From IMG/VR virus record IMGVR_UViG_3300031753_000007, positions 1-60,168 of that record: a DNA stretch of 60,168 nucleotides. One strand, written 5' to 3'. Of this stretch, positions 1-60,168 are shown one piece after another. The notes below the pieces were generated by a model that was not told the DNA's origin, ran no database searches, and saw only the letters and a program-made list of their open reading frames with translations. Position numbers and translations under genes: made by a program. How positions within the stretch are numbered: the stretch's first letter is position 1; each line of letters starts with the position of its first letter. The DNA is from a virus.

Positions 1-251
1 GGCGCGAGCCAAGGGATGCTGCGAAGATTGTGGCAAGCCCGAGGAGCATGGGCATCTGCATCATGTTGAAGCCTTTAAGCAGGAGGGCAACTACAATGAC
101 CTCAGTAATTTAGCCTACCTTTGCAACAGTTGTCATCAGCACCGACATCCCCGGCCGAAGAAGCCTCGGATACGAGTGCCCAAAGTACCGATCCCGTATG
201 AGCAACGTAAACGGGGATTCACTGGCTGCCGTCGTTGGGAACTCGGACTGC
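1..251. repeat. Terminal direct repeat, left copy
   Basis: These bases match 59918-60168 with a single difference: A at 128 here, C at 60045. The repeat lies wholly inside the HNH gene that reads across the join, so it most likely reflects assembly overlap of a circular or circularly permuted genome. A true packaging repeat would usually sit between genes. The unique genome length is then 59,917 bases. Confidence 0.9.
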
Positions 252-295
252 TCCCTGGCCAGACCGGGCCGTACACGGATTCGGCAGGCGTCTAA
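2..295 (+). CDS. HNH endonuclease, 3' part (continues from 59769)
   Basis: Open from the window edge in the frame beginning at base 2, ending at TAA 293-295. It carries the nuclease core: a CCEDC knuckle, an HLHH motif, and a CNSCHQH motif giving the second zinc knuckle and the last catalytic His. Joined to 59769-60168, the full protein is about 147 residues: an N-terminal helix-turn-helix-like segment, then the HNH fold, then a basic tail. In this copy codon 127-129 reads Ser; in the right-hand copy it reads Arg. Such free-standing HNH proteins in phages act as homing or nicking enzymes, or sometimes assist terminase. The role here is undetermined. Confidence 0.8.
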   Translation, partial: ARAKGCCEDCGKPEEHGHLHHVEAFKQEGNYNDLSNLAYLCNSCHQHRHPRPKKPRIRVPKVPIPYEQRKRGFTGCRRWELGLLPGQTGPYTDSAGV

Positions 296-355
296 TATTG
301 CCTCTTGTTTAATTCGGTGAGGCATGCGATAGTGGGTGTCGTAGCGGAGGTGCTC

Positions 356-568
356 ATGGATCCACTATTCGCAGTGCACCAGCTGAACGATGCCGGAATA
401 GCGAAAGCCACTGCGATCGCTCAGTGTTTTGACGGTCTGCTAATCCAGCTGAGGCAACTCTGCACCGAGAATTCGCGTGAGTTCGCGATCGTCAAGACGA
501 AGCTCGAGGAGGCTGCCTTCTTCGCCAAGAAGTCGATGGCCAACCAGCCTGAGAATACGACGACTTAA
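356..568 (+). CDS. Acb2/Tad1-like cyclic-nucleotide sponge (candidate anti-CBASS/anti-Thoeris)
   Basis: A 70-residue, mostly helical protein. The ATG at 356 is preferred over upstream starts because GGAGG lies six bases ahead. The second half (residues 40-62: SREFAIVKTKLEEAAFFAKK, then a short helix end) has the pattern of the Acb2/Tad1 helical-hairpin domain: an Arg-Glu pair, a T/K-x-L-E-E-A stretch and an aromatic-aromatic-Ala-x-x-A/S ending. The first half (residues 9-38) forms the partner helix. Known Acb2 proteins bind cyclic oligonucleotide signals made by CBASS, and Tad1 binds the Thoeris signal; both block effector activation. The position as a small early-type gene fits. The assignment rests on motif recognition, and ligand specificity cannot be read from sequence. 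Confidence 0.65.
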   Translation: MDPLFAVHQLNDAGIAKATAIAQCFDGLLIQLRQLCTENSREFAIVKTKLEEAAFFAKKSMANQPENTTT

Positions 569-600
569 GCTATTGTGGGCATAGTACTTATAGGCATATC

Positions 601-813
601 ATGCGAGCGAGGCGCAAGTATACGATCAAGCGCGTCCGCGGGCAAGGCGTACGCTTCGCCTGCGACGCATGCGACTGGCAGGTGACGACGCTCGCGTTCG
701 ACGAGGCAGTCGGCAACCTCCGCACCCAAGCTGCGGCTGCCGTCAACCAGCACATTCGCACTGCACATGCGTTCGTGCGCGTACCAGTAAAGATCGAGGA
801 TTCACGCATTTAG
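601..813 (+). CDS. Small C2H2-like zinc protein
   Basis: A 70-residue basic protein. Residues 21-24 (CDAC) and a later H-x3-H (HIRTAH) form a plausible C2H2 zinc site, with an Arg/Lys-rich N-terminus that could touch nucleic acid. The stop is followed immediately by the AGGAGG of the next gene. No family recognised; a small regulatory or nucleic-acid-binding protein is an inference. Confidence 0.6.
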   Translation: MRARRKYTIKRVRGQGVRFACDACDWQVTTLAFDEAVGNLRTQAAAAVNQHIRTAHAFVRVPVKIEDSRI

Positions 814-827
814 GAGGAGAACCGGTG

Positions 828-1004
828 ATGAGGCAGATCATCCTGGCAGCCGTGCTCGCGCTAGCCGTAGCGGCGCTGGCGGAACTCTGGCCACTCGCGC
901 CTGTGTACGCGGACGGGTCGGATCCGATGCCACTCTGCCGGCCGACGCCCTCGAAGCCGTGCCCTAAGCCTCCAGGCCACAAGGAGATGCACCATGAGCA
1001 GTAA
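828..1004 (+). CDS. Small secreted or membrane-anchored protein
   Basis: 58 residues, ATG 828 chosen because TAGGAGGAGA lies just upstream; GTG 825 in the same frame is an alternative. Residues 2-25 are a hydrophobic Ala/Leu-rich segment ending VYADG, which reads as a Sec signal peptide with a signal peptidase I site. The mature part is short, Pro/Lys-rich with two Cys and a C-terminal His-His. It overlaps the next gene by 11 bases. Function unknown. Confidence 0.6.
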   Translation: MRQIILAAVLALAVAALAELWPLAPVYADGSDPMPLCRPTPSKPCPKPPGHKEMHHEQ

Positions 1005-1224
1005 ACGCAGTCCCGCCGCCCGTGTGCTCGACTACTTCGCAGCCGCCACCCTGCCCGAGGCCGAGCAGCTCTTTGGCCTCATCCGCGACACCATCCGCAA
1101 GCGGAGGGCAGCTGAGGATGCGCCCGCCACCAAGGCCCCCGTCCGCAGGCGCCGCAAGGTGAACGCCAAGTCACAGATAGCTGACGCCACCGCTTTCCCT
1201 GGCGTAGACGCCAAGGCCTCTTAA
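994..1224 (+). CDS. Hypothetical basic protein
   Basis: 76 residues: a helical N-terminal half (ARVLDYFAAATLPEAEQLF) followed by a Lys/Arg-rich tail containing a VRRRRK cluster. Overlap with the preceding frame and one-base spacing to the next gene indicate co-translation. No family recognised; nucleic-acid binding is plausible from charge only. Confidence 0.6.
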   Translation: MSSKRSPAARVLDYFAAATLPEAEQLFGLIRDTIRKRRAAEDAPATKAPVRRRRKVNAKSQIADATAFPGVDAKAS

Positions 1225-1225
1225 C

Positions 1226-1411
1226 GTGACGCGCGACCTCGAAGACGAGTCCCTGCTCGCCCACCTGCACGTAGCGGACGAAGCCCTCTACCAAGCGTGG
1301 AAGAAGTCGATCGCTGGCTCGACCACCATGCAGGAGATCAACCGGGCCCAAGGCATCATCCACCGCCTCCTGCGGGAGCTTGAGGCAGCGGCGAAAGTGG
1401 AGGCTAGCTGA
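1226..1411 (+). CDS. Hypothetical small helical protein
   Basis: 61 residues from a GTG start directly after the previous stop. The sequence is acidic at the N-terminus and helical throughout (HVADEALYQAWKKSI, IIHRLLRELEAAAK). It sits in a run of tightly packed early genes ahead of an XRE regulator. No family recognised. Confidence 0.6.
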   Translation: MTRDLEDESLLAHLHVADEALYQAWKKSIAGSTTMQEINRAQGIIHRLLRELEAAAKVEAS

Positions 1412-1412
1412 C

Positions 1413-1640
1413 GTGGCAACGACGGCCACAGGCGCCGCTGTAGTGCCCGAGCCCCGCATCCTGCGCATCCGCATGGGCCTCACGCAGGACGAGCTCGCAC
1501 GCGCCCTGGGCGTCAGCCGGGATACGATCTCGCGCTGGGAACGTGGACGCACCAAGCCGCATCGCGTGTACTTGTGGCGGATGCAGCGGATGTTGCAGGA
1601 GATGCCCCCAACGCCACCATCCGCAGACGAGGAGGAGTAG
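1413..1640 (+). CDS. XRE-family helix-turn-helix regulator
   Basis: 75 residues from GTG 1413, one base after the previous stop. Residues 18-55 form a textbook Cro/CI-type HTH: RIRMGLTQDELARALGVS followed by TISRWERGRTKPHRVYLWRM. The T-x-x-E-L-A, G-V-S and I-S-x-W-E-x-G signatures are all present. The protein is essentially one DNA-binding domain with an acidic Pro-rich tail. It probably regulates a phage promoter, but no dedicated operator was identified. Confidence 0.85.
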   Translation: MATTATGAAVVPEPRILRIRMGLTQDELARALGVSRDTISRWERGRTKPHRVYLWRMQRMLQEMPPTPPSADEEE

Positions 1641-1649
1641 GCTGTCGCC

Positions 1650-2396
1650 ATGGTCCACAGCACAAAGTACCGCCCCGAACGCCGCTCGAAAGGCCAGGCG
1701 AAGCGCAACGCCCTGATGCTGTTCGGCGTCCCCCGCGGCGGCAAGATGGAGCCCAAGGAGCGGCGCCAGGACCTCGCCCTCGTCCTCCGCCTCAGCCAGC
1801 AGGACCGCTTCCGGGCCCTCGCGAACATGGCCCTCTCGCCCATCCATGAGACCACTGCCTTCACCACCCTCATGGAGAAGCTGCAGATTAGCTACCACGA
1901 CCTCTCGCAGGAGTTCAAGGCCCTGCAAACCTCGCTTGGCTTCATCCGCGCCGCCGAGCACCTGCCCGACTTGATGGCACAAACTGCCCTTGACGCAAAG
2001 CACCGTATCGAGAAGTGTCGCACCTGCGCCGGCAAGAAGCTGATCGCGGTCTACGACTACGAAGCGATCGACAAAGCTAAGGCCACAGTCGGCGAGGATA
2101 TCCGCCTAGAGCGTCCCAGCGACCCGAGGCTCGTTCTGCTCAGCGAGGGCAAGGCCACCTGCCCCAAGTGCTCGGGCACCGGCAGCGTGGAGGTGAAAGG
2201 CGACTACGACAAGCTCAAGACCATCTTCGAGACCTTCGGCCTCACCGGCAAAGGTGGTGGCCTCGCAGTCAACCTCGACCTGCGCAATGTGCGCCAGCCA
2301 GAGACGATGGGCGAACTGAGCCGCGCCGTCGCCCCCATCCTCGAAGGCACACCCTCCACGTCCACCGTTCCCCCAGAAAGCGAGTCCGAGCCATGA
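1650..2396 (+). CDS. Zinc-containing protein, possible small terminase
   Basis: 248 residues with GAGGAGGAG before the ATG. N-terminal 40 residues are basic; 40-120 are helical; residues 123-126 (CRTC) and 171-174 (CPKC, followed by SGTG) form two zinc knuckles of DnaJ-like CxxCxGxG style; the tail is acidic. It lies three genes ahead of the terminase ATPase, where a DNA-recognising small subunit would be expected. Small-terminase function is an inference from position; no diagnostic motif is visible. Confidence 0.6.
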   Translation: MVHSTKYRPERRSKGQAKRNALMLFGVPRGGKMEPKERRQDLALVLRLSQQDRFRALANMALSPIHETTAFTTLMEKLQISYHDLSQEFKALQTSLGFIRAAEHLPDLMAQTALDAKHRIEKCRTCAGKKLIAVYDYEAIDKAKATVGEDIRLERPSDPRLVLLSEGKATCPKCSGTGSVEVKGDYDKLKTIFETFGLTGKGGGLAVNLDLRNVRQPETMGELSRAVAPILEGTPSTSTVPPESESEP

Positions 2397-2494
2397 CCAT
2401 CCACATCATCGTCTTCCTGCTCATCGCCATCGCCTGGAAAGTCGCGGACATCGACGACAAGCTCCCCACCAAGCGCAGGCACGACGAGTACTAG
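2393..2494 (+). CDS. Single-pass membrane microprotein
   Basis: 33 residues, starting in an ATGA overlap with the preceding stop. Residues 3-17 (IHIIVFLLIAIAWKV) form one transmembrane segment and the tail is charged (KLPTKRRHDEY). It is one of several short single-pass proteins in this genome. Function unknown. Confidence 0.6.
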   Translation: MTIHIIVFLLIAIAWKVADIDDKLPTKRRHDEY

Positions 2495-2497
2495 CCC

Positions 2498-2737
2498 ATG
2501 TCCCTCTTCACTCTCTTCGCTGACCTACGTGGCCTGACCCGCGAAGCCAAGCGCATCGCCGACGCCCTCGAACGTGCGTATCCGCCGCTTGCGCCACTTT
2601 CTGCCTACAAGGCCGCAGGCGCGGACGACATCTCCTACGCGACCGACGAGGGCACCGCGAAGCAGGAGCTGATCGACGAACTGCATCGCATGGAGACCGA
2701 AGGCGAGGAAGAGGAAGCGTCTGAGGCGGAGCGTTAA
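2498..2737 (+). CDS. Hypothetical acidic protein before terminase
   Basis: 79 residues with a helical N-terminus (LFADLRGLTREAKRIADALE) and an acidic C-terminal run (GEEEEASEAE). Its TAA shares a base with the ATG of the terminase ATPase gene, so the two are translationally coupled. Small-terminase-like function is possible from position only. Confidence 0.6.
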   Translation: MSLFTLFADLRGLTREAKRIADALERAYPPLAPLSAYKAAGADDISYATDEGTAKQELIDELHRMETEGEEEEASEAER

Positions 2738-3984
2738 TGTACGCCTCGAAGGTCATCGAAGCCGCCATCGCCCGCTACGAAGCTAAAGCCGGCCACAAGC
2801 TCATCCGCATCTCAAACGACGCACGCGATGGCTGGGTCGAACACCTCGACAAAAGGGTGGCAGCAGCAGGCGGCGACGCCTCCCAACTCGATCTCACGCA
2901 GGAGGAACGCCTCTTCATCCGCAACGAGCGAGTCATGTGCATGACCTCGTTCTCCTACTGGTCTCACTACGCCATGATCCAGCGTGACGGCGGCGGCGTC
3001 TGTAACTTCGACCATCCATGGGAGTCCACGCGCATCCTCCTCCGCTTCATCGCCTCCATCGAGCAAGAGCAGCACGACGCGATCGCGCGCGGCGAGATGA
3101 CCCCCTACTCCATCGCCGGCCAACCCAAGCCCGCTGTCCCCGGCATCTTAGTGGCGCTGAACAAATCGCGTCAGCTCGCAGCCACAACCAGCGGCCGCCT
3201 CATCACCATGCACCGCCTCACTACCCAGCGTGACCGGCGTGCGCTTGCGGCGTCGGTCGACGACGATAAGATCCAGGAAATGTACGACCGCGACAAGCTC
3301 GTCTACTCCCACCTCCCCTGGTTCCTCAAGCCTCCCATCCAGTACGACGAGAAAGCAGGCCACCTACATCTAGCGGATGTAAACAGTCGCGTCCTCTACC
3401 AAGTGTCGAGCCAGAAATCTGGTATCGGTGTCGGCCGCCAGATCGACATCCACCACCTGACGGAGCTGAGCACCTGGCTCAACCCAGGCGCAGTCGAACT
3501 CGACTTCTTCCCCACCATCCCCCGCTCCATCAGCACGTTCGGCCTCGAAGAGTCCACGCCCTACGGCCGCGGCAATTGGTGGCACGAGTGGACCGAGAAA
3601 GTCCGCAAAGGCCACAGTCAACGCTGGCGCTACCTCTTTATCCCGTGGTACGCAGAGCTCTCGAAGTACCGCTCTGCACCGCCAGAAGAGTGGCGTCCCA
3701 GCGAAGCTGCGCTGCTTCATGCGCAGAAGGTCTACGACACCAGCGCCCAATACGTAGGCCGTACCCTCATGCTCCCGCGCGAGAACCTCTACTGGTGGGA
3801 GACGACGCGCGAAGAGTACCGCAAGGGCGATCGCCTCAACTACTTCCTCACCTCCTACGCCGCTACGCCAGAGGAGTCGTTCCAGCACTCGCAAGCGTCC
3901 GCGTTCCCAGCCGACTTCCTGGCTGAAATGCGCGACCGCACGCGTCCCGGTGCGACCTATGAGATCGAGGCCGTACGCGCATGA
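2737..3984 (+). CDS. Large terminase, ATPase-domain subunit (split TerL)
   Basis: 415 residues corresponding to the ATPase half of a phage large terminase, the DNA-packaging motor. The Walker-A-equivalent is at about residues 142-151 (NKSRQLAATT), aligned with the usual K-x-R-Q-x-G-x-S-T; the Gly is replaced by Ala while the upstream Lys and Arg remain. SHLPWFLKPP (191-200) and GVGRQIDIHHLTELSTW (231-247) match the conserved 'LP..LKPP' and 'GRG..D.LH.SE.A.W' blocks, with E243 as catalytic Glu candidate. No nuclease domain follows in frame. The ORF ends in an ATGA overlap with the next gene, which supplies that domain. Either the motor is assembled from two chains or the division arose by a small mutation. 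Confidence 0.75.
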   Translation: MYASKVIEAAIARYEAKAGHKLIRISNDARDGWVEHLDKRVAAAGGDASQLDLTQEERLFIRNERVMCMTSFSYWSHYAMIQRDGGGVCNFDHPWESTRILLRFIASIEQEQHDAIARGEMTPYSIAGQPKPAVPGILVALNKSRQLAATTSGRLITMHRLTTQRDRRALAASVDDDKIQEMYDRDKLVYSHLPWFLKPPIQYDEKAGHLHLADVNSRVLYQVSSQKSGIGVGRQIDIHHLTELSTWLNPGAVELDFFPTIPRSISTFGLEESTPYGRGNWWHEWTEKVRKGHSQRWRYLFIPWYAELSKYRSAPPEEWRPSEAALLHAQKVYDTSAQYVGRTLMLPRENLYWWETTREEYRKGDRLNYFLTSYAATPEESFQHSQASAFPADFLAEMRDRTRPGATYEIEAVRA

Positions 3985-4817
3985 CCACAGCGCTCGACAT
4001 CCGCGTCGGCAAGTATTTACTAAGTGCTACGCCACAGGACGACGATGACAGCAGAGGCCTCATCCACGTATGGCAGCCGCCAGTAGCCACAGCTAACTAT
4101 GTGGTTTCGGCTGACCCAAGTTATGGGATTACAGGTTGGCATCGACTGGCGCGCAGCGAGGACGACGTCCGCACTGACAACGGCGCCGTCGAGGTGATTC
4201 GCTGCGGCACCCAAGGTCGCCCCGACGTGCAAGTGGCCGAATACGCTGCCCCCATCGACGCCGAGGACCTCGCCACGGTCGTCAACTTCCTCGGCCGCAT
4301 GTACGGTGGCGCGAACGAAGACGGTCAGGCCCTCGTGATTGTGGAAGTGCAACCCGGCCCCGGCCTCCTGACCCAGCGCGAACTCATCAACCGCTTCGGC
4401 TACTCGAACCTCTTCGTCTGGCAGCACCTCGACCAGCGCACCACCACCCTCACCCGCAGCTACGGGTGGTACAGCAGCAGGCAGTCGAGGCAGATGTTGT
4501 GGATCCGCGGCACCCGCCACATCAACCAGCGCAAGATCACCCTCAACTCCCCCTGGCTGATCGAGGAGATGACCGACCTCGTGCTCGACAACTGGCTGAA
4601 CTTCACCGCCCGTGCCCAGTGGGGCAGCCACGACGACCGCTGCGTCGCGCTCATGATGGGCATCTGGGCCGCCAACCAGTGGTCCTTCGACAACGCTCCC
4701 GAAGAGTCCGCACCCGCTGTCGTAGCCAACGTCCCCGACGCGCAACACTCGGACATGTCGGCGGATGAGATGTTTGAAGACTGGAGCGAGCGTTTTAGTG
4801 CCATCACAGGCGAGTGA
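3981..4817 (+). CDS. Large terminase, nuclease-domain subunit (split TerL)
   Basis: 278 residues beginning in the ATGA overlap with the ATPase gene. It has the RNase H-like headful nuclease layout of TerL: a first Asp at residue 45 in VVSADPSYG, a Glu at 122 in LVIVEVQPGPG, and an Asp pair at 218-219 in GSHDDRCVALMMGIWA. These fit the two-metal site that cuts concatemeric DNA during packaging. The first ~40 residues could be a linker or docking segment to the ATPase chain. High confidence in family; the two-chain organisation is observed directly in the reading frames. Confidence 0.75.
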   Translation: MTTALDIRVGKYLLSATPQDDDDSRGLIHVWQPPVATANYVVSADPSYGITGWHRLARSEDDVRTDNGAVEVIRCGTQGRPDVQVAEYAAPIDAEDLATVVNFLGRMYGGANEDGQALVIVEVQPGPGLLTQRELINRFGYSNLFVWQHLDQRTTTLTRSYGWYSSRQSRQMLWIRGTRHINQRKITLNSPWLIEEMTDLVLDNWLNFTARAQWGSHDDRCVALMMGIWAANQWSFDNAPEESAPAVVANVPDAQHSDMSADEMFEDWSERFSAITGE

Positions 4818-4821
4818 AGTG

Positions 4822-4849
4822 TTGACAGGCCGTCCCCAAGCGCCATACT
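4822..4849 (+). promoter_or_regulatory. Sigma-70-like promoter ahead of structural genes
   Basis: A perfect -35 TTGACA (4822-4827) is followed after 16 bases by CATACT (4844-4849), in the 142-base gap between terminase and the portal operon. It would start transcription about 105 bases before the next start codon. A host-type promoter here fits the lack of any phage RNA polymerase gene in the window. Confidence 0.6.
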
Positions 4850-4959
4850 CTCTCCCCAAGTGTAGTTCATGAAGGAAGAAGTGGACGTGGCCGCGGGGGC
4901 ACGGCAGCATAGGCTGGCGCCCGTGCTCTCGCCACCACGAGCAGGAAGGCAGCCCAACC

Positions 4960-5370
4960 ATGGCCAAGATCACCACCGCCGCCCAGATCAAGCAGCGCCT
5001 TACGCTCGCCATGCCCGCCGAACTCTTCGACGTCTACTCCGAGCGTGCCGCCAAGTTCCACCGCTCCCCTGAGGACGAGATGCTCCAGCGCCTCACTACC
5101 TGCGCCAGTCACGTGAGCCAGCAGCCCATCTACATCGACGATGACAGCCGCCGTCTCCTCGAAGCGATCGCAGGCCGCCAGCTCCGCACCGCCAAGGACC
5201 TCATCGCATGGGCCAACAACCTCTCCACTCTAAGCGTGGCAGGCACAACCGTTCCGCTAAGTGAGCAGCTCCTGCGCCGCCTCGACGGTCGCCGCTTCGG
5301 CAAGCCCCTGCCCGAGTTCGTGCAGCAAGCCGTCATCGACCAGCTCGAACAGTTCACCGGGATGAGGTAA
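4960..5370 (+). CDS. Hypothetical protein, pre-portal
   Basis: 136 residues, first gene after the promoter at 4822. Two segments have a similar helical style: residues 1-50 (AAQIKQRLTLAMPAELFDVY) and 95-136 (LSEQLLRRLDGRRFGKPLPEF). These resemble paired ribbon-helix-helix-like or small helical units. No family assigned. It may act in packaging or regulation of the structural operon. Confidence 0.6.
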   Translation: MAKITTAAQIKQRLTLAMPAELFDVYSERAAKFHRSPEDEMLQRLTTCASHVSQQPIYIDDDSRRLLEAIAGRQLRTAKDLIAWANNLSTLSVAGTTVPLSEQLLRRLDGRRFGKPLPEFVQQAVIDQLEQFTGMR

Positions 5371-5375
5371 ATCAC

Positions 5376-5684
5376 ATGATCAAGCGTACCGTCGTAATGC
5401 CCGTCTTCGACATCCACCACAGCGAGCTGACCCAGCCCGAAGCTCCCAGCGACCAATTCTCCCGCATCCAGCGGGACATGGACGCCGAAGGCTGGATGGG
5501 CCGCGGCTCGATCATGGAGCTCCCCGAGGACGGCCAGCACGGTGGACCCTACGGCGCCGGTGGCAACGCCGACAACTCAGGCGACCCCATCGACTTCCTG
5601 CACGCCAAAGCCAAGGAGTCCTTCCGCATCGCCGGCCCCAAGGACGTCACCGGCAAAGGCAGCTCCCCGGGAGCGAAGCGCTAA
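5376..5684 (+). CDS. Hypothetical protein, pre-portal
   Basis: 102 residues, five bases after the preceding stop. Polar, acidic and rich in Gly and Pro towards the C-terminus (GGPYGAGGNADNSGDPIDF). No hydrophobic core pattern or known motif is evident. Likely a small virion-associated or assembly protein given its place. Confidence 0.6.
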   Translation: MIKRTVVMPVFDIHHSELTQPEAPSDQFSRIQRDMDAEGWMGRGSIMELPEDGQHGGPYGAGGNADNSGDPIDFLHAKAKESFRIAGPKDVTGKGSSPGAKR

Positions 5685-5686
5685 CC

Positions 5687-6076
5687 ATGGCCCGCATCGT
5701 AGACCTCTACTGCCGCTGTGGCCGCCGCGAGAATGACGTGATGGCCGGTGTCGATGAGACCTTCGAGTGCGTCGACTGCCACGAGCCCATGGAGCAGGAC
5801 TGGCTCCCGCGTACGCGTCGCTCCGCACAATGGGATGACAGCACAGCGGTCATGGTGCTGGTGAACAACGATCCCAACTGCCCAGCCGATGTGCGCGTCC
5901 GCTACCCCGGCCAGCACAACTGTCGCGTCCCGGCAGGCTACGAGCGTGTGTACCTACGCTCCTTGGCCGACGTAAATCGCTTTGAGAAGGAGCACCACGT
6001 AGCCAATCACGTGATGCACTTCGATCAGAACGGCCGCTCCATAGATGATCAATGGCGTGGTCGCGATATGACCTAG
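5687..6076 (+). CDS. Zinc-ribbon protein
   Basis: 129 residues. Residues 9-11 (CRC) and 27-30 (CVDC) form a zinc-ribbon-like knuckle pair at the N-terminus; the middle (VMVLVNNDPNCPADVRVRYP) looks like a small beta domain. Two bases separate it from the previous gene and three from the portal. Zinc ribbons of this type are common in phage head-operon proteins. Function unknown. Confidence 0.65.
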   Translation: MARIVDLYCRCGRRENDVMAGVDETFECVDCHEPMEQDWLPRTRRSAQWDDSTAVMVLVNNDPNCPADVRVRYPGQHNCRVPAGYERVYLRSLADVNRFEKEHHVANHVMHFDQNGRSIDDQWRGRDMT

Positions 6077-6079
6077 CCC

Positions 6080-8023
6080 GTGGCCGCGATCGCCACCCTC
6101 AATCCGCTCAAGCCCTCCGCCGTACCCAGCGCGGGCGAGACCTATGAGGTCCACCTTCGCGGTTGGCTAACAGAGGCGCTTCAGGAAGGTCAGGCATTCC
6201 TCAGCAATTGCTACGGCTACGGCAAGACCGACGAGATCATCCGCGCCATCATGGGCGAGACCTACGAGGACAAGCTACGTCCGCGCGAGATTTCGAACCT
6301 CACCCTCAACCAGACTGGCAAGATCGGCCTTGACCTCGCGTCGTCGCTGACGGATATCAAGCCCTTCTGGGCCTATAAGACCAATAACGTCCGCTTCGAG
6401 CGCACCGCCGAGATGGCCCAGAAGCTCGCCTCCGCCTGGTACCCTCGCCGCCTCATCGACCTCAAATTCTGCGACGTGATCAAGTTCTCCCTCGCAGCCG
6501 GCACAGGCTACGCTCACAACGTCTACAACGAGGACATGCAAGACCTCGACCTCCAGGCCGAAGACCCCCGCGACGTCATCCCCATCCGCCCCAGCGACAA
6601 CTATTCGATCCAGAACGCCTTCGGTGTGGCCATCCGCCGCGAGCGCACGGTCAACTACCTCAAGCACCTCTACCCAGAGAAGGCGGGGCGCATCAAAGCC
6701 GACCGCTCCGGCAGCTACGCGGGCCTCTCGCAGCAGACCACCGCCCAGCGCCTCGTCGAGTCCCTCGGCCTCTCGTCGGGCTTCATGCAGAACCTCTGGG
6801 CCGCGGTCGGTGGCCGTCCTCACCAGCAGCTCTCCTCGATCCCCACCGCCGACCTCTTCACCATCTACGTCAAGGACGACTCCCTTAACCAGACCGGCAG
6901 CGCTCTCCTCATGGGCGAGCCCCACCGCAACTGGAGCTACATCGTCCAACCCGGCGAGCCCCTCTACCCGCGCAAGCGCGCCATCACCATGACCTCCTCA
7001 TGCATCCTGCGCGACGGCCCATCCATCTACTGGCACGGCCTCTTCCCCCTGGCGAAGCTCACCCTCGACCCCTGGCCCTACTCCCGCGCATGGCTCGGCA
7101 AGTCCCCCCTCCGCGACCTCCTGACCATCCAACGCGAGATCGACCAGACCGCCCGCGGCATCGCCGACAAGTTCCAAAAGTGCTGGCGCCCAGACCTCGT
7201 AGCCGACAAGACCGTCCTCTCGAAAGCCGGTGCCGACCGCATTGACACGCGCCGCGCCGGCCTGCGCATCAACGTCAAGCCCTCGGCCGGAGGCAAAGGC
7301 TTCGAACTCGTCGAGCCCAACATGCAGGGTGCTACGCTCGGCATGGAATGGCTGAAGCTCCTCGTGGAAGCTGCCAAGGAACTCAGCGGCACACAAGAGC
7401 TCACCTCCCTCGTCCAGCTCGGCCAGATCCCCTCCTCGGAAACGATCGAGCGCATGATCGAGTCTTGGTCCCCCGCCATCCGCCTCCGCTCCCGCGTGAT
7501 GGAAGCCTTCATGCGTGAGATGGCCATGATGGTGCTCTCGAACTTCTTCCAGTTCTACACCATCGCCCAGCGCGTCGCCTCCCTCGGCCCCGCAGGCCTA
7601 GACTTCGCAGACGCCGACCACGACCCCGGCACCCTCATCCCTGACTTCCTCGACCGAGGCTGGCTCGACTTGAGCGGCTCACCTCTGCCGCGTCCCGTGC
7701 GCGCCAAGGCCTTCCTCGACGAGTTCACCTACGAGATGGCCCCTGGTAGCCTGCTCGCGGCCAGTGAGGTGACCGACAAGCTCATGTACCTGCAGCTCAG
7801 CCGCATGGGCTTCGTCGACCCGTTGACGTTGCTGGAAAAGTTGGGCATCAACAACATCGCCCCAGCTAGCATGAAGGACCAGGCCGGCACGACCATCATG
7901 GAGCGCCTGCAGTGGGCTCAGAGCGTCGGCTTGAGCATGGCAGTCGGCCCTGCAGGCGCATCCGCCGCAGGCCGCAAGGCCACAGCCCAACAAATGCCCC
8001 GCATGACCGTGAAAGAAAGTTGA
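6080..8023 (+). CDS. Portal (head-to-tail connector) protein
   Basis: 647 residues from a GTG. Length, position between terminase and scaffold/capsid, and an N-terminal half of helical wing and stem character (LTLNQTGKIGLDLASSLTDI, FCDVIKFSLAAGTGYAH) match podovirus-type portals. A long helical stretch around residues 410-470 (LGMEWLKLLVEAAKELSGTQ) would be the stem and crown. The portal forms the dodecameric ring at one capsid vertex through which DNA is packaged and ejected. Residues 565-647 form a less conserved tail. Assignment is by architecture and synteny. Confidence 0.75.
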   Translation: MAAIATLNPLKPSAVPSAGETYEVHLRGWLTEALQEGQAFLSNCYGYGKTDEIIRAIMGETYEDKLRPREISNLTLNQTGKIGLDLASSLTDIKPFWAYKTNNVRFERTAEMAQKLASAWYPRRLIDLKFCDVIKFSLAAGTGYAHNVYNEDMQDLDLQAEDPRDVIPIRPSDNYSIQNAFGVAIRRERTVNYLKHLYPEKAGRIKADRSGSYAGLSQQTTAQRLVESLGLSSGFMQNLWAAVGGRPHQQLSSIPTADLFTIYVKDDSLNQTGSALLMGEPHRNWSYIVQPGEPLYPRKRAITMTSSCILRDGPSIYWHGLFPLAKLTLDPWPYSRAWLGKSPLRDLLTIQREIDQTARGIADKFQKCWRPDLVADKTVLSKAGADRIDTRRAGLRINVKPSAGGKGFELVEPNMQGATLGMEWLKLLVEAAKELSGTQELTSLVQLGQIPSSETIERMIESWSPAIRLRSRVMEAFMREMAMMVLSNFFQFYTIAQRVASLGPAGLDFADADHDPGTLIPDFLDRGWLDLSGSPLPRPVRAKAFLDEFTYEMAPGSLLAASEVTDKLMYLQLSRMGFVDPLTLLEKLGINNIAPASMKDQAGTTIMERLQWAQSVGLSMAVGPAGASAAGRKATAQQMPRMTVKES

Positions 8024-8043
8024 CCGCTTAGGAGGCTTTCGCA

Positions 8044-8376
8044 ATGGCAGGAACCGCAGGCAAGCACGCCCCCTTCATGGGCTCCGTCACCGCCACCAAC
8101 ACCGCCCAGTCCCTCTTCAGCCTCCTCCAAGGCGTCTGGTCCGACATCACCGACCACATGTGCTTCATCCAGATCCAGCTCGACGTCTCCGCAGGCGGCA
8201 CGACCCTCTACATTGGCAACTCGAACGTCGCCTCGAACATGTGCGGCGCTGCCCTCGTCGCCAGCCAGATCGCCCAGCAGCTCGGCTTCGACTCTAACAT
8301 CCTCATCCCCAAAGACATCTACCTGCTCACCTCGACCGCCAGCGCCCAGGTGAACATCATCGCATTGGGGAGGTGA
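8044..8376 (+). CDS. Small structural (decoration-like) protein
   Basis: 110 residues with TAGGAGG upstream. The sequence is beta-rich and moderately hydrophobic (GTTLYIGNSNVASNMCGAAL, STASAQVNIIALG) with no signal peptide. It follows the portal directly. A capsid or neck decoration role is inferred from composition and place. Confidence 0.6.
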   Translation: MAGTAGKHAPFMGSVTATNTAQSLFSLLQGVWSDITDHMCFIQIQLDVSAGGTTLYIGNSNVASNMCGAALVASQIAQQLGFDSNILIPKDIYLLTSTASAQVNIIALGR

Positions 8377-8380
8377 CGTT

Positions 8381-9721
8381 ATGCGACGCCTACTTACCCT
8401 ACTTACGTTACTTACTCTAAGTGGCCTAGCTGCACACGCTCAGATGGGCAACACAGTCACCGTACCTTTCGCTGGCGCACCCTCCGGCTCCTGCTCGGTG
8501 ATCATGTACGCCATCAACACCTCTAATGGCGACTTCTACGACTGCCCATCAGGCTCATGGGTTAAGGTAGGCAGCTCAGGCGGTGCAGGCGTCTCCAGCG
8601 TCGGCCTGACCGTCAACAGCACCAGCCCATCCGGTATCTACACGGTCACCGGCAGCCCCGTCACTACCACCGGCACCCTCAACATCAATCTAGCAGGCAC
8701 CTCAGGCGGCGTCCCCTACTTCTCCAGTGGTACCGTCCTCTCCTCCTCAGGTGCCCTCACAGTGAACGTCCCAGTACTCGGAGGAGGCGCAGGCGCCACG
8801 CCCACCCCCAGCGCAATCGAGACCCACAGTGCCACCGCTGTCACCAACACAGGCACTGGCGGCTACACCCTCAATGGTACCGGCAACCAGATCACCTCTA
8901 CCCAAGGCACCATCACGACCTCTGCCCCCTTCACCACACATACCGTCACGTGGAACGCAGCTGGCGTCGCCTTCACGAACTGGCTCTCCAACCTTACCTG
9001 TACAGCTGCCGCTACAGGCTCGATTGCGGCAGGCTTCGGTACTGCTGGTACGCAATGGCAATTCAAGTATGGTGCCGCTAATTGCGCCAGCCCCCAATTA
9101 CTAAGTCCAGACGGTACTGTGGCACTTCCAGCCTATGCCTTCGGCGCAGCAACCGGCACAGGCTTCAGCCGCAATGGCGCCAACATCGTAGTTAGCATAG
9201 CGGGGGGAGCCCAGATATCACTGACGAGCTCTAGTGGAGTATCCCTAAACTCAGGAGATTGGTATGTCTGGTCTTCTACAAGTGATCCGACTGCCGCCCA
9301 CGACACATCGCTAGCGCGATCGGCGGCTAAGTCCGTACAGATCGGCGTCAACGGCGACTCGACCGGCAATATCAAAGTAGCTGCTTATAAAACAGATACT
9401 AACTGTGCAGCAGTCGGCACGGCAGCCAATCCTTCTGTGGCCTCCTGCACAGGAGCTACGGCTGGCTCCTTCTCCTGTGCCACGAACGCTTCTACGGGTA
9501 CCTGTACAGTGAACACGACCGCGGTGACAGTCAATAGTGAGATATTCATCGAGGGCCGTAACGATACGACTACAGGTACGCGCCTTGGCGTAACCTGTAA
9601 TACAGGCATCACCACGGCTCTTCCAGAGATATCAGCAGTCGTCGCGGCCACCAGCTTCACCATTAACTTAGGCACGTTCACTTCGAATCCTGAATGCTTC
9701 TCTTACTTCATCGTGAACTGA
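8381..9721 (+). CDS. Fibre-like protein with Sec signal peptide
   Basis: 446 residues. Residues 1-21 (RRLLTLLTLLTLSGLAAHAQ) form a clear signal peptide with an AHA-Q cleavage site. The remainder is Gly/Ser/Thr/Asn-rich beta-repeat sequence typical of phage fibres, with short 'GGVPYFSSGTVLSSSGAL' style turns. A secreted leader on a virion fibre is unusual, since virions assemble in the cytoplasm. It either remains uncleaved or the protein is exported to the envelope or outside. The stop overlaps the ATG of the next fibre gene. Confidence 0.65.
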   Translation: MRRLLTLLTLLTLSGLAAHAQMGNTVTVPFAGAPSGSCSVIMYAINTSNGDFYDCPSGSWVKVGSSGGAGVSSVGLTVNSTSPSGIYTVTGSPVTTTGTLNINLAGTSGGVPYFSSGTVLSSSGALTVNVPVLGGGAGATPTPSAIETHSATAVTNTGTGGYTLNGTGNQITSTQGTITTSAPFTTHTVTWNAAGVAFTNWLSNLTCTAAATGSIAAGFGTAGTQWQFKYGAANCASPQLLSPDGTVALPAYAFGAATGTGFSRNGANIVVSIAGGAQISLTSSSGVSLNSGDWYVWSSTSDPTAAHDTSLARSAAKSVQIGVNGDSTGNIKVAAYKTDTNCAAVGTAANPSVASCTGATAGSFSCATNASTGTCTVNTTAVTVNSEIFIEGRNDTTTGTRLGVTCNTGITTALPEISAVVAATSFTINLGTFTSNPECFSYFIVN

Positions 9722-10554
9722 TGAGGCTACTCCTACTCATCCCGCTGCTCTGCACCATCGCAACAGGCCAGACCTATCAGACATGGCTGAACGCCAAGGG
9801 TGACGTATACGGATGGGTATCGACTAACTCGTGGAAGCCACCTACAGGCCTAGTCATCCTCATTCTCTCCGGCACCTGCCCCACAGGATTCACCGAAGCC
9901 AGCGCTCTCAACGGCAAGATGCTCCGCGGCACGATCGCCGCGAACGGTGACGTGGGCACTACAGGCGGCAACGCGACCATCACACCTACAGGCACAGTGA
10001 GCACTCCAACGCTTACCATGAATGCCTACACGCCAGCTGGCACAGTCGCAGCCCCCGTGTTCACAGGCTCTGCAGGCATAGTTCCAGCACAGACCTTCAC
10101 CGGCTCAGCCGGTACAGTCCCGGCTCAGACTTTCACCGGAACCACAAGCCAAGTCACCTCTGCCACCAGCGCAGGTACGCCCGCAGGCACGAACGGTGCC
10201 ACCGCTACCTCCGGCAACTGTGCCGCTACTAACATCGCCGCAGGCACGGGCTCCACCACTGCCTGTAAGGCGACTGCCCCGAACCTGGCCGTCCCGGCAG
10301 AGACCTTCACCGGTAGTGCTCTCGCAACCCATACGCATACGCTTACTCCAGCTGGCACGAACTCCACAGCAGCCTTCACGCCCGCAGGCACAAACAGCAC
10401 TGCCGCCTTCACTCCAGCCGGCACAAACTCCGCCCCCGCCTTCACCGGCACGCAAGCTACGTTGACCGGATCCGTCAGTCAGCCAACCTTCACAGGCAAC
10501 GCAATCGACCCCAGCCCAGCATGGCTCAAGGTGATCTTCTGCTCCGCGAACTGA
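9721..10554 (+). CDS. Tail collar-type fibre with signal peptide
   Basis: 277 residues from the ATG that shares a base with the previous stop. Residues 1-17 (RLLLLIPLLCTIATGQ) are a signal peptide. Residues 46-85 (GTCPTGFTEASALNGKMLRG, then a GDVGTTGGN turn) match the phage tail collar motif found at fibre tips. The following region is made of tandem Thr/Pro/Gly/Ala units, including three copies of a 10-residue T-P-A-G-T-N-S-x-x-F motif. Probably a receptor-contact fibre. Confidence 0.65.
   Translation: MRLLLLIPLLCTIATGQTYQTWLNAKGDVYGWVSTNSWKPPTGLVILILSGTCPTGFTEASALNGKMLRGTIAANGDVGTTGGNATITPTGTVSTPTLTMNAYTPAGTVAAPVFTGSAGIVPAQTFTGSAGTVPAQTFTGTTSQVTSATSAGTPAGTNGATATSGNCAATNIAAGTGSTTACKATAPNLAVPAETFTGSALATHTHTLTPAGTNSTAAFTPAGTNSTAAFTPAGTNSAPAFTGTQATLTGSVSQPTFTGNAIDPSPAWLKVIFCSAN
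10345..10446 (+). repeat. Tandem 30-base coding repeat in collar fibre
   Basis: Three successive near-identical 30-base units each encode the pattern T-P-A-G-T-N-S-x-x-F. A related pair (PAQTFTGSAG units) lies upstream at about 10085-10140. In-frame repeats of this type allow length variation in fibre shafts. Confidence 0.65.
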
Positions 10555-10572
10555 GGTAACATATGCAAATGC

Positions 10573-10602
10573 TTGACACGACCACTCATGACGTGCGTAA
10601 AT
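10573..10602 (+). promoter_or_regulatory. Weak promoter candidate
   Basis: A TTGACA (10573-10578) sits in the short gap after the collar gene, followed at 18-19 bases by a poor -10 match (GTAAAT/TAAATC). It could provide extra transcripts for the small basic proteins, scaffold and capsid. The -10 is weak, so this is tentative. Confidence 0.25.
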
Positions 10603-10625
10603 CGGCGCAAGCGGAGGACTAGCCA

Positions 10626-10814
10626 ATGGCCAAGAAGTGGATGCAGGCTGCCACCAAGAAGATGGAGGAGCACGGCACCAAGGGCAGCCTCACGCGCATC
10701 GCCAAGCGTCACGGCGAGAGCCCAATGGAATTCGCTCGTGAGCACTACCATTCCAAGGGTAAGGTCGGCGCGAAGGCACGTTTCGCCGTCAACGCCCAGA
10801 AGAGGTCGAAGTGA
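10626..10814 (+). CDS. Small basic protein, head region
   Basis: 62 residues, about one quarter Lys/Arg (KKWMQAATKKMEEHGTKGSL). Such short basic proteins preceding the scaffold are recurrent in podovirus-like head operons. Nucleic-acid binding or assembly assistance is likely from charge but unproven. It ends in a GTGA overlap with the next gene. Confidence 0.6.
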   Translation: MAKKWMQAATKKMEEHGTKGSLTRIAKRHGESPMEFAREHYHSKGKVGAKARFAVNAQKRSK

Positions 10815-11050
10815 GCAACGGGGACGACGATATGGCCTCCTCAAAGAGCAGCACGCTCAGCGCCATCGGCAAAGAAATGCGCGACAATCCACCTGCGGTG
10901 CTTAACGCCACTCGTCGTAAATTTGGCGTCGCCCGGGCAGAGAAGCAACGCGTCGCCATCCTCTTGAGCAAAGGCCGTCAGGCCGGCGTCAAGATCCCTA
11001 AGCCCTCCTCGGGGGGCGGTAAGTCAATGTCCAACGGAGGAGGTTACTAG
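10811..11050 (+). CDS. Small basic protein, head region
   Basis: 79 residues from a GTG in a GTGA overlap. Central residues are basic and helical (VLNATRRKFGVARAEKQRVA); the C-terminus is a Ser/Gly run (SSGGGKSMSNGGGY). Translationally coupled to the preceding basic protein. No family assigned. Confidence 0.6.
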   Translation: MSNGDDDMASSKSSTLSAIGKEMRDNPPAVLNATRRKFGVARAEKQRVAILLSKGRQAGVKIPKPSSGGGKSMSNGGGY

Positions 11051-11051
11051 C

Positions 11052-11273
11052 ATGGCACACTACAAGGCACATGCGCATGAAGGCCATCACATGGCCCACA
11101 GCAAGCGAGCCGACCACCACGCCTCGCACCACGGCCACGAGCACTTCGGCAAGTCAGGCGGTGGCCACGGCGGCCTGCACACGAAGCTCGTCTCCAGCCC
11201 CATGAGCCCAGGCATGACGCCCAAAGGTGGTGGCAAATCGATGCACGGCAAGTCTCACGGCCACAACAAGTAA
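11052..11273 (+). CDS. Histidine-rich small protein
   Basis: 73 residues with an exceptional His content: about 20 His, often in HxH or HH pairs (HAHEGHHMAHSKRADHHASH), plus Gly and Lys. It could bind metal ions, or nucleic acid once protonated. It lies in the head operon beside two other small basic proteins. No known family. Confidence 0.65.
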   Translation: MAHYKAHAHEGHHMAHSKRADHHASHHGHEHFGKSGGGHGGLHTKLVSSPMSPGMTPKGGGKSMHGKSHGHNK

Positions 11274-11288
11274 CACACGAGGCGCATC

Positions 11289-11654
11289 ATGTCGGCAGCT
11301 CCGGTCTCGCTCAACGGTGGTCCCCCGCTTCCACCCAACCTCCAGCCTCAGCCACAGCCCACCGTGGCCGGTCTGGCAGGCCAGGGACCATCGCAGAATC
11401 CGGAGCAGCCTGGCGGTAGCGCCTCCCTACAACAGGCCGTCATTCAGCGCCTCATGTTTGTCGAAAGCGCCCTGAACGACGTTGGCAAGATGATGCCAGC
11501 CGCGGCACCTGTCGTAGACGGCTTGGTGAATCAGTTGCGCAAGGGTATGGGTGCGGTGCTCGCGCAAGGTGCGCAGCCTCCGCCTGCCCAAGGCCCCCCA
11601 ACCGGCTCCATGTTGATGGCCGGTGGCGGGATGGGTCAAGCGCCAAGTTCGTAG
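11289..11654 (+). CDS. Hypothetical Pro/Gln-rich head-operon protein
   Basis: 121 residues: a Pro/Gln-rich first third (PPLPPNLQPQPQPTVAGLAG), a central helix (QQAVIQRLMFVESALNDVGK) and a Pro/Ala/Gly-rich tail ending in MAGGGMGQAPSS. This disordered-helix-disordered pattern suits a virion assembly accessory directly upstream of the scaffold. Function not established. Confidence 0.6.
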   Translation: MSAAPVSLNGGPPLPPNLQPQPQPTVAGLAGQGPSQNPEQPGGSASLQQAVIQRLMFVESALNDVGKMMPAAAPVVDGLVNQLRKGMGAVLAQGAQPPPAQGPPTGSMLMAGGGMGQAPSS

Positions 11655-11727
11655 CAAGTGCAGTAGCTCCAAGTAACTAGGCACTGGCACCCCTCACGGG
11701 TAGGTGCTGGCAGTTCAAGGAGGAAGT

Positions 11728-12534
11728 ATGGCAGTAGACGTCAAGCAGTACGTGGACCAGCTGGCTCAGACGGCAGGCCTCTCTGACGAAGAGAAGGCAG
11801 GCATTCTGAAGGCTTTGGGAAACGAGAAGTTCGCCAAAGGTCTGCAAGAGGGAGTCGAGCTGCGCTCGGACTACTCTCGCAACATGGACGCCATCAAAGC
11901 CGAGCGGGACAAGCAGGCCAAGTTTTACCAGGACATGCTCGTCTGGCAGAAAGCGGAAGAGGACCGCCTCGCCGCAGCCTACAACCAGCTCAACCCAACC
12001 GTGAACCCACAACCGCAGCCCAACACATTCGATCCCGAGGCCTTCAAGAAGTCGCTCCTCGACGAGTTCAACAAGTCCGCCGCCCAGAAGGAGGCTAACT
12101 ACATCTCCCTCCTGAAGGATGCGGTCTCGCTTGGCACCCGTCATCTGTACGAGTTCAAGGAGCCTCTCGACACCGAAGTACTGGCTAAGACAGCCGTAGA
12201 CAAGGGCATGTCCCTGCGCCAAGCCTACGACGAGATGGTCGCCCCTCGCCGCACCGAACTGCAGCAGGCCGACTTCAAGGCCAAGCTAGCCGCGGCCAAA
12301 CTCGAGGGCGCCCAGGAGTTCGCGAACACGCACAAGATTCCACTCGACACTTCACCGCGCGAGTACCACCCCATTCTGGATAAGCCCTCCGGCGCCGTCA
12401 CGGACTACGTACCCAACAGTGGCCGCCTGACCCCCCAGAGTGAGCGTGTCCTCCGCGACAACTTCGCCTCGGAGTGGGAAAAAGAGGGAGCCCGTCAATC
12501 CGCCCTAGAGCGGGTCGGCACCTCTGGCACGTAG
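11728..12534 (+). CDS. Capsid scaffolding protein
   Basis: 268 residues from ATG 11728, preferred because AAGGAGGAAGT precedes it. Acidic and highly helical with long charged stretches (NMDAIKAERDKQAKFYQDML) and a C-terminal basic/helical end, typical of internal scaffolds that shape the procapsid and are then removed. It is immediately upstream of the major capsid gene, its usual place. Confidence 0.7.
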   Translation: MAVDVKQYVDQLAQTAGLSDEEKAGILKALGNEKFAKGLQEGVELRSDYSRNMDAIKAERDKQAKFYQDMLVWQKAEEDRLAAAYNQLNPTVNPQPQPNTFDPEAFKKSLLDEFNKSAAQKEANYISLLKDAVSLGTRHLYEFKEPLDTEVLAKTAVDKGMSLRQAYDEMVAPRRTELQQADFKAKLAAAKLEGAQEFANTHKIPLDTSPREYHPILDKPSGAVTDYVPNSGRLTPQSERVLRDNFASEWEKEGARQSALERVGTSGT

Positions 12535-12599
12535 CACGCGACACCACAAGATGACGTCACAGGCGTCTCCTGATCGGGTCCGTGCGCAATAGGTAAATT

Positions 12600-13685
12600 G
12601 TGGCAGAACTCGATCAGTTAAACGTAAGCACCCGTCGCTATATCCGCGACAACCCTGCCCTGGTCGATGACTGGTCGCAGAACGATCCGCTCATCGCCTA
12701 CCTCAAGCTCAATGTCCGCGAGAGCTACACGGGCGGCACCCTCATCCAGGAAGGCTTCACCTTCGACGGTCTGATCGGCAGCTCCTACCTCAAGGGCAAG
12801 GAGTTCAACATCACTGAGAAGCAGGTCGAGCAGGCGAAGCAGTTCACCATGAAGTTCTTCGAGGTCGGCGTCACGCTCTCGCAGGAAGACGTCGAGGTCC
12901 TCAACAAGGGCCCGCTCGCAGTCTTCAACCTCATCGACAGTCGCATGACCACGGCCTACCAGACGCTTGGCGTCCAGATGGCCATCGCTCAGTACCTCAA
13001 CGGTATCAATGCGGGTTACACGCCCAACTTCAACGGTCTGCCCGAGGCCCTGAACGACAACTCGACCAACTCGTGGGACGGCAATACCTATCCTACCTAC
13101 GGCGGCATCACGCGCGGTGGCCAGGTGGGCAGCTCCCTCAACTCGACGCCCACCAACGTCGCCGGCCCGATCCTCTACACGACGCTAGAGAACACCTACG
13201 GCAACGCTGAGTTCGGCAACATCCAGCCCAACCTCGGCGTGACCACTGTCAAGGGCTACTCCTACATCAAGGAGAAGTTCCAGACGCAGCAGCGCTTCAA
13301 CGATACGCAGGACCCGGCGATCGGCTTCAACGGGATGAAGTTCAACAGCGCTACCCTAATCAAGTCGCGCTACGCTCCCGGCTCCGACATCGGCCAGACC
13401 TCTCCGCAGACCACGACCAACAACACGGCCGTCCAGTACCTGCAGGAGATGTCAGGAGGTGCTGTCACCGCCTACCCGACCATCACCACCGAGACCTTGT
13501 GGTGGCTCAACGCCCGCAAGCCTTTCCTGAACTTCTACATCTCAGACTCGCCTAAGTTCGGGTTCGGCTTCACCGGCTTCAAGCCGGCACAGGGCAACAC
13601 CAAGGTTGTGGGACAGGTGCTCGCCGCATGCGCGATCACCCTCGACCCAAGGTATCATCAACAGTTGTATGGAATCTCCGCATAG
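12600..13685 (+). CDS. Major capsid protein
   Basis: 361 residues from a GTG, after a 65-base gap that may carry its own regulation. Moderately acidic, mixed alpha/beta, with a long helix (QVEQAKQFTMKFFEVGVTL; then a SRMTTAYQTLGVQMAIAQYL helix) resembling the spine and P-domain elements of HK97-fold shell proteins. Position right after the scaffold and very strong C-ending codon preference, typical of highly expressed genes, support the call. Assignment is by context and fold-like pattern. Confidence 0.75.
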   Translation: MAELDQLNVSTRRYIRDNPALVDDWSQNDPLIAYLKLNVRESYTGGTLIQEGFTFDGLIGSSYLKGKEFNITEKQVEQAKQFTMKFFEVGVTLSQEDVEVLNKGPLAVFNLIDSRMTTAYQTLGVQMAIAQYLNGINAGYTPNFNGLPEALNDNSTNSWDGNTYPTYGGITRGGQVGSSLNSTPTNVAGPILYTTLENTYGNAEFGNIQPNLGVTTVKGYSYIKEKFQTQQRFNDTQDPAIGFNGMKFNSATLIKSRYAPGSDIGQTSPQTTTNNTAVQYLQEMSGGAVTAYPTITTETLWWLNARKPFLNFYISDSPKFGFGFTGFKPAQGNTKVVGQVLAACAITLDPRYHQQLYGISA

Positions 13686-13775
13686 TCCTGATTCCATTGG
13701 ACTTAGCGGTGTAGTGAAAGGTGAGCTAGCCGAGCTCCCCATGCACGAGTTGCAACCGGCAAAAGGAGACCACCA

Positions 13776-14366
13776 ATGCCTTATGGACGTATAGATCCAA
13801 CCATGTACGTGGGGCCGTTCTCGAACATCGAACGCATGAACGCCACCACGCTCTACAAGCCCGGGGAGCTCGGCTCTCAGATCCAGGTTAACCAGCGCGG
13901 CTACCAGCTCGTGCAAGTGGACAGCGGCGCAACCGCATCCACTGGCGCAGGCCACGCCCCGCAAGGCGGCGACCTCGCCTTCTGGAAGGACAAGACCAAG
14001 TGGCTCGTCACTAACGACCGCGTACAAGCGGCAGGTGGCGTCACCAATTCCCGCAACATGGTGGCAGGCGTCTTCTGCTCGATTACGCAGGGCGCATCGG
14101 GCACCGCCTCGATCACCCCAGGTAACTTCGGCGTGATCCAGCAGCGTGGCCAGCATACGGGCGTCCTCACCTCAGCCTCGACCGTCACCGCAGGCCTGGC
14201 GCTGATCGTCAGCTCCTCGTCCACTGTGCCCGACGCCACCAACAGCGCGATCGGCGTCGCTCCACTCACGCCCATCGTAGGTATCGCCACCGCCGCCAAC
14301 GGCGCCGTGACCGCCACCTACACCCCTGCCACTCTTGGAGGCTGGGACTTGGTCGACGTACCGTAA
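13776..14366 (+). CDS. Capsid decoration or head-fibre-like protein
   Basis: 196 residues, AAAAGGAGA upstream. N-terminal part (YVGPFSNIERMNATTLYKPG) followed by Ala/Gly/Thr/Ser-rich beta sequence, typical of head-surface or decoration proteins placed right behind the capsid gene. The 90-base gap from the capsid gene has no clear terminator. Confidence 0.6.
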   Translation: MPYGRIDPTMYVGPFSNIERMNATTLYKPGELGSQIQVNQRGYQLVQVDSGATASTGAGHAPQGGDLAFWKDKTKWLVTNDRVQAAGGVTNSRNMVAGVFCSITQGASGTASITPGNFGVIQQRGQHTGVLTSASTVTAGLALIVSSSSTVPDATNSAIGVAPLTPIVGIATAANGAVTATYTPATLGGWDLVDVP

Positions 14367-14379
14367 AGGAGGAGACGCA

Positions 14380-14628
14380 ATGGCCGTACAGACACCGGAC
14401 GCCAACTCACGTTTCGATAACGTGGTTGGCAACATACGCCAAGTCACGGCACGCTTCGCCTCCGTGGCCAATAACGATACCTGGGCAACTGGCCTCGGCA
14501 CTATCACCTCGCTCTCGATGGATTCTGGGACATCAAGTGCGATCGGGGCCACGACCTCAGGGGGCACTGTAACCTTCGTGACAGGCGGCACAGTCACGGG
14601 AGTTCAGGCCCAGATCCAGGGATTCTAG
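14380..14628 (+). CDS. Small head protein
   Basis: 82 residues from ATG 14380, chosen because AAAGGAGGAG lies upstream. Ser/Thr/Gly-rich beta pattern (TTSGGTVTFVTGGTVTGVQA) similar in style to the preceding decoration-like gene. Probably a second small virion component. Confidence 0.6.
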   Translation: MAVQTPDANSRFDNVVGNIRQVTARFASVANNDTWATGLGTITSLSMDSGTSSAIGATTSGGTVTFVTGGTVTGVQAQIQGF

Positions 14629-14649
14629 CGCTCAGGAAGGAGACGCAGT

Positions 14650-15585
14650 GTGCTCAGCACATACGACGGTCTGGTTCGCCAAGTATTGTTGCGCTGCCCC
14701 TCTGCGTCTCTTTTCCTAGCAAGAGAATGGCTGGACTACGCGTTCCGTCAACTCTGGGACACGCGTCTCTGGAGCTGGCAGCGCCGCTTCAGCCAGTTCC
14801 TTCTCATGCAGCAGTACGGCACGGGCCTCGTCAACGTTACCCGTGGTTCCACCACCGTCATAGGCGTCGGCGCGACCTTCACCTCCTCGATGGTGAACGC
14901 CCAGTTCCGTGTCGGCACTCAGACTCCCATCTACACCATCGCCAGCTTCACCAGTGCCACACAGATCGACCTCAACCAAGTGTGGGGTGGCAACAGTGCC
15001 AATGGCGTCACTTACTCTATCTACAACGCCTATGTCACCGCTCCAAGCGACTTCCAGAACTTCGTGACCGTTTGGGATCCCCTTTTTAACTGGCAACTTG
15101 AGACCAACGTTACGCAGGAAGAGCTGAACGCATGGGACGCCCAGCGTGCGAATACGGGCACGGCCTATGTAGTCGCAAGCCTTTACTACGACGTTAACGT
15201 GAACAATCCGCCGCTGCCGATGTTCGAGATCTGGCCGCACCAGCGTGCACAGTACGTATACCCCTTCATCTATGTGTCGCGTCCACCTGACCTCAGTGAC
15301 CCTGGCGCAACGCTTCCTCGTTATATAAGAGGCGACGTGCTCTTAGAGAGTGCACTCGCCCAATGCGCTCGTTGGCCCGGTCCTGCACGCGACGCAGCGA
15401 ACCCATACTTCAATCTTGCGACTGCCACCATGCACGACAAACGCTACGCCGAGATGGTCCGCCAGATGGAAATCACGGATGACAACATCATGGAAAATGA
15501 TGTGACCTACGTAAGTCTGTCGGCAATGCCTTTTGCCTCAATTCCCTATGGAGACGCGCGTTTCCTTCAAAATCATGATATCTGA
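14650..15585 (+). CDS. Head-to-tail adaptor
   Basis: 311 residues from GTG. Residues 16-50 (ASLFLAREWLDYAFRQLWDT) form the helical core typical of podovirus adaptor proteins that dock below the portal. Residues 58-120 are an inserted small beta domain (GLVNVTRGSTTVIGVGATFT, then QFRVG...YTIASF) seen in several phage neck proteins. The C-terminal helices complete the adaptor fold. Role: ring below the portal closing the head and linking the tail. Confidence 0.65.
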   Translation: MLSTYDGLVRQVLLRCPSASLFLAREWLDYAFRQLWDTRLWSWQRRFSQFLLMQQYGTGLVNVTRGSTTVIGVGATFTSSMVNAQFRVGTQTPIYTIASFTSATQIDLNQVWGGNSANGVTYSIYNAYVTAPSDFQNFVTVWDPLFNWQLETNVTQEELNAWDAQRANTGTAYVVASLYYDVNVNNPPLPMFEIWPHQRAQYVYPFIYVSRPPDLSDPGATLPRYIRGDVLLESALAQCARWPGPARDAANPYFNLATATMHDKRYAEMVRQMEITDDNIMENDVTYVSLSAMPFASIPYGDARFLQNHDI

Positions 15586-15607
15586 CACTTACTAAGGAGG
15601 CACCACA

Positions 15608-15805
15608 ATGGCACAACGACGTGGACCGATCGAGACCCCGGACGACTTCGTACCCGGCAAGGACGCCTATGACGCAACTGAGGACTGTACCTACGACGGC
15701 CTCGACGGTGAACCCTACTCCAAGCACAAGGGCACAGGCGGCAAGATCAAGGAAGTTACGCTGGATCAGGAGGGCGTCTTCGGTCGCGTCCCCCAGGAGG
15801 ACTGA
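15608..15805 (+). CDS. Small acidic structural-operon protein
   Basis: 65 residues, ACTAAGGAGG upstream. Acidic and polar (DDFVPGKDAYDATEDCTYDG), no hydrophobic segment. It sits between adaptor and tailspike and ends four bases before the spike start. Function unknown. Confidence 0.6.
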   Translation: MAQRRGPIETPDDFVPGKDAYDATEDCTYDGLDGEPYSKHKGTGGKIKEVTLDQEGVFGRVPQED

Positions 15806-15809
15806 GCCA

Positions 15810-18800
15810 GTGCGCCTGCGCCTCGCCGTTCTCGCTGGCCTCCTCGCTCTCGTGTGCCTGCCTGCGCACGCCGTGGACATCTATGCCCGCTACAATGGCA
15901 ACTGCATGCAGGGAGGATCGCCGGTCACCGTCAATGGTATCCAGTCCTCGCAGAAGGTCATGCAGTCGTTCCCTGGCGCGGGCTGCTCGGTCACTGTCTT
16001 CCTACATGGCACGCTGACGCTCGCATCCATCTTCTCCGATGCCGGGGGCCTGTTCCCTCTCGCCAATCCGTTCAGCGCTACTTCCACAGGCATCGCGGCT
16101 TGGTACAGTGCTGACGGCCGCTACGATGTGCAATACGGGGGCACCTCGATCACCTCTCCCTTCACTATCTCTGATATCGGTCTCTGCTTCTCTTGCGTAG
16201 GTGGCACAGGTACAGTCACATCCTCTGGCAGCCCCGTCGCGGGCAACATCCCTAAGTTCACCAGCCCCACGAACATCGCGCCCGCAGCAGCAACCGATCT
16301 CATCGCCCTCTGGAGCGGCACCTGCAACGCCAGCACCTTCCTGCGCGGCGACGGTGCCTGTGCCACAGCTGGAGGCGGCACCCCAGGCGGCTCTAACACG
16401 CAGCTTCAGTTCAACAACTCCAGTGCCTTTGGGGGCATCACCAACGTCGCAGGTGGCTCCCTGTTGGCTTCCGGTGGAGTCAGCACCACACCCAGTTTCC
16501 AGGTCAAGGCCATCTACGATACGCGCGACTGGATGACCTGCGACGGTTCAACCGACGCCAGCTCCGGGATGAACAGCCTGCTCTCAGCCATTGGCACGGC
16601 CGAGGCCTCCATTCGTTTCATCGGTTCCTCGAACGCTAGCGCCGCCTGTCGCATTGGTAATACCTTCTTCCCCGCTAACGTATCGCTTGATTTCTCGGGT
16701 GGTGGCGCTCTGCAGCTCATCAGCTCCTCCACTGTCATCGGTGGAGGCAGTTATGTCAACGGCACGAGTGTCGAATGTGGCACGGGCACGACCTGTAGCC
16801 TTCCTGCTCTAAGCGTCACAGCAGGCAATACGATCGTGGTCATGGAGGCGCCCTATCCAGGCTTCACTTTCAAAACAACGAAGGTGGCCGACTCTTGCGG
16901 CAACTTTTATATCCACGTTTTCCAGTCGCTTGCCAATCAGCCGCGTAACCAGGGTGCATGGGTCGCTTCAAATGTTAGCGCTGGTGGAGGTACCTGCATC
17001 ATCACCGCTACCACCAATGGCTCTGTGACCACCCATATGATGCTCGCTGCCCAAGTGACTGGTATGGGACCAGTGACTGCCCTCGATACCAGCGCCTCCG
17101 CAAACAGTACAGGCACAACCATGAGCAGTGGCGCTGCTACGACACTCACAGGTGCCTTCCTGCTTGGCTTTGGTGGCCAGCCCTTCACGTCAGAAACATG
17201 CACCGCGGGCGCTGGTTATACACAGCCAGCAAGCGTGGCTGGCCAGTCTACGAATGGCCATATCTGCGCTGAGTATAAGAACGTCTCAAGTGGAGGCTCG
17301 ACCACTGCCACCCAGACCATTACTTCCGACCCTTCCCCCGGCACTTGGGTCTACAGCCTGATCTCGCTTAAGCCTGGCAATGCCACAGGTACGATCTGGG
17401 GCGGCATCATCAATCCAGATCGCCACCAGATCTTCCTGAACGCGGACAGTGCCACTGGCCATGGCGTGATCGACTTTACTGGATCCCCCATCACGTTCGA
17501 CATTTACCCGGAGTGGTGGGGGGCGTCTTCCAATGCGACCGGGGCTACAAACACACCTGCCATCCAAGCTGCGATCTGGGCAGCTTATGGCGGCGGCCAA
17601 ACTCAGGCGCGTACCAATGCCAGTGGTCTCGCCGTCTACAATCGGCCCCTGCGCATCACCAGCTCCTACCCGATCAATGGTGAGCTGAAGATGTACGACG
17701 TGATCGGCTTCCAGATGTTGGGCGTGAACCGCCTCTTCTCCGGCTTCACCCAGAACACAGCTAACCTGCGCATCATTGACGGCCAAGCCATTGCGTATGG
17801 AGAATTCTCCGATCTCAACTTCACGAACGCCGCTAGCTCAACCAATGCCCAAGTCGACTTAGACTTCAATGGGACCTCGACGCCTAACGATCTGCGGCCG
17901 CAGTTCATAGACTTCCATCGCGACAACTTCGTCGGCAACAATCAGACCGATGTCGGCGTCCTCATCGCTAAGTCGGGGGGCACCGCCCAAGGCTCCAATA
18001 TCCAATGTTACGACTGTGCGTCTGTCGGCTTCACGGGAGCTGCATGGCAGATTGGTGGCAACAATACCGGGCGTAACGCTGGGCGATTCTATGCGTTGAA
18101 TGCCCTCGCACTTGGCTACACCGGAGACATCCAAGGATGCCCTCTCTATGGCATCGCTGTCTATGGAGGAGGCTACATTAGCGTCGGCGGCGACACCGGC
18201 ACCGGCATGACCACCATGGAGAACGGATTCTCCACGCAGACCGGCTTCGACATGTACTGTGAGGCGACGCAGGGCCCCTGCATCATGGATCACGTCCGCT
18301 CCGAGAGCCGCCGCCTGATCGCAGGCAGCAATATCCACGTGAAGGATAGTCGTACGCTGAATCAGTCGGCCTTCCCGACGCCAGGCAACACTTTCCCAGT
18401 CTTCCCTACCGTGGGCTCGATCATTCAAGGCTCCGCGGTCGGCGGCGATGGCCACTACTATAAGGTTACAGGCCAGACATCAGCCTTTGGCGGTGTGGGC
18501 ACGCCAGCGGCACCTGTATTGGCGAGTAGCGGCAGCACAACCACTGTGGCGAATACCAACGAGACCGTCGCAGGATCACTTACAATCAAGGCTTTCACCG
18601 CGCTGGAAACGGTCACGCAGGCCGTCACCGGAGCCTCTGGCACCTTGCTGAATCTGCCCACTTCTACGGGCACCATCACCGGCTCCGTGGCAACTGGCAC
18701 GATCGGTAGCGGTGATACCATGACCCAAGCTACGTCGGGCGTTACCTGCACGTCCAGCAATACTCCTACGGGGACGCAGTCGCTGCTCTGTACCAACTTC

Positions 18801-20279
18801 TCGGGCACCGCCGACAACAGTCACACATGGACGGATGGCACGACAAGTGGCACTTACGCACCAACGGCCGCTCCAACATTCTCCGTGTCCAGCCCTCCTA
18901 TGTTGATCACTGCTCACACAGGAGCCCCGGACAACTCGCATGACTGGGTAGGTGGCACCAGCGCTGCACACTATACGCCCACAGCTGTCCCGGCTGGCGC
19001 TGGCTACACCGTGAACGCCTTCGCCGGGTTCCGGGCCTCCATTCTAAGTGGCACTAACGTAGGCTGCTACGGCGTGGTCGTATCGAATACCGCAACCGTG
19101 ATCACCGTGTCCAGCTGGCTGACTAACTACCAGTTCGTCCCCTGTACAGCCCCCGACAGCACATCTAGCTTCGTAGTAGAGCCCAATTGGGGTACTCAGA
19201 CGACAAGTGGCGGCATGACTTGGGCTGACATGGCTGAGAATGGGATTGAGAATAATCTGGGCTCTGGCCTAGGTCTCGCTGTCATCGAGGATACGGATGT
19301 GCCAGGCGATACTATCTCCATAGCAGGCCCCTATGTCAGCCTAAAGAACACGAGCGTCACCCGTAACGACTGGCTTGTGCTACCATCAGGCAATGCCTTT
19401 AATTCGCATTCAGTCAATGATCTTGACCTAGACGTCTATAACTCGATAACGATTACGCAAGCAGGTCACACACGCTATCAGAACTGGGCTATCCCTCGAC
19501 TTACAACAGGAGGAACGCCTACTACATACAATGGCACCCTCTCCCATTACGTCGGCACTAAGCCGATGATCTGGAGCTGCGGCGACGAGACTACCGGGAT
19601 TGCCTGTAACGATACATGGATCGGGGGGCGCACCAACTCGAATGCGGCGCATGACGCCACGCTGACAATCCTAGAGTACGGTGGCATGCTGGGCCGCGCG
19701 ACACCGTTCGGTACGAATCAAGCTGGTACGGATACGGACATGACAGGTGGACCGTCAACAGGCAGCGCGAATGGTGGTGCAATTAACTTCTGGACCTCTA
19801 ATCCTGGAGGGTCGGGTACAACCGTCAACTCTGGCCTGAAGCGGTGGCTGGTCTCGACCGCTGGGCACTTCTTCACGGGCCTTGACAACACCTATGACAT
19901 AGGGGCGACGGGAGCCAATCGGCCACGCAATATCTATGCTGCCACCCAGTTCATCTCGCAGGTAGCGACAGGTACGGCACCTATCGTGGTGTCGTCGACC
20001 ACACCGGTAGCTAACCTGACGGCTGTACCTACGACCTACAATCATTCAGGTACGCAAGCCACTGGCGCTCATGTCGTACAGGACCGCTGTACGCTCGGGA
20101 CGAGCTGCTCGGTGACGCTGACGGGATCTGCTGTCTACACGAGCTCAAGTACCTACGACTGTGTCGCCATTGACCGTACGGGGGCGAATGCGATTCAGTT
20201 CGCACCGTCGTCAGGCAGTGCCTTCGCACTTACAGGCACGGGGACGGATGCGATCTCATATGTCTGCGTGGGGAACTGA
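15810..20279 (+). CDS. Large tailspike with signal peptide and pectate-lyase-like beta-helix
   Basis: 1489 residues from GTG 15810, preceded by CAGGAGGACTG; a longer frame upstream is open but overlaps the previous gene. Residues 1-25 are a signal peptide (LAVLAGLLALVCLPAHAVDI). The region 190-230 has a fibre-turn segment (GGSNTQLQFNNSSAFGG). Around residues 560-585 the motif FDIYPEWWGASSNATGATN, with a following AIQAAIWAA helix, marks the start of a pectate-lyase-3-like right-handed beta-helix, common in depolymerising tailspikes. Later there are tandem related modules (SHTWTDGTTSGTYAPTAAP and a second copy). Likely binds or degrades surface polysaccharide. Confidence 0.7.
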   Translation: MRLRLAVLAGLLALVCLPAHAVDIYARYNGNCMQGGSPVTVNGIQSSQKVMQSFPGAGCSVTVFLHGTLTLASIFSDAGGLFPLANPFSATSTGIAAWYSADGRYDVQYGGTSITSPFTISDIGLCFSCVGGTGTVTSSGSPVAGNIPKFTSPTNIAPAAATDLIALWSGTCNASTFLRGDGACATAGGGTPGGSNTQLQFNNSSAFGGITNVAGGSLLASGGVSTTPSFQVKAIYDTRDWMTCDGSTDASSGMNSLLSAIGTAEASIRFIGSSNASAACRIGNTFFPANVSLDFSGGGALQLISSSTVIGGGSYVNGTSVECGTGTTCSLPALSVTAGNTIVVMEAPYPGFTFKTTKVADSCGNFYIHVFQSLANQPRNQGAWVASNVSAGGGTCIITATTNGSVTTHMMLAAQVTGMGPVTALDTSASANSTGTTMSSGAATTLTGAFLLGFGGQPFTSETCTAGAGYTQPASVAGQSTNGHICAEYKNVSSGGSTTATQTITSDPSPGTWVYSLISLKPGNATGTIWGGIINPDRHQIFLNADSATGHGVIDFTGSPITFDIYPEWWGASSNATGATNTPAIQAAIWAAYGGGQTQARTNASGLAVYNRPLRITSSYPINGELKMYDVIGFQMLGVNRLFSGFTQNTANLRIIDGQAIAYGEFSDLNFTNAASSTNAQVDLDFNGTSTPNDLRPQFIDFHRDNFVGNNQTDVGVLIAKSGGTAQGSNIQCYDCASVGFTGAAWQIGGNNTGRNAGRFYALNALALGYTGDIQGCPLYGIAVYGGGYISVGGDTGTGMTTMENGFSTQTGFDMYCEATQGPCIMDHVRSESRRLIAGSNIHVKDSRTLNQSAFPTPGNTFPVFPTVGSIIQGSAVGGDGHYYKVTGQTSAFGGVGTPAAPVLASSGSTTTVANTNETVAGSLTIKAFTALETVTQAVTGASGTLLNLPTSTGTITGSVATGTIGSGDTMTQATSGVTCTSSNTPTGTQSLLCTNFSGTADNSHTWTDGTTSGTYAPTAAPTFSVSSPPMLITAHTGAPDNSHDWVGGTSAAHYTPTAVPAGAGYTVNAFAGFRASILSGTNVGCYGVVVSNTATVITVSSWLTNYQFVPCTAPDSTSSFVVEPNWGTQTTSGGMTWADMAENGIENNLGSGLGLAVIEDTDVPGDTISIAGPYVSLKNTSVTRNDWLVLPSGNAFNSHSVNDLDLDVYNSITITQAGHTRYQNWAIPRLTTGGTPTTYNGTLSHYVGTKPMIWSCGDETTGIACNDTWIGGRTNSNAAHDATLTILEYGGMLGRATPFGTNQAGTDTDMTGGPSTGSANGGAINFWTSNPGGSGTTVNSGLKRWLVSTAGHFFTGLDNTYDIGATGANRPRNIYAATQFISQVATGTAPIVVSSTTPVANLTAVPTTYNHSGTQATGAHVVQDRCTLGTSCSVTLTGSAVYTSSSTYDCVAIDRTGANAIQFAPSSGSAFALTGTGTDAISYVCVGN

Positions 20280-20972
20280 ATGCCGTACGCGCAAGTCACC
20301 CTCGCCCAGCTCCGTAGTTACTTCTACGAGCAGGTCGGCGGGAACACGGCCTTCTGGAGGACGGATGAAGTCGACCGTATCCTGCAAGAGAGCGTGCGCG
20401 TGTTCAACTGCCTCACTGGCTTCTGGCGGGGCCGCGTCAACTTAGGCCTCACGGTCGCAGGGCAGCACTGGTATAACGTCCCGTCAGGTCTTACCTATAT
20501 CCTGCGCGTAGAGGCAGATCAGGTACCACTCGGCTCCTCCTCGTTATGGGATCTCGACTATGGGCAGCCTGCATGGGAGAGTGAGACTGCGAGCGCAAGC
20601 GACCCAGCGCCTAAAGTGTTTGCTCCCGCGGGCGTCAACCTGTTCGCTCTATGGCCTGCGAGCTTTGCAGGCACCGAGAGCCTCGTAGTCGATGGCGTCA
20701 CACCCGCTCCCGTGCTCACGACGGTCGGCTCCATCGACCTCGGCCAGAGCGAGCTGACGACCATCCTCAACTATGCCCAGCACATCGCGCAGTTCAAGGA
20801 AGGCGGGCAGGAGTTCGAGGCCTCGCAGCTCTGGCTGCAGGACTTCCTCAAGGATGCTGGCGGACGCAACGCCATACTCATGAATAGCAGTAAGTTCCGC
20901 AATTGGATGGGGTTGACGGATCGCAAGAAGCGTCCCATCCATAAGCCTGAGCAACGCGTAGGAGCGAGGTGA
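20280..20972 (+). CDS. Tail adaptor-like protein
   Basis: 230 residues, starting directly after the spike stop. N-terminal helices (LAQLRSYFYEQVGG, VDRILQESVRVFNCLTGFW) resemble adaptor/neck proteins, and the C-terminal helix (HIAQFKEGGQEFEASQLWLQ) is typical of this phage structural family. It ends in an overlap with the next gene. Likely part of the neck or tail hub. Confidence 0.6.
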   Translation: MPYAQVTLAQLRSYFYEQVGGNTAFWRTDEVDRILQESVRVFNCLTGFWRGRVNLGLTVAGQHWYNVPSGLTYILRVEADQVPLGSSSLWDLDYGQPAWESETASASDPAPKVFAPAGVNLFALWPASFAGTESLVVDGVTPAPVLTTVGSIDLGQSELTTILNYAQHIAQFKEGGQEFEASQLWLQDFLKDAGGRNAILMNSSKFRNWMGLTDRKKRPIHKPEQRVGAR

Positions 20973-22036
20973 TGGCCGTCACCGACCAGGAAGTCGAGGC
21001 CAACGTTATCTACCGCCTGCTGGAGAATGGCAACGCAGACGCTTCCCCTGCGCCTGTGACGGCCATCACCCTGACGCTCTCTGGCGGCGCCCATACCTAC
21101 AAGTTCTTCAACGTCTGGTTCCCGATCGGTGCAGGCGTCTCCATCCTAGGCCAGAGCTATACCGAGACTGTCATCATCAACAACATCGGTGCCGCCTCGA
21201 TCCTTGTGCAGGACAACTTCGGTCACAGCCAGGTTATCCCCGCGCTGACGCAGGCGAATGTGTCTCTAGTATCCACAGGCGATGGCGTGACCTTGCTGCA
21301 GATCCTGATCGGCGCGGTGAATCCCGCTGACACGGTCCAGATGATCGCATGGAGCCCGTTCATCCAGAAGACCGGGACAGGCATCAACCTGATCCCCTTT
21401 GCGAATCAAGGCTTCCTCGGTTGGGGCCAAGATATCGGCGTGACTGCCACCATCATTCCCATCAATCCCCTGTTGACCACCATGTTCACTGTCCAACAGA
21501 TCTTCGACTCGATGAACCGGGTGCAGCAGAAATTCCTGCTCGACACAGGTATACACTGCGTGCGTACGACGATCGGTGGGGTCGTGGGCCAAGGCACCTA
21601 TGCGTTGCCTGTGGACAGTACACGTCCCCGTCGCCTCACCTGGACCGACTCGACTGACCTCAAGACACGGGCCCTCACGCAAGTCGACACTTGGGAACTT
21701 GACCAGGGCTTCCCAGACTGGCCCAGCGATCAAGCCATCCCCATCGTATGGTGGGAGACCACGCTTCCGCAGCAGCAGGTGGGCCTCGCTAAGACGCCAG
21801 CGAACAACGGCACCATTGGCCTGCTCTACGTGCAGCTCGCCGCGACGCTCGCGGGCACAGGCGTGACGCTGGTGGTCCCGGACGACTGGAGCCCTTACAT
21901 CCTGTGGGGGACGCTGGCGGAGTTACTCAGTGCTGATGGCCAGTCCTTCGACCCTCTACGCGCCCAATACTGCCGCCGTCGCTACGAGGAAGGCGTGGAA
22001 CTCGCACGCTTGGTGCTGGGAGGGAGCTGGACGTGA
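20969..22036 (+). CDS. Tail/neck structural protein
   Basis: 355 residues; GTG 20969 or ATG 20972 could start it. Residues 20-95 form a beta domain (ITLTLSGGAHTYKFFNVWFP); a helical adaptor-like part follows (IFDSMNRVQQKFLLDTGIHC), and the C-terminus has the same helical ending as the preceding protein. Coupled by a GTGA overlap to the large tail gene. Likely a neck ring component. Confidence 0.6.
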   Translation: MMAVTDQEVEANVIYRLLENGNADASPAPVTAITLTLSGGAHTYKFFNVWFPIGAGVSILGQSYTETVIINNIGAASILVQDNFGHSQVIPALTQANVSLVSTGDGVTLLQILIGAVNPADTVQMIAWSPFIQKTGTGINLIPFANQGFLGWGQDIGVTATIIPINPLLTTMFTVQQIFDSMNRVQQKFLLDTGIHCVRTTIGGVVGQGTYALPVDSTRPRRLTWTDSTDLKTRALTQVDTWELDQGFPDWPSDQAIPIVWWETTLPQQQVGLAKTPANNGTIGLLYVQLAATLAGTGVTLVVPDDWSPYILWGTLAELLSADGQSFDPLRAQYCRRRYEEGVELARLVLGGSWT

Positions 22037-25000
22037 GTCAGTACAACCATGCGCTTCGTAAGTTCGCAGACACTGGCCTCCAGCTGCGCCTGCCCGTCGA
22101 CTTAGTACCAGCTACGCAATATAGCCGCTTGACTAATGCGCTCCCCGTGATCGAAGGTGAGATCCGCACGCGTGATGGGCTGACGCTGATAAAGGACGTC
22201 TTCACGCAGGCGGCTATCGCCACTCTCTCGCGTGCGAATATCGGCACCCTACTGGCTACGACAGCCACCACGATCTATCCCCACGGCTACGTTGTAGGCC
22301 AAGGCGTCACCATCGTGGTCGTAGGCAATGACCCAATGGGGGGCAACGTAATCGAGATCGGTACCTTCTTTGTCACCATTACGGCAATTCCATCGCCTAC
22401 TCAGTTTCAGTGGGCGGTAGGTCAAGGAATCCCAGGCACTTGGTCTGGTACTCAACTGATGGCTAATGTCTTCGCTCAAGCCACAGGGGCAGGGCCAGTG
22501 CAAACACTCAACGCGACTGTCATCACCAATATCTTCCGCCTGAACCAGTCGCTGCCCAGCGTCCCGAGTGACCAGATCGTGGCCATGAGTGGGCGGCTTT
22601 ACCGTTCCAACCTGAACACGACAGCTCCAACGTCTGTAAGTTTCGTCATCAACGCCTTAGGCATCTCGATCAACATCATCACGGTAACACTAACGGCACC
22701 ACCTTTCACACTTCCCCTTGGTACGCTGGTCACGCTCTCTGGCCTCACCACTAACCCTGGACTCAATGGCGCTACCTTCTTCGTCTCCCAGATTACATCT
22801 ACGACGGTTAGCGGGTTCATCTCGCAGTTACCTGTGCCCAACCTAGCGGAGACCGGGCAGATCACGGGACAGACTCTAGTACAGCCTCCGTTCGAGGAGC
22901 TGGTGCTGCCATCCATCGCAGGTGAGCCGCCATCGACGCAGAATGGCTTCTCTCCGCGTCCACTCTCGATCATCGAGTTCCGCTTCACGGACGACCCTGC
23001 ATCGTGGGCAATCATCGCGAGCCCGAGCGTGATGGCTAAGTACCGTGAGCAGGCAGGCAGCTTACCATTCCTCTTCTTCGGCTTGGGGAACTATGTGCCT
23101 ATCCTGCCCGCTACGGCTACGGCAGGTGCGGCAGGCAGCTTGAACTCGACAGGAGGAGCTAACTATGACTGGCGCTACACTTACTACGACGGCTATGTGA
23201 ACACGGAGGGTAATCCCTCGCCAGGCACGGTTGCGGGCTCGGTCGATGTCAAGAACTCGACAGCCCAGACCAATCCCGACCCTAACTTCAACGGGGGCGG
23301 CTCATTTCCGTTCACGAACTCGGCCTTCACAGGCGTCTCGAATACAGGGGGCACAGGCACTGCGACTCAGTCCGATGCGACCACGTTCCACCAGACCAGC
23401 TGTCGCTGGCGGGGCTTCGCCAATCCAGTCACCACACCCTTCTTGATCACACTAAGCGTTACGTGGCAGGTCACCATCGTCCATACGACCCCAGCTCCTG
23501 TGCAAGGGCAGCTCAACTACTCGACCGATGGAGGTGTGACCTTCCACAACTTCGCTGTCGTCTCTAACGCCTCCTCGGGGACGCTGGTCTCGACGGTGAA
23601 CCTGCCGCTCTCGACTGACTTCACGCAGGTCCAGCTGCAGGCATATGGCTTCTGCAACGTCGACGTTGCTACCCACATGACAGGCAGCTCCGTCACCATC
23701 CTCATCTCGAACATCGAGATCGACAGCAACCTGAGCCCGACGTCCGGTGCTATCCCAGTCGTAAACCAAACTGGCGTGGTCTGTGTGCAGGCACCTACAG
23801 TCAATGATGGGCGCATCACGGGCATCCGCCTCTACCGCCGCGGTGGGTCGCTGCCTGATTTCTGGCGTCTGGTCGGCACCTTCAACCTAAGTGCCCTTGT
23901 GCGTGGGGGCTGTGGCGTCGGCTTCCTCCAGATCATCGACAACGTGCCCGACAGCCAGCTCTCTACACAACCCTTCCTCCAGCTCGACAACGACATGCCC
24001 GTCTCGTCGATCTCCACGCTCAACCAGCCGCTCAACTTCGTCTGGGGGCCAGTGGGACTAGAGGCGCGCGTGCTGGGTGTAGGCGACCCCAACCGCCCTG
24101 AGTGCGTCTACTTCTCGAAGCCAGGCAACCCGGATGCGTGGCCTCCCGAGAACTTCCTCGAAGTGTCGGAGCCCGGCACGCCCATGGTCGCAGGCTGCGT
24201 CTACAACAACCAGAACTTCGCCTTCTCCCGCGAGCGCATTTATCAGCTCATCGAGGGTTACATCGCGAATGTCACCTTCACTCCCTTCGTCACGCCCTCA
24301 GCACATGGCCTCTTTACGCCGTGGGGCCTCGCGGTCGGGCCAGCGATCTACTTCGTGTCGAAGGATGGCATCTACGAGACCATCGGTGGCCAAGAACGCT
24401 CGATCGTCGAGAATGATATCAAGCCACTGTTCCCCACTTACGATACGCCGGGGCAGGACGTCGAGGGTTACGAAGCGGTTGACATGACGAAGCCTGACAA
24501 CATCCGCCTGCGCTATCACAACGATGAGCTTTACTTCACTTACACAGGCGCGACCACAGGCACTCGCCAGATGCTCGTGTATGACATCCTCAAGAAGCGG
24601 TGGCGCGCAGGCCGCTTCTCCGCTGGCATCAGTGAGGTCTACTCGCAGCCTGACATCACCAGCTCACTCCTGCTAGGGACCGATGGGGGCGCGTACTACT
24701 CGGCTGGCGGCAACTTCGATCCCTTCGAGCTGGATGTGATCGAGAATGCGATCATCCTAGCCGCGGCTACGGCTACGACGCTCACGCCGGGCAGCTACTA
24801 TGCGCGCATGAGCCGTTTCACAGCAGTGGGTGAAGTCGCACTCTCGAACGAAGTCGCAGGCCTCGCCATAGATGCAGCACATGGCATCTTGGTAGTGTTC
24901 CCCAGCGCTCCGGCAGGTACCACTAAGTGGCGTGTGTACTATGGCACGACACTCGGCCAAGAGAACCAGTATATGGAGTTCATCGAGGCCACCGTCGCGG

Positions 25001-25749
25001 GCTTTGCCAATCGCACTACGCTCATCACGGCGCCCGGCACGGCAGGCTCGGTACCTACGGTGAATGCAGACCATAACATCTCTGTGGCGCTGCGTACGGG
25101 CGCGAACGACGAGGGCATCCCCCTCAACCGCAAACAGTATGGGAATGTGATCTTCGACCTAGACCCAGGCGGTGCGACGAACGCTGCGCCTGTGACCATC
25201 ACGCCTTACATCAATGGCGAGACTGCGAACCAAGCCACGATCACTGTCACGGGTACGGGACGCCAGCAGGTGGCACTCGACTTGAACGACTACTTCGCCT
25301 TCAACACGGAGTATGAGGTCAAGTGGGAGAGGACGGATGTGGGCGGGGGCGTCATCACGGCACCTATACTCTATCAGTACGACACGTTGTGGTTCCCTGA
25401 GCCAGTTGGCGTTCTCCACTGGCAATCGCAACCTACCTCCTTTGGCTTCCCAGGATATGTGCACTGTCGCGACGCTTATATCGCCATACGCTCGACTGCC
25501 ACTGTCACACTTACTATGACCATCGACGGCGTGACGGTACAGACTTATACCATCCCCTCGACAGGAGGCCAGCGTCTCAAGCAGTACGTACCATTCGCAT
25601 CGAATAAGGGCCTGCTCTATCAGTTCGCACTGGATAGCACGGCTGAGTTCCGCATCTATGAGCCCGATCTTGAGACGCGTGCGAAGCCGTGGCTTGGCAT
25701 CTTAGGCTACAGCGTACAGCGCGTGCTCGGTGGGGAGGTCGCAACGTGA
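22033..25749 (+). CDS. Large tail hub / stabilisation protein
   Basis: 1238 residues from GTG in a GTGA overlap. The N-terminus (residues 35-55: LPVIEGEIRTRDGLTLI) matches podovirus tail tube/stabilisation proteins that plug the neck. The middle has several beta-sandwich modules, including one around 430-540, and around residues 660-800 the motif MAGCVYNNQNFAFSRERIY with a following GYIANVTF resembles beta-propeller blades of such hub proteins. The C-terminal third is beta-rich. Probably forms the tail nozzle or plug. Confidence 0.65.
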   Translation: MSQYNHALRKFADTGLQLRLPVDLVPATQYSRLTNALPVIEGEIRTRDGLTLIKDVFTQAAIATLSRANIGTLLATTATTIYPHGYVVGQGVTIVVVGNDPMGGNVIEIGTFFVTITAIPSPTQFQWAVGQGIPGTWSGTQLMANVFAQATGAGPVQTLNATVITNIFRLNQSLPSVPSDQIVAMSGRLYRSNLNTTAPTSVSFVINALGISINIITVTLTAPPFTLPLGTLVTLSGLTTNPGLNGATFFVSQITSTTVSGFISQLPVPNLAETGQITGQTLVQPPFEELVLPSIAGEPPSTQNGFSPRPLSIIEFRFTDDPASWAIIASPSVMAKYREQAGSLPFLFFGLGNYVPILPATATAGAAGSLNSTGGANYDWRYTYYDGYVNTEGNPSPGTVAGSVDVKNSTAQTNPDPNFNGGGSFPFTNSAFTGVSNTGGTGTATQSDATTFHQTSCRWRGFANPVTTPFLITLSVTWQVTIVHTTPAPVQGQLNYSTDGGVTFHNFAVVSNASSGTLVSTVNLPLSTDFTQVQLQAYGFCNVDVATHMTGSSVTILISNIEIDSNLSPTSGAIPVVNQTGVVCVQAPTVNDGRITGIRLYRRGGSLPDFWRLVGTFNLSALVRGGCGVGFLQIIDNVPDSQLSTQPFLQLDNDMPVSSISTLNQPLNFVWGPVGLEARVLGVGDPNRPECVYFSKPGNPDAWPPENFLEVSEPGTPMVAGCVYNNQNFAFSRERIYQLIEGYIANVTFTPFVTPSAHGLFTPWGLAVGPAIYFVSKDGIYETIGGQERSIVENDIKPLFPTYDTPGQDVEGYEAVDMTKPDNIRLRYHNDELYFTYTGATTGTRQMLVYDILKKRWRAGRFSAGISEVYSQPDITSSLLLGTDGGAYYSAGGNFDPFELDVIENAIILAAATATTLTPGSYYARMSRFTAVGEVALSNEVAGLAIDAAHGILVVFPSAPAGTTKWRVYYGTTLGQENQYMEFIEATVAGFANRTTLITAPGTAGSVPTVNADHNISVALRTGANDEGIPLNRKQYGNVIFDLDPGGATNAAPVTITPYINGETANQATITVTGTGRQQVALDLNDYFAFNTEYEVKWERTDVGGGVITAPILYQYDTLWFPEPVGVLHWQSQPTSFGFPGYVHCRDAYIAIRSTATVTLTMTIDGVTVQTYTIPSTGGQRLKQYVPFASNKGLLYQFALDSTAEFRIYEPDLETRAKPWLGILGYSVQRVLGGEVAT

Positions 25750-26168
25750 CCTTCAAGATGCAACCCGACGTGATCGTGCGCGTGGACGATCCTCAGCACG
25801 TGGCGCAGAACACGAACAAGAACATGCAGCGCATCTTCACCGCCCACCAGACGCTCGATGGTACGGCGATCAAGGCGCCGACATTGGGCGGTGGATTCGC
25901 GGTGAACTCGGGCTCGCTGACGGTCACAGGCTCGAAGACGGGCATCGCTTCCGGCCTGACGGCGGTCACGCAGGTGGTGGCGTCGATCGACAATGGCGCG
26001 ACGGCCACGAACTTCTGGGTGACGGCTAGGGTGACGCCTACGAATGCGGCACAGGTGGACGTGTTCGTCTGGCAGCCGACCGCGGCCGGGAACAATACGC
26101 CGATCGCAGCGACGACGCCAGTGACGGTCAGGTGGTGGTGTTCTGGGACCTCGACCGCGTCGCAATAG
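25746..26168 (+). CDS. Small structural protein
   Basis: 140 residues from GTG 25746 (GTGA overlap), preferred over upstream codons inside the previous gene. Helical N-terminal 35 residues (DDPQHVAQNTNKNMQRIFTA), then a beta domain with Thr/Val-rich strands (TNFWVTARVTPTNAAQVDVF). This looks like a coiled-coil-anchored fibre or tip protein on the tail hub. Confidence 0.6.
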   Translation: MTFKMQPDVIVRVDDPQHVAQNTNKNMQRIFTAHQTLDGTAIKAPTLGGGFAVNSGSLTVTGSKTGIASGLTAVTQVVASIDNGATATNFWVTARVTPTNAAQVDVFVWQPTAAGNNTPIAATTPVTVRWWCSGTSTASQ

Positions 26169-26198
26169 TCTTGCCAGCGAAGGTGGATAGGAGCCAGA

Positions 26199-26861
26199 AT
26201 GGCGCGAGGTGACGACATGACGCTGCTGGAGAGGTTGGCTGGGACCCCACCGCCGTCGCCCCCCAGCGCTGTGCCTGCTGAGCCGCCTGCGGCCGTGGTG
26301 CCGACGCACGGCAACATCCGCCTCGTCCCCTACAACGCCATCTACGACCCTCAGGCTGACGCCTTCCTCGCCTATATGTGGCAGCGCCTGCAGCGCGACG
26401 ACGTGGTCGACTACTACTTCCCGGGCCAGAAGGAGACGGGTTTCGCCACCTTCGTGCGCATGATGAGTGGGGATGCGCAAGTGGCGCTCGTGATCACTGA
26501 CGCGACCAACGGCCAGTGGAAAGACACAGTGGCAGGCTTCGTCACGTGGACGCCCTCGCATATGGGCGCAAGCGAGGTGATCATCGCTGGCTTCATCTTC
26601 TTCCGTGAGTTCTGGGACCACCGCACAACGGACAACACAGGCGCCGCGGCCTTCGACTACTGGTTCACCCAGACCAAGGCGCAGGTGGTGCTGGGCGTGT
26701 GCCCGGCGTTGCATATGACCGCCTTGCGCTACAACAAGCGTATCGGCCTGCACGAGGTGGGACGCATCCCACAGGCGCATCTCTACCACGGCGAGCCTTG
26801 TGATGCAGTGCTCGTGGCGATCACACGGAACGAGTGGCTCGCTCGTAAGGGAGGCAACTAG
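26199..26861 (+). CDS. GNAT-family N-acetyltransferase in virion operon
   Basis: 220 residues. After a Pro-rich leader, residues 36-205 have GNAT layout: a first strand/helix (IRLVPYNAIYDPQADAFLAY), a central strand pair (VAGFVTWTP, IIAGFIFFREFW), the acetyl-CoA loop region, and a C-terminal ALRYNKRIGLHEVGRIPQAH motif where the penultimate helix and last strands occur. GNAT proteins often sit beside ejection proteins in podovirus-like genomes. Substrate unknown; it could modify a virion or host protein. Confidence 0.7.
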   Translation: MARGDDMTLLERLAGTPPPSPPSAVPAEPPAAVVPTHGNIRLVPYNAIYDPQADAFLAYMWQRLQRDDVVDYYFPGQKETGFATFVRMMSGDAQVALVITDATNGQWKDTVAGFVTWTPSHMGASEVIIAGFIFFREFWDHRTTDNTGAAAFDYWFTQTKAQVVLGVCPALHMTALRYNKRIGLHEVGRIPQAHLYHGEPCDAVLVAITRNEWLARKGGN

Positions 26862-27479
26862 ATGCCGCTTGCTGCCGCAGCAGGACCGGCGATTGGCAAG
26901 GGGCTGGCGGGAGCTGGCCTCGGTGCTTCGGGCGCGAGTGGCAAGAAGGCCTCGAACGCCGCCAATAAGCTCGCGCAGCAGCAGCTGCAGCTTCAGCAGG
27001 GACAGTTCGGCCTAGCCAAGCAGCAGATGGGCCTGGGCAATCAGGCGCTTGGTGGCGCCTCGAACTACTGGAGCGCTCTGCTCTCTGGGGACCGCAACGC
27101 AGCTCAGAACGCTGTGGGCCCTTACGCTTCGATGATCGGCTCTACGGCGGAAGGTGGCCGTCAGGCGATCCAGGCACTCACGCCGCGCGGAGGCGAGCAG
27201 AACCTCGCACTGGCCCAGAACTACAATCAGGCGCAGAATCAGATCGCACGCCTGTACGCTGGGATGCAGCCACTTGCGGCGCAGGGCCTCGGGCAAATTG
27301 GTGGCCAGTACCTCGGGTCTGCCGCTGGCTTCAATCCGAATGCGAACATCGGTGCTGGTGCAGGCATCTATGGGCAGGAGATGCAGAGCGCTGGCCAAGC
27401 GGGTGCGGGCTTTGGCAGCCTGCTCTTCAACCAGTTGAACAAGGCGCGTAACGGTGGTGGGGGCGGAGGCAAACAGTAA
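26862..27479 (+). CDS. Gln/Ala/Gly-rich ejection-type protein
   Basis: 205 residues starting directly at the previous stop. Low-complexity Ala/Gly/Gln helical sequence (KLAQQQLQLQQGQFGLAKQQ; GGASNYWSALLSGDRNAAQN) with a Gly tail. This is the usual look of internal virion proteins ejected with DNA to form a transenvelope channel. First of three consecutive ejection-type genes. Confidence 0.6.
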   Translation: MPLAAAAGPAIGKGLAGAGLGASGASGKKASNAANKLAQQQLQLQQGQFGLAKQQMGLGNQALGGASNYWSALLSGDRNAAQNAVGPYASMIGSTAEGGRQAIQALTPRGGEQNLALAQNYNQAQNQIARLYAGMQPLAAQGLGQIGGQYLGSAAGFNPNANIGAGAGIYGQEMQSAGQAGAGFGSLLFNQLNKARNGGGGGGKQ

Positions 27480-29225
27480 ATGGGCAGCGGTCTAGCCAAC
27501 GTGCTCGGTGGGGCAGCAGAGGGCTTCGAGCAAGCCCGCCAACAGGACCTCACGCGCCAGTTCGCCGATGAACAGAACCGCCGCAACCTCGCCGCCGACT
27601 TCCTGGGCAAGATCGCCTTCGACGAGAATGCGCCGCCCGAGATGCGCAACGCCGCCCTCCAGAGCCACCTCCAGCTAGCCCAGCAGGACTGGAAGCGGCC
27701 GATGGACCTGAAGAAGATCTTCGATCCGGTCTTCCAGGCGCATACGCAGGCACAAGCGGCTAAGACAGCGGCGGCACAGGCTCCCGCGCCTCCGGTCACG
27801 CAGACGTTCACTCCACCACCTCCGCTACCTACGCCCCCATCCCCGCCCTCCGCAGCTGCCGGCGCTCCTTCCGGCCAGATGGGCCCACCGTCTGTCCAGC
27901 AGGCGGCAGCTGCCCTTCCTTTGCGGCGTCCTCCAGCGCCTCCACAGGCTGGACAGGTACAGTTCACGCCTCCACCTGGGCCTACGCCTCCTCCTGTGCC
28001 ACCAGAGAGCATGCTGGGATCGCCGGAGCGCACGACGCAGATTGCGGCGGCACGCACCGCAGCGTTGACTGGGGCCGCGGCCGGCGCAGAGATGAAGACG
28101 CCCATCTACACGCGCAACCCTGATGGGACCTTCACCGTGGTGGGCATGAGCGGGGCTGGGGCTCAGATGCAGGGTGGCATCCCCAACGCCATCTCTCCCT
28201 ACATGATGCAGGGACGCGGGTTGAGGCAGATCACCTATCTCGACCCGACGACGGGGCAGCCTCAGCCAGGCGTCCACAACCTGTTCACAGGCGAAGTGCT
28301 CGACCAGCAGGGCCACGTGGTGCCAGGCGCGGTACCCTTTGAGTCGTCACTCTTGCCCTCCGTGTCAGGCGAGAGCATGGCGCCATCAGGAGCGATCACG
28401 CGCACGCGAACGCCTATACTGCGGCCACCGGGAGGTGCTCCAACTCCAGCAGGGGGCGGAGGACGTGCTCCCACAGCCCCAGCGGCACCGGGCGGTACTG
28501 GCGGTGCAGCCAAAGGAGCTGCTACGAAGCTCCCAGTCACGACCGCTGACTTCCAGTCGATCAAGGACCCCGTCACGCGCGAGGCCCTCGATTGGGCCAC
28601 CCTCGGCCAGAAGCCCACAGGCGGCATCATGGCAGAGCGCCAGGTCGAGACGCGCATGAATCAGCTAGGGCTCGCGAAGGCCCTGCCGGTGCCTCCTGCG
28701 CTCCAACGCACTATCCAGGAGCAGTTCGTCGCCCGCAACTCCGCCATCGGCCTGATCGATGACATCATGGCCAACAAGAGCACCTTCAGCAGCTTGCTCG
28801 GCGGCGGCAAGATCGCCATCGCCTCACGTCCAGATGGCAGCGGCTTCGTGCAGCGCCTCATGCCCCTGAGCGACCAAGAGGCCCGTGTCGTCGGTGACTT
28901 TGAGCAGCTGGTCGAGCATGCGAACCTCTTGCGTGGGCCACTGGGGGCGACAGGTTTTCGCGGGGCACAGGCGTGGGGTGCGTTGCAGGCTCAGCGTGGC
29001 AATCCAGCAGGTGACCCACGTATCACGACGCAGGTGATGAGTGGCATGCGCGACAGGCTGGTGGGACTGAACTCTGCCGATAAGCTAGTGCTCACGGGAG
29101 GTGGGATGAGCGGCGCTGCAGCCGATCCGTACGAGGGCCACACCGCCACCAATCCTGCTAATAAGCACCAGATCAAGTGGACGCAGGGGCACTGGGTGGA
29201 CGCTAAGACGGGAGAGCCGATCTAA
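27480..29225 (+). CDS. Pro-rich ejection-type internal virion protein
   Basis: 581 residues, start abutting the previous stop. Helical N-terminus (residues 10-80, EQARQQDLTRQFADEQNRRN), then a long Pro/Ala/Gln-rich disordered region (95-190, and again 300-345), then a helical C-terminal domain from about 360 (EALDWATLGQKPTGGIMAER). Size, disorder and order between two other such genes support an internal ejection protein. No enzymatic motif is visible. Confidence 0.55.
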   Translation: MGSGLANVLGGAAEGFEQARQQDLTRQFADEQNRRNLAADFLGKIAFDENAPPEMRNAALQSHLQLAQQDWKRPMDLKKIFDPVFQAHTQAQAAKTAAAQAPAPPVTQTFTPPPPLPTPPSPPSAAAGAPSGQMGPPSVQQAAAALPLRRPPAPPQAGQVQFTPPPGPTPPPVPPESMLGSPERTTQIAAARTAALTGAAAGAEMKTPIYTRNPDGTFTVVGMSGAGAQMQGGIPNAISPYMMQGRGLRQITYLDPTTGQPQPGVHNLFTGEVLDQQGHVVPGAVPFESSLLPSVSGESMAPSGAITRTRTPILRPPGGAPTPAGGGGRAPTAPAAPGGTGGAAKGAATKLPVTTADFQSIKDPVTREALDWATLGQKPTGGIMAERQVETRMNQLGLAKALPVPPALQRTIQEQFVARNSAIGLIDDIMANKSTFSSLLGGGKIAIASRPDGSGFVQRLMPLSDQEARVVGDFEQLVEHANLLRGPLGATGFRGAQAWGALQAQRGNPAGDPRITTQVMSGMRDRLVGLNSADKLVLTGGGMSGAAADPYEGHTATNPANKHQIKWTQGHWVDAKTGEPI

Positions 29226-31021
29226 TGGCGGCACCTCCACAGCTTCCGAGCGGATACCAGCTTGACCCCCCAGCTGGCGCACCTAAGCCTCCTGCTGGCT
29301 ATCAGTTTGATGGCACGCAGCCGAATGGCGACACCTACCAAGGCGGCTTCCTGCACCACTTGGGCTCGTCACTGTGGAATGCGGGTGTGGGCCTCGTCAA
29401 TGCGGTCACCAATCCTGCAGGTGGACTCGCTGGGTCACTCGTGCAGAGTGTCTACAACCAGACTGGCGGATGGGGACGGCCGAGCCAAGCGGCTCAAGAA
29501 TGGCAACAGCGCACAGCGGAGGGGCGTTCCCTGCCGTACAGGATCATGGCTCCGCTAGCTGAGACCGTGACGCCATTGAATGTGCAGGCGCAGGAGGAAG
29601 CGGCGCGTCGTGGAGATGTAGGTGGTGTAGCTGGCGAGGCTGTCGGAGCTGGCACGATCGCGGCCGCTCCACTTGCGGTGGAGGGTGCAGCTCGCGCTGC
29701 AAATCGTGTCATCCCCTCGACCACGCGCGCAGGCGCAGGTCTCCAAGCGCTTGAGACCCGCTACGCCGACCATCCTGTCGAGCCCAACCAGTTCGCCGCT
29801 GCGACCGCCAAGATCCAGCAGGAACTCGATACCGTGGGTGCCAAGGTGCCCGACCGCATCCAGCACGTGATGGACCGCGTGCAACAGGCCGACGCTGAGG
29901 CGCGCGCAGGCGTCCAAGGTGGCCAGGGCCCGCTCACCTTCAAGGAAGCCCGCACCATCCTCAAGCAGTTCAACGATCAGATCGACTTCCGCAATCCGAA
30001 CCCGACCGACCGCCTCTACCAGCGGGCGGCAGGGGCGCTCGACCAGGACATCACGACCAGCGTGGCGCAGCCCTCGCAGGTGGCGCCTAAAGGCTTCCTG
30101 CCAGACTACCTGCGCATGGCGAATGAGTACCGGCGTGGGAAGCAGATCATCCGGGCCGGAGAGGCTGCGGGGCCGTTCATCGGTGGCGGCGTGGGAGCTT
30201 ACTTGGGGCGTGGCGCAGGTGGAGCTGTGGCGGCGGAAGCCGCTGGAGGTGGAGCGCTTCTCGGTCGTGTCGTAGGGAAGCCTACAGTCGGGGCTATGAC
30301 GCGTGCTCTGATCGAGCGCCAGGGTGGGGCACCTAACATCTCACTTCCGCCAGAAGCACCTGCACCACCTGTACCAGCTGCAGCTGCCCCAGCCGCGACA
30401 CCACCGCCAGCGCCCCCTGCGGAGGTCTCAGGCGCACCTGGAGGCGTCGAGCGCCGCACCGACATCGCTGCTCGCCAGCACTTTGCTCAGCTCTCACCCC
30501 AGGAGCAATATGAGGCTGCCTTTACTAACCACGTGACTGGGTTGCCCAACGCTCGCGCCTTCGACTGGATACGCCAACGGGAACCAGCAGCGCCTTCGTA
30601 TGGCTTCTCCGACGTCGCTGGCCTGAAGTGGCTGAACGACACGCACGGAATGGAGGCGGGGAATGCGCTACTCCAAGCCAAAGCACGTGCTCTCCAAGAA
30701 GCGGGCATTTCCTCTTTTCATACGGGTGGGGATGAGTTTACCCATGTATCGCCGGATCCGGTTAATCTTAACAATCGGCTGGCGGCTGCGAACCAGAACC
30801 TCCGCAACGCCGTGATCGAGTTCAGGGACGCGAAGACTGGGCAGCTCCAGCACTACACTGGCGCTGAGTTCCGCTACGGTGTCGGGTCCTCACCCGAGCA
30901 AGCACAGGCTGGCATGATGGCGCGCAAGGCGGCAGGGAAGGCGACGCGTGGTACGCAGGGCATGCTACGGCGCGTTCCGCCACCTGCGCCACCGCCCGGT
31001 CCTGTCGAGGCGACGCCATGA
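29225..31021 (+). CDS. Ejection-type virion protein with C-terminal GGDEF-like domain
   Basis: 598 residues. Residues 1-30 carry two P-x-G-Y-Q repeats; 30-120 are Gly/Ala-rich; 150-300 are helical (ATAKIQQELDTVGAKVPDRI) with a hydrophobic Gly-rich stretch at about 315-350 that could insert in membrane; 370-400 are Pro/Ala-rich linker. Residues 425-560 are GGDEF-like: TGLPNARAF (438-446), SDVAGLKWLNDTHG (462-475) and TGGDEF (500-505). The GGDEF signature is intact, but the canonical second metal-site Asp is replaced by Ala (DVAGLK for D-x-D-x-F-K). No inhibitory or partner EAL domain is present. It may make or bind a cyclic nucleotide after ejection into the host, or be structural. Confidence 0.7.
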   Translation: MAAPPQLPSGYQLDPPAGAPKPPAGYQFDGTQPNGDTYQGGFLHHLGSSLWNAGVGLVNAVTNPAGGLAGSLVQSVYNQTGGWGRPSQAAQEWQQRTAEGRSLPYRIMAPLAETVTPLNVQAQEEAARRGDVGGVAGEAVGAGTIAAAPLAVEGAARAANRVIPSTTRAGAGLQALETRYADHPVEPNQFAAATAKIQQELDTVGAKVPDRIQHVMDRVQQADAEARAGVQGGQGPLTFKEARTILKQFNDQIDFRNPNPTDRLYQRAAGALDQDITTSVAQPSQVAPKGFLPDYLRMANEYRRGKQIIRAGEAAGPFIGGGVGAYLGRGAGGAVAAEAAGGGALLGRVVGKPTVGAMTRALIERQGGAPNISLPPEAPAPPVPAAAAPAATPPPAPPAEVSGAPGGVERRTDIAARQHFAQLSPQEQYEAAFTNHVTGLPNARAFDWIRQREPAAPSYGFSDVAGLKWLNDTHGMEAGNALLQAKARALQEAGISSFHTGGDEFTHVSPDPVNLNNRLAAANQNLRNAVIEFRDAKTGQLQHYTGAEFRYGVGSSPEQAQAGMMARKAAGKATRGTQGMLRRVPPPAPPPGPVEATP

Positions 31022-31290
31022 TCAAGCACATCAGCGACCTCAAGGATAAGCCACGGCGTGCTGGAACGTGGCGCGTGCTCTCGCATGAGGAGGCGGCTCG
31101 CGTGCGTGCCCAGGACACAGCCGAGCGCAATGCCCATCGCTTGCCACCGGAGGCCTACACCAAGTTCCTCCTGCAGGCGAAGCACGGTGAGATTGCACCA
31201 GGCGAGGCAGACCGCCGCGTCGCCAAGTACGGTGGCAGTACTAAAGTGCAGCCCATCAGGCCATTCCCACGACCCCCGCGGGGCACCTAA
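31018..31290 (+). CDS. Hypothetical basic protein
   Basis: 90 residues in an ATGA overlap with the GGDEF gene. Charged and helical (LSHEEAARVRAQDTAERNAH) with a Pro/Arg-rich end (PIRPFPRPPRGT). No family assigned; coupling suggests a small partner of the virion protein or a late gene. Confidence 0.6.
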   Translation: MIKHISDLKDKPRRAGTWRVLSHEEAARVRAQDTAERNAHRLPPEAYTKFLLQAKHGEIAPGEADRRVAKYGGSTKVQPIRPFPRPPRGT

Positions 31291-31291
31291 G

Positions 31292-31546
31292 ATGGGCACG
31301 ACGCCCCTCGCCACAGAGCGCCGCTGGCATGGCACACGCTGTGCTCAGGTGGTCGACCTGCTGCTCCAGGGCCTCTCGAACAAGGAGATCGCGGGCGACA
31401 TGGGCATCGCTGAGCGCACGGTCAAGGCCTACGTGCACCGCCTGATCAACGAGTACAACGTGACGGGCGGTGTCAAACGCGTGAAGCTGGCTGTTCTGCT
31501 CTACCGTGAGCAGCTGGCCAGTGAAGCGAACAAGGAGACTGAATGA
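31292..31546 (+). CDS. LuxR-type helix-turn-helix regulator
   Basis: 84 residues from ATG 31292, one base after the previous stop. Residues 22-55 form a LuxR/GerE HTH: VVDLLLQGLSNKEIAGDMGI followed by AERTVKAYVHRLINEYNV. There is no receiver or ligand domain, so it is an isolated DNA-binding unit. Its place between virion and lysis genes suggests control of late or lysis timing, which is inference. It overlaps the next gene by ATGA. Confidence 0.8.
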   Translation: MGTTPLATERRWHGTRCAQVVDLLLQGLSNKEIAGDMGIAERTVKAYVHRLINEYNVTGGVKRVKLAVLLYREQLASEANKETE

Positions 31547-31770
31547 ACACGATCCTCAACTCGATCCACACGCATCCGACGTATTGGGCCCTTGGAGCCT
31601 ACTACCTGTTCTCGAACGCAGTCAGCGCCCTACCAACGCCTGCACAGGGGAACAATGGCGCCTACCGTTGGCTATTCGACTTCTCCCATGGCCTCGCGGG
31701 CAACATCAGCCGCATCGTAGCCACGCGTTATCCACAAGCCGCCACAGGCTCTGTGGCCACTAAGCCGTAG
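31543..31770 (+). CDS. Hypothetical lysis-region protein
   Basis: 75 residues, ATGA overlap with the regulator. Residues 12-29 (YWALGAYYLFSNAVSALP) are moderately hydrophobic and could be one membrane segment; the rest is polar. A perfect DnaA-box-like string lies in its 3' part (31728-31736), probably by chance. Possible holin accessory. Confidence 0.6.
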   Translation: MNTILNSIHTHPTYWALGAYYLFSNAVSALPTPAQGNNGAYRWLFDFSHGLAGNISRIVATRYPQAATGSVATKP

Positions 31771-31777
31771 ATACGCG

Positions 31778-32041
31778 ATGCGCTCCCTCTCCATGGCGCA
31801 GTGGAAGATGGGATGGGGATTCCTGCTTCTAGCTGGCATCTTGGGCCTTTGCGCCAGGATCGCTTTGGGCCACGTAGAGCAGCAGACCTCCTACGGTCTG
31901 ACAGAGATCATTGGCATTCTGGCAGTGCTCGCGGGGCAATGGGCCAACTGGGCCTTTGGGGAAAGCCGTAGCTCCTCGAAGACTGAGCCCACCGCGTCAT
32001 TAGAATCAAGCAGTTCCGCAAGTCGTAACGAGCCGCAATAG
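31778..32041 (+). CDS. Holin candidate
   Basis: 87 residues with two hydrophobic stretches: residues 12-30 (GWGFLLLAGILGLCARIAL) and 41-58 (LTEIIGILAVLAGQWANWA), then a Ser/Lys/Glu polar tail. This two-segment design with a charged C-terminus fits small phage holins, and two lysozyme-type genes follow. Holin function is inferred from topology and place. Confidence 0.6.
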   Translation: MRSLSMAQWKMGWGFLLLAGILGLCARIALGHVEQQTSYGLTEIIGILAVLAGQWANWAFGESRSSSKTEPTASLESSSSASRNEPQ

Positions 32042-32082
32042 GCCGTTACGCCTTCGGAACACTGTGCTAGTAACCTAAAGAT

Positions 32083-32604
32083 GTGGCCCCTAAGGACGCG
32101 AGGTTCTCAGATTGGTTCGAGTGGATCCTGAGCATCGTGGACATGACGCCTGAGAACCGACGCTTCATCGACACTTGCTCGGTAGCGGCGCGCATGGTGG
32201 CGCACCCCTATCCGGATGCAGTCGCCTGCGAGGCTGCGCTAGAGTCGAACTATGGGCATTCGCATGCAATGCTCGTGGGCAACAATCCGCTGAGCCTCAA
32301 GACCTTCGAGCATCCCACCTACGGCCAAGTGTCGTTGCCCGCCAAGGAGTTCCTGCACCCAGATTGGATCCCAAACGATGGCTTTCTCATCCACTATCCG
32401 TCGCTAGCGGATTGCTTCGCCGATCGCCTGGCGACGCTCGTCCGCCTCAAGCAGATTTACCCCACTTACAAGGAAGCGTTGGAGGCCGACACTGTCGATG
32501 GCTACATCACAGCGGTCTCTAAGACGTGGCTGCACGACTTAGACAGGAGCCTCAAGGTGATGATCATCTATCGTAGGTACATCACCGATCACTTCAACAC
32601 GTAG
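32083..32604 (+). CDS. Endolysin: GH73-like glucosaminidase
   Basis: 173 residues from GTG. Residues 30-70 show a lysozyme-like core: SVAARMVAHPYPDAVACEAA, then LESNYGHS with E54 as candidate catalytic Glu, then LVGNNPLSLK. This matches the Bax/GH73 'E-S-x-x-G-x-S ... N-x-x-x-x-K' layout. The enzyme would cut the glycan strands of peptidoglycan. No signal peptide, so release via the holin is expected. A 42-base gap precedes it. Confidence 0.65.
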   Translation: MAPKDARFSDWFEWILSIVDMTPENRRFIDTCSVAARMVAHPYPDAVACEAALESNYGHSHAMLVGNNPLSLKTFEHPTYGQVSLPAKEFLHPDWIPNDGFLIHYPSLADCFADRLATLVRLKQIYPTYKEALEADTVDGYITAVSKTWLHDLDRSLKVMIIYRRYITDHFNT

Positions 32605-32614
32605 GAGGCACGCG

Positions 32615-33118
32615 ATGGGCCTTGACAGCTTTTCCGAAAGTCGCCTGAGCGAAGTGCACCCGATGCTGGCAGAGAAGATACGGGCGATGGCGGATGCGCT
32701 CGAAGCCCAGGGCGTCTCGATCCGTGTGACCCAAGGCCTACGTACGTGGGACGAGCAGGCAGCGCTCTACGCCAAGGGCCGCACTGCTCCGGGGCCTAAG
32801 GTCACCAATGCTTCAGCTGGGACGAGCTGGCACAACTACGGGCTTGCTGTGGATGTCGTGCCCATGACGCCGCTAGGGCCAGACTGGAACACGTCGCATC
32901 CGGTGTGGCAGGCGATCATTACAACGGGCGAGGCACAAGGGCTCGTGGCCGGCGCGAAGTGGCGCAGCTTCCCTGACTACCCACATTTCCAGCTCACGGG
33001 GACACTACCCGTCTCACCTGATGAAGGCGTACGTGAGGCTTATGAGCAAGGTGGGGTTACGGGTGTGTGGACGGCTGCGGGGCTCGCATTGCCTAGCGAT
33101 GGCACGGTCTCTGCCTAA
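32615..33118 (+). CDS. Endolysin: M15-family peptidase
   Basis: 167 residues with TAGGAGG upstream. Residues 35-80 (VSIRVTQGLRTWDEQAALYA; TSWHNYGLAVDVV) and 119-126 (FPDYPHFQL) carry the zinc ligands H73, D80 and H124 of VanY/L-alanyl-D-glutamate-type M15 peptidases. It would cleave peptide stems of peptidoglycan. The C-terminal 40 residues form a small extra segment. Its stop overlaps that of the convergent membrane gene. Confidence 0.8.
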   Translation: MGLDSFSESRLSEVHPMLAEKIRAMADALEAQGVSIRVTQGLRTWDEQAALYAKGRTAPGPKVTNASAGTSWHNYGLAVDVVPMTPLGPDWNTSHPVWQAIITTGEAQGLVAGAKWRSFPDYPHFQLTGTLPVSPDEGVREAYEQGGVTGVWTAAGLALPSDGTVSA

Positions 33119-33477
33119 GGCGCAGGGGGCGCCACATGCGACATCTCTGTCGTAGTGAAGCGCAGGATGAACCCTAGCGAATGCGTGAAGCGATCGGCGC
33201 TGAAGCCAATCCATGGTGCGACGGCGTAGCTGACAGGCGGGATCAGGTGGCCCGCAGCCTCACCCAGGAAGTGGGGCCCCACAATCCAGACCGTCCAGCA
33301 CAGCCCATCGACGAACAAGCGCCACCCCAGCTCTCGATTGTTGTACGCCCACCACACCCAGAAGCTTGAGATCGAGTTCGAGGTCGCTGCGATCGAGCCG
33401 CGCGCCTGGACGAGGATCTGCAGCACCACACCCAAGTGGAACAGGAGCCACACGTACAGGGCTTGCTCGGAGTTCAC
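33115..33477 (-). CDS. Membrane protein convergent to endolysin
   Basis: 120 residues with three or four hydrophobic segments (ALYVWLLFHLGVVLQILVQA at the start; a LFVDGLCWTVWIVGPHFLG stretch in the middle; ISYAVAPW-like region later). It is the only minus-strand gene in this region and overlaps the endolysin by four bases tail to tail. It might regulate lysis or alter the envelope. Family not recognised. Confidence 0.55.
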   Translation of the reverse strand: MNSEQALYVWLLFHLGVVLQILVQARGSIAATSNSISSFWVWWAYNNRELGWRLFVDGLCWTVWIVGPHFLGEAAGHLIPPVSYAVAPWIGFSADRFTHSLGFILRFTTTEMSHVAPPAP

Positions 33478-33551
33478 ATCCCCCAGCCTAGTGGGCTCAG
33501 GTGAATGACCGCTAGATTACTGATGAGCCATGAGCGCATACTCGACCTGCG

Positions 33552-33755
33552 ATGCTCACTCCGCAAGAGGCCCACGACCTGCAGGACCTGCTCCAGCTGC
33601 TCATCTACTACGTTGACCTGTATGACCTTGGCGACCTGGGCCACATGACCGGCGAGAGGCGCAAGGAGCTGGCCATGTCCGCTATCCGTCAGCTTTCGGC
33701 CAAGATCGTGTCGCTCACGCCACCTTCCATCACGCCTTGGCAGAGCACGCGATAA
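33552..33755 (+). CDS. Hypothetical small acidic helical protein
   Basis: 67 residues with leucine-rich helices (EAHDLQDLLQLLIYYVDLYD; RRKELAMSAIRQLSAKIVSL). Transcribed away from the membrane gene. No family recognised. Confidence 0.55.
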   Translation: MLTPQEAHDLQDLLQLLIYYVDLYDLGDLGHMTGERRKELAMSAIRQLSAKIVSLTPPSITPWQSTR

Positions 33756-33848
33756 CCTCCCCTTGAGGCGTCCCTACAGCATCAACCCTGTTCACTTCTG
33801 CTCAGACTTGCGATATGACGTGGGATAGCTTGGGGCAGGAGGCGACAG

Positions 33849-34016
33849 ATGCTATGTGAATTTGCCTATGAGATGCCCAGCCTAGAGGAGTGGGCAGAGC
33901 GGCGGGACAACGCTGAAAAGGAGAGGCCTCGCCAAGATGGGATGCCAGCAAAAGTGGGCACCCAACCCGATGGAGAGGCCCCAACTCACGTGCCTAGTGT
34001 GCCCAGGCGTGCGTGA
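33849..34016 (+). CDS. Small hypothetical protein
   Basis: 55 residues from ATG 33849, preceded by AGGAGG six bases upstream. The first 30 residues are charged and helical (MPSLEEWAERRDNAEKERPR), followed by a Pro/Gln-rich end. It ends nine bases before the convergent minus-strand gene. The strong ribosome site is the main support. Confidence 0.5.
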   Translation: MLCEFAYEMPSLEEWAERRDNAEKERPRQDGMPAKVGTQPDGEAPTHVPSVPRRA

Positions 34017-34025
34017 ACTCTTACG

Positions 34026-34211
34026 CTACCACTGCGGCTTGACGCGCAGGGACTCGAGCTGTGTGTATGTGACATCGGTGCCCTGGACCTTCTGCAAGGC
34101 GGCGATCGCAGCCTCTATGCCGGCGATGACTTCGGTGGCTACCTCGCTCACCTTCGCTTGTTCGAGGACTGTACCCAACAGACTCAGTACGAGCGCTATG
34201 ACGTTGATCAT
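34026..34211 (-). CDS. Small protein with N-terminal hydrophobic segment
   Basis: 61 residues, last gene of the long minus-strand operon, in an ATGA overlap with the lipoprotein gene. Residues 2-17 are hydrophobic (INVIALVLSLLGTVLE), followed by an Ala/Val amphipathic helix. Could be a membrane-associated or exported helper of the neighbouring lipoprotein. Confidence 0.6.
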   Translation of the reverse strand: MINVIALVLSLLGTVLEQAKVSEVATEVIAGIEAAIAALQKVQGTDVTYTQLESLRVKPQW

Positions 34212-34579
34212 GGCTTAATCACCCCCTTCATGTCTGTGATCGCCTGATTCGCGTTGGCGATCGCACTGGTCAGCGCAGCCTGCGCACTCTTCACGGGCGA
34301 GCACTTGGCGTTCGCATCCGGGGGCTGCAGCGAGATCGCCCAAGAGCAGTAAGTCTCGACGCTCGTGATGAGCAGGGCCTGTGCGCTGATGCCGCGGTTG
34401 ATCGTCTGGCAGATGGTCTGCGTGGGGTTGGGAACGCAGGACGGCGCGTACTGGCTCTGGGCGGTGACCAGCAGCCCACTGAGGGCCGCGGCCGTGTCAC
34501 GGGCCTGCTTCTCGATAGGTGAGCAGGCCGTGAGCACGAGCAGCGATGCCACGATGAAGCTGATGAGCGTGATGCGCAT
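34208..34579 (-). CDS. Lipoprotein
   Basis: 123 residues. Signal sequence with lipobox LTAC at residues 16-19 (FIVASLLVLTACSPIEKQA), then an Ala/Gln-rich helical body containing four more Cys (e.g. SCVPNPTQTIC). Outer-membrane or periplasmic lipoproteins of this size in phages can serve as superinfection-exclusion or spanin-type proteins; no inner-membrane spanin partner is evident. The role is open. Confidence 0.7.
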   Translation of the reverse strand: MRITLISFIVASLLVLTACSPIEKQARDTAAALSGLLVTAQSQYAPSCVPNPTQTICQTINRGISAQALLITSVETYCSWAISLQPPDANAKCSPVKSAQAALTSAIANANQAITDMKGVIKP

Positions 34580-34586
34580 GTGCCTC

Positions 34587-35108
34587 CTAGACTGGTGGAT
34601 TGGTGACGATCTGGAGCGAGGTGAGCACGGAGGTGGCTTGGACGTCGAACTTCAGGGATGCGCTTAAGCCGGCGACGCTTACGCTGAGCACTTCGGTGCC
34701 TGCGGCCACGCCGGTCACATCCTCGCTGCCTAGCGTCGGGTCAGGAGCGATGGTTGCAAGCGTCGGGTCCGCCACGCTCCACGAGGGTGGGTTGGCAGTG
34801 AAGTCGATGGGGAACGGCTGACCGTGCTGGTCGAGGCCTTGGACGCTCGCGATGGTGGTCTTGCCGATCTCAAGGGGCATGAGGATGTCCTCCTGGATGA
34901 TGATGTCGATGTGGTCGAGCCGCGGGGCCACAATACCATAGATAGCCCGCACGTTGGCAAGGACTTCCTCGACTATGACCGAGAGCGTATGACAGCGCAG
35001 GGCAAGCTGGCCAAGCGCGTGCTCGCAGTCGGCGTCGAGCTGGCTGAGCTTGGCATCGATGGTGTGGGACAAGGCGAGGAGTTGCTCGTGGAGGGCTTCA
35101 TTCTGCAT
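34587..35108 (-). CDS. Coiled-coil protein with bacterial Ig-like domain
   Basis: 173 residues from ATG 35108, two bases after the polymerase stop. Residues 1-85 are a long helical segment (EALHEQLLALSHTIDAKLSQ; EEVLANVRAIYGIVAPRLDH). Residues 95-170 form a BIG2-like immunoglobulin fold: ASVQGLDQHGQPFPIDF, WSVADPTLATIAPDP, VTGVAAGTEVLSVSV. Ig-like domains on phage virion proteins mediate weak surface binding. Its location behind the polymerase, not in the virion operon, is unusual. Confidence 0.65.
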   Translation of the reverse strand: MQNEALHEQLLALSHTIDAKLSQLDADCEHALGQLALRCHTLSVIVEEVLANVRAIYGIVAPRLDHIDIIIQEDILMPLEIGKTTIASVQGLDQHGQPFPIDFTANPPSWSVADPTLATIAPDPTLGSEDVTGVAAGTEVLSVSVAGLSASLKFDVQATSVLTSLQIVTNPPV

Positions 35109-35109
35109 A

Positions 35110-37809
35110 TTACGCCGTCTTTTCCTCCACCACATCCAGTGCCTCCACGTTCAGCATCTCAAGAGCGTCGTCGTGCCAGCAGGAGCCCGTCTTGTACTCC
35201 ACGCCGATCGAGAGGCCACCAAGCTCTGGCACTGGCGCCTCCATCTCCTGCTTAAGCAGCCTCGCTGTGTGCATCAGGTTCGCCTCTTCCACTTCGCATG
35301 TCAAGGAGTCGTGTGTGCTCGCGAGGAGGATGCCTTCCTCTGCCAGTGGACGCAAGCGCAGGAGGACCTCTTTGAGCATGGCCGCAGCCGTGTCGCGTGG
35401 CAGGAAGGCGATGGCTGACTTGGCGTCCTCCCCCAAGGCCCAGCGCTTGTACTTCGAGTCCCAGCGGTACACCTCCCAGAAGCTCATCTCATAGCCGAAT
35501 GGATTGCGCAGCTTGCACTCGCGGGAGGCACGGTCGAGCGTCGCTTTCTGCCAGTCGCGTATCTTGGGGAATAAGTCGAAGTAGAGCGCTTGGAGGCGCT
35601 TCGCCTCGGCCTCCGACATCTCGTACATATCCGCCATCAGGCGCGGGCCCATGCCGTAGTTAGTGCCATGCACAGTGTGCTTGGCGTCATCATAGACCTT
35701 GCGGTTGGCGTGCTTGATCTCCGCGAACGCCTCGGCTAGACTCTCGTCTCCCCATGCAAGATCGGCCGGCCGTCCAAGGATGTGACTAGCCATGAAGCTG
35801 TGAACCCCGAGGCGAGCGAGTCTCTGGTAATCCGAATCTCCAGCAAACCAACCAACGAGGACTGCTTCAATACCGCGCCAATCTGCTTCGAGGATGACTT
35901 TACCAGCTCCTGCAGCGACGCACTTACGGAATCCTTGAGCAACATACTCCTCCTGCTTGTCCTGGATCGTCGCCGAGATATTGGGGCGACGCCAAGAAAT
36001 TCTGAACATACGTCCCCAGAAGCCGGGCGTAGCGTGGATGCGGCCATCGCGTCCGGGCTGCCAGCCTTTCACATACGTCCCCAGCACCTTCGACAGCTGG
36101 CGGCACTCGCGCACGATCTGCAGCACGGCTGAGAACTCGACATCGCGGGGCTTGCGACTGGCACGTAGCTTCTTCTGCAGCTTCTTGAGCGTGTCATCGT
36201 CGACCGTGCCCTTCTTGGTCTTGCGATTGACGCCGATGCGCTGGCCGTAGTAGCGAATGAGGTCGGCTACCTGGCCTGCCTCGCCGGGGCTACCTGGGTT
36301 GAAGGGTTCGACGAGGCAGTAGCGCTTGGCGGCGTAGACCTCGTACTCGCTGATGAGCGCTTCGCCTGTGGCAGCGATCTCTTCTGGCGAGAGGTCCTTG
36401 CCGAGCACCTTGAACTCGCGCAGCACGAGCGCTGGCCAGCGCGGGTCATCCGCCTTAGGAGGCTTCTTGTAGCCGTCCTTCTGCTTGGGCCGCTTCAACT
36501 CAAGAGGCACGATGCGCTGGAGCTCGGCGTCGCGGGCGTCCCACTTCGCCTGTAGTTCGGCCTCGAACGCGCGCGCGGTCTCTTGCGAATATGGGAGGCC
36601 ATTCTGGCTCATGCGCGTCAGCACTTCGTAGGTGTCGACTACGTGACGCTCGAACAACGTCCACTGGCCCTTCGAGCGTAGGTCACGCTCGATGCCGTCG
36701 CCGTTGCGCTTGAGGGCGAGTGCATCGTAGGCGCTGTAAACCTCGGGTTGGCTGCTTGACAAGTGCTTCCAGGGCTCGCCGGGCCAGCCGTAGAATGGCG
36801 ACACGAACTCCAGCGACCTGCACTTGAGCTTGGTGGGCAGGTTGGGCTGGAGATGCTTCCACAGCTTCATCCAGTCGTAGACGCGGCCGTTGACGGGGGC
36901 ACCTGCGGCAGTGAGGCGTGGACAGTCGAAGTCTTCATTCCACACGCCCTTGCGGCCATGGGAGGCGAGCATGCGCGTGGCGATCTCCTTGTAAGGGGAG
37001 GCCCACGGGAACGAGACCGCTAAGCCGTCGTAGCACAAGCTGGCACGGATGATGGTGTAGGAGATGTCGCGCTGTGGTGCAGCCTCGTCGTCTTCCTCCG
37101 CCAAGTCCTCCTCCTCGATCTCACCGCTCTCTGGCGTCTCGATGTCGAAGTCGAGGCGGTGCGCGTCGGGTACGTACCCCCGCTCGAAGGTGAGCATGTC
37201 GTCGAGGCTGGGATGAGGAAGGATGGGCAGCGCCTCGCGCACGAAGCCGTGCTTGGCGATGTCGATGGCACGCTGGATGGCCCACATGAATACGCCCGAC
37301 AGCCCCTGGAGGCCTTGCATGATCGCACTGGGATGGAAGGTGCCGATGACCCAGGTGCCGTCGTAGGGCCCGTCGAGAATGTACCCTTGCACGTGGGAGA
37401 TGGTCGTCTTGCCAGCGCCATAGGCAGTGAGCGCGCGTAGGGCTACATTGCCCAGCGCCACGAACACGCGTGGCCGCGCCTCCTCGAACATACGCTGGCG
37501 GTGGACGGCACAGTGGGCGACTGCACCAGCCTCCCACGGTGCCCCTTCAAGCCAGTTGCGCGGCGGCCGGCAGTTCACCGTGTTGTGGATGATGAAGTTC
37601 GAGCGCTCCAGGCCTGCGCGTTGCAGGAGGCGATTGAGCACGCTGCCGGCTGGTGCGTTGGGCCGGAAGGGCGCACTCTCGCGTGCCTCATGCTCTCCCA
37701 GTGCCTCGCCGATCAGCGCCACCTTGTAGTTGCCATTACCTTCCGGTGGCGAGAAGCTCTCGCCTTGGGTGGCGAGCACACATCCCGAGCACTCAGCGGG
37801 CTTGAGCAT
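35110..37809 (-). CDS. DNA polymerase A fused to UDG-like domain
   Basis: 899 residues. Residues 1-190 resemble family 4 uracil-DNA glycosylase: C7-x2-C10, C80 and C100 in the spacing of the 4Fe-4S ligands, the GEALGEHE loop (34-41), NCRPPRNW, and GTFHPSAIM near 157-165. From about 215 a 3'-5' exonuclease follows (RLDFDIETPESG, later YSAYDALALKR). The polymerase domain has motif A (LEADWRGIEAVLVGWFAGD), motif B (DDAKHTVHGTNYGMG) and motif C (STHDSLTCEVE). It copies the phage genome; the N-terminal part may bind or remove uracil ahead of synthesis. ATGA-type coupling joins it to the gene upstream. Confidence 0.9.
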   Translation of the reverse strand: MLKPAECSGCVLATQGESFSPPEGNGNYKVALIGEALGEHEARESAPFRPNAPAGSVLNRLLQRAGLERSNFIIHNTVNCRPPRNWLEGAPWEAGAVAHCAVHRQRMFEEARPRVFVALGNVALRALTAYGAGKTTISHVQGYILDGPYDGTWVIGTFHPSAIMQGLQGLSGVFMWAIQRAIDIAKHGFVREALPILPHPSLDDMLTFERGYVPDAHRLDFDIETPESGEIEEEDLAEEDDEAAPQRDISYTIIRASLCYDGLAVSFPWASPYKEIATRMLASHGRKGVWNEDFDCPRLTAAGAPVNGRVYDWMKLWKHLQPNLPTKLKCRSLEFVSPFYGWPGEPWKHLSSSQPEVYSAYDALALKRNGDGIERDLRSKGQWTLFERHVVDTYEVLTRMSQNGLPYSQETARAFEAELQAKWDARDAELQRIVPLELKRPKQKDGYKKPPKADDPRWPALVLREFKVLGKDLSPEEIAATGEALISEYEVYAAKRYCLVEPFNPGSPGEAGQVADLIRYYGQRIGVNRKTKKGTVDDDTLKKLQKKLRASRKPRDVEFSAVLQIVRECRQLSKVLGTYVKGWQPGRDGRIHATPGFWGRMFRISWRRPNISATIQDKQEEYVAQGFRKCVAAGAGKVILEADWRGIEAVLVGWFAGDSDYQRLARLGVHSFMASHILGRPADLAWGDESLAEAFAEIKHANRKVYDDAKHTVHGTNYGMGPRLMADMYEMSEAEAKRLQALYFDLFPKIRDWQKATLDRASRECKLRNPFGYEMSFWEVYRWDSKYKRWALGEDAKSAIAFLPRDTAAAMLKEVLLRLRPLAEEGILLASTHDSLTCEVEEANLMHTARLLKQEMEAPVPELGGLSIGVEYKTGSCWHDDALEMLNVEALDVVEEKTA

Positions 37810-38003
37810 CAGGCGCCCGCTTCCTTGTGTTCAAGCGGGTCGATGCGTTGATGGCAGAGACACTGGCACGCGTGCAACTCACAGTCACAGTTGGGATCAA
37901 GCGTCTCGTGGATGCGCTGGTGGTCTCCGTTCCAGCACGTCTTCGAGAGCATCTGGCCGGTGAGCGGGTCGAGGGCGAGTGAGCGCTGCATGATGCAGGT
38001 CAT
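37809..38003 (-). CDS. Small Cys-rich protein before polymerase
   Basis: 64 residues from ATG 38003, supported by GAGGAGGTG upstream and by an ATGA overlap with the preceding gene. A C-rich cluster (NCDCELHACQCLCHQRIDPL) probably binds zinc. It directly precedes the polymerase, whose first codon touches its stop. No family assigned. Confidence 0.6.
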   Translation of the reverse strand: MTCIMQRSLALDPLTGQMLSKTCWNGDHQRIHETLDPNCDCELHACQCLCHQRIDPLEHKEAGA

Positions 38004-38278
38004 CGCACCACCTCCTCTGGCCACAGCCAGCCACCGCGGTCGCGCGGGCTCATGCGCGTGATGTGCGGCACCATGGTGAAGGTCTTGATGCCACGCTCGC
38101 CAGGGCGCACTACGATCAGCGATACATGTGGGCAGGCGTGCTCAGAGAAGACCACGTGCACGAGGGCGTCGCGCGTGTGCTCGGCTTCGCGGTAGAGCAC
38201 GTGGCAGCCTACGATGGGGATGAGGGGATGAGTGAGGGTGGGGACGACGGCGGGCCAGCATTCTCCTTCCACAGCCAT
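38000..38278 (-). CDS. Hypothetical protein
   Basis: 92 residues from ATG 38278, chosen for AAGGGAG seven bases upstream; a TTG at 38335 is the longer alternative. Mixed beta pattern (HPLIPIVGCHVLYREAEHTR; HVSLIVVRPGERGIKTFTMV). Overlaps the next gene by ATGA. Family not recognised. Confidence 0.55.
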   Translation of the reverse strand: MAVEGECWPAVVPTLTHPLIPIVGCHVLYREAEHTRDALVHVVFSEHACPHVSLIVVRPGERGIKTFTMVPHITRMSPRDRGGWLWPEEVVR

Positions 38279-38426
38279 GAGAGAGTCTCCCTTGTGGCCG
38301 GAGAGCTGGGGCTCCTCAGCCAAGATGTCGTGCAATTTACCTCAATGGGGGAGGATCCTGGGGGAGGAGCCGTCCACCATCCTATAGGCCGCGTTGCCTG
38401 TCTGGTCTGGCACGTGTACAGGACAT

Positions 38427-38440
38427 GTTACTTTGGTAAC
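38427..38440. other. Small perfect hairpin after glycosyltransferase cassette
   Basis: GTTAC-TTTG-GTAAC, immediately downstream of the first-listed glycosyltransferase's stop on the minus strand. The 5-bp stem is short for a terminator; it may slow transcription or protect a transcript end between the glycosylation genes and the polymerase. Confidence 0.3.
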
Positions 38441-38441
38441 C

Positions 38442-39191
38442 TCAGCCGTTTGCGTGCTCAGCAGCGTAGCTCTGCTTGCGTGTCGCGATGAAGTGGGCAT
38501 AGTACTCGTCGCTGCCCACCTTGCAGCCCCACTTGCGCTCGAAGGTGGCTCGGTCGGCGTCCGCCAGCTTGCACAGGCGCTCGTGCTCCTCGCGCGGCGC
38601 GTGCCTGATGGTGGCCGATCCCTCGTGCAGGAAGGGGACGTCGATGGCGATCGCGTCGATGCCCAGCGCGTGCATGCGGAGGTGATAGTCGAGGTCGCCC
38701 GCCCACGCCCACATGCTCTCGTCGAAGCGGCCGACGCGCTTCCACACCTCGCGGCGGATGAGGAAGCAGCTGAACGACGGGTGCGGCGACTTGCTCGATG
38801 GGTTCGCGTGCTCCACTTGGGCAAAGTCGTTCACTGGCACGCCTGTGACGAACGGCCCACCATCTTGCACGAGGAGGCGATAGGTGTCTGTGCGCAACGT
38901 CACATCGTTATTCACGATGAGCGCATAGTCGAGGCGCAGGCTGTCGAAGGCCAGCGTAAGCGCCTCATTCCACACACGATGGAGGGATACGGGCTGGAGG
39001 TGGGAGATGACCGTGGTACGCAGCGGAAACGAGCGCAGCCACTGTCCGGTGCCGTCGCCTGAGGCGTTGTCGATGGTGTACAGCCAGACATCTCCGATAT
39101 CTTGCGCGAGGATGCTCTGGACGCACGCCTTCGTCATACTAAGTCCTCTAACTATTGGCATAATCACGAGATTAATATGGCTACCCTCCAC
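38442..39191 (-). CDS. GT-A glycosyltransferase (GT2-like)
   Basis: 249 residues. N-terminal nucleotide-sugar fold (MTKACVQSILAQDIGDVWLY, TIDNASGDGT) with a metal site at about residue 93 (LIVNNDVTLR) and acceptor-side motif WAWAGDLDYHLRMHALG near 163-180. The start is uncertain: GTG 39191 is given, but GGAGG lies inside the first codons, so a later start (GTG or ATG within 12 residues) is possible. Transfers a sugar to an unknown acceptor. Last of the glycosyltransferases in transcription order. Confidence 0.7.
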   Translation of the reverse strand: MEGSHINLVIMPIVRGLSMTKACVQSILAQDIGDVWLYTIDNASGDGTGQWLRSFPLRTTVISHLQPVSLHRVWNEALTLAFDSLRLDYALIVNNDVTLRTDTYRLLVQDGGPFVTGVPVNDFAQVEHANPSSKSPHPSFSCFLIRREVWKRVGRFDESMWAWAGDLDYHLRMHALGIDAIAIDVPFLHEGSATIRHAPREEHERLCKLADADRATFERKWGCKVGSDEYYAHFIATRKQSYAAEHANG

Positions 39192-39195
39192 TTAC

Positions 39196-39792
39196 TCAAT
39201 TATGCACCGCAAGAACCTGACTTACTCTGCCATGGCGTATGCCACGCTCCACGAGCTCCTCGATCATGCGACCGTCCGCATCCGCGTAGCTCTCGCCTGT
39301 GGCATCAGGGAAGCCGTGGAACCACTCGCGCCGCAGGAGGAAGCTAGTCTTGTCGATGCAGCAACGCTTAGGCGATGCCTCCAGCACCCAGTGGCCACCG
39401 GCGCCGCCTGCTATGAGGTCACAGTACACGAGGTCCCAGTGCTTACCCTGGGCGGCTGCCATCATGCGCTCTACGAACCAGGGCACATAGTAAGAGTCGT
39501 CTGAGGGAAAGCACAGCCACTCACCACTCGTATTGGCTACGCCGATCTCCGTAGCCTTGTAGAGCGAGTACTTGTGCATGGCACCTTCGATCTGCGCGTC
39601 GTCCCCCATCCGGCAGTGGTGGATACGCCTGTCCATAGAGCACAGGTCTATGTTATCGAGGCGGTCGGGCTCGCTGTCGCTGTTGTCGACCACGAGTGCT
39701 TCCCACGCGTCCCAGGTCTGCTGCACAAGCGATGAGAGGCAGGTCCGCAATGCCTTGGGGCGGTTGAAGGCGGTGATGACGAAGCTCAGCAT
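39196..39792 (-). CDS. GT2-family glycosyltransferase
   Basis: 198 residues. Classic GT2 opening (MLSFVITAFNRPKALRTCLS; WEALVVDNSDS) and metal-binding FPSDDSYYVPWFVERM around residue 98. Short for the family, consisting only of the GT-A core. Starts inside the end of the preceding gene, so the two are coupled. Acceptor and donor unknown. Confidence 0.8.
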   Translation of the reverse strand: MLSFVITAFNRPKALRTCLSSLVQQTWDAWEALVVDNSDSEPDRLDNIDLCSMDRRIHHCRMGDDAQIEGAMHKYSLYKATEIGVANTSGEWLCFPSDDSYYVPWFVERMMAAAQGKHWDLVYCDLIAGGAGGHWVLEASPKRCCIDKTSFLLRREWFHGFPDATGESYADADGRMIEELVERGIRHGRVSQVLAVHN

Positions 39793-40514
39793 GCGCCCCC
39801 TAGCCTGCGCCGATGGGCTCGGTACATGTCACGGTGGTCGTAGGGCTCAGGGGAGAAGCCTAGGTGTGCGGTGATCGCGTCGTTGTCTGGCCGTGGGCCC
39901 TCGCTCGCGTCGTGTGGATAGCACACGCGGTAGCGTGAGTCGTGGCGGAGGAGGATGCCTGCGTGGCGCAGCGTCTGGCCTACCCAAGTGTCCTCATACG
40001 CCAGCTCCACAGGCGCATCCTTCACCGCCTCCATGGCATGCCTGCTTAGCCAGTAGCCTGCGCCGCCTGACGCTTGGGCCCAGCCGTCGCGTGCGAAGGG
40101 GAAGCCTACGTAGTCGTGGGCTGCGTAGCCGGATGCGAGAAGGCGTGGGATGTCCACATAGGTGTCCGTGTCCACCTTGAACACGTGGTCGTAGCCTTGC
40201 GCGTGCGCCCAACGCATGATCTCCCTGACCTTCAGCGCTAGGTGCTTGAAGTCCCAGGGCACGGGTAGCAGGACCTCGTCTGCCTGTGGAGTGTAGATGA
40301 TGCGGTGGCTCTCTCCAAGCTTCGAGTGGTAGTGCGGGAGACGCTGGGACCATGCGCTATCGAGCGCCTCGTTCGCTGGCGCAGGCGTGCCGTCGCCCAA
40401 GAAGAAGCGACAGTCGATGCCGAGGTCCTGCCGGAGCCATGTAGCGCGTGTGGCGTCGTGGTCGCCGTTGGTGGCGCTCTCGGGCCAGCTGGAGATGGCG
40501 AGGAGTGCTCTCAT
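39786..40514 (-). CDS. GT31-like glycosyltransferase
   Basis: 242 residues from ATG 40514 in an ATGA overlap with the gene before it. KVDTDTYVDIPRLL at about residue 108 gives the D-x-D metal motif in a galactosyltransferase-31-like context, and YEDTWVGQTLRHAGI near 180 corresponds to the conserved E-D-V-x-x-G block. The N-terminal ATRATWLRQD motif also matches that family ('R...R.TW'). GT31 enzymes in bacteria and phages are rare. Likely modifies a glycan on protein or polysaccharide. Confidence 0.75.
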   Translation of the reverse strand: MRALLAISSWPESATNGDHDATRATWLRQDLGIDCRFFLGDGTPAPANEALDSAWSQRLPHYHSKLGESHRIIYTPQADEVLLPVPWDFKHLALKVREIMRWAHAQGYDHVFKVDTDTYVDIPRLLASGYAAHDYVGFPFARDGWAQASGGAGYWLSRHAMEAVKDAPVELAYEDTWVGQTLRHAGILLRHDSRYRVCYPHDASEGPRPDNDAITAHLGFSPEPYDHRDMYRAHRRRLGGAC

Positions 40515-41323
40515 GCGTACCTCTCGCGGATGCGGCGCGTCCACCGGCCGTCACGGTCGTACTGGTGGAGGATGGCGAAGGGTTCAAGCGTACCTGGAGC
40601 GCACACTCTACCATTCTCGATGTCGAACACGGGCGCCTCATCCGTGTACATCCCTGTGAAGCGCTCGGGGCCTGAGAGGAACCAGCTGCAGGTGGCAATG
40701 AAGCCTTCGCGCATGCGGGGGATGCGCGTGACAGCTGCAAGCGGGGGCTGGCGTAGCAGGTGGTTGACGTAGGCCTGGTCGTAGCCCCACCCGGAAGCGC
40801 TCATGGCTAGCTCGCATGTCATCGCGAGCAGCTCGATGACCGCGTGACGTGCGCCTACGATTGTTCCTGCACAGAGGACGGGCTCATCCAAGAGGCGCGT
40901 GAGGGCGTCCTGGCCTAGCGTGGTGAGGATCCAGTGCCGGTTGGTGGGCTCGTCCCGGATGCGCAGGCATTCGCTGGCGCCGATGAGCGTATGCGGCGCG
41001 AGATGCGCCACGAGCCATGGCACAGGGTCAGCCTGGAACACCAGATCCCGTACATCGCAGTAAAGCACATAGCGGTAGGAGCGCGTGCGCAGGAACTCTA
41101 GCACTGGGATGTGGCGGGCGGTACCGTAGTCTTGGGCGACGTCTGCGGTCACCGGCCTGAGCTGCCAGCCGTACGCGCGCAGGCGATCGGTCGCGTCAAG
41201 CGTCACGTTCTCGGTGAACATCACCTTCTCCCCACCGTAGCCTGAGCGGTCAACGGAGACCACGAATGGCCTGATCTCCTCCCAGCCGTAGCCCTTGATG
41301 GAGCCGATCAGCACGTCGTTCAC
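40511..41323 (-). CDS. GT-A-like glycosyltransferase
   Basis: 270 residues. The central VLYCDVRDLVFQADPVPWLV carries a D-x-R-D metal-type motif typical of glycosyltransferase families in which the strand is followed by a 'D..F..DP' turn. Later GWGYDQAYVNHLL and PVFDIENGRV fit the acceptor side. Start is a GTG with GGAG upstream. Donor and acceptor unknown; belongs to the same operon cassette. Confidence 0.7.
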   Translation of the reverse strand: MNDVLIGSIKGYGWEEIRPFVVSVDRSGYGGEKVMFTENVTLDATDRLRAYGWQLRPVTADVAQDYGTARHIPVLEFLRTRSYRYVLYCDVRDLVFQADPVPWLVAHLAPHTLIGASECLRIRDEPTNRHWILTTLGQDALTRLLDEPVLCAGTIVGARHAVIELLAMTCELAMSASGWGYDQAYVNHLLRQPPLAAVTRIPRMREGFIATCSWFLSGPERFTGMYTDEAPVFDIENGRVCAPGTLEPFAILHQYDRDGRWTRRIRERYA

Positions 41324-41329
41324 TTACGG

Positions 41330-41737
41330 TTACTCCTTCACGGCGAATGTAAGATAGACGCGACGCACGCCGAGGATGCGCTTCCACCAAGGTACGCGCT
41401 TGTCGATGTCGTACCAAGTCTTGCCACCGTCATCACTAAATACGCTGCTAAGGCGCGTCGACTGCCACACAGGGTTGCCTCCATGACTATCGGAGTGGTC
41501 GATGTACTCCCGCGTCTTCGTAGGGTTTGGGAGCGGATTCAGCAGCTTGTATCGCGCCAGCCTATTGAAGATGGTCAACACGATATCCGCCGACCCTCCG
41601 CTGTGCCCTTGGGCGGCGAACGTCTCCATTAGCTCCAACACGGCCTTCCCCGCCATATCTCCGTAGCAATCGCCGTTCGGGTCAAGCAAACCGGCCTCGG
41701 CCAGTTCACGCTTTGCATGCTCGATTAGTGTGCTCAT
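41330..41737 (-). CDS. Conserved phage protein of unknown function
   Basis: 135 residues. The opening (LIEHAKRELAEAGLLDPNGD), a helical middle (AGKAVLELMETFAAQGHSGG) and the SSVFSDDGGKTWYDIDKRVP ending match a small protein type I recognise from many actinobacterial and proteobacterial phages, without known activity. ATGA overlap with the methyltransferase gene. Confidence 0.65.
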   Translation of the reverse strand: MSTLIEHAKRELAEAGLLDPNGDCYGDMAGKAVLELMETFAAQGHSGGSADIVLTIFNRLARYKLLNPLPNPTKTREYIDHSDSHGGNPVWQSTRLSSVFSDDGGKTWYDIDKRVPWWKRILGVRRVYLTFAVKE

Positions 41738-42258
41738 CGCCTGCCTCCCACGTAGAAAATCGTCTCTTGGCCGTACTGCGTGGCGCTCGGGAAGGTCTCC
41801 TCCTCATGCGCCAGAAACGCGCCATAGTGGGCGACGAACATGTCAGTCAGGTCGTAATGGCGGAAGGAGATATCAGGCACAGCTGGCGTCACGTTCTCAT
41901 TCCATGCGATCACATGCGTCTCTGGAGAGAAGGGTGTGAAGATGACCAGCGCCACCTTGTCCGCGGAGGCGAGTGCATTCTGGAGGATCAGCCGCCACCT
42001 CAGGTCGTGCTCCAGCACGTGGCGTAGGAGGATGCCTTCAACCGCGGACACATACTCGGTGAGATCCGCCACCGCATCCACCTGATCCCATGGCGTGCCG
42101 TCGATGAGGCGATAGCCTTGAGGGAAGAAGCGGCGTGCGTAACCGGGGCCACCGCCCCAGTCTTCCACTGGCCCGCCAGCGAGGAAGCGTGCAGCTTTCT
42201 CGTAGCTCGTGTCGTCGCCGTAGCGTTCGCCCTGGTGGTGCCATTGTGGGGCGGTCAC
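41734..42258 (-). CDS. SAM-dependent methyltransferase
   Basis: 174 residues. Motif I VEDWGGGPGYARRFF at about 31-45 binds AdoMet; a following acidic strand end (RLIDGTPWDQVDAVADLTEY) and LLRHVLEHDLRWRLIL match motifs II-IV of class I methyltransferases, where 'HVLEH' is the usual post-motif helix. Located between glycosyltransferases, it probably methylates a sugar, although protein or DNA cannot be excluded. ATGA overlaps at both ends. Confidence 0.8.
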   Translation of the reverse strand: MTAPQWHHQGERYGDDTSYEKAARFLAGGPVEDWGGGPGYARRFFPQGYRLIDGTPWDQVDAVADLTEYVSAVEGILLRHVLEHDLRWRLILQNALASADKVALVIFTPFSPETHVIAWNENVTPAVPDISFRHYDLTDMFVAHYGAFLAHEEETFPSATQYGQETIFYVGGRR

Positions 42259-42971
42259 GCCTTCACCCGCAGGGGCAGCTCTGAGCGGAACGTGTTGTAG
42301 GTCACGACATGCGCCTGCTTATGCAAAACGTCATCCGTGCCCCGCGCCTCCAGCCACTTACTTCCCACCTCGCCTTTGCCCCCGCCCGTATGCGTCGCAC
42401 TCACCCCCACCACCTGCGTACGCATGCCCATCCGATGAGCCATGAGGCACACCCACAGATCAGTGCAGTGCGAGCTGTTGGGATATGCGCCGAGTGGCCA
42501 GCCGCCACACCGAACCAGAAGGTCGCGGCGGACGAACACAGCACAACTATCCACCACCGCCACGCGCTTTGAACCGATGAGGCGCTGGCCGTGGGCTTCG
42601 GCATCGGTGAGATTCGACCAGACGTCACAACGCGCAAGTTGCGTGTAGCTGTAAGGAATCTTGAATATGTCGTCATGTCCTAGTCCTGTAGCGCCTACGA
42701 AGCCTACCACGCCCACGTTTGGCCACTTGAACTCGTCGAGCACGCGTGCTTCCCACCCTTGGTCGTGGATGCTAAGGTCTGAGTGGCAGTAGCCGATGAC
42801 GTCCGCATGCACTTCCTCATAGCCCCACTGCAGCTTGTAGAGGAAGCCTGCCGCCTCACCTTCTACGAGACTGTAGACGTGTACCGGGAGATCGGTGAGC
42901 AACGCTTCCTGCGCGAGTGGCAAGGCCATGGTGGATGGCACCACCAGCTCCATCGTGAGCCCTGGCGTCAT
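42255..42971 (-). CDS. GT-A-like glycosyltransferase
   Basis: 238 residues. ADVIGYCHSDLSIHDQGWEA gives the metal/nucleotide motif (H-S-D), and AVVDSCAVFVRRDLLVRCGG with a following SSHCTDLWVCLMAHRMG block is the acceptor-binding helix layout of family 2-like enzymes. First of a run of overlapping glycosylation genes. No membrane segments, so it acts in the cytoplasm. Confidence 0.75.
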   Translation of the reverse strand: MTPGLTMELVVPSTMALPLAQEALLTDLPVHVYSLVEGEAAGFLYKLQWGYEEVHADVIGYCHSDLSIHDQGWEARVLDEFKWPNVGVVGFVGATGLGHDDIFKIPYSYTQLARCDVWSNLTDAEAHGQRLIGSKRVAVVDSCAVFVRRDLLVRCGGWPLGAYPNSSHCTDLWVCLMAHRMGMRTQVVGVSATHTGGGKGEVGSKWLEARGTDDVLHKQAHVVTYNTFRSELPLRVKA

Positions 42972-43129
42972 GCCATCTCCCCATCGAACTCACGCTTGCA
43001 CTTAGTGCACCGGAGGGTAACGATGAACACGCCATCGCCATCTGCGTTCGAGTGGGCAAAGATGAAGCGCACCACTTGGAGGTGCAGGCGTCCATGCAAG
43101 CACTTAGGCCACTTACTCTGCTTGGTCAT
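42968..43129 (-). CDS. Small zinc-ribbon protein
   Basis: 53 residues from ATG 43129, preceded by GGAGGGG. Cys at residue 9 (KWPKCLHGRL) and CTKCKREF near the end make a zinc site. Overlaps both neighbours by a few bases. Function unknown. Confidence 0.6.
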   Translation of the reverse strand: MTKQSKWPKCLHGRLHLQVVRFIFAHSNADGDGVFIVTLRCTKCKREFDGEMA

Positions 43130-43313
43130 GCTTCCCCTCCAGTTCGGCAATGCGGGAGCGCAGCACCGCAACTTCAGCCTGCAAGGATTCCACTTGTTTT
43201 CGCAGTTCGGTGACGGCTGACCCGAAGCTATAAAGCTGTCCTTCTACTGAGCCAACGCGTAACTCATAGCGTTTGCCAGCCTCGGAATCGCTACCGATGT
43301 AAGTTGTGCTCAT
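43113..43313 (-). CDS. Small coiled-coil protein
   Basis: 66 residues from ATG 43313. The second half is a leucine-heptad coiled coil (ELRKQVESLQAEVAVLRSRI), so it probably forms a dimer or trimer. It overlaps the preceding gene by 23 bases. No family assigned. Confidence 0.6.
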   Translation of the reverse strand: MSTTYIGSDSEAGKRYELRVGSVEGQLYSFGSAVTELRKQVESLQAEVAVLRSRIAELEGKHDQAE

Positions 43314-43782
43314 TGCGCAACCTCTCATTCTCTTCCTTCAGCGCGGCTATCTCGTGGCGGAGCGGCTCACTCCAAACGATCTCGTACCACTTGGCGATGC
43401 ACAAAGCGTACTGTTCTGCGAACTCGATTGAGGCCTTCCAGTTCGGGTGCCAGATAATCGGCTTCGTTCCCTGTAGGCGATTGATGATGAAATATTGCTC
43501 AGCAGGCATTGGCTTGGCTGCGGACACGGGCTGCTCGGGAGTGGCGGCACTAATCACATCCTTCTCACAAACTGGTGTACATCCCGCCTTCGCACACCAC
43601 GCATCTTTCTCGTGGACTTCGTTAAAGTTTGGATATGCCGAATTTTCGGGCAACTTCATCCACTGCTTCTTGGCAGACTCCGGCGCTAGCGGCTGCGGAG
43701 TGGAGTGCCCCGTACACCAGAAACAAGTTCCTTCAGCGGACAATTCAGCACCGCAGGTCGGACACCGCGTCTCCTGGTTCAC
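43291..43782 (-). CDS. Zinc-ribbon and coiled-coil protein
   Basis: 163 residues from GTG 43782 in a GTGA overlap, preferred over an ATG further upstream inside the previous gene. Residues 7-23 (CPTCGAELSAEGTCFWC) form a zinc ribbon; the C-terminus (LRHEIAALKEENERLRNEHN) is a coiled coil. It may bridge nucleic acid or protein partners. Unassigned. Confidence 0.6.
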   Translation of the reverse strand: MNQETRCPTCGAELSAEGTCFWCTGHSTPQPLAPESAKKQWMKLPENSAYPNFNEVHEKDAWCAKAGCTPVCEKDVISAATPEQPVSAAKPMPAEQYFIINRLQGTKPIIWHPNWKASIEFAEQYALCIAKWYEIVWSEPLRHEIAALKEENERLRNEHNLHR

Positions 43783-43934
43783 TGGGCACGCTCCCACCAA
43801 TTTCTGATATCTCTTGGTATCCACAGAACGCGAATGAACCAGTACCAAAGCCCGTGCTTAAAGTTAGAGTCTGCATAAGCGTCTGCTGGAGTCCACTCAG
43901 GTCCGCCCTTGTAAAGTCTGGGAATGAAGTTCAC
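43779..43934 (-). CDS. Small Trp-rich protein
   Basis: 51 residues from GTG 43934, GTGA overlap, GGAGGG upstream. Aromatic-rich C-terminus (GLWYWFIRVLWIPRDIRNWW) could associate with a membrane or protein surface. Unassigned. Confidence 0.55.
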   Translation of the reverse strand: MNFIPRLYKGGPEWTPADAYADSNFKHGLWYWFIRVLWIPRDIRNWWERAQ

Positions 43935-44110
43935 TCGCCCTCCGCAATTTCCTTCTTGGCTAGTTCTTTTGCCGCTTCCCATGTGTAGACGTAGTGCCGC
44001 CAGAAGTCATCGACCTGATTCAGGTGCGGATATTTCTTCAAGCAGGCGCGACAGTACTTCTCGTACATGGGGACCATTTGCTCACAGTTGATACAAACTG
44101 AATAGCTCAC
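43931..44110 (-). CDS. Small zinc-ribbon protein
   Basis: 59 residues from GTG 44110, with GTGA overlaps at both ends. CINC and CRAC knuckles (residues 6-9 and 20-23) form a compact zinc ribbon, followed by a charged helix (EAAKELAKKEIAEGE). Unassigned; a member of this genome's many zinc-ribbon small proteins. Confidence 0.6.
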   Translation of the reverse strand: MSYSVCINCEQMVPMYEKYCRACLKKYPHLNQVDDFWRHYVYTWEAAKELAKKEIAEGE

Positions 44111-44406
44111 TCTCCCTCCTTTGCTTGCAGCGCCAGCAGACGCTCAACTCGCTCTTTGAACTTTAGCTGTTCCTGATAGATGCCGTAATCTTCTGCACAG
44201 GGTAGATAGTTGATGGCAAATTGCAGCGCCTCCACCAGTTCCCGATCTCCAGCACGCTTCCCGGCTGCGTAGGCGGCTTGCCAGACGATCCATTGCTCTT
44301 CAATCCGATCATCGACGTAGCGTCCGCCATAAGGATGCTTTGGCCTAACTTGCCATTCCAAGGGAACAATCTGCCACTTCTCGAACTCCGCCCGCTCCTC
44401 ACTCAT
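44107..44406 (-). CDS. Conserved phage accessory protein
   Basis: 99 residues. The 'EFEKW...Y...WQAAYAAGKR' pattern (EEQWIVWQAAYAAGKRAGDR) is common in small accessory proteins of many phages, followed by a helical end (YQEQLKFKERVERLLALQAK). Activity unknown. Confidence 0.65.
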   Translation of the reverse strand: MSEERAEFEKWQIVPLEWQVRPKHPYGGRYVDDRIEEQWIVWQAAYAAGKRAGDRELVEALQFAINYLPCAEDYGIYQEQLKFKERVERLLALQAKEGE

Positions 44407-44524
44407 CCCTTTTTCCCTTCAACAGTTCGATAATCTTGTCGAGCCTAGAGCAGACTAGCCATCCTAGGAAGATCAGCAGCGTGCCCAGACATCCCAACTC
44501 CCAGCGGACTTCTGCGTCGATCAC
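44399..44524 (-). CDS. Single-pass membrane microprotein
   Basis: 41 residues from GTG 44524 in a GTGA overlap. WELGCLGTLLIFLGWLVCSR is one transmembrane segment, followed by a basic tail (KIIELLKGKRDE). Unassigned. Confidence 0.55.
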   Translation of the reverse strand: MIDAEVRWELGCLGTLLIFLGWLVCSRLDKIIELLKGKRDE

Positions 44525-44652
44525 TTCTCCTCCATGGCATCGAGCTGCGAGCGATACGTGATGCGCTCGCCACAATAGCACCCTGCGCAGTAGACGCGTG
44601 CCGCCCAGATCGCACGGCAGAAGCGGCGGTCGCGACGCTCGGTGAGGCTCAT
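44521..44652 (-). CDS. Small Cys-containing protein
   Basis: 43 residues from ATG 44652, which overlaps the glycosyltransferase stop (ATGA). YCAGCYCGERITYRSQLDAM contains three Cys for a metal site; the N-terminus is Arg-rich. Unassigned. Confidence 0.55.
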   Translation of the reverse strand: MSLTERRDRRFCRAIWAARVYCAGCYCGERITYRSQLDAMEEK

Positions 44653-46349
44653 ACGGATGCCTCCTGGGCGAGGCCATCACGGAACCACTTGCGGAAGCGT
44701 GGACCGAGCGCCTGCCAGTCAAGGTGTACCACGTGTGCGCGCCAGTCCTCCTTCTCCTCAAGCATCACCGCCGCACGCAGCACCCAGTCGTCTACGTTGT
44801 ACACAGGGCGGAGGGCGTTATGGGGACCTTCAAGGCGCCATGCCTTGGGCTGGATGAGTAAGGCGCCTAATCCACAGGTGCTCATGAGACTGGCGCCGGA
44901 GGCGTAGTTGCCGTGGAGCACAGGGACGCCGCACGCGAGGCTCTCAAAGGTCGCATAACCGAAGCCCTCGCCTAAGCCGATCGCAAGCGTCAGGTCGCAG
45001 TCGCGGTAGCACGCGGCCATCTGCTTGTCGCCCGCTGGTGGCAGCGTGACCTCGACCACGTCTTCTAAGTGGTAGTCCGCGAGCAAGGCTGGGATGCTCC
45101 ACGCTCTAATGAGCACGTCGACGTGCCACCATGCAGAGAAGGTCGTGCCTTCGGTGGCGAGTATGTCGCGCAGTTTGGCACATACGGCTGCGGCAAGGCC
45201 CCAGTCTTTGCGTGCTTGGTTCGTGCCCACGACGCCGATGCGAACGTGACGCGCTACCTCCGCCTTCCGGGGCATACGATACGTACGGTACGGACAGTCC
45301 TTGTGATGGGCCCACGGTGGAGCGAAGCAATCGTGCTTGGGATCTACGCCGCAGGTACAGTCTGGCACAGCGACGCCGGCACCCACGGGCAGCGCACCCT
45401 CGCGGCGCATACGCTCGACATCGGCCACCGCGGCAGCCGTCGACTCCTTGTGGCTCATGAGCGCCACCGCTACCTCCAAAGGATCTCGTGCAGGGCTCTC
45501 CGCTTCGCATGGAGGGTCAGCGGGTGCGACCCGACTTACGACTGGTGCTTCCAGCCCTGCGTCTAGCGCCAGAGGATCACGATCAGCACGATCAGGAGGG
45601 TCGCCAGTGCCATCGCCGCCACCCACACGAGCTCCTCGTCGGTCATCGTGCGCCCCCTTGGCCAGAGGAACGTGTGCCGTGTCTGCTAATGTCCCCGGTA
45701 CGGCACCTACGGGAACCGTGTCGACCACTGGGGTGACAGTGGTGGCAAGGGGCACCTCCTTTCCCTCGGCCAGAGGCTTGAACACGTGCAATTGCATCCC
45801 GTGGGGCATCCAAGTCAGGTCACGCTTGGCAGCCTCCACGTGGCCGATCGTGGCACGCACCACCTCCACTGCCCACGGCGAGGTGACAAGGATGCGATCG
45901 TAGCCGAGCAGCACCTCTCGGCTGACTGCTGTGAGAGCCCCGCCTGGGCCCTCGTGGTCCTGTGGAAAGTAGCCCCACAGGCCGATGTGGTGACGCAGCC
46001 ACATGAGGTCAGCGCGCTGGCGCTCATCCGCCACGTGCTCGGGGCGTGCCAGCCACAGCATGCGCGTGAGGTCGAAGATCGTGAGCACGATCCCCGGCGT
46101 CTCGCCTGCGAAGTCGCGCCAGCACGCGACGAGGCTCAACTCCCCGTACTCATAGTCGCCACTTGGATAACGTCCTAGGTGGTACTGCTGCCACGGGAAG
46201 CACACGCTGCCTGTGCCGAGCAAGCCCAGCGTGGCTACCCTCCACTCCGGCTGGCTGCACATGAGCGAGGCGAGGTCCCGCGTGATGCGTCCGAGGCCAC
46301 TGGACGTGTCAGGCGCATCCGAGAGCAGCATGAGCGGCACCTGTTGCAT
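44649..46349 (-). CDS. GT4-family glycosyltransferase with interdomain insert
   Basis: 566 residues from ATG 46349; upstream in-frame extension overlaps the previous gene. Residues 1-200 are the first GT-B domain (LMLLSDAPDTSSGLGRITRD, FPQDHEGPGG, WMPHGMQLHVFKP). The second domain runs from about 360 (VRIGVVGTNQARKDWGLAAA) with the nucleotide-sugar motif EGFGYATFESLACGVPVL. Between them about 160 residues are foreign to the family: low-complexity Gly/Asp/Arg/Pro sequence, then a Cys/His cluster (CTCGVDPKHDC, HHKDC). Part of that stretch carries another gene in a different frame, and a GGAGG with GTG at 45467 could start the C-terminal half separately. Transfers sugar in the cassette. Confidence 0.75.
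   Translation of the reverse strand: MQQVPLMLLSDAPDTSSGLGRITRDLASLMCSQPEWRVATLGLLGTGSVCFPWQQYHLGRYPSGDYEYGELSLVACWRDFAGETPGIVLTIFDLTRMLWLARPEHVADERQRADLMWLRHHIGLWGYFPQDHEGPGGALTAVSREVLLGYDRILVTSPWAVEVVRATIGHVEAAKRDLTWMPHGMQLHVFKPLAEGKEVPLATTVTPVVDTVPVGAVPGTLADTAHVPLAKGAHDDRRGARVGGGDGTGDPPDRADRDPLALDAGLEAPVVSRVAPADPPCEAESPARDPLEVAVALMSHKESTAAAVADVERMRREGALPVGAGVAVPDCTCGVDPKHDCFAPPWAHHKDCPYRTYRMPRKAEVARHVRIGVVGTNQARKDWGLAAAVCAKLRDILATEGTTFSAWWHVDVLIRAWSIPALLADYHLEDVVEVTLPPAGDKQMAACYRDCDLTLAIGLGEGFGYATFESLACGVPVLHGNYASGASLMSTCGLGALLIQPKAWRLEGPHNALRPVYNVDDWVLRAAVMLEEKEDWRAHVVHLDWQALGPRFRKWFRDGLAQEASV
45563..45646 (-). CDS. Membrane microprotein nested in glycosyltransferase gene
   Basis: 27 residues from ATG 45646, out of frame with the surrounding glycosyltransferase. 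Residues 7-26 (WVAAMALATLLIVLIVILW) form one transmembrane helix after an acidic TDEEL start. All but one third codon position is G or C, as in other genes here, whereas the glycosyltransferase frame over the same bases is poor in G/C at third positions. A run of G lies upstream as a weak ribosome site. The design resembles the microprotein at 47966. Confidence 0.5.
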   Translation of the reverse strand: MTDEELVWVAAMALATLLIVLIVILWR

Positions 46350-46353
46350 GCGC

Positions 46354-46650
46354 CTATGCCTTGGCCGCGAGCTTATGCGCCGCTTTGGCCTGCTGCGCCC
46401 GCCACACCTTCCACCTAGTCTGCTGGGCCTCGCGGATCGCCTGGCGGCCGGCCTTTGACATCTTGGGACGCATGGACACGACCTTGCCGCGGCCCTGGCG
46501 TGCCTTGGTCGCGTGCACCGCGTGCTCGGTGCCGTTGAGTGCTGCGAGCGCCCGGTCGCATGCCTCCGCGCGAGCACGTGCCTTGGCACCCTCGTGCTTG
46601 AGCTGAGCGATGATCGCGCCGTAGATTGCATGGCTCTGCTTGGCGTTCAT
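46354..46650 (-). CDS. Basic Ala/Lys/Arg-rich DNA-binding-like protein
   Basis: 98 residues from ATG 46650, ATGA overlap with the gene upstream. Helical N-terminal half (GAIIAQLKHEGAKARARAEA) and a strongly basic tail (TRWKVWRAQQAKAAHKLAAK) similar in style to histone-like tails. Probably binds DNA. Confidence 0.55.
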   Translation of the reverse strand: MNAKQSHAIYGAIIAQLKHEGAKARARAEACDRALAALNGTEHAVHATKARQGRGKVVSMRPKMSKAGRQAIREAQQTRWKVWRAQQAKAAHKLAAKA

Positions 46651-47225
46651 TGTGGGATCCTCCGGTCGACGCGGGCGCGGGCCTCGACAGCCTTGCCGCA
46701 CGTAGGGCACGTCATGCTCTCGGCGGGCTTGCCGTTGCCGTTCGCTGGGAAGTTGCGCGCGCCGTTCACGGTGAACGCGGGCTTGCCTTCCTGTTCGGTC
46801 TCGGCATGCTTACAGTAGCCGTCCCACTTGACCACCGCCTTGAACGCTTTGCCTTCGGCGGCCTCGATGGCAGCAGCCTTGTCCTGATTCGTCCGCGCGC
46901 TCCGCTCGGGCGCCCCCACGGGATAGACCGCGCGCAGGTGGTCGGTCATCATGCTCACGTTCACGCCCTGGCGCTGGAAGGGCTTGGCGCTCACGCGGTC
47001 GAAGTTGAGGGTGCGGCCCTCGAACTCCCCCGACGCGACGGTCTGGGTCATGTTGGCGCTGAGATAGCCCTTGTCGGTGGCGGCGAACTCGGGCTTGCCC
47101 TGGATGAAGGTGTAGGTGCCCTCGGGGATTGGCGGTGGGAACCCGGTGGCGTCCGCGTAGGTCGCATCGTCTGCGATCTGGATATCCTCTTCGACTAGCT
47201 TCAGGTTGGAAAGGTCCGGTGACAT
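46647..47225 (-). CDS. SSB-like protein (putative)
   Basis: 192 residues. The beta-rich part (IPEGTYTFIQGKPEFAATDK; TVASGEFEGRTLNFDRVSAK) follows the pattern of phage single-strand-binding proteins of the DUF669-like kind, in which 'G-x-Y' is followed by 'v-x-G-E-f-x-G-R'. A C-terminal zinc knuckle (CPTCGK) is also present. It lies near a RecA/Sak4-like ATPase, which supports a replication or recombination role. A palindromic repeat lies 52 bases ahead of its start. Confidence 0.45.
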   Translation of the reverse strand: MSPDLSNLKLVEEDIQIADDATYADATGFPPPIPEGTYTFIQGKPEFAATDKGYLSANMTQTVASGEFEGRTLNFDRVSAKPFQRQGVNVSMMTDHLRAVYPVGAPERSARTNQDKAAAIEAAEGKAFKAVVKWDGYCKHAETEQEGKPAFTVNGARNFPANGNGKPAESMTCPTCGKAVEARARVDRRIPQ

Positions 47226-47276
47226 TGCGTGTATCTCCTTGTGCCCTGGTTGGGCGGTTGCATGTATCTACTTATG

Positions 47277-47295
47277 CTTACGTATAAGTACGTAC
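47277..47295. promoter_or_regulatory. Operator-like repeat, copy 1
   Basis: The 19-base sequence CTTACGTATAAGTACGTAC contains two TACGTA palindromes flanking TAAG. An identical copy lies at 47914-47932. Each copy is placed before a minus-strand gene: about 52 bases ahead of the start at 47225 here. Likely a binding site for a dimeric regulator. Confidence 0.5.
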
Positions 47296-47310
47296 CACTT
47301 GTCCGCGTGC

Positions 47311-47895
47311 TCAGCAGCTGCACGAGAAGTAAGTCGGGCGCGTCGTGAACTTCTGCCCGGTTACGTTCTCTACATGATCCCAGAACTCAGGCGGGATCTC
47401 TCCGCGTGCGTCACGTCCCGAGAAGTGCAAATACTCCCCGTCCATATAACTCGACCCGTAGTCGAGCCCGCCCACCTGAGTTTTGGCGCCAGTAATCACA
47501 TTCATGACCGTGTCGTAGTCAGGGCAATCGGCGCCGCTGATGAATTCGCGCAACCACTTCTCCGAAGCCGACTTCGATTGGCTTGCTAAACCCGGCTCGT
47601 CCGCGAAGGCCGGATGCGTCCATACATGTCGCAGCGAATTGATCTGCCTCGGGTACACCACTAGCCAGAAGCGCTCCCCTGGCATCACAGGTGCCTTCAG
47701 GAAGGGGTCGACGATGCCGACCGGGTCCTTTGTCGTGCCATCTACGCCTACGTCCTGTCCGGGGTAGAGCTTCTCCTGCGCCACCGTGGGCTCGACCGCT
47801 AAGTGGATTGCATCGCGCTTCTCCCCTTCGCCAATGATCGTGCCCAGCGTCGCCAGCGCATCCGTGTGTACGCTTCTCTTCTCGGCATCCGCCAT
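47311..47895 (-). CDS. Conserved phage protein, unknown function
   Basis: 194 residues from ATG 47895 with GGAGAAG upstream. Central beta/alpha pattern (GERFWLVVYPRQINSLRHVW), helical part (ASEKWLREFISGADCPDYDT) and a characteristic TTRPTYFSCSC ending, which I recognise from small proteins in other phage replication regions. Activity unknown. Confidence 0.6.
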   Translation of the reverse strand: MADAEKRSVHTDALATLGTIIGEGEKRDAIHLAVEPTVAQEKLYPGQDVGVDGTTKDPVGIVDPFLKAPVMPGERFWLVVYPRQINSLRHVWTHPAFADEPGLASQSKSASEKWLREFISGADCPDYDTVMNVITGAKTQVGGLDYGSSYMDGEYLHFSGRDARGEIPPEFWDHVENVTGQKFTTRPTYFSCSC

Positions 47896-47913
47896 CTTAC
47901 TTCTCCTACGCCA

Positions 47914-47932
47914 CTTACGTATAAGTACGTAC
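47914..47932. promoter_or_regulatory. Operator-like repeat, copy 2
   Basis: Identical to 47277-47295. It stands about 19 bases ahead of the gene starting at 47895, close enough to overlap a promoter or ribosome region, and an AT-rich tract (ACAATACTAGATATAG) follows on the plus strand. The pair brackets one gene, suggesting coordinated control of genes at 47225 and 47895. Confidence 0.5.
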
Positions 47933-47965
47933 AATACTAGATATAGCGAGAGGCGGCGACGTCCG

Positions 47966-48055
47966 CTAGCCCGTCAGCCACCACATCAGCGCTGCGAAGG
48001 CGAGCGCCACCACAGCGGCGACGACGATCAGGCGCTCCTCGTGGCTACCGATCAC
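47966..48055 (-). CDS. Single-pass membrane microprotein
   Basis: 29 residues from GTG 48055 in a GTGA overlap with the ATPase stop. RLIVVAAVVALAFAALMWWL is one transmembrane helix after GSHEE. Its acidic-pair, Leu, Val-Ala-Ala order resembles the nested microprotein at 45563, so the two may be paralogues. Unassigned. Confidence 0.55.
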   Translation of the reverse strand: MIGSHEERLIVVAAVVALAFAALMWWLTG

Positions 48056-49125
48056 TTCACCACTCCCGTCAACGCAAGCTCCGCCGCTTTCTGCTGCCTC
48101 GCCTCGATCTCCTGCACGATGTCCCAGAGCAAGGTCTCCGCACCAAACTTCCCTTTCTTGTCCTTGTCGAAGACGTAGTAGTCGGGGATGCCGTTGAGTG
48201 CGCTCGTGGGGATACGCGAGTTGCACAGGTGCAGCACGTCCTTCGTGACCGCATTAAAGGTCTCGTAGAAGCTAGTGAGGTAGACGCGGAACTCGCCGGT
48301 GCGACCGTCCGCGCTGGGCCACTTGCTAACGCCTAGGCATGGCCCAAACCAACGTGGTGCGTCGTCAGTCGCAGCGTGCCCCGCGAGCTTCGGCCCGAAC
48401 ACTGGCGTCCTGCGCACGTCATCCTCGCCACGATCCTTGTGCGCCGTCCACAGCACGTAGTCGACGCCGGGGATGTTGCGGCTATAATTCACCGCTTGCT
48501 CGATGCGGCGTTGCGCGATGCCATAGGAGGAGCGTGAGGCGCCGGCCACGTCGACCGTACCGTCCTTGAAGCGTACCGCCACGTCCTCACCGATCTTGGT
48601 GCCCGAGGCGCTCAGGTCGCTCATCCGCCCCATCAGGCGCGAGCTGAAGCCGGTGAGGCCCTCGTACATGAGCACACCAATCTTCTTTGAGTCGATGCCA
48701 TTCGCTGGGTTGAACACCTGCCTAGCGCGTATAGGCAGCACCGCCTTACACTTCGCACACGGCACACTCGTCTGCGTCGCCTTCCCTTGGTCGAATGCAC
48801 GCGTCTGGCAAGCGGCGCATTCGGCTATGTAGCGTACGAGCGTAGGTGCCTGTAGAGGCGAGGTAGGGTCCTCAGGGTTTTCTGGCCAGTACCCTCGGGA
48901 GGCATCCAGAATGGTCTCGAAGGGATAAGGTGTGTCACCAATATCCCAGCTATCGAGCGTGCCCGCGATCTTGTGATAGGCGATGGACGCGAAGCCACCG
49001 TCCGCGTTGTAGAGGCGTCCACGCTTGCCTGTGGCACGGTGCAGTCCTGTCAGGAAGGTGCCGAGGAGCGACGTCTTCACGTGGCCGGACGGAGCCCATA
49101 CGCAAATCAGCTGCTTAACCATCAA
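48052..49125 (-). CDS. RecA/Sak4-like ATPase with zinc knuckle
   Basis: 357 residues. Residues 11-20 (APSGHVKTSL) are a modified Walker A, 'G-x-x-K-T' retained. An inserted C-x2-C pair set (CAACQTRAF ... CAKCKAVL, around residues 103-130) binds zinc. Later the VDYVLWTAHKDRGED strand could be Walker B/sensor. The overall pattern matches Sak4-type phage recombination ATPases. It would load or anneal strands during replication or recombination. Next to SSB-like and nuclease genes, which fits such a module. Confidence 0.55.
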   Translation of the reverse strand: MMVKQLICVWAPSGHVKTSLLGTFLTGLHRATGKRGRLYNADGGFASIAYHKIAGTLDSWDIGDTPYPFETILDASRGYWPENPEDPTSPLQAPTLVRYIAECAACQTRAFDQGKATQTSVPCAKCKAVLPIRARQVFNPANGIDSKKIGVLMYEGLTGFSSRLMGRMSDLSASGTKIGEDVAVRFKDGTVDVAGASRSSYGIAQRRIEQAVNYSRNIPGVDYVLWTAHKDRGEDDVRRTPVFGPKLAGHAATDDAPRWFGPCLGVSKWPSADGRTGEFRVYLTSFYETFNAVTKDVLHLCNSRIPTSALNGIPDYYVFDKDKKGKFGAETLLWDIVQEIEARQQKAAELALTGVVK

Positions 49126-49379
49126 AAGTCCCCGCCTGCCCCACCACCGCCTGTCGTGCCACCGTCGAAGCCATCGAAGGTATCGGTTGAGGGTGTGTCA
49201 GGCGTTGGGTCAGGCGCTGAGAATGCATCCGCCACCACCTCGGCCGCCGCCACGACGCCCAGCATGCCAATGCCCGCGTCATCATCCTCAGGTGGAGGCG
49301 TATACACATGTGTCGCGTGCCTGCGATCGTAGACCACGTGAATGCCTTGCCTGCGCCTCTCGATGCCATCCCAGCTCAT
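49122..49379 (-). CDS. Hypothetical protein with Gly/Thr-rich tail
   Basis: 85 residues, ATGA overlap with the ATPase. N-terminal basic patch (DGIERRRQGIHVVYDRRHAT), acidic middle and an Asp/Gly/Thr-rich end finishing in Phe (TTGGGGAGGDF). An acidic C-terminal tip ending in Phe recalls SSB tails, a resemblance only. Unassigned. Confidence 0.6.
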   Translation of the reverse strand: MSWDGIERRRQGIHVVYDRRHATHVYTPPPEDDDAGIGMLGVVAAAEVVADAFSAPDPTPDTPSTDTFDGFDGGTTGGGGAGGDF

Positions 49380-49391
49380 GTGTCGCCTCCT

Positions 49392-49571
49392 TTATTCGCC
49401 TTGCTCCTCATGCCAACGTCTAATGAACTGCTCGGCATCCGCTTTGGTAGCGAAGGAGCTATGAGTCATCCGATCACGCTGGCCGTCGATCGTAAGTACC
49501 CCCTCGACGATGCGGAAACGATTAGCGGTGTAAGCATCGGCTAGTTCTTCGACAATGCGCAAACGATGCAT
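49392..49571 (-). CDS. Small protein
   Basis: 59 residues from ATG 49571 with AGGAGG eight bases upstream. Alpha/beta pattern (RLRIVEELADAYTANRFRIV; ATKADAEQFIRRWHEEQG). Unassigned. The strong ribosome site and typical codon use support it. Confidence 0.6.
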   Translation of the reverse strand: MHRLRIVEELADAYTANRFRIVEGVLTIDGQRDRMTHSSFATKADAEQFIRRWHEEQGE

Positions 49572-49594
49572 TTGTTGCCTCCTGTTATGCCGCC

Positions 49595-49777
49595 TTACTC
49601 CTCAAGCCGTTGCTCCTCGACCTCGACGATGCAGTCTAACCGACGCAGCATGTTCGCTATGTCAAGAGCTACGCCTGCGTTACCGATCTGCCAGAACTTG
49701 CGCCAATGCCCACGCTTGTCCTGCTTACTGAACACGCCGATGTATTCATTCACTACGAGCCTGAGATGGTGAGTCAT
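49595..49777 (-). CDS. Small protein
   Basis: 60 residues from ATG 49777. A beta-like front (HHLRLVVNEYIGVFSKQDKR) and an amphipathic helix (GVALDIANMLRRLDCIVEVE). Similar size and design to the following gene; may share ancestry. Unassigned. Confidence 0.55.
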   Translation of the reverse strand: MTHHLRLVVNEYIGVFSKQDKRGHWRKFWQIGNAGVALDIANMLRRLDCIVEVEEQRLEE

Positions 49778-49787
49778 CTGCGTATCG

Positions 49788-50000
49788 CTATGCCGCCTTA
49801 CTCTCGCACTCCGTGCACGTCGTCCACAAGGCGAGTGCATCGTCGCACTGACAGCACATCCTCTCCCTACAACCCGTGCACTCGTGGTAGTGGTTCTGAT
49901 TCTTGTACCCTGGCGCCACCCACTCGTTGTTGGCCCAGTCCTGCAGCCACGTCGACAGATGCTCCCGATGCCGTACGTAATCCTCTGGTGATGCTGCCAT
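49788..50000 (-). CDS. Cys/His-rich zinc protein
   Basis: 70 residues from ATG 50000 (a GTG at 50039 would add 13 residues). A dense metal cluster HYHECTGCRERMCCQCDDAL, plus CTEC near the end, suggests one or two zinc ions. Unassigned; belongs to the operon's many zinc microproteins. Confidence 0.6.
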   Translation of the reverse strand: MAASPEDYVRHREHLSTWLQDWANNEWVAPGYKNQNHYHECTGCRERMCCQCDDALALWTTCTECESKAA

Positions 50001-50061
50001 CGTGTCCTCATCTCTCTTGGGGGAGGGCTTTTCAGGCACGACTTACACAACTTATCTCGTG

Positions 50062-51324
50062 TTACTCACCACCTTCTATCGCATGGTGATCTTTCCTGGG
50101 CAAATAGAGCCCACTGCCCTGCATGTCCTCCGCCACATTATGCGTCCAACACGCATCCCACATGGCACACTTACTCGGATAGTGGCACGAGCGCTCGTTC
50201 TGCGCGTAGTGCTCGTCTAAGCCAAAGCCTTGATCGGCGGCGATAGTCGCATTCGCCAGCTCGACTTGGCGCGTGATCGCCACGATCTGCTTCACCTTGG
50301 CCTCGATCCTTTCAGCCGAACGCATGATCGGTGGCACCGTGATGAACTGGTCCTCCACGACCTCCTCCGGCAGCCAGTTCACCCAGTAATCGACCGCACT
50401 TGAGGCGCCTAGTGGGCTCATAGGGAAATGTTCACGCCACACTGCGAAGCGTCCCCATCCCTTACGCTTGGTGTACTCCCACGCGTACTCAAGCTGCCTG
50501 AGCGGTGGATCCGCCTCACACTTGTAGCCCCAGATGAGCGGGGAGGAGTCGCGGTAGCCTATGACGGTGCCCACGCTGTCCTTCACTGGCATCCTGCGGC
50601 CCTTCACGAGGCCCTCGATGATGACGCCCCCGAACTCATGCCCATGCCGGCGCTCAGCCGCGAGCAGCTCCGTCATCAGCTGCATGTCCACTTCCCAGGT
50701 ACGCATCCAGCGCTCGTCGGCGGTGCCCACGGTCTTGAAGTTCACTACGAAGAGGCGGTGGTCGTACTTGCGCCTCACCACAGCATCTGCGCGTACCGCC
50801 AGCGTGACGTCATCAGAGAGAAGCACACGATCTTCAGCTTCAATTTCCACCACTTCGTATTCCGCTTGCCATTTCGGCCAGCGTACTCTAGCCCACGCAA
50901 GTACCAGAGCCTCCACAAGAGCCGATTGCTCCTCAATAACTGCTTGCTCATCGCCTGCCTCCTCGATCGCCAGACCACGCTCCTCGACCTCCGCCAGATA
51001 ACTTGACCTTGATTTCTGTGCGGCCTCGGATGCATTGCCTGTTGCCAGCAAGTACTCGAGGCCTTTGTGCACGTAGATCCCTGTGGCCAGTGGCAACGCA
51101 TGCTTCCTGCGCTCCCACCCACGCGTAGCAGCCACAAAGCGTATCTCCGCCTTGCACGCCTCACAGTGCGTGCCTTGAGGTGCCTCGTTCCACTGCTTGC
51201 CACAGCTAGTGCACACCCAATGGTCGACGCTGGCGTTCGGTGCCTCGTACTGAAACCATCGCAACCTTGGACACCTTTGCCAAGCAGCTATAGCGCTACG
51301 GCTGGTTACGATTCCGCCGCTCAC
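50062..51324 (-). CDS. PD-(D/E)XK (Cas4/RecB-like) nuclease, 5' end recoded
   Basis: 420 residues from GTG 51324, with TTGGAGG six bases upstream inside the HNH gene. N-terminus has an 'S-R-S-A-I-x-A-W-Q-R-C' block; residues 38-57 carry a zinc ribbon (CTSC ... CEAC). Core residues: H86, D180 and VVNFKT with K197; the middle acidic residue of the (D/E)-x-K motif is Asn195. C-terminal Cys cluster (CHYPSKCAMWDACW) resembles the Fe-S or zinc clasp of Cas4/AddB enzymes. Likely acts in recombination or end processing with the RecA-like ATPase. Its first 20 codons repeat, in different codons, the remnant at 51894-51953, and an HNH gene separates the two. Confidence 0.75.
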   Translation of the reverse strand: MSGGIVTSRSAIAAWQRCPRLRWFQYEAPNASVDHWVCTSCGKQWNEAPQGTHCEACKAEIRFVAATRGWERRKHALPLATGIYVHKGLEYLLATGNASEAAQKSRSSYLAEVEERGLAIEEAGDEQAVIEEQSALVEALVLAWARVRWPKWQAEYEVVEIEAEDRVLLSDDVTLAVRADAVVRRKYDHRLFVVNFKTVGTADERWMRTWEVDMQLMTELLAAERRHGHEFGGVIIEGLVKGRRMPVKDSVGTVIGYRDSSPLIWGYKCEADPPLRQLEYAWEYTKRKGWGRFAVWREHFPMSPLGASSAVDYWVNWLPEEVVEDQFITVPPIMRSAERIEAKVKQIVAITRQVELANATIAADQGFGLDEHYAQNERSCHYPSKCAMWDACWTHNVAEDMQGSGLYLPRKDHHAIEGGE

Positions 51325-51853
51325 GATCTGCCTCCAAGTGGTGCTTGCGGCAGAGCCATCTTATTTCCAGCGGCTTGCTGTAATCGTCGTGGTGACGAAC
51401 ACCCATCGCATCGCACTGAGCGACCTCGCATACTTGAGCGACGGGATAAGCATGAAGGGCCATCATTCTGGCAAGATGTCGGTCTTTGTGGCGTTCTCGA
51501 TAGGCCTTGTAATACATCAAGACACGCTCTCGGTTGCGGAGGCGCCATGCCTTTATACGAGCCCGCTTCTTGACGGGGTCCTGTAGGTCGGCATCCGTCC
51601 GAAACCTTTCTAAGTAGGCCAGCCACTTTTGTGGGTTGTTGCGACGGAAGCGCTCGCGGCGCTTGCGTGAATCGCATTTGTGGCAGTAAGCCCGAGCTAT
51701 GATCCGCGTGCGATTGCGGTAGGGTATGCGCACTAGGCCAAAGCAATCGAGGACAGCTAGAAGGCGTTGACATGAAGGGCAGACTTTGGTGACCTTTGAC
51801 CATGCCTTCAGCTCGGATGTCGTGAACTTTGCTTTCCATGTATCTCTTTGCAT
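51296..51853 (-). CDS. HNH homing-type endonuclease inserted at nuclease gene start
   Basis: 185 residues. CPSC and CHKC knuckles early, a basic helical middle (RRERFRRNNPQKWLAYLERF; KARIKAWRLRNRERVLMYYK) for DNA binding, then the catalytic end: VRHHDDYSKPLEIRWLCRKH, the well-known H-H-x-D-Y-S-K-P-L-E-x-x-W-L-C-x-x-H-H signature. Its last nine codons overlap the GTG of the nuclease gene. This arrangement, with a displaced 5' remnant on its other side, points to a free-standing homing endonuclease that entered this gene. Confidence 0.85.
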   Translation of the reverse strand: MQRDTWKAKFTTSELKAWSKVTKVCPSCQRLLAVLDCFGLVRIPYRNRTRIIARAYCHKCDSRKRRERFRRNNPQKWLAYLERFRTDADLQDPVKKRARIKAWRLRNRERVLMYYKAYRERHKDRHLARMMALHAYPVAQVCEVAQCDAMGVRHHDDYSKPLEIRWLCRKHHLEADRERRNRNQP

Positions 51854-51893
51854 CTAGCCAATATAGCGCAATATCACCACTATTTTCAAGCCA

Positions 51894-51953
51894 CCAGCAC
51901 AGTCGATTGCAACGCTGCCAAGCGGAGATGGCGCTCCTCGACGTGGTGATCAT
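51894..51953 (-). pseudogene. Stranded original 5' end of the PD-(D/E)XK nuclease gene
   Basis: From ATG 51953, in the same ATGA overlap with the gene before it as the operon's other genes. Its 20 codons encode I-T-T-S-R-S-A-I-S-A-W-Q-R-C-N-R-L-C-W after Met, matching the N-terminus of the functional nuclease at 15 of 19 positions. Ten of the 15 shared residues use different codons. Beyond this the frame runs without function through the HNH gene to 51321. Confidence 0.7.
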
Positions 51954-52114
51954 TTCCTGAACACCTGCTCGTCGACCGCCTTCACATGCTCCACCAGCTC
52001 CGCGAGCTGTGCCGCGATCTCCCGCAGCAGCACCATGGTCACGTAACTGATATCTAGCTGGGTTGCACTGGCAACGTCTACGATACCTATGACGCGTATC
52101 TCGTCGGCAGTCAC
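51950..52114 (-). CDS. Small hypothetical protein
   Basis: 54 residues from GTG 52114 (GTGA overlap). Alpha-helical (SYVTMVLLREIAAQLAELVE), acidic and probably oligomeric. It ends in an ATGA overlap with the stranded nuclease start, showing where the intact nuclease gene once began. Unassigned. Confidence 0.6.
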   Translation of the reverse strand: MTADEIRVIGIVDVASATQLDISYVTMVLLREIAAQLAELVEHVKAVDEQVFRK

Positions 52115-52296
52115 TGCGTCTCCTTCGCCTGTCGCAGCGCCTGCACATACTCGATCAGCGCCGCCCAGACTTCCGCTTCGAGGTAGATGGTGTTGGTGAC
52201 GCGGACGCCATCCTCGGTCGTGAGCACGAGCCCGCGGTCGTCGCGGTCTACGTACACGCCATCGCCTATGTAAGCCTTCGTCCCTGTCCGGCTCAC
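52111..52296 (-). CDS. Conserved small phage protein
   Basis: 61 residues from GTG. TKAYIGDGVYVDRDDRGLVL and IYLEAEVWAALIEYVQAL match a family of short proteins seen in many phages ('gDGvYvd.d...l.LtteDG..vtntI.Le.ev...L..Yv..l'). Compact beta structure with a C-terminal helix. Activity unknown. Confidence 0.7.
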   Translation of the reverse strand: MSRTGTKAYIGDGVYVDRDDRGLVLTTEDGVRVTNTIYLEAEVWAALIEYVQALRQAKETQ

Positions 52297-52478
52297 TTAG
52301 CCTCCTGCGTTTTCGCTGCTTCATTCAGGCAATTCGCACATTCGACATCGTCAAGTACAGCGGTAGCACTCACGCTGATGCCGAACGCACGACCGAGCTG
52401 CTCCAGCTTCATTGCATGCAGTAGGCAGCTCGGTACGTCTTTGCCCGGCCAATGTACGATCAACACAGCTGCGGTCAC
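52293..52478 (-). CDS. Small hypothetical protein
   Basis: 61 residues from GTG 52478 with AGGAGGCTAA directly ahead, the same 3' sequence that ends the previous gene. It ends in QEAK because the last codons are also the ribosome site of the next gene. Contains one CANC pair. Unassigned. Confidence 0.55.
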   Translation of the reverse strand: MTAAVLIVHWPGKDVPSCLLHAMKLEQLGRAFGISVSATAVLDDVECANCLNEAAKTQEAK

Positions 52479-52639
52479 TTAGCCTCCTGTTTGCGCGCCC
52501 GCACCAGCCCATCGGTCACCAGCTTGCGTATGACGCCTGAGACGCTCACCGGCACTCCGTAGCGCTCGGTCAGGCGCTCCGCCTCCCGCTCGATCAGGCG
52601 CTTGAGTCCCTGCGGGATGCGCATCTGGAACTGAATCAT
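52475..52639 (-). CDS. Ribbon-helix-helix (Arc/CopG-like) protein
   Basis: 54 residues from ATG 52639: IQFQMRIPQGLKRLIEREAE begins a beta strand and helix of the RHH fold; GVPVSVSGVIRKLVTDGLVR is the second helix. An in-frame start at 52732 would add 31 poorly conserved residues, but would be almost leaderless from the promoter at 52740. First gene of the minus-strand operon, so it is a candidate autoregulator. Confidence 0.7.
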   Translation of the reverse strand: MIQFQMRIPQGLKRLIEREAERLTERYGVPVSVSGVIRKLVTDGLVRARKQEAK

Positions 52640-52739
52640 GGCCTCGTCCTCGCGGGCGGTGTAGAGTGCGGCGCTCTCTGCGGAGGCGTCGCCTGCGTTG
52701 TCATCTCTTGTCGTGTGGGTGTCTCGTGTCACGCCAGCG

Positions 52740-52769
52740 ACTCTACGCGTCTGTGCCCTACGTTGTCAA
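52740..52769 (-). promoter_or_regulatory. Minus-strand promoter for the long operon
   Basis: On the minus strand TTGACA (52769-52764), 18 bases, then TAGAGT (52745-52740). Transcription would begin near 52733, 94 bases ahead of the RHH start. It is the best sigma-70 match in front of the 18-kb operon. Confidence 0.6.
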
Positions 52770-53032
52770 GCGGCTAGATATGGTGTGCCACCTTAGCATG
52801 CACGCAATAGGTGGTGTAAGTGGCGGAGAGGTGTGCACTTTTGCACAGGCGTGTAAATACTGTGGATAAGGTAGCAAACCTCTTGCCATAACTGTAGAGC
52901 TGGGTGTAGGGTGTCGGGCACGAGCGATCGAAAGCAGTTCAGGCTGCGATTCGCGTAGCTTGCACAAGAGGACCGGGTTGGCGGCCTTATCCCGCTAGCC
53001 CGGACTCTGCCCTTGATAAGGAAGGGAGCCCC
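52770..53032. other. Intergenic control region, possible replication origin
   Basis: The divergent, gene-free region (392 bases from 52640 to 53032) between the minus operon and the AAA+ gene. It contains a perfect DnaA box in reverse (TGTGGATAA, 52861-52869), an inverted GTGCA-CTTT-TGCAC near 52834-52847, and a run of short GGATAAGG/GATAAGG-like repeats toward 53020. Origin activity is not proven; a second DnaA box occurs by chance in coding at 31728. Confidence 0.4.
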
Positions 53033-54202
53033 TTGACTGCCCAAACACTCGACCCCAAGACGCTAGAAGCACAAGCCCGCTTCGACGACCTTTGCAATCA
53101 CCTCCGTAAGTGGTTCTACAACCCAGACATAGAAGCCCTCCGTATCGTCCTCGCCATCGCAGCCTCTCAGTACTACCCAGGCGATCCAGCATGGCTGTTC
53201 ATCATCGGCCCACCCGCTACCGGTAAGACCAGCCAGAGCATCCAGTCTGTCAGCACAGCTCCCCATGTCTGGCCGATCGGCGACCTGACACCTCAGACGC
53301 TCCTCAGCGGCAAGCGCAAGCAGAAGAACGATGGTGAACTGTCTCTTCTCCAGAAGATCGGCTCTGGCACTCTGTTGATCAAGGACTTCACTACCCTCCT
53401 CAGCAAGCGCCCCGAGGATCGCATGATCATCGTGGCCCAACTGCGCGAGATCTATGACGGTTTGTTTGTTAAGGATACGGGTGAAACCGGTCGCTTACGC
53501 TGGGAAGGCAAGATCACGATCATCGCTGCATGCACGCCGGCCCTTGAGCGCCAATGGGCTGTGCTACGCGATCTCGGTGAGCGCTTCATGACTGTCCGCT
53601 GGGGGCGTGACAAAGGCATGGCTTCAGGGCCTATGTCCCTGCGTCAACGCTTGCACGAGAAAGAGATAGGCATCCAGACGGCCGCTTTGGGCAAGGCACT
53701 TTTAGCGGATCTCCCGCCGACGCGCCCAACCTTTCCCAAGGCTTATGAAGAGCGCTTATGTGCCCTGGCCGAGATTGTTGCACTTGCCCGCGGCCATGTG
53801 GTGCGTGACGGCGTCGGCGACCGCCCCATCATCGATGTGCCCGACGCAGAGGGCACGAGCCGGATTATCAAGTCCTTAGCTGCAGCCGTCGAGGGCCATG
53901 CTGCCCTGTTCCACCGTGAAGTGACCAAAGAGGATATGAAGCTAGCCGTCAGGCTGGCTACGGACTCAATCCCACATAAGCGCTTCCAGGTGCTCTCCTG
54001 CATTCCCCTGGGGGCCTCAATCAGCCTCGCGCACCTCCACAACATGCACAAGATGGCGGCCACAAGTTTGGAGTGGCACCTGGCCGAGTTGGTCGCCCTC
54101 AACCTGCTCGTTGAGAAGAAATCTGGCAAGGGAGTGGACGACGTGGAGTTCGCCCCAGAGTTTGCGGACATTTGGGCCATTGCTTTCCCGTCAACAACTT
54201 AG
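53033..54202 (+). CDS. AAA+-type ATPase, replication-associated
   Basis: 389 residues from a TTG after an AAGGAAGGGAG site. Residues 59-66 (GPPATGKT) are a standard Walker A; GTLLIKDFTTLL is the likely Walker B region; KITIIAACTPALE could be sensor 1. A C-terminal domain includes helical DNA-binding-like parts (HLHNMHKMAATSLEWHLAEL). It reads away from the control region and stands alone on the plus strand. A role as helicase, loader or initiator ATPase is inferred. Confidence 0.65.
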   Translation: MTAQTLDPKTLEAQARFDDLCNHLRKWFYNPDIEALRIVLAIAASQYYPGDPAWLFIIGPPATGKTSQSIQSVSTAPHVWPIGDLTPQTLLSGKRKQKNDGELSLLQKIGSGTLLIKDFTTLLSKRPEDRMIIVAQLREIYDGLFVKDTGETGRLRWEGKITIIAACTPALERQWAVLRDLGERFMTVRWGRDKGMASGPMSLRQRLHEKEIGIQTAALGKALLADLPPTRPTFPKAYEERLCALAEIVALARGHVVRDGVGDRPIIDVPDAEGTSRIIKSLAAAVEGHAALFHREVTKEDMKLAVRLATDSIPHKRFQVLSCIPLGASISLAHLHNMHKMAATSLEWHLAELVALNLLVEKKSGKGVDDVEFAPEFADIWAIAFPSTT

Positions 54203-54207
54203 AGTCT

Positions 54208-54280
54208 CCACATCTATACCAGAGGCACTCGCGCCCACCGCCCTTTATTTTTCTTTTTGTGCTCTCTGGTATAAATGTGG
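54208..54280. terminator. 17-bp inverted repeat between convergent genes
   Basis: Arms CCACATCTATACCAGAG (54208-54224) and CTCTGGTATAAATGTGG (54264-54280) are complementary with one mismatch, 39 bases apart, and the loop carries a T-rich tract (CCCTTTATTTTTC). Placed between the plus-strand AAA+ gene and the minus-strand accessory operon, it may act as a two-way terminator or as an operator. Confidence 0.5.
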
Positions 54281-54312
54281 GTAAACTTTAAGCTAACGCC
54301 GGGCGCTTGCTG

Positions 54313-54564
54313 CTAACCCCACAGGCGCATGTGCTCAAGCGGACACTGACAGTCGTAGAGCGTATGCCGGCAGAGCCAACACCACACGCCCTCATGTGTC
54401 GCCTGGGCCCGCAGGCGTCGGCTGGGCAGACGCAGGCCATGTTGCCGGCACATCGCTTCCTCCTGGCGTGCCAGCTCTGGAGGCAGGGTGAGGCGTAGGA
54501 TAGGCCGCCGTGCGCGTCTGGACGGGTGCCAGTGCGCTGCTGACCTCTGGACCACGCTACGCAT
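54313..54564 (-). CDS. Basic zinc-cluster protein
   Basis: 83 residues from ATG 54564 within the end of the previous gene. Arg-rich first half (HWHPSRRARRPILRL) and CWLCRHTLYDCQC near the end as a metal site. Nucleic-acid binding plausible. Unassigned. Confidence 0.55.
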   Translation of the reverse strand: MRSVVQRSAAHWHPSRRARRPILRLTLPPELARQEEAMCRQHGLRLPSRRLRAQATHEGVWCWLCRHTLYDCQCPLEHMRLWG

Positions 54565-54946
54565 CGTCCCTGGCCTCCTGGGCCTCCTGCTGGGCCCTAG
54601 CCAGCTCCTCAGCGGCGTACGCCTCCTCGGTCCACTCCTCCAAGGCCTCCAGCTCATCTTGGGCCTGCTTGGCGTACCAGTGCTCATGGCACCAGCCATC
54701 ACGCCATGCGTCCTCATCACACTCCCAGCACAGGAACGTGCTCCACGTCTCGCGGTAGCCCATGCTCTCCACACCAGTCTCGTACTCCACGAGTCTGCCA
54801 CGCTCGCTTATGGGCTTTGGATCCGGCACCTGAGCATTCGCAACATCGGTCCACCCGCTTAGATCCTCGCGGTCCTCCGCCGACAGCTGCCTCAGCTGCT
54901 CGACACGCTCAGCTGCCACATACTGCATCTCTTGGTCATGTGTCAT
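54557..54946 (-). CDS. Acidic protein with Cys/His cluster
   Basis: 129 residues. Charged N-terminus (AERVEQLRQLSAEDREDLSG), metal cluster CWECDEDAWRDGWCHEHWYA, and a long Glu/Ala helix at the end (EELARAQQEAQEARDDA). Acidic small proteins of this kind may mimic DNA or interact with host proteins. No family assigned. Confidence 0.6.
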   Translation of the reverse strand: MTHDQEMQYVAAERVEQLRQLSAEDREDLSGWTDVANAQVPDPKPISERGRLVEYETGVESMGYRETWSTFLCWECDEDAWRDGWCHEHWYAKQAQDELEALEEWTEEAYAAEELARAQQEAQEARDDA

Positions 54947-54997
54947 ATGCCTATATCCCCTTATTTACTATATACATACGTTAAGTAATGAGGCGTA

Positions 54998-55264
54998 TCA
55001 GGCGCGCGAGGCGCCTGTGGCGGATGCGCCAGTCGTGCCTGTGGCGGTGGCGCCTGTGCCTTTGGTAACTAGCCCAACCGCCTCCCCCACCGCTACCCTC
55101 ACCCGTGGATGCCCATCCCCCGGCCTGCTCCCAGCTTCTGCCAGTGGCGTCCACGCCCGATGGCCGTCCTCTCGACCCTCGTCTGGTACGTGTGGCTCTC
55201 CGTAGGCATGTTCGCGCTCATCCTCGCTATCGTGCTCAGCGGACACGAGGACTAGCGCCGCCAC
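54998..55264 (-). CDS. Uncertain ORF
   Basis: 88 residues from GTG, overlapping the end of the membrane microprotein gene. Acidic first half, Thr/Gly repeat tail (GTGATATGTTGASATGASRA). Third codon positions are not G/C-rich, unlike most genes here, so it may not be coding. It conflicts with the plus-strand ORF at 55160. Confidence 0.3.
   Translation of the reverse strand: MAALVLVSAEHDSEDEREHAYGEPHVPDEGREDGHRAWTPLAEAGSRPGDGHPRVRVAVGEAVGLVTKGTGATATGTTGASATGASRA
55160..55255 (+). CDS. Membrane microprotein, plus strand (uncertain)
   Basis: 31 residues: LSTLVWYVWLSVGMFALILA and a following IVLSGHED end give one transmembrane segment. About 90% of third positions are G or C, a coding-like sign, but there is no ribosome site. 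Its TAG and the stop of the opposite microprotein share the bases CTAG. Confidence 0.35.
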   Translation: MAVLSTLVWYVWLSVGMFALILAIVLSGHED

Positions 55265-55326
55265 AGCTCAACGAGTCCGGCCAGCACCACTAACCCAAAC
55301 AGGACCAGCGCTGTTGCTTCCCACAT
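55252..55326 (-). CDS. Single-pass membrane microprotein
   Basis: 24 residues from ATG 55326, with CGGAGGTAGAC just upstream. ATALVLFGLVVLAGLVELW is one transmembrane helix ending in Arg-Arg. One of at least six such microproteins in the genome. Confidence 0.5.
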   Translation of the reverse strand: MWEATALVLFGLVVLAGLVELWRR

Positions 55327-55342
55327 GTCTACCTCCGTGTGC

Positions 55343-55579
55343 TCACCGCTTGATCAGCCCCAGCTCGACCGCCTCCCGATACGTCGGCACCCTCCCCAGC
55401 ACGCGACTGCAGAACGCCTGTTCCCTCCGCACCTCCGCCATCAGCGCCAGCGTCTCCGCGTCGTACTCCACATGCCCGCAGTCGTTACAGCTCGGCCACG
55501 CGCCCTCATCCGCAGGCATCCAGTCGCCTGACCCACACCGCGGACACACGCCCTCCGCGCCACCCCATGGCTCGCTCAT
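55343..55579 (-). CDS. Zinc-ribbon protein
   Basis: 78 residues. CPRC and CNDC knuckles (residues 12-15 and 31-34) are a standard zinc ribbon; a helical tail (TLALMAEVRREQAFCSRVLG) follows. Unassigned, accessory region. Confidence 0.65.
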   Translation of the reverse strand: MSEPWGGAEGVCPRCGSGDWMPADEGAWPSCNDCGHVEYDAETLALMAEVRREQAFCSRVLGRVPTYREAVELGLIKR

Positions 55580-55621
55580 CGCGTCACCTCGCTCTCACTT
55601 ACAGCCACTTACAAGCTCCAC

Positions 55622-55846
55622 TTAGTACCTTATCCGCTGCGGCTCCTCGCCACCGCCGCAGCTATGATCCAGTGCACACGTCTGACACACGCGCACGCCG
55701 CACCCCTTACACACGATCACCTCCACCTTGCCCTTGACAGCCGGCATCTCACACATGCCACACTTAGGCGCCGTCACCACGTCCACAATCGCACCCAACG
55801 TCTCGAATAAGTCGCCGCGATAGATATCGCCGCCCATACGCTCCAT
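55622..55846 (-). CDS. Double zinc-knuckle protein
   Basis: 74 residues with CGMC, CKGCGVRVCQTC and a CALDHSC-type ending, forming a RING/LIM-like treble arrangement of Cys. Possibly a protein- or DNA-binding zinc domain. Unassigned. Confidence 0.65.
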   Translation of the reverse strand: MERMGGDIYRGDLFETLGAIVDVVTAPKCGMCEMPAVKGKVEVIVCKGCGVRVCQTCALDHSCGGGEEPQRIRY

Positions 55847-55870
55847 AAGTGCCCCCTCCTGTATCGTGTG

Positions 55871-56080
55871 CTATCTCAACCCCTGCGCCATCAGCCACGC
55901 AAGCACGAATGCTGCTAGGCCCACCACCACAAACATCGCGAACACCTGCCCCGTACGCTCACGCTCCTTATGCTCCTGCCACACGATCCAGCGCAGCGTC
56001 TCCACTTGCACCGCCACGCAGTCCCGCTGCCACGTCTTCCGTTCCAGCAAGCGCTCGATTTGTGGCAGATGATTCGCCAT
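55871..56080 (-). CDS. Single-pass membrane protein
   Basis: 69 residues. Charged helix (QIERLLERKTWQRDCVAVQV) then one C-terminal membrane segment (VFAMFVVVGLAAFVLAWLMA). Tail-anchored topology: the head would lie in the cytoplasm. Unassigned. Confidence 0.6.
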   Translation of the reverse strand: MANHLPQIERLLERKTWQRDCVAVQVETLRWIVWQEHKERERTGQVFAMFVVVGLAAFVLAWLMAQGLR

Positions 56081-56109
56081 GACTTACTCATTTAAGTTGC
56101 TCGATTAAA

Positions 56110-56556
56110 CTAGTTTTCGGGACATGGGCCACTATATCCGTGGTAATTGAACATCTCCTCGCCTTCTGGCATCGGTTTTCCGCACAACTTGCAGACGGCG
56201 TTTCCAGATGGTCCAGAGTCCGCAGTTTGAACAGCGGAATTGCTTGTGGGTCCTAGTTTTTCGTTTTGCCCAACGATGCCACTGGATGTAACCTTCGGGG
56301 CATACTGTGTGCTTACATCGCACTCTTCCTCCTCACGAAGCAACCGATTCTTAATTTCCATATACACGGCTCCTGCCGTTTTGTCGTCATCTTCGCAATC
56401 GCTAGCAATAGCCATGCAATCTTTTATGGCTTGCTGCCTGTCCCCTAAAAATCGACTTTCATAGCCAAGATGTGCGGCGTATGCCTCCGCGAACGAATAG
56501 CGATCTTGCGGATCTTGATCGGTCCAGAACTCCGCCTCGAACTCCTTTGCGGTCAT
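56110..56556 (-). CDS. Hypothetical protein with C-terminal zinc knuckle
   Basis: 148 residues from ATG 56556 with GGAG upstream. Acidic helical body (EFWTDQDPQDRYSFAEAYAA) and a C-terminal CKLCGKP...HGYSGPC cluster. ATGA overlap with the preceding gene. The AT content is a little higher than in the virion operon, hinting at a different history. Confidence 0.6.
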   Translation of the reverse strand: MTAKEFEAEFWTDQDPQDRYSFAEAYAAHLGYESRFLGDRQQAIKDCMAIASDCEDDDKTAGAVYMEIKNRLLREEEECDVSTQYAPKVTSSGIVGQNEKLGPTSNSAVQTADSGPSGNAVCKLCGKPMPEGEEMFNYHGYSGPCPEN

Positions 56557-56894
56557 ATCTCCTCCGTGTCGTTGAGAGCCAAGGGGCAAAATTCCTGATA
56601 GTTGGCCCGATTGTTCGCCTCTTGCGGGCAGTCTTTCCAGTTGCAATCGCCATCCCTTCCGGCATGACAATGCTTGTGCGATTCGTTCGAACAGCACGCA
56701 AAGCAGCGTTCACAAACTGGGCATCCGCTCTGCGTAGTGTGCCCGCATTTCTGCTGGTAGGGTTGTCCCGTAAGTCTGCAATATCTCTGCTCTTCGTCGT
56801 ATGTCCACGTAGACATGCTTCGTCGCTGGAGTTCTACAACGAATTGTGCATCTAGTTGCTCAGCATTGCGCCGTGCTCGCTCTAGATCGTTCAT
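56553..56894 (-). CDS. Cys-rich zinc protein
   Basis: 113 residues. Helical start (LERARRNAEQLDAQFVVELQ), then a dense Cys/His part (CGHTTQSGCPVCERCFACCS; HKHCHAGRDGDC). Several zinc ions could bind. ATGA overlaps on both sides. Unassigned. Confidence 0.6.
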   Translation of the reverse strand: MNDLERARRNAEQLDAQFVVELQRRSMSTWTYDEEQRYCRLTGQPYQQKCGHTTQSGCPVCERCFACCSNESHKHCHAGRDGDCNWKDCPQEANNRANYQEFCPLALNDTEEI

Positions 56895-57037
56895 TGCGCC
56901 ACCTTCTGGCCCATAACGCGGACCTCGGCATTGTGGCCCCTTGCACGGAGATTGGCAGCAATGGCGAACGCCTCAGACTTATCCAGTGTGCTCGTATGCC
57001 AGTACTGATCCCGGTAAACTTGGTAGTAGGTTCGCAT
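56891..57037 (-). CDS. Small protein
   Basis: 48 residues from ATG 57037 with GGAGGGATC upstream. TYYQVYRDQYWHTSTLDKSE and a helix (AFAIAANLRARGHNAEVRVM): an alpha/beta microfold similar in style to the 59-residue protein at 49392. ATGA overlap. Unassigned. Confidence 0.55.
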   Translation of the reverse strand: MRTYYQVYRDQYWHTSTLDKSEAFAIAANLRARGHNAEVRVMGQKVAQ

Positions 57038-57151
57038 TTTTGATCCCTCCAAACTCAATTAATCTCGCTCATCAAACCAGTTCCCAGCCCAACCCACCAG
57101 CACCGCGCCAACGCCCTCCCCATTCCAGGCGCGGACGCGATGCTCGGAGGT

Positions 57152-57613
57152 TCAGACGTGCGAGGCTTGAGTTCCCCCCGAAACTTGTGCGTCGGCCGCT
57201 TGCATGAGTTCGCTGTAATCCTTGGCTTCAACCAGCGCACGCCACTCCGGCGTGATGAACTCACGGATGATCCAGCCAATAAGATTGCCCTCTGCCGCCG
57301 TCTTACGATAGGTGATGAACGTCAGTGCAGACGGCATCTCCCGCAGCTCCGATCCGCGCAGCACATTCCCGCATAGAATCAGCTTGGCTGCATCCTGAGC
57401 GCTAAACCCTCGCACCGTTCGCGTGTGCCTATGCTGCTTCTCGTTGTGCGTCTCTTCAGCTAGCAGCTTGTTAAGATCATCCGACCACGAGATATTCTCT
57501 GCGTAGTCGCGCAAGCAAAGCCGCTCATCCATCGACGCGTTGTTCTGATACGTTTCGTTGATGATGTCGCGCAACCCGCGCCACATCTTGTCGATATGCT
57601 CATGTGTTCTCAT
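57152..57613 (-). CDS. Hypothetical protein
   Basis: 153 residues, acidic and helical (HEHIDKMWRGLRDIINETYQ; IIREFITPEWRALVEAKDYS). No signal, membrane segment or zinc site. About 115 bases before the next gene hold nothing I recognise. Confidence 0.55.
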   Translation of the reverse strand: MRTHEHIDKMWRGLRDIINETYQNNASMDERLCLRDYAENISWSDDLNKLLAEETHNEKQHRHTRTVRGFSAQDAAKLILCGNVLRGSELREMPSALTFITYRKTAAEGNLIGWIIREFITPEWRALVEAKDYSELMQAADAQVSGGTQASHV

Positions 57614-57686
57614 TGCAGTCTCCTCGCACGCTGTAGTAACTTCCCCAGCCCGCCAACTCCCGGAGCGGACGGGCTAGGCAGGCTAC

Positions 57687-58199
57687 TTATGCCAGCAAGT
57701 CACTCGGACAATGCAGCATATTAGCTGCGTGATACCACGAGCCCGCGCGGACAGCCTGCAGTACGTCGCCGAGACTAGCAGCGGTATAACTGTGACGGCG
57801 TAAGTAATCCAAGCGCTCCGACGCGCTGTAGCACTCCCTCCATATCTGCTCGCACTCTTCGTCCTCACGGCGGCTGAAGTCTTCCTCATCCAACACAGGG
57901 TAGTCATTCGCCCGGTCGCACAGTTCCCTTGCCTTAGTGAGCGCTGTCTGATTCGTGCTGTGAATAGCTATCCACTCGACCCAGCCCACAGCCCAGTGAC
58001 CCTCGCGGACCACCTGTACGGTAGTCTCATCTTCAAAGTCGCCTGCTAAGGCAAGCAGAGCCTTGGACGCCACAGCAAAGTTGCTAGCCTCCAGTACGTC
58101 AGAGTCCCGCGACTGCCCGAACCCAGCGCCGTACCATCCTTCCCACGTCGCACCCATGTAACACTCAGGATGCGTCCATTCCTTCACTATGTGTGTCAT
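57687..58199 (-). CDS. Conserved phage hypothetical protein
   Basis: 170 residues. The block GHWAVGWVEWIAIHSTNQTA and later YPVLDEEDFSRREDEECEQI belong to a family I recognise from many phages and plasmids ('VGWVEWIAI...', 'YPvLdEed.s'), without known activity. ATGA overlap with the following microprotein. Confidence 0.7.
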   Translation of the reverse strand: MTHIVKEWTHPECYMGATWEGWYGAGFGQSRDSDVLEASNFAVASKALLALAGDFEDETTVQVVREGHWAVGWVEWIAIHSTNQTALTKARELCDRANDYPVLDEEDFSRREDEECEQIWRECYSASERLDYLRRHSYTAASLGDVLQAVRAGSWYHAANMLHCPSDLLA

Positions 58200-58279
58200 C
58201 TCGCACCCCCGTGCGCCTGTCCCATCGTCACGAGCACAAACGCCAACTCCGCCAGCACCAATATCGTAAGTGTCATCAT
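58196..58279 (-). CDS. Single-pass membrane microprotein
   Basis: 27 residues from ATG 58279, in an ATGA overlap. MTLTILVLAELAFVLVTMGQ is one membrane segment, ending in a Gly/His/Arg tail. Unassigned. Confidence 0.5.
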   Translation of the reverse strand: MMTLTILVLAELAFVLVTMGQAHGGAR

Positions 58280-58395
58280 CGCGTCACCTCCACATGCCGC
58301 CAGCACCACGCAACCACGGCGCCGGCCATCATCGTCGCCCCAGTTGCATACCCTGCCAGAAAGACCACCATCCACACGGCCTCATGGTTAGCCAT
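58276..58395 (-). CDS. Single-pass membrane microprotein
   Basis: 39 residues from ATG 58395. EAVWMVVFLAGYATGATMMA and a following GAVVAWCW are one or two short membrane segments. It overlaps both neighbours. Unassigned. Confidence 0.55.
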   Translation of the reverse strand: MANHEAVWMVVFLAGYATGATMMAGAVVAWCWRHVEVTR

Positions 58396-58819
58396 TGGAC
58401 ACCTCCGCGTTCGCAGCTGGCAGCAACTTCGCCATGTTCGCAGGGTTGAGGTAGACATGCGCCGTAGCAGGCTTCCCACAGAACGTTCCCGCCTCTACCA
58501 GCGCGAAACCTTCTGGCAGCACCTTCAAGCTCACATTCCCCACATGATCGACCTTCAGCACTTCACTCTCTTGATTCGCCATTCCCCGCGCGGCCACTTC
58601 GAAGAACGGATGCGTCCGTGTAGGCAGTGGCTTCCGTACCATCGTCGCGAGTTCAACCAGCGCGAACTCACTCCGTGACCCGCCATCCCAATAGCTGTTT
58701 ATGTTGACGCAACCAGGGAACGCCGCAATCGACGCCCGCAGTTTGCGATAGGAAGGAAACGCCGCTAGGACAAGCCGCTTCACTTCTGGCGCCTGTCTAA
58801 GCTCTATCGACTGGTACAT
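58388..58819 (-). CDS. Hypothetical protein
   Basis: 143 residues from ATG 58819. Alpha/beta pattern: helix (EVKRLVLAAFPSYRKLRASI), strands with SYWDGGSRSEFALVEL and FALVEAGTFCGKPATAHVYL. The second half resembles small nucleotide- or ligand-binding folds, a weak impression. Unassigned. Confidence 0.6.
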   Translation of the reverse strand: MYQSIELRQAPEVKRLVLAAFPSYRKLRASIAAFPGCVNINSYWDGGSRSEFALVELATMVRKPLPTRTHPFFEVAARGMANQESEVLKVDHVGNVSLKVLPEGFALVEAGTFCGKPATAHVYLNPANMAKLLPAANAEVSNG

Positions 58820-58888
58820 GTTGCTCACCTCGCACGATGAGATTGAACTTCGTACCACGCCAAGCGCTGGCCAGACGCGGTACGCTGG

Positions 58889-59149
58889 TCACTCCCCGAC
58901 TACTGTCGACAGTTCACGCATCAAGGGAACTGAAACCACCAGCTGGAAGCGCTCATCCTTGAGTTCCTGTACGTGCTCAGCATCCCAGCCAACCCAACCC
59001 AAGCGATATGCCAAGAGCCAGCCCTCAATCTCGTTCAACCTGCTTTGTGCGGTCTGCATGGAATCCTCCGTCGAGACACCGCGAGCATACGCCATCGCCA
59101 GTACGTTGTCAATACCCTGTCTAACTTTATTTGTGCCAATCCTGTGCAA
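58889..59149 (-). CDS. Hypothetical small protein
   Basis: 86 residues, helical with two Trp (NEIEGWLLAYRLGWVGWDAE). First gene of the right-hand minus-strand group. Unassigned. Confidence 0.55.
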   Translation of the reverse strand: MHRIGTNKVRQGIDNVLAMAYARGVSTEDSMQTAQSRLNEIEGWLLAYRLGWVGWDAEHVQELKDERFQLVVSVPLMRELSTVVGE

Positions 59150-59238
59150 AACGAGCTGGCCACCTGGTCACTTGACAGGGAACACTTACGGGGAATATCG
59201 TCTGGCCGTCCTGAAGGTTTTAAGCAGGCGCCAGAGGC

Positions 59239-59505
59239 ATGTCGACTCAACCACTTGAGGACATCTTCGCTACCCCTCCAGCAGATGATTGGACGTGGAG
59301 CTATCCTTCAGGCTCGCAAACCTGGAGGTGCTACCATTGCGGCAGATGGCAGCGTACTTATGTGCGTAGCGGGTCTAACCTTATGGATTGCACGTTTGAG
59401 GATTGCCGGCGTCAGTCTGAGCTTGAGTCTCGTGTGCGACCAGCCGGCCGTGGACGCCTAGCACGGCGTGAGCGTGAGTTGCGGCGCGGCCTTGCGCTAC
59501 GTTAG
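59239..59505 (+). CDS. Zinc-ribbon protein, plus strand
   Basis: 88 residues. CYHCGRWQRTYVRSGSNLMD then CTFEDC gives a zinc ribbon; the C-terminus is strongly basic (RGRLARRERELRRGLALR), so RNA or DNA binding is plausible. Together with the HNH gene it forms a short plus-strand group. No clear ribosome site. Confidence 0.5.
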   Translation: MSTQPLEDIFATPPADDWTWSYPSGSQTWRCYHCGRWQRTYVRSGSNLMDCTFEDCRRQSELESRVRPAGRGRLARRERELRRGLALR

Positions 59506-59768
59506 CTCCCAGCTATTGTCCATTCGCCTTAGTTCTCACCCCCTCCACCTAGACCACCCCACACCTCGCGTCCCCACTCCAGTTACTAACATTACCTAAG
59601 TCACTGTTACTCACATTTATTAGTCGGGTGTCGCCCGGATTGTCCAGGGGTGCCGGCAGGGGAGGGGGACATGTGGATGCACTTCATTGTGCTCAGAAAA
59701 TAATCGGCGGAACTAAAAATAAGCGTCAACCGTATTCTTGTGGCTAGACATATGATATCGTATGCCGC
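59506..59768. other. Intergenic region before the HNH gene
   Basis: 263 bases with no gene. The left part is C-rich; the middle has a CGGG-TGTCG-CCCG hairpin (about 59626-59638); the right end is AT-rich (AATCGGCGGAACTAAAAATA; GACATATGATATCGT) just before the HNH start, where a promoter may lie. No better-defined signal was found. Confidence 0.4.
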
Positions 59769-60168
59769 ATGGTTAAGCCGTCCGCTCGACGTAAAGAGGC
59801 TATTCAGCTACGGAGACAAGGCCTTTCTTACCGGCTGGTTGCCCAGGCAATGGGGATCACAAGACAGGCTGCCCAACAGCTAGTTCAAGTTCACCCTGCG
59901 GCTCGGACACTCATCAAGGCGCGAGCCAAGGGATGCTGCGAAGATTGTGGCAAGCCCGAGGAGCATGGGCATCTGCATCATGTTGAAGCCTTTAAGCAGG
60001 AGGGCAACTACAATGACCTCAGTAATTTAGCCTACCTTTGCAACCGTTGTCATCAGCACCGACATCCCCGGCCGAAGAAGCCTCGGATACGAGTGCCCAA
60101 AGTACCGATCCCGTATGAGCAACGTAAACGGGGATTCACTGGCTGCCGTCGTTGGGAACTCGGACTGC
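59769..60168 (+). CDS. HNH endonuclease, 5' part (continues at 252)
   Basis: ATG 59769. Residues 1-48 carry a helix-turn-helix-like module (QGLSYRLVAQAMGITRQAAQ) that could read a target site. From residue 57 (CCEDCGKPEEHGHLHHVEAF) the HNH fold begins. The frame runs off the edge and continues on the left end. The join restores a gene of about 147 codons. Confidence 0.8.
   Translation, partial: MVKPSARRKEAIQLRRQGLSYRLVAQAMGITRQAAQQLVQVHPAARTLIKARAKGCCEDCGKPEEHGHLHHVEAFKQEGNYNDLSNLAYLCNRCHQHRHPRPKKPRIRVPKVPIPYEQRKRGFTGCRRWELGL
59918..60168. repeat. Terminal direct repeat, right copy
   Basis: Second copy of bases 1-251. The single change (C at 60045 versus A at 128) replaces Ser by Arg in the second zinc knuckle of the HNH protein. 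Confidence 0.9.

Follow-up and report, generated by a model that had tools for sequence, protein, structure and literature searches.

An HNH gene between two diverged copies of a nuclease 5' end in an orphan phage: a probable case of homing gene entry

The nuclease operon and its duplicated 5' end

The window, by which we mean the whole stretch of DNA analysed, is the 60,168-base virus record IMGVR_UViG_3300031753_000007, and its capsid and polymerase relatives mark it as an orphan phage: the nearest relatives of the major capsid protein, which are those of Tunturiibacter phages, share 28% identity with it, and the polymerase has distant relatives only. At 35110-37809 the window carries an 899-aa ORF in which a uracil-DNA glycosylase domain and a family A DNA polymerase are fused (Pfam UDG, 2.5e-17; DNA_pol_A, 5.1e-26). 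The nuclease/HNH region treated here is a minus-strand operon, with all of its features on that strand:

52732-52475, 52478-52293, 52296-52111 and 52114-51950 (together 51950 to 52732), minus strand: four upstream genes, with a 4-base GTGA or ATGA overlap at each join
51854 to 51953, minus strand: upstream, non-working nuclease 5' end; it has 33 codons ahead of the HNH ATG, and codons 2-20 among them match the nuclease N-terminus
51321 to 51953, minus strand: frame of the upstream start (the displaced frame), stop-free over 210 codons, which take in the whole HNH gene, and ending at the TGA of a GTGA overlap
51296 to 51853, minus strand: HNH endonuclease gene, 185 aa, its last 9 codons overlapping the nuclease start
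51331 to 51335, minus strand: GGAGG, the nuclease ribosome-binding site, inside HNH codons
50062 to 51324, minus strand: working nuclease ORF with a GTG start, 420 aa, of the RecB/Cas4-like PD-(D/E)XK family

Besides the nuclease, the operon holds an SSB-like gene and a gene with weak best matches to Sak4/ATPase proteins. The junctions that join the four upstream genes and the displaced frame are, in order, GTGA, GTGA, GTGA and ATGA, and with the final GTGA, shared by the displaced frame and the nuclease, they make five NTGA junctions in a row along the operon.

The nuclease matches the phrog_1218 exonuclease (E = 1.1e-7) and aligns with its homologues from other phages at 22-26% identity. Its catalytic residues D180 and K197 are kept and N195 replaces the usual D at the third position, where the window nuclease reads NFK and the phage homologues read DFK or DHK; the replaced residue is one of the usual metal-binding acidic residues. 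With N195 at this position, "working" denotes here an intact ORF of putative activity. Just after the duplicated N-terminal motif lies a zinc-ribbon-like insert, CTSCGKQW...HCEACK (window 51142-51219, approximately residues 36-60), which is absent from the aligned nuclease homologues. No second nuclease was found elsewhere in the 60,168-base record.

The HNH ORF, which sits between the two nuclease 5' copies, matches the phrog_2340 endonuclease (E = 4.9e-14), and its protein gave neither a Pfam match nor a credible solved-structure match. An in-frame TAG immediately precedes its ATG, and since the start lacks a Shine-Dalgarno sequence, expression of the protein is probably low. At the other end, the GTG start of the nuclease, its GGAGG and its first four codons are all HNH coding sequence, so that the HNH 3' end doubles as the translation start of the nuclease, and the last HNH residues are encoded by nuclease sequence read in another frame. 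A search of 50800-52800 returned no Rfam match at E <= 1 and so gave no sign of a group I intron or of another structured RNA around the HNH gene. HNH genes of the phrog_2340 type also lie directly after the SSB gene of exonuclease-annealing-SSB modules (L149, L151-L155, L157, L159, L161 and L162), a position that is a recurrent niche of this type in many unrelated phages.

The upstream ATG at 51953 lies within the ATGA overlap with the stop codon of the preceding gene (51952-51950). The frame that it opens reads MITTSRSAISAWQRCNRLCW, and the N-terminus of the nuclease ORF reads VSGGIVTSRSAIAAWQRCPRLRW. Upstream residues 2-20 are identical to nuclease residues 5-23 at 15 of 19 positions, and the corresponding DNA segments (51950-51894 upstream and 51312-51256 downstream) at 32 of 57 nucleotides. 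The clear similarity, which thus spans only 19 residues, ends after upstream residue 20, although there are 33 codons ahead of the HNH start. In the working copy, homology begins at what was codon 2 of the old gene (ATC, its present codon 5), and GGA now stands where the old ATG was. As a within-window control, the N-terminal 40 residues of each of 40 window genes served as queries against the whole window; the nuclease N-terminus pair was the best off-target match among those listed (E = 3.2e-7), the others being mostly low-complexity and reaching 3.4e-4 at best. Its score of 81 also exceeds 99% of the cross-locus pairs drawn from 71 HNH loci. The SxS...C motif at the N-terminus is a feature of the nuclease family, but distant homologues are identical at only about 5 of the 19 residues when read off the alignment, which argues that the two copies are specifically related beyond the general family motif.

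An earlier note on this DNA had described the displaced 20-codon 5' end and its match to the nuclease N-terminus, and that description is confirmed. It had also placed both the new start and its GGAGG in the last nine HNH codons; the GTG is indeed in the ninth codon from the end, but the GGAGG occupies codons 11-13. The 15 identical residues use the same codon in 5 cases and differing codons in 10, and independent choice from the codon usage of the window would give 7.2 same codons (p = 0.15). On this comparison the two copies are at the level of synonymous saturation, which fits homologues from diverged phages and does not require selection for codon change.

An open frame across the HNH gene

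The displaced frame runs without a stop codon through the entire HNH gene and ends at the TGA of 51323-51321, which overlaps the start of the nuclease, itself in another frame. Synonymous codons of the HNH gene were permuted 50,000 times and the stops before this TGA were counted: the displaced frame has 0 stops against 6.95 +/- 1.98 expected, a result reached in 2 of the 50,000 permutations (p = 4e-5). The frame was picked after inspection, and correction over about 190 gene-frames brings p to about 0.008. The other frame of the HNH gene is not depleted (9 stops against 7.6 expected), nor are 33 other window genes taken together (370 observed against 375 expected), and the lowest stop-depletion p among 63 HNH relatives is 0.007. 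The codon usage of the displaced frame is no better than that of permuted sequence (p = 0.92), and a real overlapping gene was rejected on this ground; by this measure the displaced frame is an open path and not a coding gene. Because the genes of the operon are chained by NTGA overlaps up to the nuclease, the frame could be kept open, and its lack of stops together with the GTGA overlap suggests translational coupling to the nuclease. Termination-reinitiation at such gene overlaps is established (PMC6728339).

HNH-free relatives and a mirror-image locus

Relatives of the window phage that lack the HNH gene were found neither by tblastn in phages, nor by peptide scans of viral contigs using the nuclease, the downstream ATPase-like gene and the DNA polymerase, nor by a scan with the nuclease alignment, nor among genome contigs. 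Degenerate DNA patterns for SxSAIxAWQRC gave nine matches, all of which we read as chance, and among 50 HNH-bearing viral records the nuclease family gave one distant match, not beside a duplicated end. Since no HNH-free relative of this phage was found, the insertion and its direction are putative for the window.

About 92 distinct HNH loci, the window included, were then surveyed for duplicated flanks, and a terminal duplication was present in two of them, the window and a type that we name after contig L022. The latter occurs in three contigs (L020, L022 and L025), and its HNH gene belongs to the same PHROG family as that of the window. Its layout is the mirror image of the window, with a duplicated 3' end and with the original DNA lying 3' of the HNH gene:

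L022, 1965-5103 (contig IMGVR_UViG_3300025319_000110): HNH gene between a diverged working 3' end and a displaced native 3' end

An 89-residue gene ends in TEEQLYKLYGRNIDT and its stop codon and is followed by the HNH gene, whose 3' end runs into TEDQLYKLYGRNIDD and a stop codon that overlaps the ATG of the next gene. Three contigs without the HNH gene (L118, L119 and L120) each have one uninterrupted gene instead, the allele in L118 being ACCGAAGATCAGTTGTATAAACTTTATGG. The earlier note had proposed comparing HNH-free relatives with the displaced copy, and at this locus the comparison came out as it had expected: the displaced copy is identical to L118 at 42 of 42 nucleotides, within an exact run of 86 nt, and to L119 at 40 of 42, L120 having the same sequence as L119 there (again 40/42), whereas the working copy agrees at 33 of 42 with the displaced copy, 33 of 42 with L118 and 32 of 42 with L119. 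The HNH C-terminus in L022 (NRRSVV) is encoded by target-gene DNA, and the uninterrupted L118 gene can be read to give those six residues as well. Thus, in L022 as in the window, the HNH C-terminus comes from target-gene DNA, and the HNH 3' end is in both cases fused directly to the target sequence.

The portal gene and everything 3' of the L022 HNH gene are L118-like, at about 0.85-1.0 identity compared stretch by stretch, and the 89-residue gene has about 0.75 identity to L119 against 0.58-0.68 to L118. Hence the 89-residue gene and the HNH gene came from another lineage as one tract, with its right-hand joint at the target. The L022 working end is no more and no less diverged than the introgressed gene as a whole is from its nearest relative (about 0.75 identity). 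From the alignment of these relatives, phages do undergo HNH invasion with a diverged end left working and the original end displaced. This supports, as a process in phages, the invasion that the earlier note had read in the window, but not the recoding for immunity that it attached to it.

In Escherichia phage Mangalitsa (L158:1725-3168) the HNH 3' end overlaps the start and the ribosome-binding site of a 5'-3' exonuclease gene, the same overlap of HNH and next-gene start as in the window; this locus was rejected as a further case, being without a displaced copy. The other high survey scores (L045, L058, L062 and similar) were low-complexity frames. The HNH family had 11 carriers among 399 bacterial genomes, with no further duplicated-end case. 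Just after the 278-aa gene of L022, at 5132-5443, lies an ORF that resembles the N-terminal part of an HNH protein and lacks the HNH core; it is probably a decayed homing gene.

Interpretation and comparison with known systems

The explanation that we favour, with a probability of roughly 0.62 for the explanation as a whole, is that a free-standing homing HNH gene invaded a phage nuclease gene at the 5' end and left diverged duplicate starts, the HNH gene of the window being a putative homing endonuclease gene that does not lie in a self-splicing intron. The HNH enzyme would have made its cut at the start of the nuclease gene or close to it, and repair would have brought in, along with the HNH gene, part of a diverged homologous nuclease gene, joined homologously on one side and, on the other, illegitimately at the cut. 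This would leave two diverged 5' copies flanking the HNH gene, one complete and working and the other cut off. Their synonymous differences would reflect their origin in different lineages, and the working copy may thereby be without the cut site. The displaced start would still be fed by the overlapping operon, and the depletion of stops makes it most likely that the frame is stop-free so that ribosomes terminate and then restart on the nuclease. In the window itself either copy could be the incomer, and both assignments are compatible with its sequence; by the precedent of L022, the resident target would be the DNA on the 3' side of the HNH gene, here the complete working nuclease, and the incomer would be the upstream fragment. 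It is a more doubtful proposition that the whole works as a home-and-rescue element, in which the HNH gene would supply the start and the ribosome-binding site, the working copy would be free of the cut site, and the stop-free frame would hand the ribosomes on.

We consider it unlikely that the element is a mobile cassette with a purposely recoded 5' exon as its habitual cargo for rescue and immunity, the upstream copy being the original. Such a cassette would account for the geometry and for the different codons at 10 of 15 residues, and L022 has the same outcome at a 3' end, its working copy again being the diverged one. However, the codon differences do not exceed independent choice, the whole neighbouring gene of L022 is as diverged as its end and thus calls for no special recoding, the arrangement occurs at no more than 2 of about 92 HNH loci, and among the HNH relatives no homologous carried exon turns up repeatedly. 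Deliberate recoding, which the earlier note had proposed, is therefore dropped in favour of a diverged homologue, which is enough, and recoding for immunity goes beyond the evidence, the divergence in the window being at the level of neutral saturation.

That the locus is instead the relic of an HNH gene lying out of frame inside a read-through nuclease, to which later recombination brought a complete downstream gene, we regard as quite unlikely. The host frame open over a hidden HNH gene is the arrangement of mycobacteriophage ShiLan (PMC11855218), and in both ShiLan and the window the HNH gene has no Shine-Dalgarno sequence; but the open frame of the window stops at its TGA and does not enter the nuclease, the frame offset differs (the third frame in ShiLan, the second in the window), and no mycobacteriophage is among the tblastn matches of the window HNH. 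Very unlikely is a tandem duplication, in which the first of two nuclease paralogues was mostly deleted and the HNH gene landed in the gap. The codon saturation would suit old paralogues, but the upstream copy keeps 15 of 19 residues and a conserved start although it lies outside the working gene, and for this reason it would have to have been under selection until recently; moreover, the record has no second nuclease, and L022 shows insertion into a single-copy gene. A chance match of a short motif beside an ordinary HNH gene with a fortuitously open frame is hardly credible, since the match, though of only 19 residues and including a family motif, is by far the best in the window among those listed, the open frame has a p of 4e-5 (about 0.008 corrected), and other family members are identical at only about 5 of 19 residues.

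The usual view is that free-standing homing genes survive chiefly by settling between genes or by splitting those that can bear it. The entry that we favour would add a third way, earlier found, as far as we could find, only in fungal mitochondria: at two phage loci a homing gene would have arrived with a diverged end of its target, so that the gene stays whole and the cut site is displaced. This would explain how coding sequence can be invaded by an endonuclease gene that has no splicing element, it would be a natural counterpart of engineered home-and-rescue drives, and it would show exactly where phage lineages were joined by recombination. If the open displaced frame is confirmed, selection would have kept a passage for ribosomes through a selfish gene.

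Known phage systems share parts of this layout. The seg and mob genes of T4 and split genes of the Aeh1 nrdA type are, like the window HNH gene, promoterless, lie beside or inside their targets and overlap their neighbours, and T4 homing endonuclease genes likewise have elements for downstream gene expression embedded in them; the T4 cases in the available text split or adjoin a gene, and a duplicated diverged gene end was not seen there (PMC2988022). Boundaries of genetic exchange can be marked by homing endonuclease genes (PMC10448857), and the L022 HNH gene likewise lies exactly at the switch between two lineages, but the duplication of a terminal exon seen in L022 does not appear in the available part of that source. 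Within the available portions of three phage homing-gene papers (PMC10448857, PMC2988022, PMC12724721), a layout like that of the mORF hybrids described below is not reported. The hidden HNH insertions in the methylases of the mycobacteriophages ShiLan and Pacc40 share with the window an HNH gene that is out of frame and without a ribosome-binding site, and a host frame that is stop-free through the insertion (PMC11855218); the host protein of ShiLan reads through to its own end, whereas the frame in the window stops where the complete nuclease ORF restarts.

The closest counterparts are the mORF gene hybrids in the mitochondria of Allomyces and Glomus/Rhizophagus, which consist of an inserted, diverged and expressed gene end, an endonuclease gene and the displaced native end (PMC3630166). 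There the native end is 91-98% identical in nucleotides to relatives and the inserted end 64-81%, with the protein conserved (PMC3630166). The earlier note had called such an arrangement much less described, but these fungal hybrids have it at gene 3' ends; the 5' version, with the start and the ribosome-binding site inside the endonuclease gene, was not found in the open-access literature. The window and L022 share with the hybrids diverged ends on both sides of the endonuclease gene and one complete ORF, and L022 matches them closely, as its duplicated piece is a 3' end and its displaced copy is the DNA of uninterrupted relatives (42/42 and 40/42). The fungal cases concern 3' ends (C-termini) and LAGLIDADG or GIY-YIG enzymes in organelles, whereas here the enzyme is HNH and the hosts are phages, and the piece in the window is a 5' end, which needs a new start codon and a ribosome-binding site. 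The layout of the window and L022 is the phage version of these mitochondrial hybrids (PMC3630166).
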